Below, in pieces: positions 1 to 42,564 of a stretch of DNA of 42,564 nucleotides; position 1 is the stretch's first letter, and every line of letters starts with the position of its first letter. The stretch spans positions 1 through 42,564 of the forward strand of contig JANSWS010000018.1 of NCBI GenBank assembly GCA_024743355.1, read 5' to 3'. The DNA comes from a bacterium. GTDB taxonomy: Bacteria; Planctomycetota; Planctomycetia; Pirellulales; Pirellulaceae. The notes under the pieces were generated by a model that was given only the letters and a program-made list of their open reading frames with translations, was not told the origin of the DNA and did no database searches. The position numbers and the translations under genes are program-made.

Positions 1-312
1 ATAGTTGCTCTGAACCCGGAACATCCATACAGCCAGCACAGTCAGACCGGTGGTCACCAGAATGGAGCCAATGCCCAACGATTGAATCATGAGCTGCGCG
101 AAAAGAGCTCCGAACCATCCGCAAGCATTTTGCGGCTGCTCGTTGGCGGGATAGACGGCAGTGTCGATCGGAACGAATTCCCGGAGGGCTGCGGGCAAAG
201 GACCCACCGCGTCGGCCGGATCATAGGTCAGCAGGCTGATCCACATGAAGGCGCAAATGGCGACCAGCAAAATCGCTTCCACGTCGAATTCTATTTTTCG
301 CGTATCGCTCAT
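1..312 (-). CDS. ftsK: FtsK/SpoIIIE-type DNA translocase, N-terminal part (cut by window edge)
   Basis: Only the first 104 codons lie in the window; the frame runs off position 1. The visible part matches the membrane domain that anchors FtsK at the division septum, where the missing motor domain pumps chromosomal DNA. It has a short polar N-terminus, a first hydrophobic segment at about residues 12-29 followed by the family-typical LLTYDPAD, then an insert, then NACGWFGALFAQLMIQSLG leading into a second membrane segment. The ATG at 312 fits FtsK proteins best but has no clear ribosome site. The frame stays open upstream to an ATG at 468, so a 52-residue extension cannot be excluded, though its composition is unlike FtsK. 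Identity is confident; the start is moderately sure. Confidence 0.85.
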   Translation of the reverse strand, partial: MSDTRKIEFDVEAILLVAICAFMWISLLTYDPADAVGPLPAALREFVPIDTAVYPANEQPQNACGWFGALFAQLMIQSLGIGSILVTTGLTVLAVWMFRVQSNY

Positions 313-734
313 GGATTTTACAGCGTGCACGGCAGTGAACGCAGTAAGTGGTGTGGAGTCGTATTTCTTGGCAAACGTTAATACCGTCACAATGATCTTG
401 GTAAGATCATGTTCCATTCCTCCATGAACGGAGCGGCGAGGCAGGGACCGCAGCTCTTCGTCGTGCATCGGCGTTTGCTTCGTTAGGGCTGAAGATTTTT
501 GGCGGCGGCCTCGGTTCTTGACTAGTCGCCAAAAAGCTCAGGAACGCTATAGTCTCCGCTGGTGGAGCAGCTGCTTCAGTTGGCTGAACATGGCGATTTC
601 CCAATCCGACATGCGTTTCGTTCTCGGACTTGATGGCCAATCAGTGCTGCGTATGGATGCCACCGCGCCCTGCTGAAGATGCATGGCAGTTTTTGTGGGT
701 GTGTCAGCTTTCTTTTTTGCAGGGGTTTTAACGC
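313..734. other. Divergent gap between ftsK and lipoate ligase
   Basis: Apart from the leader/hairpin at 387-423 and the AGGGG ribosome site of the next gene at 721-725, nothing convincing is visible. Short open frames on both strands here have no recognisable domain and no ribosome site and are treated as chance. Confidence 0.5.
387..423 (-). promoter_or_regulatory. Candidate leader peptide and hairpin upstream of ftsK
   Basis: On the minus strand a perfect GGAGGA (423-418) is followed after 7 nt by an ATG (410) opening a seven-codon frame, M-I-L-P-R-S-L, that stops at 387. Its first codons lie in a perfect 8-bp hairpin with a 3-nt loop (arms 392-399 and 403-410). The ftsK start is 74 nt downstream. 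The pieces are directly visible; a role in expression is inference. The same DNA is also open in the ftsK frame, which is the competing explanation. Confidence 0.3.
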
Positions 735-1460
735 TTGTTCTTTCTGGATCTCAGTTTTCCGATTCTGGAGCAGAATCTGGCCTTCGAGGAGGCTTGGCTG
801 CAAGCTGCGGAGCAAGGGTTGTGCGGAGAAGGCTTGCGGTTGTGGGACGCGGCGGAGGCGTTCATTGTTCTTGGTCGCGGTTCAAAGGTTGCTGAGGAAG
901 TCTATCTAGAGCGTGCAGCACAGGACCATGTTTCGGTCTTGCGACGTGTTAGTGGAGGAGCAACGGTCATGGCCTCCCGCGGTTGCATGTTTTACGCAGT
1001 GCTGCTTTCCTTGCAGAAGCGTCCTCACCTGCGAATGCTCGATCAAGCGCATGGTTATGTCATGGACCGATTGCTCAGTGCCTTGCGTCCGTATCAGCCG
1101 GGACTTGAATTTGCCGGTACCAGCGACCTGGTTGTGGGCGGGAAGAAGGTAAGCGGGAACAGCCTGCGGGTGACGCGTGACTGGTTGCTGTATCACGGTA
1201 CGCTGCTGTTGAATATGGAGCTGAGTCTGGTTTCCAAGTATCTGAGGCATCCCCCGCGGGAACCGGGTTACCGGCAAGGGCGAGAGCATGCAGCTTTTAT
1301 CGAAAATCTTGACATCGACCGAGCGGTGGTGGCTAATGCTCTTCGCAAAACATGGGAAGCTTCGGAAACCGCGGAAGATCTGCCGAATGATCTGGAGGCT
1401 TCCATGCGGCAATTGGTCGAAGATAAGTATTCTCAAGAGAGTTGGAATCTCGGTCGTTGA
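735..1460 (+). CDS. lplA: Lipoate-protein ligase A-like protein
   Basis: This 241-residue protein has the biotin/lipoate ligase fold signature. RRVSGG (residues 70-75) is the family's conserved nucleotide-loop region, and GGKKVSGNS (135-143) carries the lysine expected to contact the lipoyl or octanoyl adenylate, followed by the HGTLLLNM stretch typical of LplA. The family attaches lipoyl or octanoyl groups to 2-oxoacid dehydrogenase E2 and glycine-cleavage H proteins in the cytoplasm. I chose the TTG at 735 because it directly follows an in-frame stop (729-731), lies 9 nt after AGGGG, and gives the family-like opening FLDLSFPILEQNLAFEEA. Whether it is a lipoate ligase or an octanoyltransferase cannot be settled by eye. 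It ends 28 nt before the phosphatase gene. Confidence 0.85.
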   Translation: MFFLDLSFPILEQNLAFEEAWLQAAEQGLCGEGLRLWDAAEAFIVLGRGSKVAEEVYLERAAQDHVSVLRRVSGGATVMASRGCMFYAVLLSLQKRPHLRMLDQAHGYVMDRLLSALRPYQPGLEFAGTSDLVVGGKKVSGNSLRVTRDWLLYHGTLLLNMELSLVSKYLRHPPREPGYRQGREHAAFIENLDIDRAVVANALRKTWEASETAEDLPNDLEASMRQLVEDKYSQESWNLGR

Positions 1461-1488
1461 AATCCACGGCACAAACGGAGCGATTGAA

Positions 1489-3033
1489 ATGAGCTATCAA
1501 CATTTTGCACCCGGAAGGCTTCGCTTCACTGGCACTGTCAACCTTAGTCGTTCTCGGATTCCCATCATCAGAGTTTTAGCCGTGCTCGTGTTGTGCCTTG
1601 GCTGGCAATGGTCCTGTCTAGCACAAGTGGCTCAAAGTCCGCAACTGGGTAACGGCATGCGGAACGGCTGGGTGGACCAAGAGTCGGCCGTGCTCTGGAC
1701 TCGCACTACCAAGAATGCGCAGATGAATGCAAACGGGAGAGAGTTTCTTCGCGTTCCCGCGAACCTCGAAAGGGAGATCGCCGACTCGGGTGATTTGGGA
1801 CGCTACCTGACCTCGCAATTACCGAGCGGTGCAGTACTGGACGACATGATTGGTGCTTGCCCGGGGGCAGCCGGCGAAGTGCGTTTGAGCTATTACCCCG
1901 AGGGTCGTGTGGCGGAATCTAAAATAACTGACTGGACGCAGACCGAAGCAGCTTCTGATTTCACCGCCCAATGGAAACTGGACGGGCTGCAGGCTGGAAC
2001 TGTGTATAGCGTTTCGATCGAAGCGAGACCGGTCGGTGCACAGAATCCTACCGCTCGCTTGCAAGGCCGCTTCAAGACGGCACCCGCGGTTGATGCAAGA
2101 GCCGAAGTCCGGTTTTGTCTAACCACTTGCCATGATTTTTTGCGCCGCGACGATGGTGAAATCGGTCACAAGATTTATCCATCGATGACCCGTTTGCAGC
2201 CTGACTTCGTAGTGCATGCAGGCGACATTGAATACTACGACAAGCCACAACCATGGGCCTGGACGCAGGAACTGATGCGATTCAAGTGGGCGCGGATCTT
2301 TTCGATGCCACGCAATCGCAAGTTCTATTCCACGCACACCAGCTATTTCATCAAGGATGATCACGATACGCTGAAAAACGATTGTTGGGCGGGGCAGCGT
2401 TACGGCAGCGTAAGCTTTGAGCAAGGCGTCCGCATCTTTAATGAAGAACAGTTTCCCACCAGAGACCCGCGGTATCAGACCATCTCCTGGGGACAGGACG
2501 TGCAGATTTGGCTGTTAGAAGGACGTGATTATCGCAGCCCCAACAACATGCCGGATGGTCCTGAGAAATCGATTCTGGGCGCCGAGCAGAAGTCTTGGTT
2601 GAAAGAGACGCTGTCGGCATCGACGGCCACGTTCAAGTTGATTTTCAGTCCGACGCCGATTGTCGGGCCGGATCGCAAGAACAAAAAGGATAATCATTCC
2701 AATGAAACCTTTGATTATGAAGGTGATGAACTACGCCAATTCTTCTCGGGGATAGATGGGGTGGTTCTCTTTTGCGGTGATCGGCACTGGCAGTATGCCT
2801 CCGTGGATGACGAGTCAGGCTTGTGGGAGTTCGGGTGCGGTCCGGGAAGCGCTGTCCATGAACTGGGCTGGAAAGAAGGAGATGTCCGACCGGAGCATCG
2901 ATTCCTGCGGGTCGCGGGTGGCTTTCTGAGCGGTCACGCAGAGCGGGTCCAGGGTTCCCCTCGGCTGACATTGAGGCATCACGATGTGGATGGCCAGCCG
3001 CTCAGCGAGTTTGTGTTTCCGCTGGTGGATTGA
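1489..3033 (+). CDS. Exported PhoD-like metallophosphatase
   Basis: A 514-residue protein of the PhoD/alkaline phosphatase D metallophosphoesterase class, which hydrolyses phosphate esters outside the cytoplasm. A hydrophobic export signal spans about residues 25-46, ending in SCLA before a polar mature start. A Fn3-like N-terminal domain precedes the catalytic part. Metal-binding motifs are GDIEYYD (245-251), KDDHD (289-293) and FCGDRHW (428-434). The YYD in place of the common YAD is a small departure. The ATG at 1489 was chosen over upstream in-frame codons because it has GGAG 8 nt upstream, sits just before the signal peptide and avoids a long overlap with the ligase gene. The substrate is unknown. 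Confidence 0.85.
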   Translation: MSYQHFAPGRLRFTGTVNLSRSRIPIIRVLAVLVLCLGWQWSCLAQVAQSPQLGNGMRNGWVDQESAVLWTRTTKNAQMNANGREFLRVPANLEREIADSGDLGRYLTSQLPSGAVLDDMIGACPGAAGEVRLSYYPEGRVAESKITDWTQTEAASDFTAQWKLDGLQAGTVYSVSIEARPVGAQNPTARLQGRFKTAPAVDARAEVRFCLTTCHDFLRRDDGEIGHKIYPSMTRLQPDFVVHAGDIEYYDKPQPWAWTQELMRFKWARIFSMPRNRKFYSTHTSYFIKDDHDTLKNDCWAGQRYGSVSFEQGVRIFNEEQFPTRDPRYQTISWGQDVQIWLLEGRDYRSPNNMPDGPEKSILGAEQKSWLKETLSASTATFKLIFSPTPIVGPDRKNKKDNHSNETFDYEGDELRQFFSGIDGVVLFCGDRHWQYASVDDESGLWEFGCGPGSAVHELGWKEGDVRPEHRFLRVAGGFLSGHAERVQGSPRLTLRHHDVDGQPLSEFVFPLVD

Positions 3034-3340
3034 GCGTGACCTTCCCACCGGCCTAAGGGGCAGATATCTAGATACCTGGACCTAGATACCTGGGGTGTTG
3101 GGCTAGTATTATCGTCTAGGCGAGATGTCGGTATCATGTAGAGTAGGAAAGCAGGCATGGTCCGGCCAACGACGACGCCCGGGCCGAGTGCTGCTGTAGG
3201 TGGAGTCGAGATTTTCAACACTTGCGGGCTTGTGGAAGCAAGCGCTACGCCCTGCTCGATCGTCTTGGAGATGATCTTGCACTTGTCGGTTCGACTGTCG
3301 CGCGGTGTTTACTTTAGGATGCTGAACTTAGGGAAGCCGA
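3034..3340. other. Intergenic region ahead of the MoxR operon
   Basis: This 307-nt gap holds the repeat at 3068-3093 and the moxR ribosome site (AGGGAAG, 3330-3336). The promoter of the six-gene run should lie here, but I could not find a -35/-10 pair with acceptable spacing. No gene is supported. Confidence 0.5.
3068..3093. repeat. 12-bp direct repeat with embedded palindrome
   Basis: CTAGATACCTGG occurs twice (3068-3079 and 3082-3093). The first copy overlaps the perfect palindrome TATCTAGATA at 3065-3074. It lies 35 nt after the phosphatase stop and about 250 nt before moxR, so it could be an operator for the downstream operon, but that is only inference. Confidence 0.4.
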
Positions 3341-4396
3341 ATGGTATCAACTCATGATGAGCAGCCAATCGCCGCCGATGCGATTGACAAGCTGCAGGCC
3401 GCGCGGGAGAGCGTGCTGAGCCAGTTGTCGAAAGTGATCGTGGGGCAGCAGGAGGTTGTCGACGAGTTGCTGATCAGTATCTTCAGTCGTGGCCACTGCA
3501 TGCTCGAAGGTGTGCCGGGTCTGGCCAAGACGCTGATGATTAGTACGCTGGCACGGACTCTGAGTCTGTCGTTCAGCCGCATCCAGTTCACACCGGATCT
3601 GATGCCGGCCGACATCACGGGTACGGAGGTCATTGAAGAGCAACCGGGTGGCGGGCTGCAGCGGAGATTCATGGAAGGGCCCTTGTTTGCCAATGTAATT
3701 CTGGCAGATGAGATCAACCGCACACCGCCGAAGACGCAGGCTGCTTTATTGGAAGCCATGCAGGAGCGGCAGGTTACCGTTGGCCGTGTTCGCCATGAAC
3801 TTAGCGACCCCTTCTTCGTCCTGGCTACTCAGAATCCGATTGAGCAAGAAGGTACTTATCCTTTGCCGGAGGCTCAGCAGGATCGTTTCATGTTCAAGGT
3901 CTTAGTCGACTATCCGTCATTCGACGAGGAATTGGAGGTTGCCCGCCGCACTACATCGCGTGTCGATACCAATGTGGAAGCGATTTTGAGCGGTGAAGAA
4001 ATTCTTCAGTTGCAGGATCTGGTACGCAGCGTTCCCGTGGCTGATCACATCATCCGCTACGCATTGAGTATCGTTCGGCAGACACGCATTGGGACGGAGG
4101 GTGTGCCTGATTTCGTGATGGATCAGATCAGTTGGGGGGCGGGACCGCGGGCCGTCCAGTTTCTGGTCTTAGGCGGTAAGGCGCGAGCTTTGTTAATGGG
4201 CAGAACCCATGTCACCGTGGAGGATATCCAGCATCTATGTCGACCGGTTCTGAGGCACCGCATGGTGGTCACGTTCGCGGCGGAGAGCGATGGGATCACG
4301 ACCGATGATGTCATTGATCGTTTGGTGGCTGAAACTCCTACGACCGAAGATGAATTGAGCCGCGATGCCCGCTTCCAAAAGATTTTTGCCTCCTGA
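3341..4396 (+). CDS. moxR: MoxR-family AAA+ ATPase
   Basis: A 351-residue AAA+ ATPase of the MoxR class, whose members act as chaperones with vWA-domain partners. Visible features are Walker A GVPGLAKT (about residues 57-64), Walker [10 protein letters not shown], sensor-1-like [18 protein letters not shown] followed by DRF, and a C-terminal lid domain ending near [10 protein letters not shown]. Length and motif order are normal. The ATG at 3341 has AGGGAAG close upstream. It opens a six-gene run on one strand; its 3' end overlaps the DUF58 gene by 32 nt, implying translational coupling. MoxR next to DUF58 and vWA genes is the classic arrangement, so the partner is predicted to be the next product. 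Confidence 0.95.
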
Positions 4397-5264
4397 GGCA
4401 GTCAAACGGGTTCAGCGCCTAGAGCTAAAAGCCCGTCACATTGTCGAAGGTTTTTTGTCGGGTTCTCACCGTAGTCCATACTTTGGGCAGTCGGTGGAGT
4501 TCGTGCAGCACCGACAGTATGTTCCCGGCGACGATGTGCGGCACGTAGATTGGAAGGTATGGGCCCGCCAAGACAAGTTGGTGATCAAACAGTATGAAGA
4601 AGACACCAACCTCCGCTGCACGCTTTTGGTGGATAGTTCCGCCAGTATGAGCTATGGCCGGGTAGCTGAAACGAAATTCGAGTACGCATGCACGTTGGCG
4701 GCTTGCTTGGCACTGTTGATTCTCAGACAGCAGGATGCTGTGGGTTGCGTTACCTTCGATAGCAAGATTGTTTCGCGAGTACCCCTGAGAACCAGTCAGC
4801 GTCATCTGACGGATGTGCTGCTGTCGCTAGAAAACTCCACCCCGCAGAACAAGACGGATTTGGGGCCGGTTTTTCGGCAGGTTGTTCAAGCTAGTCCCAA
4901 GCGCGGATTGATGGTGCTGATCAGTGATTTGCTGGGTGCCGAAGAGAGTTCGTTGAAGGGCATCGAAACGCTTCGCAAGGCCGGGCACGACGTGATGGTT
5001 CTGCACGTGTTGGATGATGACGAATTGGATTTTCCGTTTGCGGATCCGACGCGTTTCGACGGCTTGGAGAGCGTGGATCATCTGACCTGCAATCCGCGTT
5101 CACTGCGCGAGGGATACCTCGCGGCATTGGAGCGATTTTTGGATCATATTCGAAGGGCATGCGCGGCCTCCAAGTGTGACTACTTGCTGGTGCGAACCAG
5201 CGATGCCCCCGGAGCCGTGTTGGCCAAAATGTTGAGCGACCGCATGCATGCGGTTCGCAGGTAG
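4365..5264 (+). CDS. DUF58 domain protein, MoxR partner
   Basis: This 299-residue soluble protein has the DUF58 hallmark [17 protein letters not shown] (about residues 53-69) followed by a vWA-like fold with the metal-site motif DSSAS (DxSxS, about residues 92-96). A later [10 protein letters not shown] strand fits the second half of the vWA domain. DUF58 proteins are usually encoded beside MoxR ATPases and are thought to be their clients or adaptors. The ATG at 4365 lies inside the moxR 3' end with no strong ribosome site, consistent with coupled translation. The next gene starts 8 nt after the stop. There is no membrane segment or signal peptide. Confidence 0.92.
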
Positions 5265-5272
5265 GAAGATCT

Positions 5273-7648
5273 GTGCAATTTATCTATCAACCACTGACTT
5301 GGGGATTCTTGTTGGTGGGTGTACCTATCTTGATACACCTGATCAACATGCTCCGCCATCGCCGCCAACGCTGGGCTGCGATGGACTTCTTGCTGGAGAG
5401 TTATCGCCGCAACCGGCGATGGGTTCTGCTCAAGCAGTGGCTGCTGCTTGCCGCGCGGATGCTGGCAATGTTTTTACTGGTCTTGCTCTTGGCCAGTTGG
5501 TTGACGGGCTCGCAGTGGATGAGCTGGGTGGGAGGAAACACCACGCATCACTATGTTTTGCTCGACGATAGCCTGTCGATGGGCGAGGTGGATCAGAACC
5601 AGACTGCCTACGACCGCGGACTGCAAGCCTTGAGCGGATTGATGCGGGCGATTAGTGCTCGCCCAGGCCAGCATCAGGTGACACTCTTGCGATGGAGTCG
5701 CGCACATCTGGCTCTCAAGAATAGTGGCGAGCAAGCGCGGTTGGATGCCGCGGCAGATCTGATGGGGCAGAGCGTGCCGCCCAATCCCGAAAGTCTGCTA
5801 GAACGAATCCAAATCACTCAACCAAGTTCACTGGCAGTTTCGCCCAGCGAGAGTCTAGAACTGGTTGCTCCCCTGGTTGCGGAAAATACGGGGCAGAACG
5901 CTGAGCTCTACGTGGTTTCTGATCTTCGCCGCAATGAGTTTGCCGAGGCTGAAAGTCTGCGAAATCAACTGCAAGCAATTTCGCAGAATGTCGACAAAAT
6001 CCATGTAATTGACTGCGGTCAATCTTCGGGTCGCAATCTGTCGGTCGTTTCCGTGGAGCCAGAACTCGAGGTCTGGGCTGCAGGTGTGCCATTGATTGTT
6101 CGCTTTCAGGTTCGCAATCGTTCCAGTGTTCCGGCCAAGAATGTAGTGGTGGGAATCAGGGCAGTCAGCTACGGCGAAGGGCTGGCCAAACCGCAGGTGG
6201 AGCGAGAGTACTCGGGCGACGTCGTCGACCTGCCTTCGGTTGTCATCGAGCAAATTGCTCCGGGTGAGACCGTTACGCGGCAAATTCAAGTTTTGTTTGG
6301 AGTGCCAGGTGATCACGTGGTCGAGGTCCGTATCGATGACGATGCCCTGCCGGCCGACAACTTGCGATGGTGCAGTATCGAAATAGAAGCTGCTTCGAAG
6401 GTCTTGTTGATCGACGGGGACGTCGAGCAAAGCAATGCTTTCTACTTGCAAAACGTCGTCAGTCCAGGCCCAAGACTGGCGACCGGGATACAAGCAGAGA
6501 GCAAGGATGCATCGTATCTCCGCGATGTACCGGTTGAAGTGCTGCGGGCCTATGATGTGGTAGCTTTGCTAGACGTCCCCCGGCTGGATCCGCAAGCCAT
6601 CACCTCTCTCGAGGCTTTTTGCCGAGACGGCGGCGGCATTTTCCAGATCTGCGGGGCGAACACCAATCTGGAGTTCGCCAACGATTCGCTGTTCCGTGAT
6701 GGAGAAGGTTTTTTTCCGGGCAAATTAGAGCGAATCGTGCAACTCGATGAGGGAGTGGAAGAATCGGAAACAGCAGTGACCGCCAGGCCGCATCCCGTGT
6801 TAGCGCCCTTGTTGATGATGGAGAATTCGCCCTTTTCGCTGCTGAGCATCCGCCGAATGCTGGAGCTTAATGTTCCCGAAGGCGCAAGTGTTGACCTGGT
6901 GGCGAGTGGGCCCGAAGGCATGCCATTATTCGTAGACAATGCATTCGGACAGGGACGCGTGCTTACACTTTTGACCGGCTTGACTCCCGAGTGGTCGAAC
7001 TGGGCACAAGACCCGACCTTCGTCGTTCTCACGCTCCGAGCTTTGGGATATTTGGGCAGCTTTCGTCGGCCAGCAACATCGGCTGCTGCCGGAGAGCCGA
7101 TTGAAATGGTGATGGTTGGGCAGTCGATGCTGCCGGAGGCGGAAGTGCTTTTGCCGGCCATGGCGGATGGTGTGCGGGTGCGATTGCAGCGGCCCATAGA
7201 GGTCTCTGCCGATGAAACGGCATCTTCGCTGAAGCTGGCCATCGATCTGGAGGGAGAGGATCGCGACTTGACCGCCAGCCTGCTCAGACCAGGCGTTTAT
7301 GAGACCTGGATGGTCAACGCTTTGGGGGAAGCGGCGGTCAAGAATCATGCCAGGAATGTTCCGGCCGCCGAGGGCGATTTGGACCGCGTCTCCTACTCCG
7401 AGCTCAAACAAAATCTGCGCGGCGTTCCGATTGAGATCGACACCGCCGAGGCGATCAGCGGCCTGAGTACCAGTTCGCCGGATGCGATTCACAGTACCCT
7501 GCTGATCGTGCTGCTCTTGGGCTTGCTGATGCTCGAGCAAGTGCTGGCATATTCCGCCAGTTACCATGCGACCCCAACGGCAACGCATGTTAGTCACGCG
7601 ACCGCGGGGCACGCTACTCAGGGACGGGGGGCGAAGCAATGGGGTTAG
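5273..7648 (+). CDS. BatA-like membrane protein with vWA-type motif
   Basis: A 791-residue protein whose N-terminus (residues 1-85) is the two-anchor module of BatA-type aerotolerance proteins: a hydrophobic segment VGVPILIHLINMLRHRRQ, a basic linker, then a second span LAMFLLVLLLASWLTG. A vWA-like domain follows with DDSLS (DxSxS) near residue 100. The middle resembles Ig-like and amidotransferase-like folds by sequence texture only. A C-terminal span, STLLIVLLLGLLMLEQVLAY, precedes a short His/Thr-rich tail. Start is GTG at 5273, with AGGAAG 4 nt upstream. It overlaps the next gene by 10 nt. It probably sits in the cytoplasmic membrane with the vWA part as a binding platform. The biochemical role is unknown. 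Confidence 0.85.
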   Translation: MQFIYQPLTWGFLLVGVPILIHLINMLRHRRQRWAAMDFLLESYRRNRRWVLLKQWLLLAARMLAMFLLVLLLASWLTGSQWMSWVGGNTTHHYVLLDDSLSMGEVDQNQTAYDRGLQALSGLMRAISARPGQHQVTLLRWSRAHLALKNSGEQARLDAAADLMGQSVPPNPESLLERIQITQPSSLAVSPSESLELVAPLVAENTGQNAELYVVSDLRRNEFAEAESLRNQLQAISQNVDKIHVIDCGQSSGRNLSVVSVEPELEVWAAGVPLIVRFQVRNRSSVPAKNVVVGIRAVSYGEGLAKPQVEREYSGDVVDLPSVVIEQIAPGETVTRQIQVLFGVPGDHVVEVRIDDDALPADNLRWCSIEIEAASKVLLIDGDVEQSNAFYLQNVVSPGPRLATGIQAESKDASYLRDVPVEVLRAYDVVALLDVPRLDPQAITSLEAFCRDGGGIFQICGANTNLEFANDSLFRDGEGFFPGKLERIVQLDEGVEESETAVTARPHPVLAPLLMMENSPFSLLSIRRMLELNVPEGASVDLVASGPEGMPLFVDNAFGQGRVLTLLTGLTPEWSNWAQDPTFVVLTLRALGYLGSFRRPATSAAAGEPIEMVMVGQSMLPEAEVLLPAMADGVRVRLQRPIEVSADETASSLKLAIDLEGEDRDLTASLLRPGVYETWMVNALGEAAVKNHARNVPAAEGDLDRVSYSELKQNLRGVPIEIDTAEAISGLSTSSPDAIHSTLLIVLLLGLLMLEQVLAYSASYHATPTATHVSHATAGHATQGRGAKQWG

Positions 7649-10419
7649 TGGGCGCTTACCTGGAGTTGGGCTGCACGTTTCCCGTAGCTCAGACCCGCAT
7701 TGTCTACCAATGGTTGCGCTTCGAACAGCTCGATCAGTGGTGGCACTGGTTGTTCTTAGCCCTGCTGGTGGTGGCTGCCCTGGGTTATGTACTGTTCTGG
7801 TATCGCAAAGATTCGCGCGAGCATTTTCGTCCGATTGGTTGGTCGCTGACAATCTGGAGATTGGCGGCCCTGTTCGGTTTGTTGCTGATTTTTTTCCAGC
7901 TGGAACGACGTACGGAGCAAAGAATTGTTCGCGACTCGCGCGTAGCCGTGTTGGTGGATACTTCGATGAGTATGACGCTGGCGGGCACGCCCTCCGCCAT
8001 AGGGCTGCCCAACAGCTTGAGCCGATCCGAAGAAGTCAATCGATTGATAAGTCAAAGCGACTTTCTTGAGAGGCTATCGCAGCAACATCAGGTTAGCGTC
8101 TATCGTTTTGACCAGCTATCTCGCCCGACATCGGTGGCGGCGCTCTCGAAAGTCAGCGATGCAAGTGAAACGGCGGAGGCTGTCGTGAACACGGATGCTC
8201 TGGAATGGGCGCGACTATGGTGCTGGGTGGGCGCTCTTGCGGCTGCGACCGCGATGTTGCTTTTATTGGTCGCTTGGGCGGCCCAGATTTTGGGATTCAA
8301 GGACTGGTACCCTGGAAGCTGGCTGCTTTTCGCCGGTACGCTGCTGGGTGTAGCAGCCTTCGTTCTGGCTGCCCTGGCCTACGTTCCCAATCCGCAGTAT
8401 TCGTGGGCCGTGCTGTTTGGCGCCGATATGCGTCCCAGTCAAGCCACGGAAGCCCAGGAGTCTACTGCGGAAGAGGCTGTCGCTACCTTGCCCGAGGATT
8501 GGGCAGAAGCTCTAGCAGCCAACGGCACGGAAACGCATCTTGGCGATGCTATCAAGTTCGTTTTGGATCGCGAAGCAAGCAATCCGCTGGCTGGTATCGT
8601 CATATTTTCGGATGGCAGAAGTAATGCGGGTGTGGACCCTCGCGAGCTGTTAAGCCTGACTCAAATGGCCAATGTTCCGTTATATGTGGTAGGAGTCGGT
8701 TCCGCACAAAGTCCCAACAACTTGGAATTGGTTGAGATCGATCTGCCGAAAAGATTGTATCCGGGCGATCGGTTTTCAATGTCCGTATTGATCGCTGGCA
8801 GTGGCTTCGCTGGTCAGCAAGTCACCCTGCAGATTTTGGCGGGTGAAAAGGACGCGCCGCTGAGCGAGTTGGGAATTGAAACTGAAGAGCAAGTCTTGAT
8901 TGAAGAAGATGGCGTGGTGACTGGAATCGATTTTCAGTTAGAACCCAAGCCACTCGGTGATTGGCAATATGCCGCCAAGCTGATTGTCCCGGAGGGCGAC
9001 GCGAATGCGGAAGATAATGTGCAGACCGCTGACGTACAGGTGATCGAACGCAAGAATCGTGTTTTGATATTTGCGGGTGGACCGACACGTGAATACCAAT
9101 TTGTTCGAAATCTACTTTACCGGGACCGCGACGTAGAATCGCATGTACTGCTTCAAACCGCTACGGTAGCCAGCTCGCAGGAGGCTCAAGAGATCTTGAG
9201 TGAGTTTCCCGCCGGGCTGCGGGAACTGTCCAATTACGATGCGATTGTGGCGTTTGACGCAGATTGGACGCAGGTACCCGACAGCAGTTTGCAGGCCTTG
9301 GAGCGATGGATCGCCGAACAGGCCGGTGGATTAATCATGATTGCGGGATCGGTCGAGATGCCGAAATGGACCTCACCGTCTGCGGCTGGGGTTCGAGCCG
9401 ACGTTTTGCGCTCCCTGTCTCCGGTGGTTTTGGAACGCCGCGGTAGTGCACTTCTGGCCTCGGGGCGAATCGAATCCGCCAACGCCTGGCCCCTGGAACT
9501 GACCGCGGATGGCCGACAAAGTGAGTTCTTGTGGTTAACCGATGAGCCCAAATCGAGTTTGGAGCTGTGGGGGGATTTTCAGGGCGTCTACAGTTTTTAC
9601 TCCGCTTATGAATTGAAGCCGGGAGCCAAGTCGCTGCTAACTTTCAGTGACCCAACTGCCGCCGTGGACGGGCAACAGCCCGTGTATATGGCCAGCCAAT
9701 ATTATGGGGCTGGACGCACGTTGTTTATTGGAGGCAGTGAATTATGGAGGATTCGAAGTCTGGGAGACGCCTATTTTGATCGACTCTATACTAAGCTCGT
9801 ACGCTGGGTTTCACAGGGGCGTCTTTTGCTGGATTCGGATCGGGGCGTTTTGCTTGCGGACCGCGAACAGGCTCTATTAGGGGACCAAGTGGTTCTACGA
9901 GCCGTACTCAAGGACGAACGTTTCGAACCATTGGTGCAAAGTGAGGTCATTGCCCGTTTGATTGATCCCCAAGGTCTGAATACGCCGCTATCCCTGAGAC
10001 CGCTCGCAGATGGTTCGCAACCTGGTGTGTACACCGGCCAGTTTCCTGTCTTGAAGCCCGGTGAATACACCGCCCAACTGCAATTGGGCGGACTAGGTTC
10101 GGAAGAATTGCTGACCGCCAGCGTGAAAGCTCGAGTTCCTGCGCTTGAGATGCAGCGAGCCGAACGCAACGATTCTCTGCTCAATCAATTGGCGGTCGAG
10201 TCGGGAGGAGCGTATTGGCGCGGTGTGGAGAACGCAACGACGAAAGACGCTGAAAACGCAAGCATCCTGGAAAGTATTCAGCCACAAGACCAAGTAGCCT
10301 ACTTGCCCGGCGCTGCCGATCAGGCATTTCAGTTGCGTTGGCGAGGCTGGCTCATGGCTCTGATTGCTGGTTGTTTGACTCTGGAATGGCTGACGCGAAG
10401 ATTGCATCGTTTGGCGTGA
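7639..10419 (+). CDS. Large membrane vWA protein with amidotransferase-like domain
   Basis: A 926-residue protein. Two membrane segments lie at about residues 36-55 and 71-90, then VAVLVDTSMSM with a DxSxS motif near 106-110. A second pair of spans (about 192-218 and 228-250) interrupts the vWA domain, which resumes with GIVIFSDGRSNAG near 318-330 and a PLYVVGVGS strand. A long extracytoplasmic-looking part follows, including a stretch (NRVLIFAGGPTREYQFVRNL onward) that resembles the class I glutamine amidotransferase-like fold seen in membrane vWA proteins. A last hydrophobic segment ends the protein. The ATG at 7639 overlaps the previous stop by 10 nt. The split vWA domain with an internal membrane hairpin is unusual. 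Function is not assigned. Confidence 0.82.
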   Translation: MGLVGAYLELGCTFPVAQTRIVYQWLRFEQLDQWWHWLFLALLVVAALGYVLFWYRKDSREHFRPIGWSLTIWRLAALFGLLLIFFQLERRTEQRIVRDSRVAVLVDTSMSMTLAGTPSAIGLPNSLSRSEEVNRLISQSDFLERLSQQHQVSVYRFDQLSRPTSVAALSKVSDASETAEAVVNTDALEWARLWCWVGALAAATAMLLLLVAWAAQILGFKDWYPGSWLLFAGTLLGVAAFVLAALAYVPNPQYSWAVLFGADMRPSQATEAQESTAEEAVATLPEDWAEALAANGTETHLGDAIKFVLDREASNPLAGIVIFSDGRSNAGVDPRELLSLTQMANVPLYVVGVGSAQSPNNLELVEIDLPKRLYPGDRFSMSVLIAGSGFAGQQVTLQILAGEKDAPLSELGIETEEQVLIEEDGVVTGIDFQLEPKPLGDWQYAAKLIVPEGDANAEDNVQTADVQVIERKNRVLIFAGGPTREYQFVRNLLYRDRDVESHVLLQTATVASSQEAQEILSEFPAGLRELSNYDAIVAFDADWTQVPDSSLQALERWIAEQAGGLIMIAGSVEMPKWTSPSAAGVRADVLRSLSPVVLERRGSALLASGRIESANAWPLELTADGRQSEFLWLTDEPKSSLELWGDFQGVYSFYSAYELKPGAKSLLTFSDPTAAVDGQQPVYMASQYYGAGRTLFIGGSELWRIRSLGDAYFDRLYTKLVRWVSQGRLLLDSDRGVLLADREQALLGDQVVLRAVLKDERFEPLVQSEVIARLIDPQGLNTPLSLRPLADGSQPGVYTGQFPVLKPGEYTAQLQLGGLGSEELLTASVKARVPALEMQRAERNDSLLNQLAVESGGAYWRGVENATTKDAENASILESIQPQDQVAYLPGAADQAFQLRWRGWLMALIAGCLTLEWLTRRLHRLA

Positions 10420-10433
10420 CATAGGGATTGGTT

Positions 10434-12812
10434 GTGAACTCTGCTCAACAGTATTTGCCGCCGGTAATCCGCCAGAAGCTGGTAGAAGTTCGGCGGGAAT
10501 TGCGAAAGTACATCATCGCCTATGCACTGCTGGCGATCGGCTGTTGGCTGCTGTTGTTGTTTTGGCTGGGGGGCTTGATCGATTTTTTGCCGGTGACTTT
10601 CGGTGTGCAAGAGTCACCACGCTGGGTGCGGTTCGGATGGCTGTTGATGATGGCCTTGGGATCTGGATGGATCCTTCTGTTCTGGGCCGCGCCACGCTTG
10701 TGGGCAAAGATTCATGATCGCTCTCTGGCGCTGCTGATCGAACGTCACTATCCTCAATTGAACTACCAATTGGTGACTGCGGTAGAATCCCACGAGTCAG
10801 AAGGCAGTGTTGCCAACGAGACCGGTGAAGCTGCCAGCATCGAATTGGATGTGTCGAATCCACAAGCCCGGCGTGAAATGTTACAGCGAGTGGAACGGAT
10901 CCTGGATCAATCGATGGACGAGGTTCGGCCCGCGGAGCTGTTTGACTGGCGGCCGATTCGCGCAGGTGTGGCCGCTCTAGTCCTATCCGCTCTGGTCACT
11001 CTGCTATCCGTATGGTTGATGCCAGGATGGATGCAGCGTTGGTCTCAAAGGCTTTTCGCTCTCTCCGATGAGCCTTGGCCGAGGCGGGCAGCCTTGCGCC
11101 CAGACGGCATTCAGATTCAGTTGCCTGCCTTTACCGGGCAGCTAGCCGCGGATCGAAAACTCTTGCCCTTCGCGGATGGTGTCGTGCGTGTAACGCGTGG
11201 TTCAAGTGCCGTGCTGCAAGTGTCTGCAAATGCCGATCGTAAGCAAGTACCTGAAGTGTGCACGTTGTTTTATGAAACGCAATCCGGAACGCGGGGGCGT
11301 GCCAATTTGCGGAGGATGGGTGCCGTTGACGAGGGCTGGCAGCAGTTTGTGCTGGATGGTCCTCCATTGGATGGCATTTCAGAAGATTTATCGTTGGACG
11401 TCGTTGGTCTGGATGCGCGGCTGAGCGATCTGCAGATTCGAACCATTGAACCTGCGGTGATCAAAGACATGCGCTTGGAATTAAGCTATCCGGATTATCT
11501 CATGAGCTCGTTGACCAGGGAGTCGACGGAGACTTTGGAATACCGCACCGGGATGCGAATTCCGCAGGGGACGCATTTGCGTTTATTGGGCTCCAGCAGC
11601 GCCGATTTGGAGCAAGTGCAATACGTCCGTCGAAGTCTGGAGGCGAACGAAGACGGAGCTAGCAGATTCTCGGTCGAATCTGTCGCTTGCGACGGTGCCG
11701 AATTTGCGATCGACCTGGGGCTGGTTAACGCCAGTGAAGTGATTGAAATTCGATTGCTGGATCGCTACGGCTTGACTTCCGATCAGATTCCAAGATACCT
11801 GCTCAACGTCCAGCAAGATACGGTTCCCGAGGTACTCGCTCGACTGGTTGGCATCGGCAACGCCGTAACGGAAGAGGCGATGATTCCGATTCAGGGGACG
11901 GTTGAGGACGATCATGGAGTTGCCAGTTTGGCTGCCGAGCTTTCCATCGAAGGCGAACAGCCCGTGCGTCTACCGCTGCAACTGCCCCAAACGGAAGTGT
12001 TTACATCGACGATTGATCTCAAGAAGCTCAAAGAGGATGAAATCTTTAGTGTTTCCGCAGGCGAAAGCCTGGGGCTAGTGGTTACGGCCGCGGACTATTT
12101 CGACCTCAACGGCGAGTCTCACCTTGGCATGGGGCAGCCCAAGCAATTGCAAATTGTGAAGCCGGATGAATTGTTGGTACTGCTCGATCGAGAGGAACTG
12201 GAGTTGCGGCAACGTTTGGAGATTATTATTTCCGAGTTGCAGCAAATGCGTAGTTCATTGGATTCGATGATGATGGATCTGAGCCAAACGCAGGGGGCTC
12301 AGAGCTCTGTATTTACTTTCGTCACCCAGCAGGAAACTAATGAAGACGCGGCGCGGATCAAAAGGATGCTCATCTTGAGAGCACAGCAGGCTGTTTTGCA
12401 GGGCGACAAATCCGAGCAGGAGATTCTAGGGGTAGCTGTCAACGTGGATGGAATTCGCCTGCAGTTAGTCAACAACCGTATCGATAGCTATGACCGCCAG
12501 CAGCGCTTATCAGAAAAGGTCTATCAACCTTTGATGACAATGCTCGAGACTGAGTATCCGATTCTTTCGAGCAATTTGGCCGAATTGCAGTCCGCTTCCA
12601 TGAGTGGGGAGTGTGCCGAGCAAATCCGTGGCAGCTTGAGAGCTGTGGATGCCGTCCTCTTGCGATTGGCTGAAATCAAGGAGAGCATGAAGTATCTGGA
12701 ATCCTTTAACGAGATCATCGATCTTGTCCGGAGCCTGCTCGAAGATCAGGAGCGGGTTTTGTCGGAGACCGAAAAGGCGCAAAAAGAGCGAATCTTGCAG
12801 CTCTTAAAGTAG
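10434..12812 (+). CDS. Three-span membrane protein with long coiled-coil tail, function unknown
   Basis: About 792 residues. Three hydrophobic segments occur near residues 24-48, 64-88 and 178-202, a layout seen in DUF4175-like proteins, to which I compare it only loosely. The middle (about 210-560) reads as repeated beta-rich domains. The last 200 residues are charged and helical (for example ELELRQRLEIIISELQQMRS), predicted coiled coil. I prefer the GTG at 10434 because AGGG lies 7 nt upstream; the in-frame TTG at 10428 would leave only 1 nt of spacing. It follows the vWA gene by 14 nt and precedes the next by 11 nt, so it belongs to the MoxR operon. No catalytic motif was recognised. Confidence 0.75.
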   Translation: MNSAQQYLPPVIRQKLVEVRRELRKYIIAYALLAIGCWLLLLFWLGGLIDFLPVTFGVQESPRWVRFGWLLMMALGSGWILLFWAAPRLWAKIHDRSLALLIERHYPQLNYQLVTAVESHESEGSVANETGEAASIELDVSNPQARREMLQRVERILDQSMDEVRPAELFDWRPIRAGVAALVLSALVTLLSVWLMPGWMQRWSQRLFALSDEPWPRRAALRPDGIQIQLPAFTGQLAADRKLLPFADGVVRVTRGSSAVLQVSANADRKQVPEVCTLFYETQSGTRGRANLRRMGAVDEGWQQFVLDGPPLDGISEDLSLDVVGLDARLSDLQIRTIEPAVIKDMRLELSYPDYLMSSLTRESTETLEYRTGMRIPQGTHLRLLGSSSADLEQVQYVRRSLEANEDGASRFSVESVACDGAEFAIDLGLVNASEVIEIRLLDRYGLTSDQIPRYLLNVQQDTVPEVLARLVGIGNAVTEEAMIPIQGTVEDDHGVASLAAELSIEGEQPVRLPLQLPQTEVFTSTIDLKKLKEDEIFSVSAGESLGLVVTAADYFDLNGESHLGMGQPKQLQIVKPDELLVLLDREELELRQRLEIIISELQQMRSSLDSMMMDLSQTQGAQSSVFTFVTQQETNEDAARIKRMLILRAQQAVLQGDKSEQEILGVAVNVDGIRLQLVNNRIDSYDRQQRLSEKVYQPLMTMLETEYPILSSNLAELQSASMSGECAEQIRGSLRAVDAVLLRLAEIKESMKYLESFNEIIDLVRSLLEDQERVLSETEKAQKERILQLLK

Positions 12813-12823
12813 GATTACCGCGA

Positions 12824-14758
12824 ATGATGAATATCTCACAAACCAAGCGGGAATGTTCTCGGCCCAGCCATATGTGGCTGGCGGCTGCTTTGGTGTTAGT
12901 TGTTTTCGGACGGACAACAGCTGGCTTGCGGGCGCAGGAATCAACCGCCGAAACAGAGTCCGGCTCCGCAGCTTCCCGTCAATTGCCGCTTGCCAAACAA
13001 CAGGAAAGCGTGGCCGAACGATTCCAGCGGCTTGAAGATTTGTTGCTGCAACGATCGGAGATCGAGTCCGTGGACAACCCCACGCGAGCTGCATTGCTGC
13101 AACAAGCGGCGACGCTGGGGAAGAGCGCTCAATTGGCTGAGCTGCTGTCCAAAGCTGCGCAAAGCTTGGAAGGCGAGCAGTATTCTGAAGCCATCGAGCA
13201 ACAGAAGCTAAGCCGTGTCAGTTTGCAAAAGTTGCTCGAGTTGCTGCAGAGCGAGAACCGTCAGGAACGTGTTCGCGAGCAGCGCGATCAGATTCGCCAG
13301 TGGATCGAAGAGGTGGATCGCCTGCGGCGATTGCAGGGCTCGCTGCGCGGTCGAACCGAAGGTGGCCAACAGCTGCAGCAGGCCGCGGAAGACCAGCAGC
13401 GTTTGTCGGATAAGGCGTCGGAAATCCTGGAAGATATCGGAGGCGAAAACGATTCGAGTTCGGAAGCCTCCTCGTCCTCCGCGGCTGACGGCAACAATCA
13501 GGAAAAGGAAGCTTCCCAAACCGACGAAGCTGCCGGAAAGTCCGAGGCGGAGCCAGGAACGGAATCCGAGAGCCCAGATTCAGGATCGGAGCAATCCAAG
13601 CAGGGGGACGCTGAAGCTAAGGACGCTGAGAGTGCTGCGGAAAAGCAAGAGGACCCCTCGGGTAAGTCGGCAGAGAGTGGTGAGCCGACGCAAGGCGAAA
13701 GGGAAGCTGCGGCAGATGCTCCAACGGAAGCCGAACAGTCGGGCCAAGACCAGCAGGGTCAGCAAGGACAACAAGGACAGCAGGGACAGCAGGGACAGCA
13801 GGGACAGCAGGGACAGCAAGGACAGCAAGGGCAGCAAGGGCAGCAAGGACAGCAAGGGCAGCAAGGACAGCAGGAACAGTCGGAGGAAAGCCAAGCCAGC
13901 CAGCCTCAGTCACCTATGGAACGAGCTCGTCAGCGGGTGGAGCAAGCTCGACAAAAGATGCGCGAGGCGCAGCAAGCATTGGACGAAGCAGAGCGCGAGG
14001 GTGCAGTAGAAAAACAACGCCAGGCTGAAGAAGAGCTTCGCGAAGCGATCGAGGAACTCGAGCAGATTTTGCGGCAGCTGCGTGAAGAGGAGATTGAACG
14101 ATCGCTGGCTTCGTTGGAGGAACGTCTGCGGCGGATGTTGGACATGCAAGACAAAGTGCTGCAAGAAACGCAGCGATTGATGGAGATCGCCGGTGAAGGA
14201 AATGCCAACCGTCAGCTGGAGATTCGAGCCAGCAAGCTATCGGTGGAGGAGGCCAAGATTCTGGCAGAGGGTGAGCGTGCCTATCTGCTGCTCCGGGAAG
14301 AAGGCTCCAGTGCCGCATTTCCCGAAGCCATGGAGCAGCTGAACACCGACATTGGCAAGGTTGAAGGTAGGTTACGCGAGGGCAAGGTTGACGAGTTGAC
14401 GTTAACGACGGAGTCCGAGATCGTCAGTTCGTTAGAGGAGATGATCAACGCATTGGTGCAAGTTCAGAAGGAAAATCAGGAGCGAAAGAAGCAGCAACAG
14501 CAGCAAGGTCCGGCTCAGCAAATGCAGAGTGGAGATCAGCCACTGGTGGATCAGTTGGCGGAGCTACGTCTGATTTTGACCCTGCAGACTCGGATTAACA
14601 AAAGGACGGACACTCTTTCTAAAATGTTGGAGGATCCCAGTGACGTTGTGGGGCAGGCTTCAGACCAAGACATCGTGCAAGAGTTGCAGGAACTTTCTGG
14701 GCGTCAGTTCCGAATCTATGAAGTGACGCGCAATGTGCGCGACGCTGCCAAGCAGTAA
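12824..14758 (+). CDS. Exported coiled-coil protein with Gly-Gln-Gln repeat tract
   Basis: A 644-residue protein, last of the MoxR operon. A signal peptide or anchor (about residues 17-37, WLAAALVLVVFG) is followed by helical, Glu/Gln/Leu-rich coiled coil (about 60-210), an acidic Ser/Glu/Asp-rich low-complexity linker (about 210-310), 13 perfect GQQ triplets (312-350), and a second long coiled coil with Arg/Glu-rich heptads (about 365-560). The GQQ tract has Gly-X-Y periodicity like collagen but no proline. AGGA lies 9 nt before the ATG at 12824; a second ATG follows at once. No family was recognised. The predicted shape is a long rod outside the membrane, possibly a scaffold for the preceding proteins. 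Confidence 0.75.
   Translation: MMNISQTKRECSRPSHMWLAAALVLVVFGRTTAGLRAQESTAETESGSAASRQLPLAKQQESVAERFQRLEDLLLQRSEIESVDNPTRAALLQQAATLGKSAQLAELLSKAAQSLEGEQYSEAIEQQKLSRVSLQKLLELLQSENRQERVREQRDQIRQWIEEVDRLRRLQGSLRGRTEGGQQLQQAAEDQQRLSDKASEILEDIGGENDSSSEASSSSAADGNNQEKEASQTDEAAGKSEAEPGTESESPDSGSEQSKQGDAEAKDAESAAEKQEDPSGKSAESGEPTQGEREAAADAPTEAEQSGQDQQGQQGQQGQQGQQGQQGQQGQQGQQGQQGQQGQQGQQGQQEQSEESQASQPQSPMERARQRVEQARQKMREAQQALDEAEREGAVEKQRQAEEELREAIEELEQILRQLREEEIERSLASLEERLRRMLDMQDKVLQETQRLMEIAGEGNANRQLEIRASKLSVEEAKILAEGERAYLLLREEGSSAAFPEAMEQLNTDIGKVEGRLREGKVDELTLTTESEIVSSLEEMINALVQVQKENQERKKQQQQQGPAQQMQSGDQPLVDQLAELRLILTLQTRINKRTDTLSKMLEDPSDVVGQASDQDIVQELQELSGRQFRIYEVTRNVRDAAKQ
13757..13873 (+). repeat. 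13 x 9-bp in-frame tandem repeat encoding (GQQ)13
   Basis: Thirteen consecutive 9-bp units of the form GGN-CAR-CAR fill this stretch. They differ only at third codon positions (GGA/GGG/GGT, CAG/CAA), so the peptide is perfectly conserved while the DNA has drifted. Being a multiple of three, copy-number change would keep the reading frame. Confidence 0.95.
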
Positions 14759-14796
14759 CGGAATCGTTGGTAGGTAGCTTCGCTTTGCATTCGTTG

Positions 14797-14844
14797 CGGA
14801 TCGGCCAGCGCATTGGGCAGTTAGGCGGTCGTAGAACCGATCCG
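14797..14844 (+). repeat. Inverted repeat after the MoxR operon
   Basis: CGGATCGG (14797-14804) and CCGATCCG (14837-14844) are perfect 8-bp arms with a 32-nt spacer, 38 nt after the operon's last stop and before the homoserine dehydrogenase gene. No T-tract follows, so this is not a typical intrinsic terminator. No other structure or promoter was recognised in 14759-15041. Confidence 0.35.
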
Positions 14845-15041
14845 AAAACTGAACAGAACCGCGTTAGCCATGCTTTCGGCGAGAGCACCCTAGGCGGATG
14901 CTGCCCGAGCCCCAATAGCCGCGAACCTTGGTTTTCGATTACGATATGGCCTCTCTGGTGTGGATTTAGCAGCAGCTCAATGGGCTTAGGGACTCCGTTT
15001 ATCCTGCGACGCAGGTGGAGTTCCGCCAATCGAAAAAGGCG

Positions 15042-16361
15042 ATGGACAAAACTAAGGTTGCGATAGTAGGCTTGGGGACAGTCGGTTCCGGCGTGGCCAG
15101 GCTTCTTCTGGATCATGGAGATCGAACAGCCAGACATGCTGGGCGAACGCTTTGGCTGGAAAAGGCTGTCGTTCGTGATCTATCACGAGCGCGCGGTTGT
15201 GACTTGCCCCAGGGTGTTCTCACCGATGATTTGACTACGGTGCTGGACGACCCTGAGATCAAGGTCGTTGCACAGCTGATTGGGGGACTCGAACCGGCCC
15301 GCTCGATCATGCTGCAATTACTGGAAGCTGGCAAAGATGTGGTGACAGCCAACAAGGCTTTGTTGGCGGATCACGGTCCCGAGTTGTTTGATCGGGCACG
15401 TGCCCTGGGACGCTGCATCGCCTTTGAGGCTGCGGTGGCGGGAGGCGTACCGATCATCACCAATGTGAGTCAGTGCTTCTCCGCCAATCAGATCCAATCG
15501 GTGCAGGGAATCTTGAACGGCACCAGCAACTTTATTGCTTCGCAGATGGATCAGCACGGTTGGAGCTATGATCAAGCTTTGAAGGCAGCACAAGAGCTTG
15601 GTTTCGCTGAGGCGGATCCCTCCATGGACGTGGACGGAACCGATGCAGCGCAGAAACTGGCGATTCTCGCGCACCTGGCGTTCGGAGCCCGCGTTCATTG
15701 GAGCGAAATTCCACGGGTGGGCATCGATACCCTGGATGCCAAGGATTTACAGTTTGCCAGCAAGCTTGGGTTTCGTATCAAGTTAATCGCTCACGCCAGG
15801 TTGGTAGCTGAAGGACTGGAATTGTGTGTGGCCCCGACTTTGGTGCGTAAGGGTCAGCCCTTGGCTGAGGTTCAAGCGAATTACAATGCGATCACGGTCG
15901 TGGGGGACGCGGTGGGAGACGTGTTTTTCCACGGGCAAGGCGCTGGCCAAATGCCGACAGCTTCGGCGGTCGTGGCCGACATGATCGATGTGGCAGTTGG
16001 GCGTGAGCAGATTACGTTTCAAACGCTCGAACTTTGGAGTCAACGGGAATCGCGTGTCCGCATAAGGGCTGTGGATGATTTGCCAGGTCGCTATTACATG
16101 AGATTCCGGGTGGTTGATGAGCCGGGGGTCATGGCCAAGATTACCAACATTTTGGGACAGGAGCAGTTGTCGATAGCGTCGATTATCCAGCATGAGACCG
16201 CACCGGAAGATGTGTCTCAGACCGTGCAGCTGGTCATCATGACGCACGAAGCATCCGAGGGCGCGGCCCGCAAGGCGGTTGAGCGGATCATGCAATTACC
16301 CATTGTTCACGGCCCAAGTGTTCGGCTGCGTGTCATGCAAGATCGATTGGCCTCGCGATAA
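15042..16361 (+). CDS. hom: Homoserine dehydrogenase
   Basis: A 439-residue enzyme reducing aspartate semialdehyde to homoserine, the branch point to threonine and methionine. The N-terminal Rossmann motif VAIVGLGTVGSG, the catalytic-domain signature GILNGTSNFI and the DAAQKLAILA helix are all present. A C-terminal ACT domain (about residues 350-430, with VDEPGVMAKITNILG) is expected to bind threonine for feedback control. I chose the ATG at 15042, directly before the Rossmann strand and just after AAGG; a GTG 27 nt upstream is possible. The next genes encode a proposed homoserine kinase and aspartate kinase in the same direction, so the context is threonine biosynthesis. Confidence 0.95.
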   Translation: MDKTKVAIVGLGTVGSGVARLLLDHGDRTARHAGRTLWLEKAVVRDLSRARGCDLPQGVLTDDLTTVLDDPEIKVVAQLIGGLEPARSIMLQLLEAGKDVVTANKALLADHGPELFDRARALGRCIAFEAAVAGGVPIITNVSQCFSANQIQSVQGILNGTSNFIASQMDQHGWSYDQALKAAQELGFAEADPSMDVDGTDAAQKLAILAHLAFGARVHWSEIPRVGIDTLDAKDLQFASKLGFRIKLIAHARLVAEGLELCVAPTLVRKGQPLAEVQANYNAITVVGDAVGDVFFHGQGAGQMPTASAVVADMIDVAVGREQITFQTLELWSQRESRVRIRAVDDLPGRYYMRFRVVDEPGVMAKITNILGQEQLSIASIIQHETAPEDVSQTVQLVIMTHEASEGAARKAVERIMQLPIVHGPSVRLRVMQDRLASR

Positions 16362-16415
16362 GACCTAACCAACGGGCATGCTGCTGCCCAAGATAGAAAT
16401 GGGAAGTATCTCTCC

Positions 16416-17627
16416 ATGAAATACGCAATCATTATCCCTGACGGCTGTTCCGATCTACCTTTGCCGGAGCTGGACGGCCAGACTCCGCTGCAGGCGGCTC
16501 GCATTCCGCATATGGATGCCATTGCTCATTCCGGTGTGGTGGCACGTACGGATAACGTGCCAGCCCATTTGCCGGCCGGTAGCGAGGTGGCCAACATGAC
16601 CTTGTTTGGCTACGACCCGAACCAGTACTTTACTGGGCGAGCGCCGATCGAGGCAGCCGCGCAAGGCATCACATTAGGGGAGCATGATTGGGCGGTCCGC
16701 TGCAACCTGGTGACTATCATCGATCAGCTGATGGTGGATTTTACCGCCGACCATATTTCGACCTCGGAGGCTACCCAGCTGCTGAAATCATTGGCGGAGA
16801 CCCTAGATGATGAGCGGCTCGAGTTCGTTCCGGGTGTTAGCTACCGCAACCTTTTGATCTGTCGTGGTTCCGCCGAACACCCCCTGCCCTTTTCCGCTGA
16901 CACGCGCACCCGCGCCCCTCATGACTTGACCGATTTGACGGTTGTCGATGACTATCCGCGTGGTCCAGGCAGCGATCTGTTGACCGATCTCATGCAGCGA
17001 TCGGTGGGCGTGTTCGCCGAGCATCCCGTGAATCGTTCGCGCCAAGCGAAGAACCTCAAGACGGCCACCAACGTCTGGCTCTGGGGACAAGGCAAAAGTC
17101 CAAGCCTACCCCCGTATTTCGAGAAGTATGGTCTTCAGGGAGCCATGATTACAGCGGTTGATTTGTTGCGCGGGCTGGCGGCGTTGATGGGATGGCCCCG
17201 AATCGAAGTCGAAGGGGCCACTGGTTACTTGGACACCAATTACGCCGGCAAGGGGTTGGCTGCGGTGGACGCACTGGACCAATATGACATCGTTTGCGTG
17301 CATGTAGAAGCCACTGACGAGGCTTCTCACGAAGGCCGTTACCTGGAAAAAATCAAGGCATTGGAGGCTATTGACGAGCATGTGGTAGCTCCGATTCACG
17401 AGAAGCTGAAGTCTTTTCCAGAGTATCGATTACTGGTACTGCCCGATCATCCGACGCCCTGCTCGACGAAAAAACACTCTCACGGCATGGTCCCACTGGC
17501 TGTTTGTGGACAAGGTGTGCCGGCCTCGGGCGGCGTGTACAGCGAGGCCTGTGCGGCCGAATCGGCCATTGCATTTTCGAAAGGCTGGGAGATGATGGAG
17601 GCCTTTGTGAGGGGAACGTGGTCCTAG
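16416..17627 (+). CDS. ApgM-like phosphoglycerate mutase family protein, proposed homoserine kinase
   Basis: A 403-residue member of the archaeal-type cofactor-independent phosphoglycerate mutase (alkaline phosphatase superfamily) group. N-terminal IIIPDGCSDLP holds a metal-binding Asp; LPAGSEVANMTLFGYDP has the region of the nucleophilic Ser/Thr; VHVEATDEASHEG and LPDHPTPCSTKKHSHGMVP carry the Asp/His metal ligands near the C-terminus. A subgroup of this family has been proposed as a non-homologous homoserine kinase on the basis of gene neighbourhood, and here it lies between homoserine dehydrogenase and aspartate kinase with no ThrB in view. I therefore favour homoserine kinase over glycolytic mutase, but sequence alone does not prove the substrate. 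Confidence 0.8.
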   Translation: MKYAIIIPDGCSDLPLPELDGQTPLQAARIPHMDAIAHSGVVARTDNVPAHLPAGSEVANMTLFGYDPNQYFTGRAPIEAAAQGITLGEHDWAVRCNLVTIIDQLMVDFTADHISTSEATQLLKSLAETLDDERLEFVPGVSYRNLLICRGSAEHPLPFSADTRTRAPHDLTDLTVVDDYPRGPGSDLLTDLMQRSVGVFAEHPVNRSRQAKNLKTATNVWLWGQGKSPSLPPYFEKYGLQGAMITAVDLLRGLAALMGWPRIEVEGATGYLDTNYAGKGLAAVDALDQYDIVCVHVEATDEASHEGRYLEKIKALEAIDEHVVAPIHEKLKSFPEYRLLVLPDHPTPCSTKKHSHGMVPLAVCGQGVPASGGVYSEACAAESAIAFSKGWEMMEAFVRGTWS

Positions 17628-17718
17628 CTCCCGCGATGCATGTTGCGGTCAAAGCTTTCTGCTCGAGCTAGCGATGGTTCCAAGCACGCAAGCAAATTCT
17701 TGACCCTGGCATTCTCCT

Positions 17719-19506
17719 ATGGCACTCGTAGTACAAAAATTTGGCGGGACCAGCGTAGCCGACCCTGAAAAGATTCTAGCGGCCGCACGCAAGGCGATTC
17801 GAGCTCAACAGGATGGCAAGCAGGTCGTCGTGGTCGTGAGTGCCATGGGGCACAATACTGACCATCTGGTGGATCTGGCCGCCCAGGTGAGCGACAGTCC
17901 TCCCGCGCGAGAAATGGATATGCTGCTCTCCACAGGTGAGCAGGTGAGCGTGGCTTTGATGGCCATGGCCGTCCACTCCCTGGGCTACCAGGCGGTGAGC
18001 TTGACCGGCGCCCAAATGGGCATTCAAACCGACAGCTCGTTTACCAAGGCTCGCATTCGTTCCATTTCCGCGGAACGAATTAACCGGCTGCTCGCCGATG
18101 GCAATATTGTTATTGCAGCTGGTTTTCAGGGTATCGATGAAGATCTGAACATCACCACTTTGGGCCGCGGGGGCAGCGATACGACGGCTGTGGCCTTGGC
18201 AGCCGTGCTGCACGCCGATGCTTGCGAAATCCACACGGATGTGGATGGCGTATACACCACCGATCCAAGGCAGCTGCCCGAAGCCAGGCAATTGAGCCAA
18301 ATCAGTTATGACGAGATGTTGGAATTGGCCAGCCTGGGAGCGGGGGTCATGCACAATCGATCGATCGAGTTCGCCAAAAAGTACGACGTTCCCATTCATG
18401 TCCGCAGCAGCTTTAGCGATACCAAAGGAACGCTGATTTGCGGCAGCAGCGAATCAAAAACCGCACCTGTCTGCGGTGCTGCCATGACCAAGAATGAAGC
18501 ACGCATCACGATTCAAGGAGTTCCTGACAAGCCTGGCTCCAGTTCGACGATCTTCAAATTGATGGCGGAAAAGAAGATCACCGTCGATATGATCGTGCAG
18601 AATATTGGCCAACAAGATCGGGCGGATATTTCTTTCACGGTTCCCAAAGAGGAGCTTTCAAAAGCTGCCAAAGTCGTGGCCACCGCGGTGGAACAGGTGG
18701 GTGCAGCGGGTTTTACACAGGACGATGAAGTTTCCAAGATTTCGGTGGTGGGCCTGGGGATGGCCGAACAGACCGGTGTCGCGCAGCAGATGTTCCGGTC
18801 TCTGGCGGATGCCGGCATCAACATTCAGATGATTACCACCAGTGAAATCAAAATCTCAGTTCTTGTTGAACGTGCGCAGGCCTTGGCGGCTTTGCGGGCC
18901 GTGCATCAGACATTCTCGCTTCATCAGCGGCCCGCCGACGCTGCGGAATGGGACGAGATTCCCGAACGGAAGGCGAGTCAAGCGGATATCGACAAACTGG
19001 TTACTGACTTGCGTAAGGCGGATATGGAACAGTTGAGCTTAAGCGAGATCAGTTTGAGTGATGACCAGGCACGCGTTACGCTCTTGGGCGTCCCCGATTC
19101 ACCTGGCTTGGCGGCCAGTGTATTTGAGGCGGTGGCTCAGGCCGGAATCTTTGTCGACATGATCGTGCAGAGCTATGATGGCTTCCAAGGCGAGACTGGC
19201 ATCAGCTTCAGTATTCCCCGTTCACAATTCCAGGCTGCCCAAAAGGTGGCGGAGGAGCTTCAGAAGCAATTCGAGGTCAAACGCGTCTTGTGCAGCCAGG
19301 ATATTGCCAAGCTCTCGGTCAGTGGCATAGGGCTGAGAAGCCACACGAGCGTAGCCATTGGTATGTTCGAAGTGCTAGCTGCTGAGAATATCAATGTTGA
19401 GATGATTAATACCAGCGAGCTGCGGGTCAACGTGGTCGTTAAAAGTGCGGCGGGTCGGCAAGCTCTGGTTTGCATGCAGAAGAAGTTCTCGGAAAACTTG
19501 GTCTAG
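17719..19506 (+). CDS. lysC: Aspartate kinase with four ACT motifs
   Basis: A 595-residue aspartokinase, the first step of lysine, threonine and methionine synthesis. The catalytic domain (about residues 1-250) starts with VVQKFGGTSVAD and contains TLGRGGSDTTAVALA and a DVDGVYTTDPR loop. The C-terminal half holds four ACT-type segments, beginning near ITIQGVPDKPG, KISVVGLGMAEQTG, VTLLGVPDSPG and KLSVSGIGLRSHTS, arranged as two pairs. Usual LysC enzymes have one pair (about 400-450 residues); the doubled form is known from cyanobacteria, for example Synechocystis. This predicts layered feedback by lysine and/or threonine. It starts with ATG 91 nt after the kinase candidate and ends at a strong hairpin. 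Confidence 0.95.
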   Translation: MALVVQKFGGTSVADPEKILAAARKAIRAQQDGKQVVVVVSAMGHNTDHLVDLAAQVSDSPPAREMDMLLSTGEQVSVALMAMAVHSLGYQAVSLTGAQMGIQTDSSFTKARIRSISAERINRLLADGNIVIAAGFQGIDEDLNITTLGRGGSDTTAVALAAVLHADACEIHTDVDGVYTTDPRQLPEARQLSQISYDEMLELASLGAGVMHNRSIEFAKKYDVPIHVRSSFSDTKGTLICGSSESKTAPVCGAAMTKNEARITIQGVPDKPGSSSTIFKLMAEKKITVDMIVQNIGQQDRADISFTVPKEELSKAAKVVATAVEQVGAAGFTQDDEVSKISVVGLGMAEQTGVAQQMFRSLADAGINIQMITTSEIKISVLVERAQALAALRAVHQTFSLHQRPADAAEWDEIPERKASQADIDKLVTDLRKADMEQLSLSEISLSDDQARVTLLGVPDSPGLAASVFEAVAQAGIFVDMIVQSYDGFQGETGISFSIPRSQFQAAQKVAEELQKQFEVKRVLCSQDIAKLSVSGIGLRSHTSVAIGMFEVLAAENINVEMINTSELRVNVVVKSAAGRQALVCMQKKFSENLV

Positions 19507-19525
19507 TTGCAAACCCGAACAAAAA

Positions 19526-19553
19526 GAAAGGCCGGACATGTGTCCGGCCTTTC
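19526..19553. terminator. Bidirectional terminator hairpin between lysC and the metalloprotease gene
   Basis: A perfect 13-bp inverted repeat (arms 19526-19538 and 19541-19553) built on GGCCGGACA lies between two convergent genes. On the minus strand it runs straight into a T-rich tail (CTTTCTTTTTG), the classic intrinsic form for the protease transcript. On the plus strand the T's are in the stem itself, so lysC termination there is likely weaker. Confidence 0.85.
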
Positions 19554-19598
19554 CGTTAAAGTTTGAGTGCTACTGGTTTACGAACGGCCTGGAAGGCT

Positions 19599-22583
19599 TT
19601 AGTTCGATCGCGAACTCTCGGGCGACTCGCCAAAGAGCAGCAACGGCAGGTTCAGCTGGGAAGGCGAGGACTGGTTATAAATGTAAACCGCGTCCAAAGC
19701 CTTCTCGATGCGGGTACTGGCCTCCAGCAGATGAGCTTTGGAGTAAGCGTCTAACGAATCGGCTGATTCCAAGACATCATCGATCGACTTACGCAAGTCC
19801 CCCAGCTCCATGATGCATAGATTGGAGATTGCCTTGTAGGCCGCGGAGGATCCATTGCCGGGCAAGGTCAGGTCAATCAGTCTTTCCAGATGCTCTCTCT
19901 GAAGATTGCGCCTCAGGCTGGAAATCATCGGCTCCCGCGCCGAATATTCGCCGTCGAGATCCTCGTCCAATTCGCTCCAGATCTCAGCGGTTATCGAATC
20001 GAGCAACTCAGGCAAAGTGAATGCATCTTGATCCTTGGGGGTGCGGAATTCATTGTCGTAAACCCGGCGCAGAGTTGTGGCATTCATCAATTGAGTCAAA
20101 GCCGAACTTTGCATGGAGAGTATCCGATCGTGAACGGGCCAGGCCGGATCTCCTCCAAAGCCTCCGAAAAAGTCCTTGGTCAGCCGAGCCAGTAATTCCG
20201 GCGACAGTGCGTAAGCATCATCTCGGAAGGTCGATTCGAGAACAAAGTCGAGTGCTTCGCGTTGGGTTTCTGCCGGAACCACCTCGATGGGCAGCCGCTC
20301 CTTAGGATCACCCTTCTTGTCGCGATTGACGAACGCACCGCCGATCCAATTGGACATCATGCTGGTGTTCTTCATTTGCAGGTTGAGAGTTAACTCGTAG
20401 CCCTCGCGTGCCTTGGTCCAGCTATCACCGTCCTTTACATAGTCGGTCATTAGCTTCTTGCGGAACCGTTCAATAAGAACCTTTTGTTCCAGTGCATATT
20501 CCAGCGGATTCTTGCTGAAGTCATAGCGGCGAGCCAGGGGATCCGGACCGATCGTGTCCTCGTCGGTTGCGAACTGCAGTTCCGGTTCACTGACGCGTTC
20601 AAGGATCTTCTCGGGATTCTTGTCGAAGGTGTAACCGAACTCGATGGCCCACATGTCGTAGGGTCCGACTTCGATCATAGCGAAATCGCCTTGGACTTCG
20701 CCGGTTTCCAGACGCAGGTTGACGGGCAGGTAGTCCATCACCGAGCCGGCAAAGGCCTTGTTGCCCTTGATTTCTTCACTGTTGATCTCATCCAGAGTGT
20801 AGACGGCACTGGCCTTAAAGTTGTGACGCAGACCAAGTGTGTGTCCAACTTCGTGAGCGACCAGGTCGGCTAGCAGCGGTCCGATGAAGGATTCAGGCAT
20901 GCCATCGATAACAGGCTCTTTGGGCTTGCTGCTCTCCTTCTTGTCCTCTGCTTTGGCCTCTTTTTCTTCTTCGTCATCTCCAGCTTCGGAGTCGTCTTTC
21001 TCATCATCTTCATCTTTATCGTCGTCATCATCGGATTTCTTCTCGTCCGATTCTTCCTCGTCCTCTTCTTCGTCGTCGTCCTTGCTCTTCTTCTTTTTCT
21101 TCTTGCCTTTTTCGTCGTCATCTTCGGCAAGGATGGCTTCCGGCCCCATTGCCAAGATCATGCGCATGACGGAGGTGTCTATCTGTCGCCCGGTAGCGGC
21201 CAAACACATGCCGTTGACCTGACTAGTGCGGCCCACGAGTCCATCGAACAAGTCGTCACCGAGCAATTCCGTTTTGGGTTGTGCGGCATCGAAACCCGCA
21301 TACGGACTGGTCAGCTGCGAGCGGATTTTGGCGGCAATGTGCTGGCGCTGGCTGGGTTCGGCAAATCGAATCCGAGGATCCCAATTGGGATGTTCTGCCA
21401 GCCAAGCGATTGCTTCGGCGCTCATTCCCTCCATGGCAATCAGTGGCATATAGTCCGAGAAGCTCTCGTTGAAATAGCGGATCCAACCGTCTGTCAGCAC
21501 GATATCGGCATCCAGAATCTGCCCGGTCTCGGGATGCACCCGCGAAGGCCCAATGGCGGTTGAAATGTTGTTGTTGAGCCAGCGAATAAAGTTGTAACGC
21601 ACATCCTCCGGATCCTTGTCCATGTGGGCACCGGTAGCTTTGTCTTGGTAGTAAACCACGATCGCATCGGAAATTCCCACGTTTTCAAAAGCGCGATTCC
21701 AATACTCAACGCCAGCCTTAACCCAGCGTCGATAGCGTACCGGAGTCGTATGTTCCAGGTAGAAAATGATCGGCTCTTCGGGTGGCGAAACGGCCAGTGA
21801 AGGGTCGCGCTTTTTCAGATGCCAGCGGTTGATGTAGTTAACGTCAACTTCGTCGTCTTTGTACTTGCCGTAGTCGGAGTACGAGGTGGTGAAGTAGCCA
21901 ATTCGCTGGTCCGCTTTCCGCGGAGAGTAGCCGGTGTTGGCTGGAATTTCGCTGATCGAGTAATACAACGTCTGCAAGTTGCCTGCCGCATTGGGCATTT
22001 CAAATGCCAACTCGATATTGTTCGGGAAGGCCTTCGATTTAACGATCTTGGCTAGCGCGGGGTTCTTGCTCCGTCCGTCCGCACCAAAGAACACGGATGC
22101 ATTGCTCACCAACAGTGCGTCGCCATCAATGACCGGACCGCCGCGGGGCGACATGGTGATGATGGGCAAATCGACTAGCACTCGTCCGGTGAACAAGCGA
22201 TTGACCGAGTCTTTCGATTCGTTGTCGCCTCCCGACCGAATTCGCATGTTGGGTTCGATCAACGCCAGACGATTGTTGTACTGCCGCCATTCAACGTAAT
22301 AGTCCCCGGCCTGCAAGCCGGCGAACTGTTGGCCACTGGCAACCGTCAATCCGATAAAGTACTTCTTGGTGCCATAGTTTTTAGGCAGTTCGAATAGCAG
22401 TTGCCCCTCATTTTCCTTGATGTAAACCGTGTACATCGTGGCGGAAGCATCGGCGGGGGGATCAATCTTGGTGTAACCCTCGACAACCTTGTCAAAGGGT
22501 GGAAAATCGGCACCTAACACGGTCCCTGCACTGCCCAACATTAGCGTGGTTAGGCACACGATTGCCATAGATCGAAATGACAT
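19599..22583 (-). CDS. Exported zinc-dependent metalloprotease (DUF5117/DUF4953-like) with acidic insert
   Basis: A 994-residue protein. A signal peptide (residues 1-25, MAIVCLTTLMLGSAGTVLG) leads to an N-terminal domain of the DUF5117 type, then a metzincin-like catalytic part with HEVGHTLGLRH at 577-587, the extended zinc site HExxHxxGxxH, followed by a downstream VMDYLP turn like the metzincin Met-turn. Between the two lies a low-complexity insert (about 486-553) made almost only of Lys, Asp and Glu, with six lysines in a row then acidic runs. Start is placed at the ATG at 22583, ahead of the signal peptide, with GAGGA 11 nt upstream; the frame opens 15 codons earlier. Likely periplasmic or extracellular; substrates unknown. 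Confidence 0.88.
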   Translation of the reverse strand: MSFRSMAIVCLTTLMLGSAGTVLGADFPPFDKVVEGYTKIDPPADASATMYTVYIKENEGQLLFELPKNYGTKKYFIGLTVASGQQFAGLQAGDYYVEWRQYNNRLALIEPNMRIRSGGDNESKDSVNRLFTGRVLVDLPIITMSPRGGPVIDGDALLVSNASVFFGADGRSKNPALAKIVKSKAFPNNIELAFEMPNAAGNLQTLYYSISEIPANTGYSPRKADQRIGYFTTSYSDYGKYKDDEVDVNYINRWHLKKRDPSLAVSPPEEPIIFYLEHTTPVRYRRWVKAGVEYWNRAFENVGISDAIVVYYQDKATGAHMDKDPEDVRYNFIRWLNNNISTAIGPSRVHPETGQILDADIVLTDGWIRYFNESFSDYMPLIAMEGMSAEAIAWLAEHPNWDPRIRFAEPSQRQHIAAKIRSQLTSPYAGFDAAQPKTELLGDDLFDGLVGRTSQVNGMCLAATGRQIDTSVMRMILAMGPEAILAEDDDEKGKKKKKKSKDDDEEEDEEESDEKKSDDDDDKDEDDEKDDSEAGDDEEEKEAKAEDKKESSKPKEPVIDGMPESFIGPLLADLVAHEVGHTLGLRHNFKASAVYTLDEINSEEIKGNKAFAGSVMDYLPVNLRLETGEVQGDFAMIEVGPYDMWAIEFGYTFDKNPEKILERVSEPELQFATDEDTIGPDPLARRYDFSKNPLEYALEQKVLIERFRKKLMTDYVKDGDSWTKAREGYELTLNLQMKNTSMMSNWIGGAFVNRDKKGDPKERLPIEVVPAETQREALDFVLESTFRDDAYALSPELLARLTKDFFGGFGGDPAWPVHDRILSMQSSALTQLMNATTLRRVYDNEFRTPKDQDAFTLPELLDSITAEIWSELDEDLDGEYSAREPMISSLRRNLQREHLERLIDLTLPGNGSSAAYKAISNLCIMELGDLRKSIDDVLESADSLDAYSKAHLLEASTRIEKALDAVYIYNQSSPSQLNLPLLLFGESPESSRSN

Positions 22584-22692
22584 GAACAAACAATCCTCAT
22601 TGGAGCCTTGTTGAAAAACGATTCTCAATGGTCACATCGCTGAGAATTTCGCACTTACGTTTCTTAGCTCGAAGCTCGCCTGGCGGTACCCC

Positions 22693-22778
22693 ACCCGGTC
22701 AAGGGAAAGGAGATGAACGTATGTGGGCACGTTCATTCGTCAACTTGTAGGGGTTTTGCGGGACAGGGGGGACCGGGT
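22693..22778. repeat. Nested inverted repeats upstream of the metalloprotease gene
   Basis: Outer arms ACCCGGTC (22693-22700) and GACCGGGT (22771-22778) enclose inner arms ATGAACGT (22713-22720) and ACGTTCAT (22729-22736). All four arms pair perfectly. The inner hairpin has an 8-nt loop. Position, about 110-195 nt upstream of the minus-strand start, would suit an operator or a structured leader, but function is unproven. Confidence 0.4.
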
Positions 22779-22933
22779 TGAAATAGCAGGCCAGCGGGTT
22801 CTGTGACACTGACACATTTTACGCAGCCTTCAAGAATCCGACTATGCACTTAAGCGAGCGGCAGATGAATTCTTACCCGTAGCCACGCTTGCCAGAACTT
22901 GGTCGACGCGTCGTCCAACGTCTGGCGACTACA

Positions 22934-23022
22934 CGTCCACCGTCTGGCGACGGTGGCTACGATGCGTCCACTGTCTGGCGAGGGTGGCTGCGATGCGTCC
23001 ACTGTCTGGTGTTGGTGGCTAC
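22934..23022. repeat. Three-copy 31-bp-period repeat with internal hairpins
   Basis: Units begin at 22934, 22965 and 22996 with the core CGTCCAYYGTCTGG, each followed by a GGTGGCT block; a degenerate fourth copy precedes them at 22909-22932. In unit one CCACCGTC (22937-22944) and GACGGTGG (22949-22956) form a perfect 8-bp hairpin with loop TGGC. Units two and three keep most of the stem through G-U pairs when read as plus-strand RNA. There are too few units and no cas genes, so this is not CRISPR. Confidence 0.7.
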
Positions 23023-23095
23023 TTAAGCGAAACAGCTGCAGCCGCGGAGCTTGCGTCTCCCCCCGGCAGGTGTGCTTGTGTGGCCAGCGGAGGAG

Positions 23096-23734
23096 TCAGG
23101 TCGGGTTTCTAGCATCCCACAGTTTTGCGAGATCCTGTCGCAACTGCTGTTGGTCATCGGAAGAGTTGATGGTGTGAGTCGAAGCCGCGCGTTTTTCGGG
23201 GAGAGGCATTTGGGCTGCCTCGCGGGCCGCAAACTGTTCGGCCGTCCAGCCTCGAGCCTGGGCCCGCCGCCATCTCAATTCTTGAGTTGCGTCGACGAAA
23301 ATAACCCAGTCGCACATTGCACGCCAGCCAGCTTCCAGCAATAGGGGCGCATCGATGACGATTGCCGGTGGTGGCGGATCGGCTTCGATATAGAGCCTGA
23401 GCTTGCGAACTGCTTCCGCTTGAATCAACGGATGCAAGATTTCTTCCAGCCGTTTGCGTTTTGCGGATGCGCTGTCATCTGTCGAAAACACGATGGCCGC
23501 AATTGCCGCGCGGCTTACGCCGGGTTGCTGTGTGCTGTCCGAGGTCGGGCTTTGCAGAATGCCGGGCCCAAACTCCTGTACGAGTGTGCGGGCCACGAGT
23601 GGCTGATTGAGAATTTCGTGACCGATCGTGTCTGCATCAATCAGCCCAGCTCCCAGCCGAACCAATTCGTTGGCGACAAAGCTTTTGCCCGATGCTACGC
23701 CCCCAACAATACCGATGACAATGGGTTTTCTCAT
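23096..23734 (-). CDS. coaE: Dephospho-CoA kinase
   Basis: A 212-residue P-loop kinase performing the last step of coenzyme A synthesis, phosphorylating the ribose 3'-hydroxyl of dephospho-CoA. The N-terminal GIVGGVASGKS is the Walker A motif; LIDADTIGHEILN is the substrate-binding region; IVIDAPLLLEAGW is the conserved central strand and loop of CoaE. Length is normal. I start at the ATG at 23734, which has GAGGA 8 nt upstream; an in-frame TTG seven codons earlier would place that ribosome site inside the gene. It diverges from the threonylcarbamoyl-AMP synthase gene. Confidence 0.95.
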   Translation of the reverse strand: MRKPIVIGIVGGVASGKSFVANELVRLGAGLIDADTIGHEILNQPLVARTLVQEFGPGILQSPTSDSTQQPGVSRAAIAAIVFSTDDSASAKRKRLEEILHPLIQAEAVRKLRLYIEADPPPPAIVIDAPLLLEAGWRAMCDWVIFVDATQELRWRRAQARGWTAEQFAAREAAQMPLPEKRAASTHTINSSDDQQQLRQDLAKLWDARNPT

Positions 23735-24063
23735 GCGACGAGTCCTCAAAGTCAAGCCTTGAAATTGCTTCAGACGGCTGGACGTGAAAGCGATTCGATT
23801 TGCAATTGTCTAAATATATGACCGGCATTCCAATTCAGTTTGGCAGGCAGGCCGGCAATTGGAAAACACTTGAGACGCGGGCAACCTGCTTGGAGTGCAG
23901 GACTGGGACTGGCCTTAAGCCGGATCTGCTGCCTTTCGATCCGACGCTGTTTGGGGAAACCCAAGCCTGCATTACAACCGGGCATAGCTTAACAGTTGAA
24001 TTCGATGTTTGTACCTTTCGGAATCGAATTTCACGAGCGTCCCTGGCTGAGGACAGAATTTCC
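23735..24063. other. Divergent gap between coaE and the TsaC/Sua5 gene
   Basis: The downstream gene's frame stays open through most of this 329-nt stretch, but the encoded sequence does not look like an N-terminal part of the Sua5 family and the best ribosome site (GAGGA, 24049-24053) is at its end. AT-rich sequence around 23800-23820 may hold promoter elements; none was convincing. Confidence 0.4.
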
Positions 24064-25107
24064 ATGATCAACACCCTGAGATTGACGGATGAAACGCAGG
24101 CTGCGCGTCTGCTGCAGCAAGGGAAATTGTTGGCTTTCCCAACGGAAACCGTATTCGGCTTGGGAGCTGATGCGACCAATGCAGGGGCTGTGGCCGCGAT
24201 ATTTGAGGCTAAGGGAAGACCCGACGATAACCCTTTGATCGTGCACTTGGCGGATGTGGACGACTGGCCCATGGCGGCGCGGGACATGACCTCCTGTGCC
24301 CGGGTCTTGTTATCCGCGTTTGCTCCAGGACCTTTGACGGTCATATTGCCAAAAGCCAGCGGCATATCGGACACTTGCACAGCAGGACTGGATTCTGTGG
24401 GAATTCGCATTCCAGCTTGCCATTTCGCTCGTGAAATCCTGCGGCAGGCGAAGTTACCCATAGCGGCGCCTTCTGCGAATCGATCGGGGCGACCGAGTTG
24501 CACCACCTGGCAAGCTGTCTTGGAGGATCTCGACGGTCGCATTGACGCAGTCTTTTGTCAGAATCCGGATTTAGTCGGTCTAGAGTCGACCGTGGTCGAC
24601 TGTCTTGGCGACGTACCGGTGATATTGCGGCCTGGTGCGGTGACCCTGGGAGACATTCAGCAGCATTTTCCCACTGCCAGTTTGTCGCCACAGATAGAAA
24701 ATGCGAACGCTGAAACGGCGGTTCGGTCACCCGGTCTGAGACACGCCCATTACCAGCCTCGAGCTGAAGTGCGGTTGTTTCGGGATGTCGCTGAGTTGGA
24801 AGCACTGGTCGGCACTGCAACCGGCAGAACGACCTGCTGTTGGATGATGCCTTTGAATACCAGCTGGATCGAATGCCAGGATGCGCTTGAGCAGGCTGGG
24901 ATGAGCCGTCGACAGCAGACGGCGGGAAGGCAATGGATGTGGTGCAAGAAATTCAACAGCTTGAAAGACTACGCAGCCGGCTTCTACGAATTTCTCCGCG
25001 AGTCCGACCGCAGGGGGGCTGATTGCATTTTGGTGCACCTAGTTGAAGATCAGGGATTCGCCCAGGCTCTTCGCGACCGCCAACTGCGATCCGCAGGGGC
25101 CAAGTAG
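24064..25107 (+). CDS. L-threonylcarbamoyladenylate synthase (Sua5/YciO/YrdC family)
   Basis: A 347-residue protein making threonylcarbamoyl-AMP from threonine, bicarbonate and ATP for the t6A modification of ANN-decoding tRNAs. The YrdC domain (about residues 1-200) shows FPTETVFGLGADA, KGRPDDNPLIVH and APSANRSGRPS, the conserved nucleotide and threonine-site motifs. A further region of about 140 residues follows RSPGLRHAHYQPRAE, matching the Sua5-type long form with its extra C-terminal domain rather than the short TsaC form. The ATG at 24064 was chosen for its GAGGA 10 nt upstream and family-like start. It converges on the SGNH hydrolase gene with 37 nt between stops. Confidence 0.93.
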   Translation: MINTLRLTDETQAARLLQQGKLLAFPTETVFGLGADATNAGAVAAIFEAKGRPDDNPLIVHLADVDDWPMAARDMTSCARVLLSAFAPGPLTVILPKASGISDTCTAGLDSVGIRIPACHFAREILRQAKLPIAAPSANRSGRPSCTTWQAVLEDLDGRIDAVFCQNPDLVGLESTVVDCLGDVPVILRPGAVTLGDIQQHFPTASLSPQIENANAETAVRSPGLRHAHYQPRAEVRLFRDVAELEALVGTATGRTTCCWMMPLNTSWIECQDALEQAGMSRRQQTAGRQWMWCKKFNSLKDYAAGFYEFLRESDRRGADCILVHLVEDQGFAQALRDRQLRSAGAK

Positions 25108-25144
25108 TGCGTCGCCAGCGATTAGCTTTAGTCTGCCCACTGCG

Positions 25145-25927
25145 TTACCGAACACTGGGAGGAGTACGATTTTCATCAGAGCTCTGAACCTTGGTCAGAT
25201 GCTCCTTGATGATCTCCGCCCAGACCCGATAGCCTTCGCGATTCAAGTGCAGCCGATCTTCCACGAACAAAGTGTCATTGGGAGTTCCGTCCGGCCCCAG
25301 GAAGGCGTATGCAGTTTCGATGAAATGCAGCCCTGGTTCGGATTCGCAATGGGCCTTTAGCAGGTTGTTCATGCGAGCCACGCGGGGCCAGACATCGAAA
25401 CGGGAGCTTGTCGGGGTGACTGCCAGCAGAAAGATGGGCTGCTGCGAATGATGGGTCCGCACTCTTTCGACCACGTACTGGAACAGCTCGACGACTTGCT
25501 CAGGGCTCTTGTCTTCAGGTTTTCCCGCGATGTCGTTTCCCACAAAGATCACCAGGGCATCGAATTCATGCGGCTGCGTCAATCGATCGATGAAGACTGC
25601 CAGATCCGAGAAGCGGGCCCCTCCATAGCCGCGGCGAATGGTTGGCCAGGGGGCCAGGTCCTGAGCCAGGGAATTCCAGCGTCTGATACTGGAGCTGCCC
25701 AAGAACAAAACCGAGTCGGGAGGATTGCTCTCCTTGCGATCCAGCTCTTCGAGTTTTTGAATTTCGCCTTCCCAGCGGGAAATAGCTGCCTCACGATAGG
25801 GCCCCAGCGGGTCGCTCTTGCCGGCGGGCTCTATGCGCTGCCATGCCCAGCAGAATCCGGTGAAAAGCATGACTAGCAGCAAAGACAGTTGAACGCGCAA
25901 GGCACTGGTTCCCTTGGATGCGAGCAA
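25145..25927 (-). CDS. SGNH/GDSL-type hydrolase, exported or membrane-anchored
   Basis: A 260-residue SGNH hydrolase, a class of esterases and acyl hydrolases. A hydrophobic N-terminal segment (about residues 11-30, VQLSLLLVMLFTGFCWAW) suggests export or membrane anchoring. Family blocks are FLGSSSIRRW with the nucleophilic Ser, the oxyanion Gly in RRGYGGARFSD, VGNDIAG with the Asn, and DRLHLNREGY with the catalytic Asp and His. Start is TTG at 25927, with AAGGGA about 7 nt upstream. It follows the TPR-like gene on the same strand after about 99 nt and may be cotranscribed. The substrate is unknown. Confidence 0.85.
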   Translation of the reverse strand: MLASKGTSALRVQLSLLLVMLFTGFCWAWQRIEPAGKSDPLGPYREAAISRWEGEIQKLEELDRKESNPPDSVLFLGSSSIRRWNSLAQDLAPWPTIRRGYGGARFSDLAVFIDRLTQPHEFDALVIFVGNDIAGKPEDKSPEQVVELFQYVVERVRTHHSQQPIFLLAVTPTSSRFDVWPRVARMNNLLKAHCESEPGLHFIETAYAFLGPDGTPNDTLFVEDRLHLNREGYRVWAEIIKEHLTKVQSSDENRTPPSVR

Positions 25928-26026
25928 GAATTTCCCTTTCCTTCGTTTGCGGAACCGGGAAACGGCGGTGAAGCATAGCCCGCCAAACGGTGTTTCGCAA
26001 ATGTTTCACCTAGGGCTGGCCGCCTT

Positions 26027-26893
26027 TTACTGCAATTCGCCTTCCAGGGGCAGTCGATTTTCCTTCAACCACGCCCAATCCTGTTGAGCCTGTTCGTCGC
26101 GGCCTAAGGACTCCAGGATTTTCGCGCGGTGAAATCGCAGCACACCCTCATTCCACAGAATGGGGTTGGCTTCCTCGCGGGTGAGGGCTTCTGTTGAGTC
26201 TGTCGGCTGGCGTTGGGTTGATGAGTCTTGGAGCCACATAGACCACCGCATGAGCGGATCCTCTTCCAGTCTGGTTTTCAATTCCTCCAGCTTCGACACG
26301 GCAAATTCCGCATCCTCGAGGGCCTCGACTGGCTTTCCCATTTGGAACAAGACCCATGCTCGGGTATCGCGAAAGGCTTCGTTCTCCGGGTAATGTTCCA
26401 GCGCTTGGTTGATGTCCGCCAATGCGCGGTCAAGATCCACGGCCGCCAGGGATCGGAAATACGCCAACTGGTTCAGCATAGTTGGGTCCGAGCGCTGAAC
26501 TTCACTCAGCATCAGCTCCAGGACCTCAACTGCCTCGGCATATTGCCTGATGGACTCAAGGCGTTGCAACGCATATTGACCGAGGGAAAGATAGTCCATC
26601 TGGGACTGTTTCGCTCGGCTGACGATTTCGGGTACCTGAGATGGGGATTCAAGGAGTGCCTGCATGATTCTCACCAGCCAATAATCATGCAGCTTTTCCA
26701 ACTCGGGGAATGCCTGTTCGGCACGCCGCAGTTGCTCGTCGGCGCCGTCTTCACCAAACTGCAGGGCGTTGGCCGCGGACGCCAAGTGCCAGTTGGCAAT
26801 GCTACGGTCGAGCTGTCCGAAAATTACCGGTATCAGCACAAGCGAGATCGTGAGGGCAACGATCAGTCCGTTCCAGCTGAATCTCTGCTTCAC
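26027..26893 (-). CDS. Membrane-anchored TPR-like protein
   Basis: About 288 residues. One N-terminal membrane segment (LIVALTISLVLIPVIFG, about residues 9-26) is followed by alpha-helical repeats. The strongest TPR-like pairs are DLDRALADINQALEHYPENEAF and the following AWVLFQMGKPVEALEDAEFA. Such proteins usually mediate protein contacts; no catalytic motif is visible. The GTG at 26893 has AGGAG 11 nt upstream; an in-frame TTG at 26923 has no ribosome site, but the choice is uncertain. The gene precedes the SGNH hydrolase on the same strand and diverges from the 107-residue gene. Confidence 0.7.
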   Translation of the reverse strand: MKQRFSWNGLIVALTISLVLIPVIFGQLDRSIANWHLASAANALQFGEDGADEQLRRAEQAFPELEKLHDYWLVRIMQALLESPSQVPEIVSRAKQSQMDYLSLGQYALQRLESIRQYAEAVEVLELMLSEVQRSDPTMLNQLAYFRSLAAVDLDRALADINQALEHYPENEAFRDTRAWVLFQMGKPVEALEDAEFAVSKLEELKTRLEEDPLMRWSMWLQDSSTQRQPTDSTEALTREEANPILWNEGVLRFHRAKILESLGRDEQAQQDWAWLKENRLPLEGELQ

Positions 26894-26992
26894 TACCTGG
26901 TACGCTCCTACCGAACTTGGCAAATTCGACGCATTTTCACGTAAAAAAGGAATCGGAGGCTTATGGAACTGAAACTAGCGGGCTCCCGCCAA

Positions 26993-27024
26993 AGAGTCCG
27001 TTGCGGACTCTGATAGCTTAAGCT
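26993..27024. promoter_or_regulatory. Hairpin and palindrome in a divergent promoter region
   Basis: AGAGTCCG (26993-27000) and CGGACTCT (27004-27011) form a perfect 8-bp hairpin with loop TTG, followed directly by the 10-bp palindrome AGCTTAAGCT (27015-27024). A weak -10-like TATGCT sits at 27047-27052. The site lies between divergent genes and could bind a regulator; that is inference. Confidence 0.4.
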
Positions 27025-27096
27025 TTCAAGGAGAGCACAAGCCCGATATGCTAGAGTGTAGGTCACACTGGGTTTGCCATAAACGGGAGTAAAGCA

Positions 27097-27420
27097 ATGC
27101 CTTTGTTTGAAATTGAAACGGACAGCCACATCATTATCACTTGGGCGGATGATGAAGAGGCGGCCCGCAGTGTCGTGTCCGACGCCTACGCGTCCGACGA
27201 AGTCATTCGCGTCACCAAGCGGCCTCGGGATACTTGGGTCGTTTCCAAGGGGGTCTTGGGCTTAACCAGCAAGATGGATATCTGCGGAGTTGCTCGGGAT
27301 TGTCTATCCAAGTCCTCCGGGGACAAGGTGCATGCAATTCGGCTATACATGCACGAGACGGGCAGCGACCTCGAAAAGGCGCGGAAGGTCATCGAAAGCA
27401 ACATGGTCATGGGCTGGTAA
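27097..27420 (+). CDS. Conserved-looking small protein, function unknown
   Basis: A 107-residue protein I do not recognise as a named family. It starts with ATG at 27097 behind a clean GGGAG ribosome site, has normal codon use, and is separated by structured DNA from its divergent neighbour. The N-terminal half (PLFEIETDSHIIITWADDEEAAR) reads as a beta-alpha element; the C-terminal third (HAIRLYMHETGSDLEKARKVIESN) is a helix-rich segment. There is no signal peptide or membrane segment, so it is probably cytosolic. Two cysteines (CGVARDC, about residues 63-69) could be functional. The coding call is fairly sure; no function is proposed. Confidence 0.75.
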   Translation: MPLFEIETDSHIIITWADDEEAARSVVSDAYASDEVIRVTKRPRDTWVVSKGVLGLTSKMDICGVARDCLSKSSGDKVHAIRLYMHETGSDLEKARKVIESNMVMGW

Positions 27421-27674
27421 ACGCGTCGGCCATCGCAAGTCCCTGCACGATCGTTCGATCGAAGTTCCGATCGGCTACGACAATAACTGGCAAGGCTATC
27501 CAGACCATAGCGTAAGTCCAAGCTTTGCCTGTAACTGGGGAGTGCTATCAATCAGGGACGCTGTAACTGGTGAGCGCTGTAAGCGGTGAACGGCCATACT
27601 TTAACCAGCAAAGCGGAATGCGGGGGGCTATTCATGCAGAGCGTTGCCGCTCCGCAGATACATCCGGCTAGCAA

Positions 27675-29384
27675 TCATACTGTGGATGCAATGTCGTCTG
27701 CCCACAGGCTCAATTGTTCGTTGCCGACACGGTGACAGAAATCTCCAAACGTTTCCTGAGGCTCCCGATATTGCTTGAAGGCATGAAATACAGGTACCAG
27801 GGTTGCAGTGATGTCCTCAAAGGCGACCAGGTCCTTGTATACGGTGCCCAGTCTTGTCCCGAGCAACTGACCTCCCAGGAAGAGCGTGTACTTGCCTTTG
27901 GTCTTGCCGACCAAGCCAACGTCGGCGTTGTAAGGACGAGCGCAGCCGTTTGGGCAGCCGGTCATCCGCACAGTAAAGGCCTCGCTGTCCAAACCCAGTT
28001 TCGCCAGTTCGGGTTCCAGCTGATCCATTAGAGAAGGCAAAACACGTTCGCTCTCGGTAACCGCCAAGCCGCAGGTTGGGAGCGCCACGCAGGCCATGGA
28101 CCAGCGGCGGACGGTAGAGATTTGTTCGCTGAGTGGGAGACCATGTTTGAGAATGATCGCTTCGAGTTTGGGTTTGTCCGCTTCGCTCAGGTTGGTCACC
28201 AGAATGCTCTGATGTGGTGTCAGGCAAAATCCAGGCTTCAATTCGGAACAGATTTCTCTTAACGCGGACTTCCATCGGCGATCTTGATCGTCATACAAGC
28301 GACCATTTTCGATGTTCCAGCCGTAAAACCATCGCCCATCGCCCTGCTCTGCCCAGCCAAGATGATCATCAAATCCATGTACGTCGTCTTCCGTGCAGGG
28401 GGCCAGCGCTTCGCCGTAATACTCCTCAACTTTACCGCGGAACCAATCCAGCCCCTTATCCGCAATCAAATACTTCATCCGCGCGGTTTTACGATCGTCC
28501 CGGTTCCCGTGATCGCGTTGAACCTTGACGACAGCTTCCGCTACACGGCAGGCGTTCTCAGGTGTTACGAAAGCCATGCGCTTGGCGAGCGCCGGAAAAG
28601 TCTTCTTGGCACTCGGTGTCGTTCCCAATCCGCCTCCCACCAGCACGTTGTAGCCGATTACCTGCTGATCGCGGACAACCGCCAAGAAGCCCAAATCGTT
28701 GGTGTAAATGTCGACGCAATTGTCATCCGGACGGGCGACAGCAATTTTGAATTTTCGCGGCAGGTACGTAGGACCGTAAATCGGCTCTTCCTCGGCTCCG
28801 CCAACCAGTTCTTTCTCGCCGGTTTCTTCGTCTTTCAACCACAGCTCATAATAGGCACCCGACTTGGGTGCTAGATGGTCCTTGAGAGCATCAGTCAGCC
28901 GCACGAGTTCGCGGTGCACTTCATCGTGAATGGGAGCGGGGCAGCACATCACATTACGGTTGACATCCCCGCAGGCTGCCAGCGTACTCAAGTGCACTTC
29001 ATTGATCCGGCGAATCGTCTGTCGCAAGTCCTGCTTGGGAATCGCGTGCAGTTGCAAAGCTTGCCGAGTGGTGCATTTTAGAGTCGAGTTTCCGATTTCA
29101 TCACACAGATCCAAGTGTGCCAGCAGTTGCTCGGCAGTCAGCCTGCCGCCTGGAATTCGCGTTCGCGTCATCATGCTGAACTGCTTTGACGACTTTCCTT
29201 CCTCCTGCTTACCACGCGCATCCCGATCATCTTGCTGATAGGTGCCATGAAATTTAAGCAGTTGCGTGTTGGGCTTGGCAAACTGGTCGGAATCGCTGCT
29301 CAAGTCTTCCGAGATCGAGCCCCTTAGCAGCTTGCTATCCGCTTTGATGACTTCTACAGGATTCAATTTCTTATCGTCTGCCAT
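27675..29384 (-). CDS. cysI: Assimilatory sulfite reductase, siroheme/4Fe-4S subunit
   Basis: A 569-residue hemoprotein reducing sulfite to sulfide for cysteine synthesis. It aligns by eye with CysI over its whole length: FHGTYQQDDRD near the N-terminus, the YLPRKFK region, GYNVLVGGGLG, and the four cluster ligands in CVALPTC (C432, C438) and CPNGC (C477, C481), which bridge the 4Fe-4S cluster and siroheme. Length equals E. coli CysI. No CysJ flavoprotein gene is adjacent, so the electron donor (CysJ elsewhere or ferredoxin) is open. The ATG at 29384 was chosen because CysI homology starts there; the frame runs 40 codons further upstream with unrelated sequence. The sirohydrochlorin chelatase at 39726 may serve its cofactor supply. 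Confidence 0.93.
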   Translation of the reverse strand: MADDKKLNPVEVIKADSKLLRGSISEDLSSDSDQFAKPNTQLLKFHGTYQQDDRDARGKQEEGKSSKQFSMMTRTRIPGGRLTAEQLLAHLDLCDEIGNSTLKCTTRQALQLHAIPKQDLRQTIRRINEVHLSTLAACGDVNRNVMCCPAPIHDEVHRELVRLTDALKDHLAPKSGAYYELWLKDEETGEKELVGGAEEEPIYGPTYLPRKFKIAVARPDDNCVDIYTNDLGFLAVVRDQQVIGYNVLVGGGLGTTPSAKKTFPALAKRMAFVTPENACRVAEAVVKVQRDHGNRDDRKTARMKYLIADKGLDWFRGKVEEYYGEALAPCTEDDVHGFDDHLGWAEQGDGRWFYGWNIENGRLYDDQDRRWKSALREICSELKPGFCLTPHQSILVTNLSEADKPKLEAIILKHGLPLSEQISTVRRWSMACVALPTCGLAVTESERVLPSLMDQLEPELAKLGLDSEAFTVRMTGCPNGCARPYNADVGLVGKTKGKYTLFLGGQLLGTRLGTVYKDLVAFEDITATLVPVFHAFKQYREPQETFGDFCHRVGNEQLSLWADDIASTV

Positions 29385-30232
29385 GACGCAGCGGTCTCCA
29401 GAACTGATCGTGGATGGAGGTGGTGATATGTGGCGATTGGAATGGCTACGGGTTCTGCTGGGGACAGGTAGTTTGAGCGCAAATCCGCCTGTTATCGTAA
29501 GCATTCTCGCTTTTTAGTGGTAGATCACCTGCAATTGGGCAGTCAATAGCCCCAGCAGGCACGCTGTGCAGCGTTTTGTGTCGAGCGGCTCGCCCGAGAA
29601 TACAAGCACGACGCGCGAGCGAGTGAGTGAGTATCGGTCGCCATCGAGTACACACCTGCTGGCGCTTCGTGCTTGTAAATCCCTGCAAAAATGCTGCGCA
29701 GCGTTGCCCCGCAGGGCAAAGACTCTCCTAAGGTGGCTGAGATGGCTGTTGCAGCCGGCTAAGGGCGGACATTGCGTGAAATCCGGATGAATAATGTGGG
29801 TTTGGGGTGCTTAGGCCGTTAGCCAAGACTGTTTTCCAGTTGCTGCGGTTCGCGATATCCTGCTGCGGGATGTTGGCAAGCTGCGTCCGGCAGACTACGT
29901 GAGTGCATTGGGGAAGCCAGGTCAAGCTTTGCTTGTGGACCGAATATGTGGGGCTAGTGCAGCGAAACCAAAGATTTGAAGGCTGAAATTGGTTGAGGAA
30001 ATCCGTCGCTGAGGATATCCTGCAACGCCAACGAGTGTTCGAGAAGGAACAAGTCGACTGCCTGGTATTCCGCAGTTTGCAGCACGCTCACTGTTTGAAG
30101 ACAGCCGAGGACGCGGGGCTTTCTTGGGCTGTGCGTTCCAGAACTCTTCGAGTTTGGGATGAACGCATAAGAAATTGCGACACTCTTGCTGGTGTCTGGC
30201 CGTGAGACCTCGGTGGCAGTTGGGAGCCATAA
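29385..30232. other. Long divergent gap without a supported gene
   Basis: 848 nt between cysI and the MaoC-like gene. It contains the inverted repeat at 29601-29677 and the GGGAG ribosome site of the next gene. Several short open frames exist on both strands but none has a ribosome site, recognisable domain or suitable codon use. Confidence 0.5.
29601..29677. repeat. Imperfect 24-bp inverted repeat
   Basis: TACAAGCACGACGCGCGAGC at 29601-29620 and its continuation pair with 29654-29677, which ends GCGCTTCGTGCTTGTA; 20 of 24 positions match. The arms enclose about 29 nt. I recall arms of this kind recurring between genes in Pirellulaceae genomes, but that is recollection rather than a search. 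Confidence 0.55.
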
Positions 30233-30751
30233 ATGACAGACGTAATGTTTTTGGAAGACATTCAGCCCGGATTGACTTGGAAAAGCCCGGGTCGAACGGT
30301 CACCGAATCTGACATCGTGAGTTTTGCCGGGATGACGGGCGACTTCGATCCGTTGCATGTGGATCATGAGTTTGCCGCCGAAACTCCCTACGGTCGACCG
30401 ATTGCACACGGATTGCTGGGCTTGTCATTCATGGCCGGTTTGAGCAGTAGTTGCCCGCGGATGCGAACGCTGGCGTTTGTTCGAATTGACGACTGGAGTT
30501 TCCACAAGCCCATTTACGTGGGTGATACGGTGCATGTCGTGACCGAAGTCGAGTCCATTACTCCCAGGGGCCGTCGCAGCGGCGAGGTGGTCTGGTTTCG
30601 AAAACTGGTCAACCAACGCGGCGAGTGCGTTCAATCGGGGCGGTTGGTCACGTTGGTATCCGCCCAATCATTTCTGCCCAAGTCCCGCCCAGCGGTTCCC
30701 GCCCCGACCAATGCGAAGTTGGACAAGCTCCGCAAGGTAGCTTCGGACTAG
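30233..30751 (+). CDS. MaoC-like hotdog-fold dehydratase
   Basis: A 172-residue MaoC-type protein. The hydratase 2 motif is clear: DFDPLHVDHEFAAETPYGRP with the catalytic Asp and His, followed by IAHGLLGLSF. These enzymes hydrate enoyl-CoA or act on related thioesters; the substrate here is not evident. The ATG at 30233 has GGGAG just upstream. It stands alone between a noncoding gap and the convergent folD gene, so context gives no pathway. A short basic C-terminal tail (about residues 150-172) is specific to this protein. Confidence 0.88.
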   Translation: MTDVMFLEDIQPGLTWKSPGRTVTESDIVSFAGMTGDFDPLHVDHEFAAETPYGRPIAHGLLGLSFMAGLSSSCPRMRTLAFVRIDDWSFHKPIYVGDTVHVVTEVESITPRGRRSGEVVWFRKLVNQRGECVQSGRLVTLVSAQSFLPKSRPAVPAPTNAKLDKLRKVASD

Positions 30752-30833
30752 TTGCTGAGACAGCAAGCTAACTTTCCTGGCGTCGATGCTGCGGCGTCTC
30801 TAGTGCAACTTCGCCGTGTGCTCGCGAGCGTAG

Positions 30834-31742
30834 CTAATCCCGCGTTGCCAGAGCCTTGACGGCATCGTTTTGAAGCCGGCAAGCCTTGAGTGTATTGCTC
30901 AGCAGCATGGCGATTGTCAGCGGTCCAATTCCTCCTGGCACGGGTGTAATCGCACGAGCAATAGCCGACAGGCCTGGATAATCAACGTCTCCCACCAGTC
31001 GACTATCGACACGATTGATGCCCACGTCAATGACGATGGCGCCCGGGCTGACCATTTCTGTTGTAATGAGTTCTGGCTGTCCGACGGCGGCGACCACCAC
31101 GTCGGCAGATCTGACAATCTCGGCCATGTTCGCCGTTCTGGAATGGCAGATAGTAACTGTGGCATTGGCAAAATCCGGGCCCAGGCCGACATCTTTTTGG
31201 AGCAGCATATTGGCGAGGGGTTTGCCAACAATGTCGCTGCGTCCCACGACTACCACGTGCTTGCCTGCCACGGGTAGTTGGTAGCGTGCCAGGATTTGAA
31301 GCACACCGTGCGGGGTGCAGGGTAGAAACCTGGGACGTCCTTGCACTAGTAGGCCAACATTTTCCGGGGCGAAGGCGTCGACATCCTTGAGTGGATGGAC
31401 CGCATCCAACACTGCCTGCGTATCGATGTGAGCTGGCAAGGGCAATTGAACCAGGATGCCATGAATTTCTGCGTCGCAATTAAGCGTGTTTAGTAAGTCC
31501 AGCAGCTCTTCGGTCGTCGTCGCATGGGGTTTCCGGAACAGCTGGCTGGCCAGGCCCACGGAAACGCAGGCTCGCTCCTTATTGCGAACGTAGACTTGGC
31601 TGGCGGGGTCGTCCCCTACTAAGACGGCTGCCAGCGTCGGTGTTGGTCCGCCCCCCTGCTTCCACGCGGTGGTGTCTTGCTCGATTTCCTTGCGGATTTG
31701 TAGCGCGGTAGCTTTTCCATCCAAAACGAGTGCGTTGGTCAA
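30834..31742 (-). CDS. folD: Bifunctional methylenetetrahydrofolate dehydrogenase/cyclohydrolase
   Basis: A 302-residue FolD enzyme interconverting 5,10-methylene-, methenyl- and 10-formyl-tetrahydrofolate in the cytosol. The N-terminal GDDPASQVYVRNKERAC contains the conserved Tyr and Lys of the active site; VQLPLPAHID, DVDAFAPENVG and CTPHGVLQIL are folate-site motifs; VVVGRSDIVGKPLA is the dinucleotide-binding loop, and PVPGGIGPLTIAMLL ends the domain. Length is normal. Start is TTG at 31742 with AGGA about 8 nt upstream. It converges with the MaoC-like gene and follows the sigma-54 activator gene on the same strand after a 229-nt gap. Confidence 0.96.
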   Translation of the reverse strand: MTNALVLDGKATALQIRKEIEQDTTAWKQGGGPTPTLAAVLVGDDPASQVYVRNKERACVSVGLASQLFRKPHATTTEELLDLLNTLNCDAEIHGILVQLPLPAHIDTQAVLDAVHPLKDVDAFAPENVGLLVQGRPRFLPCTPHGVLQILARYQLPVAGKHVVVVGRSDIVGKPLANMLLQKDVGLGPDFANATVTICHSRTANMAEIVRSADVVVAAVGQPELITTEMVSPGAIVIDVGINRVDSRLVGDVDYPGLSAIARAITPVPGGIGPLTIAMLLSNTLKACRLQNDAVKALATRD

Positions 31743-31971
31743 GGCAGATTCCTTTGTTTGCAGCCAGCAAAGATTGGCGGATTTCCGAAGGCGAAACGTG
31801 ATCCGGGTCTACCTCGGCCGCTTCAGCAGTTTCAACGAATTAAGCATGATTGTCCAGGTAAGGAAGCTGTGAAGAGACCCAGGCATTCTCATTGCCGTGG
31901 ATGCATCGCTGGATGCACTTGCCTGGCTTTCCGCTAATCGCCGAGGCGCATTGTGAACTTGAACCGCCCGA

Positions 31972-33780
31972 TTAACGTTCAATCGAATACTGCTCAAGTT
32001 TTCGATAAAGCGTGGCGCGGGATACCCCGAGCAGCTTCGTAGATTCGACGATGTTGCCGCCGGTTCTCTTCAGCGATTCACGGATCAATCGTTCTTCCCA
32101 AACATCCAGCCTCAGGCTTTCCAGTGGTTGCGTGCCAGCATCGCGGAGCGATAGGTCCTCGGCTTCAATCTGATTTCCCGAAGCCAGAACCACGGCGCTG
32201 TCGATCACGTTGCGCAGTTGTCGGACGTTGCCAGGCCAGGCGTAATTCAGCAGGGTTTGCAGGGCTGCGGGCGAAAGACTGAGGTTCTGACGACCGTGCT
32301 GGATGCGAAAGTGCTGCAAGAAGTGATTCACCAGCTGCTGGATGTCGGTTCCACGTTCGCGCAGAGGCGGAACATACAACTCGAAGACGCTCAGTCGATA
32401 GTAAAGATCTTCTCGAAATTGCTTTTCCCGCACGTAGTCACGCAGATCGCGATTGGTAGCGGCAATCACTCGAACGTCAACGCTGACTTCGCGCGAGGCC
32501 CCGACGGGCATAAATGGATGTCCCTCGAGGATCCGCAGCAGTTTCGCCTGTCCTTCCAAAGTCAGCTCACCGACTTCGTCTAAGAACAGGGTCCCGGTAT
32601 GGGCCTGTTGGAACCATCCTGCATGATCCTTGTCAGCGCCCGTGAACGCTCCTCGTTTATGACCAAACAGTTGGCTTTCCATGAGTTCGCCGGGGATGGC
32701 GGCGCAATTCACACAGAGCAAGGGGCGGTCTTTTCTAGGACTGCTCGCATGCAATGCCCGGGCCACCAATTCCTTGCCCACGCCACTTTCGCCCCGAACC
32801 AAAACGCATCCATTGACCTGGGCTACTCGGGCAATGCGATCCTTCAATTTGAGCATGGCGGGACAATCCCCGATCAACTCGGAGAATTCCGCCGCTCGTT
32901 CCGAAAGCCTCCGCTTTTCTTGCGTGAGTTTGGACTGGTTGCGACTGGCAACCAGTGCGACTGCCAGCAAGCCGCTGGCGGCCACCGCAATATCGAAATG
33001 GGGTTGATCAAATTGACTGTGTTCCCGGTAAAGATGGATTGCGCCGAGTACCTCGTTGCCGTTCATCAGAGGCACACAGATGGCATCGGTAAAATCTTGA
33101 TCTTTGGCAGAAAGCCGATCTTGAATCCAAATCGCTTGTTTGTCGCGAACCACTCTTTCCGTCAGGTTTGGACTGAGCCGAATTCGGTCAGCCATGTCGC
33201 TGGGCAAGATCATCTGTGGTCTGAGTTGGCCGCGCTCGTCGATCCACAAAAAACCAACGGCCGTAGAGGAAGTGCGAATACGCAGCATCTCTAGGCCTCG
33301 CTCGGCAACCTGGTCCGGCGTTTGGCAGCGCATCAAGCAGATACTCAGCTGGTAGAGATCCAACATGTCTCGGCTGCGTTGTTGGGTGTACAACTGATTC
33401 AGCGAGTTCACCGCGCTGGCTTCGGCGGTTATGGGGGCTTCCAGAACGAGAGATTGCTGCGCAGCCGTATCCGTATCTGCTTCGTCACCTTTCAGTTCGA
33501 AGAGCAGTTCCGTAGAGCCAATCCTAATGCGATCCCCGTGGTGCAAGGGAATCGAGGAAATTTTCTGTTCATTCACCAACGTCCCATTTCTGCTATTCGC
33601 ATCCGACGCTTGCCAGCTGCCATTCTCAAAGGTCAGAATAGCATGTGTCCGAGAGCTGAGAGGATCGCTCAAGCAGATCTGACAGCCATGACCACGGCCG
33701 ATTCGGACCGGCTGCGCGGCATTCAAATCATAAGCTTGCTGATCTGCAGTCCCCTTAAGAACCGTGGCAATAGCTTTCAT
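31972..33780 (-). CDS. FHA-GAF sigma-54-dependent transcription activator
   Basis: A 602-residue enhancer-binding protein. Domains in order: an FHA phosphothreonine-binding domain (about residues 20-95, RIGRGHGCQICL and SSRTHA), a GAF-like sensor domain (about 140-285), an AAA+ sigma-54 interaction domain with Walker A GESGVGKE (330-337), the GAFTGA loop (377-382) and Walker B TLFLDEVGE (397-405), and a Fis-type helix-turn-helix at the C-terminus (GNIVESTKLLGVSRATLYRK). It lacks the receiver domain of two-component regulators; FHA suggests input from a Ser/Thr kinase. ATG at 33780; GGAG is about 14 nt upstream with a small palindrome between. It diverges from the sigma-factor gene. Targets are unknown. 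Confidence 0.92.
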   Translation of the reverse strand: MKAIATVLKGTADQQAYDLNAAQPVRIGRGHGCQICLSDPLSSRTHAILTFENGSWQASDANSRNGTLVNEQKISSIPLHHGDRIRIGSTELLFELKGDEADTDTAAQQSLVLEAPITAEASAVNSLNQLYTQQRSRDMLDLYQLSICLMRCQTPDQVAERGLEMLRIRTSSTAVGFLWIDERGQLRPQMILPSDMADRIRLSPNLTERVVRDKQAIWIQDRLSAKDQDFTDAICVPLMNGNEVLGAIHLYREHSQFDQPHFDIAVAASGLLAVALVASRNQSKLTQEKRRLSERAAEFSELIGDCPAMLKLKDRIARVAQVNGCVLVRGESGVGKELVARALHASSPRKDRPLLCVNCAAIPGELMESQLFGHKRGAFTGADKDHAGWFQQAHTGTLFLDEVGELTLEGQAKLLRILEGHPFMPVGASREVSVDVRVIAATNRDLRDYVREKQFREDLYYRLSVFELYVPPLRERGTDIQQLVNHFLQHFRIQHGRQNLSLSPAALQTLLNYAWPGNVRQLRNVIDSAVVLASGNQIEAEDLSLRDAGTQPLESLRLDVWEERLIRESLKRTGGNIVESTKLLGVSRATLYRKLEQYSIER

Positions 33781-34467
33781 CTTCCGGAATCCGGCTCCTT
33801 CAGGGGAAAATTAAGAACTGTTTGGGATCGTGCTATCTGGCTAACTGGATTCGCGATTGACGCTGGCCACAAAGCCCGGCGGGGAAGCAAGCAGCGGATC
33901 GCAAAGGGCGGCGGATTGGACTACCCCAAAAACCTACGAAAGTTCCCATGCTTACCAAGCCTGCCGTAGCTTGGGCGAAAGGGGCTTGGATGAGAAACCG
34001 GTACTCGATTTCGAAACATAGTATAACCACGTGTGTTAACCATCTGGGACCACCAGCGAAAGCGACTGGTCCGCTAGGAACCCTGCACCCAGGACCCTAA
34101 ACTTTAGAGACTGCCATGCGGATTGACCTTCCAGGCGTTTGCTTGGGGCGGTGTATTCTCACCTGAAATACTGGGGATCCGCGAAAATCCATTCCGGACC
34201 CACGTACCTGCTCCTTCCTTAATGTGTATTCCCTTGAACACGCAAGACAAGACAATTGGACAGGTAGGTGTGTTTTATTCCGCAGGGCAGTTCGACCAGA
34301 CCGTTGTGATGGAGTGATTCAAGCGATCGATTGGAAACTTGCCCGTTTTTTCGAGCATTTTGATCGGCAAAAGGGATTGAAATTCCGCCACCAGAGTCTG
34401 AAAAAGTCGCGTCGGGCCGTTTGGGGACTCGCCGTGTTTGGCTGTTGGGTTTTGAAAAGGCATTGGC
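33781..34467. other. Divergent regulatory gap
   Basis: 687 nt between the sigma-54 activator and the ECF sigma gene. It includes a small palindrome (CCGGAATCCGG, 33784-33794), an inverted repeat GGACCA/TGGTCC (34047-34052, 34067-34072) and the AAAAGG ribosome site of the sigma gene (34455-34460). I found no -24/-12 or -35/-10 promoter that I would defend, and no gene. Confidence 0.5.
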
Positions 34468-35166
34468 TTGATTGACCATAGCGAAAGAGGCGTAGCGTCG
34501 GCGCGAAGCGATCCGGACGTGGCACTGATGCTTCGTGTCAAAGAAGATGATGCCCTGGCGTTTACGGCCTTGGTTGAAGAATATCAGCCACGGCTGCTGC
34601 GAGTGCTTCGGCATATCGTGGGTTCTGACGCGGTTGCGGAGGATTTGGCCCAGGATGTTTTCCTACGTGTCTGGAGAGCCCGCAAGAATTACTCACCGAC
34701 GGCCAAGTTTTCCACTTGGTTGTTCCATATAGCCCACAACGTAGCCAGTAATTCGCTGAGGGATCGGAAGCGAAAAAAGGAATACCAAGTTTCCAGCCAC
34801 GAAGGCGTTGAGTCGGCAAGTTTTAGCTTGGATCAGCTGGCAATGGCCTCAACGGGTGTGATGCCTGTCAGGAAAATGGACAAAGCGGAACGAGCGGAGA
34901 TGGTGCGGGCGGCAGTCGAGGCGCTCAATGAGAGGCAGCGGATGGCATTGATGTTGAGCCGCTTCGAAGGGCTCAGCTACCAGGAGATTGCCGACACCAT
35001 GGATCTCAGCGTGCAAGCGGTCAAGTCACTTCTTAGCCGCGCCAGGGTGAATTTAAAAACCCTGTTGCAGCCCTACCTCACCTCGGGAGCACTGCCGGGT
35101 GAAAACGCTGGTGATGAGTCGGATGCAACCAGCGATGTGGATTCCAGTAGTTCGCGTAATGGGTGA
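34468..35166 (+). CDS. ECF-type RNA polymerase sigma factor
   Basis: A 232-residue extracytoplasmic-function sigma factor. Region 2 (about residues 30-98) has the VAEDLAQDVFLRVWRARKNY core-binding helix and FSTWLFHIAHNVASNSLRDR; region 4 (about 145-200) has LNERQRMALMLSRFEGLSYQ and a helix-turn-helix with SVQAVKSLLSRAR, binding the -35 element. About 28 residues after region 4 form an acidic, Ser-rich tail that most ECF factors lack. TTG at 34468 is preceded by AAAAGG 7 nt upstream. Its stop touches the anti-sigma gene, so the two are cotranscribed. Confidence 0.92.
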   Translation: MIDHSERGVASARSDPDVALMLRVKEDDALAFTALVEEYQPRLLRVLRHIVGSDAVAEDLAQDVFLRVWRARKNYSPTAKFSTWLFHIAHNVASNSLRDRKRKKEYQVSSHEGVESASFSLDQLAMASTGVMPVRKMDKAERAEMVRAAVEALNERQRMALMLSRFEGLSYQEIADTMDLSVQAVKSLLSRARVNLKTLLQPYLTSGALPGENAGDESDATSDVDSSSSRNG

Positions 35167-35168
35167 AA

Positions 35169-36404
35169 ATGAGCATGCCCAACGAATTCGATGATGAAAC
35201 TCTAGTCGCCTTCTTGGATGGAGAGCTGGAGCAGCAACAGTCACAAGCAATTGAAGCCGAATTGGACTCGGATCCTGAGCTTCAGCAGCGGGTGGCTACC
35301 TTGCGACAATCCTGGGATCTACTGTCCGAGTTGCCGTCCCCCGTCCCCAACCCGGATCTTGCGCGGTCGACCATTGAATTAGTAACCTTGGAGCTGGATA
35401 CAAAACCCAAGCGAGGTTGGCTTTCATGGAAGTATCGCAGGCCTTTGCTGTTGGTTCTCTTCGCCGCTATCTCAGTGGGTTTAGGCGCGTTGGCCGGCCA
35501 ATTTCTGAGTGTTGCCTTTGCCGGTCATCTGCGGAGGAATCTCGATGTCATTGCTGATTACGCGGCCCTGAAAGAAATCGATTCCGTGGAATGGCTAAAC
35601 GAGCTGGACGCGATTAATTACCTGACGACGGCCTTTCCAGGAGATGTTATCGGGGACGGTAACGTGCCGGAACGTTGGCGCGAGCGCGAGCAATGGATGG
35701 ATTCCTTAGATGAAATCGATCGAGGCCTGCTGCAGGATAACGCCAAAGCCTTCGTACGCGAGCCTGAGGAACGCAAGGATAGTCTTCGTGAGGTGATGAA
35801 GGTCATTCATGAGCAGGCAGAGGAAACCAATGATTTGTTGCCGCAGGTTCGTGCCTACGCTGCCTTGCTGGACTCGCGGTCCGGAAAGCAGAAGGAAACG
35901 CTGAAAAGCATGCCGATCAACAAACGTCGCGAACAAGTGCAGCTGATCGTGAACTTCAAAATGCGGACCATTTTCGCGGCGCAAATGCCCGAGAAGGACC
36001 GTGTTGCCATCGATCGTTGGCTGCTTTCCAACGATTTCCTGCCGAATGACGTGAATGAACTGATGTTCGACAGTAGCTTCATGCCAGAAACGTTGATGCA
36101 GGACTTGATATCACAGCTCTCTGACGAAGCCAGGAGTATCTTGGAGCCGCAGACGGTGGAAGAGCAAAGTCTGTCATTGGGTTACTGGGTGACTTCCGTC
36201 GTCTTCCCGGAGCAGAAAGCAGCCGTGTCCGCGGAGCAGCTAGCCGAAGTTCTCGCGCAGCTGGCCAACGACAGCGATTATCAGGCCGCTGACGAACTGG
36301 AGCGTATCGAACTTCTTCCCGAAGAACAGGCGCAGCGAGTTTTGCGACGCATGGCGGGCGCCGACGACGAGGAACTAGATAACCTGCAAATGGGCGGGCA
36401 ATAA
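35169..36404 (+). CDS. Membrane anti-sigma factor-like protein with large C-terminal domain
   Basis: A 411-residue protein. The N-terminal FDDETLVAFLDGELEQQQ (about residues 7-24) resembles the start of anti-sigma domains, but there is no HxxxCxxC zinc motif. One membrane segment lies at about 92-118 (LLLVLFAAISVGLGALAG). The remaining 290 residues form a charged helical region, presumably outside the membrane, which I could not assign. It lies directly after the ECF sigma gene: ATG at 35169 is 2 nt beyond its stop, and a GTG at 35163 would overlap it. Placement and architecture argue for an anti-sigma role: holding the sigma factor at the membrane until a signal releases it. This is inferred from context. 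Confidence 0.75.
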   Translation: MSMPNEFDDETLVAFLDGELEQQQSQAIEAELDSDPELQQRVATLRQSWDLLSELPSPVPNPDLARSTIELVTLELDTKPKRGWLSWKYRRPLLLVLFAAISVGLGALAGQFLSVAFAGHLRRNLDVIADYAALKEIDSVEWLNELDAINYLTTAFPGDVIGDGNVPERWREREQWMDSLDEIDRGLLQDNAKAFVREPEERKDSLREVMKVIHEQAEETNDLLPQVRAYAALLDSRSGKQKETLKSMPINKRREQVQLIVNFKMRTIFAAQMPEKDRVAIDRWLLSNDFLPNDVNELMFDSSFMPETLMQDLISQLSDEARSILEPQTVEEQSLSLGYWVTSVVFPEQKAAVSAEQLAEVLAQLANDSDYQAADELERIELLPEEQAQRVLRRMAGADDEELDNLQMGGQ

Positions 36405-36501
36405 ATCCAAAGTCTCACCGGCAGTCTCGGCAAGACGGACTTCATCCTCTGTCAACGCGGCTTGGTAAACCCCGCGTTGTCTCAAATTGGAGTTGTGTCC
36501 G

Positions 36502-36519
36502 GCTGGCAGCAGCCAGCCC
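36502..36519. repeat. GC-rich hairpin in a convergent gap
   Basis: GGCTGGC and GCCAGCC (7 bp, perfect) with loop AGCA. It lies 98 nt after the anti-sigma stop and 92 nt from the ppdK stop. There is no T-tract on either side, so terminator function is uncertain. Confidence 0.4.
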
Positions 36520-36525
36520 CAAACA

Positions 36526-36589
36526 ACCTATCCAAAAATGAACAGAGCCGCAGGCAATGCCGACCAACGGATGGTTTTTGGATAGGTTC
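36526..36589. repeat. 14-bp perfect inverted repeat in a convergent gap
   Basis: AACCTATCCAAAAA (36526-36539) and TTTTTGGATAGGTT (36576-36589) are perfect complements with a 36-nt spacer. The gap separates the anti-sigma gene and the convergent ppdK. It may help end one or both transcripts, but the long spacer is unlike an intrinsic terminator; a protein site or decayed mobile-element end is equally possible. Confidence 0.5.
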
Positions 36590-36610
36590 CAAGTACCGAA
36601 CCCACCGCGG

Positions 36611-39250
36611 CTACTTTTGCAGGGCGGCTTGTGCTGCCGCCAAGATCGCAATTGGTACGCGGAACGGCGAGCAGCTGACGTAATCCAATCCAACTTGGTT
36701 GCAGAAGCGAACGGAAGCAGGATCGCCGCCGTGTTCACCACAGATGCCCAGTTTCAGATTGGGCTTCACGCTACGACCTTTCTTGACGGCCATTTCTACC
36801 AATTGGCCGACACCCGTGGTGTCCAGCGATTGGAAGGGATCGACCAGCAAGATGTCTTGCCCCAGGTAGTCGGGCAGAAAGGAGTTGATATCGTCTCGGC
36901 TAAAGCCAAAGGTCATCTGGGTCAGGTCATTGGTGCCGAAGCTGAAGAAGTCAGCTTGCCGAGCAATTTCATCGGCCGTCAAGGCTGCTCGAGGGACCTC
37001 GATCATCGTTCCGATCATAATGTCCAAAGAACCGCTGAAGCCCTTGGCTTGTTTGACCTGTTCGATGGTCTGTTCGGTTTTCTCGCGAAGAAGCTTCAGT
37101 TCGGCCTCGGTGCCTACCAGGGGAATCATGATTTCGGGCATCGCGTTGATTTTCTTGCCCTGGCATTCGATGGCCGCTTCCACGATGGCAGTAACCTGCA
37201 TTTCCAGAATCTCGGGATAGGTGATGCTCAGACGGCATCCGCGATGTCCCAGCATTGGATTGAACTCGTGCAATGATTCCACGCGTTCTTTGATTTCTTC
37301 AACTTTCACGCCCAGTTCATCCGCCAACTCCTGTTGTCCCTTTGCGTCGTGAGGGACGAACTCGTGCAAGGGAGGATCCAGCAGTCGAATGGTTACCGGC
37401 AGCCCATCCATGGCGGTGAAAATGCCGATGAAGTCATCTCTTTGGAAAGGCAGCAGCTTTGCCAAAGCGGCCCGCCGCGCCTCTTCATCTTCGGCAATGA
37501 TCATCTCGCGAATGGCCAGGGTCCGATCGCCACCGAAGAACATGTGCTCGGTACGGCAAAGGCCAATTCCTTGCGCACCGAATTCACGCGCACGCTGGCT
37601 ATCTTCGGGCGAATCCGCATTGGTTCGAACTTTCATGGTCCGGTACTTGTTCGCCCATTCCATCAATTGGGCGAAGTCACCCGAAAGTGAAGCCGGCATT
37701 GTGTCGACTTCTCCCGCGGCGACTTCACCGGTTGTCCCGTTGATACTCAAGACGTCGTTTTCGCCGTAGATCTTGCCTTGGATTTCAGCGGTCTTATTGG
37801 CGGCGTTAATCTGCACCGCGCCCGCACCCGCAACACAGCAGCGTCCCCAGCCTCGGGCGACAACCGCAGCGTGGCTGGTCATACCACCGGTGCTGGTCAA
37901 GATACCTGCCGCGGCGTGCATGCCATCCACATCTTCGGGGCTGGTTTCCTTGCGGATGAGAATTACTTTTTCGCCCTTGGTGGCCCGCTCTTTGGCGTCT
38001 TCGGCGGTGAAGGCTAACTTGCCGACTGCCGCGCCCGGAGAGGCTGGCAAGCCCTTGGCAATTTTCTCCGCTTTGGCCCAAGCAGCGGTGTCAAAGCTGG
38101 GCAGCAATAGCTGAGTTAGATCACCCGCGGGTACCCGCATGACTGCTTTCTTTTCGTCGATCAGACCTTCGCGAACCATTTCGCAAGCAATCCGCACGGC
38201 CGCAGATCCTGTTCGCTTGCCGGTTCGCGTTTGCAGCATAAACAGAGTTCCCTTTTCGATAGTGAACTCGATGTCCTGCATCTCCGCGTAGTGATTTTCC
38301 AGGGTTTTCTTGATTTCCATCAATTCCTGGTAAACATCCGCGTTCCACTTGCTCATCTCTTCGGTGGGTTGGGGCGTGCGGATACCTGCAACGACATCTT
38401 CCCCTTGTGCGTTGACGAGAAACTCGCCGAAAAACGCATTTTCGCCCGTGTTGGGATTTCGCGTGAAAGCCACGCCCGTTCCCGAATCGTTACCCATATT
38501 GCCATAGACCATGGACTGGCAATTGACGGCGGTTCCCAACAATCCGCGAATGCCTTCGATCTCTCGATATTTGACAGCTTTGTTGGTCATCCAGCTCTTG
38601 AAGACGGCCTCTACGGCCTTCTCCAACTGGTGCATGGGATCCTGGGGAAAGTCTTCCCCGGTATGATCCTTGTAAACGGCTTTGTACGCATCGCAGAGTT
38701 CCTTCAAACCTTCGGCGGGAACATCCGTGTCTTCCTTGGTGTTGTACTTCTGCTTGATGATGTCAAACGCAGCTTCGAAGTGTTCGTGTTCAACTTCCAT
38801 CACCACATCGCCGAACATGTTGATCAAGCGACGGTAGGCATCGTAAGCAAAACGTGGATTACTGGTGGCAGAGGCCAAACCTTCGGTCGAGACGTCATTC
38901 AGTCCCAAGTTCAGAATCGTGTTCATCATGCCGGGCATGGAAACTGCCGCACCCGAGCGAACCGATACGAGCAAGGGATTCTTATCGTCGCCAAATTTTT
39001 TGCCCAATTCGGCTTCCAGGGTGGCCACGTTTTCCTTCACTTCGTCCATCAGGCCCGCGGGCATTTGTTTTCCGGACTTGTAGTAGGCATCACAGACTTC
39101 CGTGGTGATCGTAAAACCGGGAGGTACCGGCAGGCCAATCGAAGTCATTTCGGCCAAGTTAGCGCCTTTTCCGCCCAAAATCTGTTTGCTAACACCGGTA
39201 CCGTCCGTTCGAGTTTTGCCGAAATAGTAAATCATCTTGTGTGTGGTCAT
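36611..39250 (-). CDS. ppdK: Pyruvate, phosphate dikinase
   Basis: An 879-residue enzyme interconverting pyruvate, ATP and phosphate with phosphoenolpyruvate, AMP and pyrophosphate. The N-terminal ATP-grasp domain opens with GGKGANLAEM; the swivelling domain has TGGMTSHAAVVARGWGR with the phospho-accepting His; the C-terminal TIM barrel holds CRTEHMFF and the GICGEHGGDP active-site segment. Length is typical. ATG at 39250 has AGGAAG about 4 nt upstream. A hairpin (39313-39329) lies in its leader. It stands alone, convergent with the anti-sigma gene. It can run toward glycolysis or gluconeogenesis; the direction cannot be read from the sequence. Confidence 0.97.
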   Translation of the reverse strand: MTTHKMIYYFGKTRTDGTGVSKQILGGKGANLAEMTSIGLPVPPGFTITTEVCDAYYKSGKQMPAGLMDEVKENVATLEAELGKKFGDDKNPLLVSVRSGAAVSMPGMMNTILNLGLNDVSTEGLASATSNPRFAYDAYRRLINMFGDVVMEVEHEHFEAAFDIIKQKYNTKEDTDVPAEGLKELCDAYKAVYKDHTGEDFPQDPMHQLEKAVEAVFKSWMTNKAVKYREIEGIRGLLGTAVNCQSMVYGNMGNDSGTGVAFTRNPNTGENAFFGEFLVNAQGEDVVAGIRTPQPTEEMSKWNADVYQELMEIKKTLENHYAEMQDIEFTIEKGTLFMLQTRTGKRTGSAAVRIACEMVREGLIDEKKAVMRVPAGDLTQLLLPSFDTAAWAKAEKIAKGLPASPGAAVGKLAFTAEDAKERATKGEKVILIRKETSPEDVDGMHAAAGILTSTGGMTSHAAVVARGWGRCCVAGAGAVQINAANKTAEIQGKIYGENDVLSINGTTGEVAAGEVDTMPASLSGDFAQLMEWANKYRTMKVRTNADSPEDSQRAREFGAQGIGLCRTEHMFFGGDRTLAIREMIIAEDEEARRAALAKLLPFQRDDFIGIFTAMDGLPVTIRLLDPPLHEFVPHDAKGQQELADELGVKVEEIKERVESLHEFNPMLGHRGCRLSITYPEILEMQVTAIVEAAIECQGKKINAMPEIMIPLVGTEAELKLLREKTEQTIEQVKQAKGFSGSLDIMIGTMIEVPRAALTADEIARQADFFSFGTNDLTQMTFGFSRDDINSFLPDYLGQDILLVDPFQSLDTTGVGQLVEMAVKKGRSVKPNLKLGICGEHGGDPASVRFCNQVGLDYVSCSPFRVPIAILAAAQAALQK

Positions 39251-39725
39251 TGGTCTTCCTCGACTCCGATCAGGATTAACGGGGCTGTCTGGTCTTTGGA
39301 CTTAAGGTGAATCCGAGCCAAATGCTCGGTGTGTCGATCTAAAAATGGGACCTATCTGTTTCGAGATCCACTCAGCATGCCGCATCTCCGCCTGCTAGCA
39401 CACAGCGGCTTGCCACCTACTTGGGACACGTTGCATTGCCACCGACTGTTACATGGCGTTCAGTCGCCAAGTAACACACCGTGCCTGGTTGCCCACTAGC
39501 ACCTTGCCGACTAAGCCTGGGCAGGTGAGCCCCAGACCGCGTTTGGGGACGGCTTCGAATCGCCAGGTCGGACTTTGCAGCGTCAGGATTCGCGGAGCCA
39601 GGGCGTCGCCTTGACTGCTTCACCTAGAATGAGGTGTCGAGTGTAATGCTGGCGTCCAAAATCGTCAATTGGAGCAGTTCTTAGTGGGTAAGATTCGACC
39701 GTTAGCAGCAGGAAATGAAATCTCT
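39251..39725. other. Divergent gap between ppdK and the chelatase gene
   Basis: This 475-nt gap contains the ppdK leader hairpin and an interrupted stem at 39448-39475 (GTTAC-A-TGGCG pairing with CGCCA-A-GTAAC around a 6-nt loop). The chelatase ribosome site AGGAAA is at 39710-39715. A T-loop-like stretch near 39550 does not fold into a tRNA. No gene is supported. Confidence 0.5.
39313..39329 (-). promoter_or_regulatory. Hairpin in the ppdK leader region
   Basis: CCGAGC and GCTCGG (6 bp, perfect) with a 5-nt loop lie 63-79 nt upstream of the ppdK start. It could be an RNA leader structure or a protein site; nothing further is visible. Confidence 0.3.
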
Positions 39726-40562
39726 ATGGCGGGCATTGGCTATCTCCTGGTCGGGCACGGGACGCGTCGAGAGAGCGGTCAGCAGCAGTTCAGGCGGCTT
39801 TTCGAGCAGTTTGAGCGTGAACTGGCTCCGCAACGATGCGAAATGGCCTTTTTGGAGCTGGCCGAACCCAGCATCGAAGACGCGATGCGTTGTCTGGCGA
39901 CGCGAGGTGTCGAATGGGTGGTTTGTGTACCCGTCCTGTTGTTTTCGGCAGGCCACGCATTGGAGGACATTCCCCAAGAGCTCGAACGGTCGGCGAGTGA
40001 TCACGGCTTGAGAGTACTGGGGCAAACGCCTTCTTTGGAATCGGCGCCGTCCGTGCTCGCGCTGTCGGCAATGCGATTTCAAGAGGCTGTCTGTGGTCGG
40101 CAAGCCGGGGCCAGCTGCGCGTTTGATCGCGGGCAAATTGATTGCCAGAACTGCAGCCGAAGCTTCTGTGAGGAAACCGCTTTGACCATGGTTGGTCGAG
40201 GTAGCAGTTCGCCGGACGCGACACGGAGAATGCGAGCTTTTACCGGTAGTCGCTGCGCACTGACCCCGGTTCCTTGGGCCCAGACCGCGTTCATCCACGC
40301 TCAGCAGCCGGACGTTCCGCGGGCTCTCGACTGGTTGCAGGCTGCTCCCTATCGGCAGAAGGTGGTCCAGCCGCATCTGCTTTTTGAGGGCCTGCTGATG
40401 GATCAACTGCGAGAGCAAGTGGCAGAGCGTCAACTTCAGGACGGCACGAGCCGCTGGGTGATCACGGAACCCTTGGGAAGTGACTACCGCTTGGGAAAAA
40501 CCCTTGCCAATCTGGCATGCAAGCAAATCGAAGCGAATCCCTTTGCTGAAAAAGGGGTTTGA
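39726..40562 (+). CDS. Sirohydrochlorin chelatase, long CbiX-type
   Basis: A 278-residue two-domain CbiX/SirB-like chelatase that inserts Fe2+ (siroheme) or Co2+ (cobalamin) into sirohydrochlorin. The N-terminal half has GHGTRRESG with metal-binding His11 and SAGHALEDIP with His77; the second half opens with VGRGSSSPDA, a hallmark of long CbiX, and carries PHLLFEGLLMDQL. Between them lies a cysteine-rich linker (C123, C131, C140, C143, C148). I start at the ATG at 39726, with AGGAAA about 10 nt upstream; an earlier in-frame TTG lacks support. No cobalamin gene is near, while a siroheme-dependent sulfite reductase is in the window, so siroheme is the better guess. Confidence 0.85.
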   Translation: MAGIGYLLVGHGTRRESGQQQFRRLFEQFERELAPQRCEMAFLELAEPSIEDAMRCLATRGVEWVVCVPVLLFSAGHALEDIPQELERSASDHGLRVLGQTPSLESAPSVLALSAMRFQEAVCGRQAGASCAFDRGQIDCQNCSRSFCEETALTMVGRGSSSPDATRRMRAFTGSRCALTPVPWAQTAFIHAQQPDVPRALDWLQAAPYRQKVVQPHLLFEGLLMDQLREQVAERQLQDGTSRWVITEPLGSDYRLGKTLANLACKQIEANPFAEKGV

Positions 40563-40652
40563 TTCCAGGGGCGGTTATCCCCCGAGCATGCCGATGATGG
40601 CACTGTATGCCCATGCATCAGCTACAATTGAGGGCTGGCGGTAACATTCAGC

Positions 40653-40681
40653 TTGTCTGGCCGAGTATCATTTCCTATACA
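40653..40681 (+). promoter_or_regulatory. Sigma-70-like promoter for the Prc-type protease gene
   Basis: TTGTCT (40653-40658) and TATACA (40676-40681) are separated by exactly 17 nt. Each box differs from consensus at two positions or fewer. The predicted transcript start is about 120 nt upstream of the protease ATG. This is the best-formed promoter seen in the window; activity is inferred. Confidence 0.55.
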
Positions 40682-40808
40682 TCCATATTGTCAAATCCAG
40701 AGGAAATCGCCTGGTTGGCCCACATTGCTTAGCTAGACGTCAGTTTCGAATGCATGCTGGATTCTGCTTACGCATTAATAATTGCACCTTCCTTGGGGGC
40801 TGTCTTCT

Positions 40809-42564
40809 ATGCTGAATTGCCTGAGATTACTTCACGTTCGTCGTCTGCTTGCCTCGCTGGGATTGCTGATGCTTTCGCTTCCCGTCGCCCAGGCACAGCG
40901 GGCCAATCCACGGGTCGAGGACATGACCGCAACCCGTCCGTTGGATCGCGCGATTATTCGAACCGTCGCGAAATTCATGGATGAGCAGCATTTTTCCAAG
41001 CATTCTCTTGACGACGAAATCTCCCAGCGAGCCTTCGATCGCATGCTCGAGTCGCTGGACCCCTTGAAACTGTATTTCTTGCAGGAAGATATCGACAGCT
41101 TCAACGCACAACGTTCAAAGTTGGATGATTACGCTCGTATTGGCAATATGGACTTTGCTCGCGAGGTATTTCTGACCTTTCTGCGACGTGTTGATGAGCG
41201 AGTCGAGATGGCTCACCAGCAGATTGACGCCGAACATGACTTTGACGTGGACGAAACGCTGGCCATCGACCGGGATACCATCCAGTATGCTGCCGATTCG
41301 GCCGAAGCCGAGGATCGAATCCGCAAGCAGATCAAGTACAGTCTGCTCGTACTCGAGAGCGACAAACTACGTGCTGAAAAGGAAGCGGAAGCCGGCAAGG
41401 AGCGTTCTGAGACGGAAAACGTGTTGAGCGGTGATCCCAACGAAGATCCGCGAGAGCGCCTTCACCGTCGGTATCGCAACATTCAGCGACGCTGGCACCA
41501 AACCGACGCTGATGAGTTGCTCGAACTCTATGTTTCGTCGCTGACGACCAGCTTCGATCCGCACACTTCCTACATGTCTCCCGATACTCTCGAGAATTTC
41601 CGCATTCTGATGAGTCTCAACTTGGATGGCATCGGTGCCCAACTAACGAGCGAGGACGGCTATACGAAGCTGACCAGCATTGTGCCAGGTGGAGCTGCTG
41701 ATAAAGATGGTCGACTGCAGCCCGGCGACCGAATCATTTCGGTTGGTCAGGATACACGTGGCGAAATGGTCGACGTTATCGACATGAAGTTGGACGACGT
41801 GGTGCAGATGATCCGTGGCCAGGCGGGAACGATCGTTCGTCTGGGAGTCTTGCCCGCCGCAGGCGGCGAGAGCGAGATCATTGAAATCGTACGTGCCAAA
41901 ATTTCGCTCGAGGATAGCGCGGCAAGAAGCGAAGTCGTGGAGTACGGCAAGAAGGCAAACGGTTCCCCCTTCAAGGTTGGCTATATCGATCTTCCAAGTT
42001 TCTACATGGATATGGAAGCTGCACGCGACAATGCGACCGGTTTCCGAAGTACGACTCGCGATGTCAGCAAGATTTTGAGTGACTTTCGTGACAGCCAGGT
42101 AGATGCCGTGGTCCTCGATTTGAGTCGTAACGGCGGAGGAAGCTTGACCGAAGCGATCAATCTTACCGGTCTGTTCATCGATCGCGGCCCAGTCGTTCAA
42201 GTGAAGGACTTGAGTGGTCGGGTTCAGATTTATGACGACGAAACCAGCGGTGTCGCATGGACCGGCCCCCTAGTGGTCATGACCAGCAAGGACAGTGCCA
42301 GCGCCAGCGAGATTCTGGCGGGAGCGATCCAGGATTACCGTCGAGGTATCATCGTCGGTGACCCGGCTACTCACGGTAAGGGTACCGTTCAGAGTTTGGT
42401 CGATATTGGCCAGCAGCTGGGTCTGGATGGGATGGGGGCTCTCAAGATCACCATCCAACAGTTCTATCTTCCGGACGGAAAAAGCACGCAGCGTCAGGGA
42501 GTCATGTCCGACATTATCATTCCAGCGATCACTGCTAGTTTTGATAACTCGGAGGCCGACCTCG
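40809..42564 (+). CDS. prc: Carboxyl-terminal (tail-specific) protease Prc, S41 family, cut by window edge
   Basis: The first 585 codons are present with no stop before the window ends. A signal peptide (about residues 11-31, LLASLGLLMLSLPVAQA) precedes the Prc N-terminal domain with its SFDPHTSYMSP segment, a PDZ domain around LNLDGIGAQL and GGAADKDGRLQPGDRI, and the S41 catalytic core. SASAS holds the nucleophile (Ser498) and HGKGTVQ the general base (Lys524); LDLSRNGGGSL and STQRQGVMSDIIIP are family motifs. It resembles E. coli Prc through this region. Prc cleaves non-polar C-termini of periplasmic proteins and processes cell-wall enzymes. The ATG at 40809 lies 127 nt after a good promoter. 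Confidence 0.93.
   Translation, partial: MLNCLRLLHVRRLLASLGLLMLSLPVAQAQRANPRVEDMTATRPLDRAIIRTVAKFMDEQHFSKHSLDDEISQRAFDRMLESLDPLKLYFLQEDIDSFNAQRSKLDDYARIGNMDFAREVFLTFLRRVDERVEMAHQQIDAEHDFDVDETLAIDRDTIQYAADSAEAEDRIRKQIKYSLLVLESDKLRAEKEAEAGKERSETENVLSGDPNEDPRERLHRRYRNIQRRWHQTDADELLELYVSSLTTSFDPHTSYMSPDTLENFRILMSLNLDGIGAQLTSEDGYTKLTSIVPGGAADKDGRLQPGDRIISVGQDTRGEMVDVIDMKLDDVVQMIRGQAGTIVRLGVLPAAGGESEIIEIVRAKISLEDSAARSEVVEYGKKANGSPFKVGYIDLPSFYMDMEAARDNATGFRSTTRDVSKILSDFRDSQVDAVVLDLSRNGGGSLTEAINLTGLFIDRGPVVQVKDLSGRVQIYDDETSGVAWTGPLVVMTSKDSASASEILAGAIQDYRRGIIVGDPATHGKGTVQSLVDIGQQLGLDGMGALKITIQQFYLPDGKSTQRQGVMSDIIIPAITASFDNSEADL

Follow-up and report, generated by a model that had tools for sequence, protein, structure and literature searches.

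A lineage-specific tandem repeat in the predicted disordered linker of a probably exported planctomycete protein encoded beside MoxR and VWA genes

A perfect (Gly-Gln-Gln)13 tract encoded by a planctomycete of the Pirellulaceae is probably the current, lineage-specific filling of a disordered tether that joins two helical domains of a likely exported protein, here termed P1, which by gene order would work with a second protein, P2, and with MoxR, DUF58, BatA and VWA proteins. The window, that is the whole stretch of DNA that was analysed, comprises 42,564 nucleotides (contig JANSWS010000018.1 of assembly GCA_024743355.1). The tract lies between conserved domains, its sequence changes across species, the composition and polarity of the linker around it are steadier, and fused relatives are without the long linker. 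Tandem repeats within disordered linkers are of an ordinary kind; the most interesting part is found outside the tract, in one linker position that carries a different repeat in many lineages, with polarity kept, in an uncharacterised P1/P2 pair.

Results

Units and codons of the tract

The tract occupies positions 13757..13873 of the forward strand (117 bases, 39 codons; residues 312-350 of P1) and is flanked by ...EAEQSGQDQQ upstream and EQSEESQASQ... downstream. Its 13 units are of five kinds, GGACAGCAG (five copies), GGACAGCAA (three), GGGCAGCAA (three), GGACAACAA (one) and GGTCAGCAA (one), and all the DNA differences among them fall at the third codon position, with no amino-acid changes. 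An earlier note made from the sequence had described a perfect repeat of 13 copies with wobble-only differences, and both this description and its coordinates are exact. The tract is not a chance arrangement: among the three repeats reported by Tandem Repeats Finder in the window, it is called with a period of 9 bases, 13.6 copies and 91% matches.

The note had attributed the wobble differences to silent drift, which is an incomplete account as the codon bias points to recent ancestry of the units. The Gly codons comprise nine GGA, three GGG, one GGT and no GGC, yet GGC is the top Gly codon nearby (125 of 356 in nine neighbouring ORFs). Identical neighbours make up five of the 12 adjacent pairs, a figure matched by only 203 of 200,000 draws from local codon usage, and it is thus probable that the units share recent ancestry; as few as five unit kinds were matched in 563 of 200,000 such draws. 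Shuffling the order of the tract's own units reached five of 12 identical neighbours in 12,184 of 200,000 cases (2,967 of 50,000 in a repeat run). Such shuffling is indecisive, suggesting that unit order in the window array is by itself no proof of duplication. As the order test is not significant, the case for duplication in this array rests on codon content and on the relatives, and the process is here suggested but not proven.

Whole-unit duplication is plain in the GQQ arrays of two relatives. In the array of L008, 19 units are arranged in blocks with 13 of 18 neighbours identical, and in that of L030, which has 32 units and an 18-base rhythm, 16 of 30 comparisons two units apart are identical; neither value was reached in 50,000 order shuffles. 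The order-shuffle test gave no duplication signal in L060 (nine units), one of the four arrays tested. It should be emphasized that each species is represented by a single genome, in many cases a draft, and that copy numbers drawn from short-read assemblies may be off. The commonest unit also varies between arrays: the window array has GGACAGCAG, L008 has GGTCAACAA, and L030 has GGACAGCAA with GGGCAACAA. The note had set selection on the peptide against recent slippage, a choice that falls away: the two are no alternatives, and L008 and L030 display the patterns of duplication. On/off switching through slippage was set aside, because a 9-base unit preserves the reading frame.

Domain structure of P1

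The P1 gene (12824..14758, forward strand) encodes 644 amino acids, comprising an N-terminal hydrophobic helix, a helical domain, a linker predicted to be disordered and a further helical domain. The hydrophobic stretch at the start, with a helix at residues 15-33, is read as a putative signal sequence, and P1 is probably exported. In a single-chain model built from 53 aligned sequences the helices span residues 56-214 (12989..13465) and 364-643 (13913..14752), with pLDDT mostly above 83 (83-98 in most domain blocks). Residues 215-363 (13466..13912) contain neither helix nor strand and constitute the predicted disordered linker, with a block pLDDT of 38-48 over residues 211-350, although such low values may also reflect an alignment without signal in this region. 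An acidic part of the linker is followed by a Gln-rich part that includes the tract. The sequence and the model agree with three proposals of the earlier note, namely that an acidic stretch adjoins the tract (28% D+E over residues 210-305), that helical parts lie on both sides of it, and that it belongs to a flexible spacer, here predicted disorder between two helical domains. Inside the C-terminal domain there is a short Gln-rich loop of lower pLDDT (the QQQQQGPAQQMQSGDQP region; window 14504-14551, P1 residues 561-576), and Gln is also present at this loop in the consensus of the relatives. No solved structure was matched in sequence searches, in which the lowest E was 0.044 with A1, for P1, and 0.029 with A2, and a fold search with P1 gave nothing at E <= 0.001.

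The gene cluster and the predicted partner P2

The P1 gene closes a run of six tightly spaced forward-strand genes, and is preceded by those for a MoxR-type AAA ATPase (3341..4396), a DUF58 protein (4365..5264), a BatA N-terminal (two_anch) membrane protein (5273..7648), a VWA-domain protein (7639..10419) and P2 (10428..12812; 794 amino acids). The spacings, in order, are -32, 8, -10, 8 and 11 bases. P2, the predicted partner of P1 by gene order, is modelled with membrane helices at the N terminus, then beta-sandwich domains, and long helices at the C terminus, and the best matches in a fold search were domains of generic Ig and fibronectin type. A P2 match was present in 39 genomes, and in 38 of these the gene adjoins P1 on the same strand; in the other, G012, P1 and P2 occupy separate contigs. 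Neither protein matched a Bat family or was named by any of the Pfam or NCBIfam models used, and among the literature matches listed no title was about P1. Our best guess is that P1 and P2 are envelope accessory proteins of the MoxR/VWA machine.

Fused relatives resembling DUF4175 proteins

Four long proteins (L063-L066) of the same order as the source appear to be fused counterparts of the pair. In pairwise profile comparisons P2 aligns to positions 38-776 of the fused (A3) profile (E 7.6e-53) and P1 to positions 783-1222 (E 7.3e-28), and by these alignments P2 (10428..) and P1 (..14758) are jointly collinear with a single fused protein. The N- and C-terminal parts of P1 overlap or sit six residues apart in L063-L066, and the long linker is thus missing in all four fused relatives examined, which have a 23-31-residue Ala/Gly/Gln-rich stretch near the junction. 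In one of them (L066:229-3825) three DQGQA copies occur near the P1-linker point, possibly a seed-like short repeat.

Three of the four proteins gave weak matches to DUF4175 (PF13779), at 21.2-24.3 bits and thus under the cut-off of 27.3; neither P1 nor P2 exceeded this cut-off, and nor did any protein of the source genome. Three weak DUF4175 matches below the cut-off are present in that genome, at a loose E-value at which eight of 14 control genomes also match, and none of the three, the largest of which was read in part, matched the P1, P2 or fused profiles. The fused proteins resemble P2 plus P1 in their collinear alignment and in coming from the same order, but they are one protein rather than two, are without the long linker between the helical parts and remain under the Pfam cut-off. 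The comparison suggests that P2 and P1 each correspond to one half of a DUF4175-like protein, and that this protein is associated with MoxR/VWA clusters. Two leads, given that no DUF4175 cut-off was reached here, come from excerpts of published work: AdvA of Acinetobacter, a DUF4175-domain protein, is described as a critical cell-division protein (PMC7481262), and a TIGR02302 protein of Rhodobacter occurs in a CenR data set (PMC9275681).

The linker changes between species

P1 was matched in 57 of the 60 genomes searched. These matches, together with two MAGs (Planctomycetaceae bacterium and Pirellulaceae bacterium), gave 62 rows, the window included, some of which are incomplete or represent a second copy in the same genome; 54 were handled as full length. 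Across the latter, mean identity to the window was 0.39 in the N-terminal domain (residues 55-205), 0.49 in the C-terminal domain (residues 366-560) and 0.20 in the linker, where the figure means little as the sequence is of low complexity. On alignment, the flanking helical domains are conserved and the linker between them is not. Linker length ranged from 66 to 284 residues, with a median of 145, in 53 of the full-length rows, and was 25 residues in the remaining row, L057.

In most lineages the linker contains a repeat of its own, such as PSDSK (L004), EPKDG (L026), GDSK/GDSE (L038 and L052), GEGQQ (L053 and L054), GQ (L039) and GDPKG (L056). The unit lengths found elsewhere at the place of the tract include five, four, six and eight residues. 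Runs of at least three GQQ units are present in eight of 62 rows and, among rows of the same genus with a readable linker, in two of 13, the window included; this count leaves out G007, in which the P1 copy stops at a contig end, and G014, which had no match. The six carriers of such runs need six changes on a 55-row tree, a quick construction with the linker columns removed in which 15 of 52 inner branches are open and the rows L056 and L057 are long. The earlier note held that homologues in which the tract is randomly replaced or lost would identify neutral low-complexity sequence. Replacement and loss are indeed what is observed for the GQQ sequence, but they do not extend to the composition of the linker.

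Composition, polarity and unit peptide

Hydrophobic residues (VILMFWYC) make up a mean of 1.5% of the linker, with a maximum of 7% (59 rows). Full-length linkers with 60 or more residues numbered 53; the last 40% contained more Gln than the first 40% in 49 of them, and the first 40% more acidic residues than the last, again in 49; 50 of the 53 are net negative. There was no clear sign that length and composition compensate for each other: among six uncorrected correlations, length increased with Ser (rho 0.36, p 0.007) and with charged fraction (rho 0.31, p 0.026), and the remaining four were weaker.

Arrays were picked on DNA, since picking on peptide identity favours low pN/pS, and only periods divisible by three were kept (L050 and L051 also showed a 14-base period). 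An array with a period of 3n bases was found in 51 of the 62 rows, the other 11 having no array. These 51 arrays contained 502.5 silent versus 226.5 amino-acid differences (pS 0.432, pN 0.050, pN/pS 0.116), although neighbour comparisons within an array are dependent. In 46 arrays pN was lower than pS; of the remaining five, L015, L028, L049 and L050 had zero differences and L017 one amino-acid change with no silent one. As a neutral control, arrays were built from the same units, mutated regardless of the peptide and detected in the same way. The simulations gave pN/pS of 0.70-0.93 at a transition weight of 1 and 0.55-0.81 at a weight of 3 (ten runs each), with the proviso that simulated units diverge separately and those of real arrays perhaps do not. 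The perfect GQQ runs of 13, 19 and 32 units show no change, but were chosen as perfect runs. The gap between 0.116 and the neutral 0.55-0.93 supports the view that the peptide of the current unit is held against substitution, though the unit itself is replaced over longer times. Selection on the peptide, as the earlier note proposed from the 13 units without an amino-acid change, is also supported by the arrays of the family.

It could be argued that slippage has simply filled a spot tolerant of insertions, with nothing selected other than the reading frame. The variation of linker sequence, unit and length by species, GQQ runs that come and go at a cost of one change per carrier, and the missing long linker in the fused relatives would all fit such a neutral origin. 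We consider it unlikely, however, in view of a pN/pS well below every neutral simulation, the retention of composition and polarity in 49 of the 53 linkers, and a linker length of 66 residues or more in 53 of 54 full-length rows.

A different possibility is that GQQ itself forms a specific strip that binds a partner or a glycan or self-associates through Gln. The perfect peptide despite varied codons and the repeated origin of GQQ runs are in keeping with this proposal, as is the finding that Gln accounts for 25% of the final 30 residues of the linker compared with 13% of its whole length. Few rows contain such runs, however, even within the genus (see above), and many relatives are without any Gln repeat, which renders a GQQ-specific strip, judged on these sequences, very unlikely. 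From the earlier note's polar interaction strip, what survives is the Gln-rich part beside the second domain, which is conserved; GQQ as such is not.

In collagen-like repeats the X and Y positions are rich in proline. That the tract forms a collagen-like triple helix trimerising P1 is scarcely credible and was rejected as a function of the family: despite Gly at every third position through 13 units, a Pfam Collagen (PF01391) score of 28.8 bits, barely over the cut-off of 27.2, and weak matches to collagen-like adhesin models far under their cut-offs, there is no Pro in the 39 tract residues, a lack that the earlier note had rightly remarked on, in-register Gly-X-Y runs are rare (at least ten units in three of 62 rows, at least five in seven), and the likeness to collagen drawn in the note is lost in relatives, whose units have other lengths.

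Discussion

The reading we favour, a tether between two helical domains, would operate as follows. The tether would grow and shrink as whole units, each 3n bases long, are duplicated, such that the frame is never shifted, and amino-acid changes within units would mostly be purged. Selection would maintain the length, solubility and net acidic charge of a chain that becomes rich in Gln beside the second domain, and this chain may let the two helical domains move apart outside the cytoplasm. Counting against the tether, the basic fold of the fused relatives does without a long linker, the linker of L057 is short, at 25 residues, and the constraint on the unit peptide exceeds what would be expected if any polar residue were acceptable.

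A broader proposal, which we regard as doubtful, is that in planctomycetes a DUF4175-like envelope protein exists as two separate chains, the second of which contains, at a constant position, a tether generated from repeats. The sequence of the tether would be renewed in each lineage, selection acting on its polarity (acidic, then Gln-rich) and on the unit peptide, and this self-renewing, length-tunable element would set the reach of the MoxR/VWA machine outside the cytoplasm.

The linker of bacterial SSB offers a parallel. In the sections of one study that bear on it, this linker is reported to be poorly conserved and to vary from 16 to 126 residues with similar compositions, and to be rich in Gly and Pro with few charged residues (PMC7145534). 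The P1 linker is alike in that sequence and length vary around a similar composition. In contrast with the SSB linker, which has few charges and, in a cytoplasmic protein, is followed by an acidic tip, it is net acidic and lies between helical domains of a protein that is probably exported. Similarly, the cluster resembles Bat (Bacteroides aerotolerance)/MoxR-VWA clusters in having consecutive genes for MoxR, DUF58, BatA N-terminal and VWA proteins, but differs in P2 and P1, which fit no Bat family among the models used. Deletion of the bat genes in Leptospira biflexa reportedly left growth, morphology and oxidative-stress tolerance unaltered (PMC3557215).

Tandem repeats in proteins are reported to arise mostly by duplication and to be sited in disordered regions (PMC7230257). 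The P1 linker conforms to this pattern and differs in that one orthologous linker is refilled by lineage-specific units. It thus provides a clean case in which a disordered linker would stay functional as its sequence turns over, silent changes being tolerated and amino-acid changes mostly not. The natural linkers also constitute a ready series for asking which property, length, charge or Gln content, a tether needs.

Two further tandem repeats occur in the window. One, with a 31-base period, 2.9 copies and 87% matches, lies at 22934-23022, just past the end of a minus-strand ORF (19599-22628), and the other, with a 15-base period and 2.8 copies, is located within that ORF at 21037-21077.
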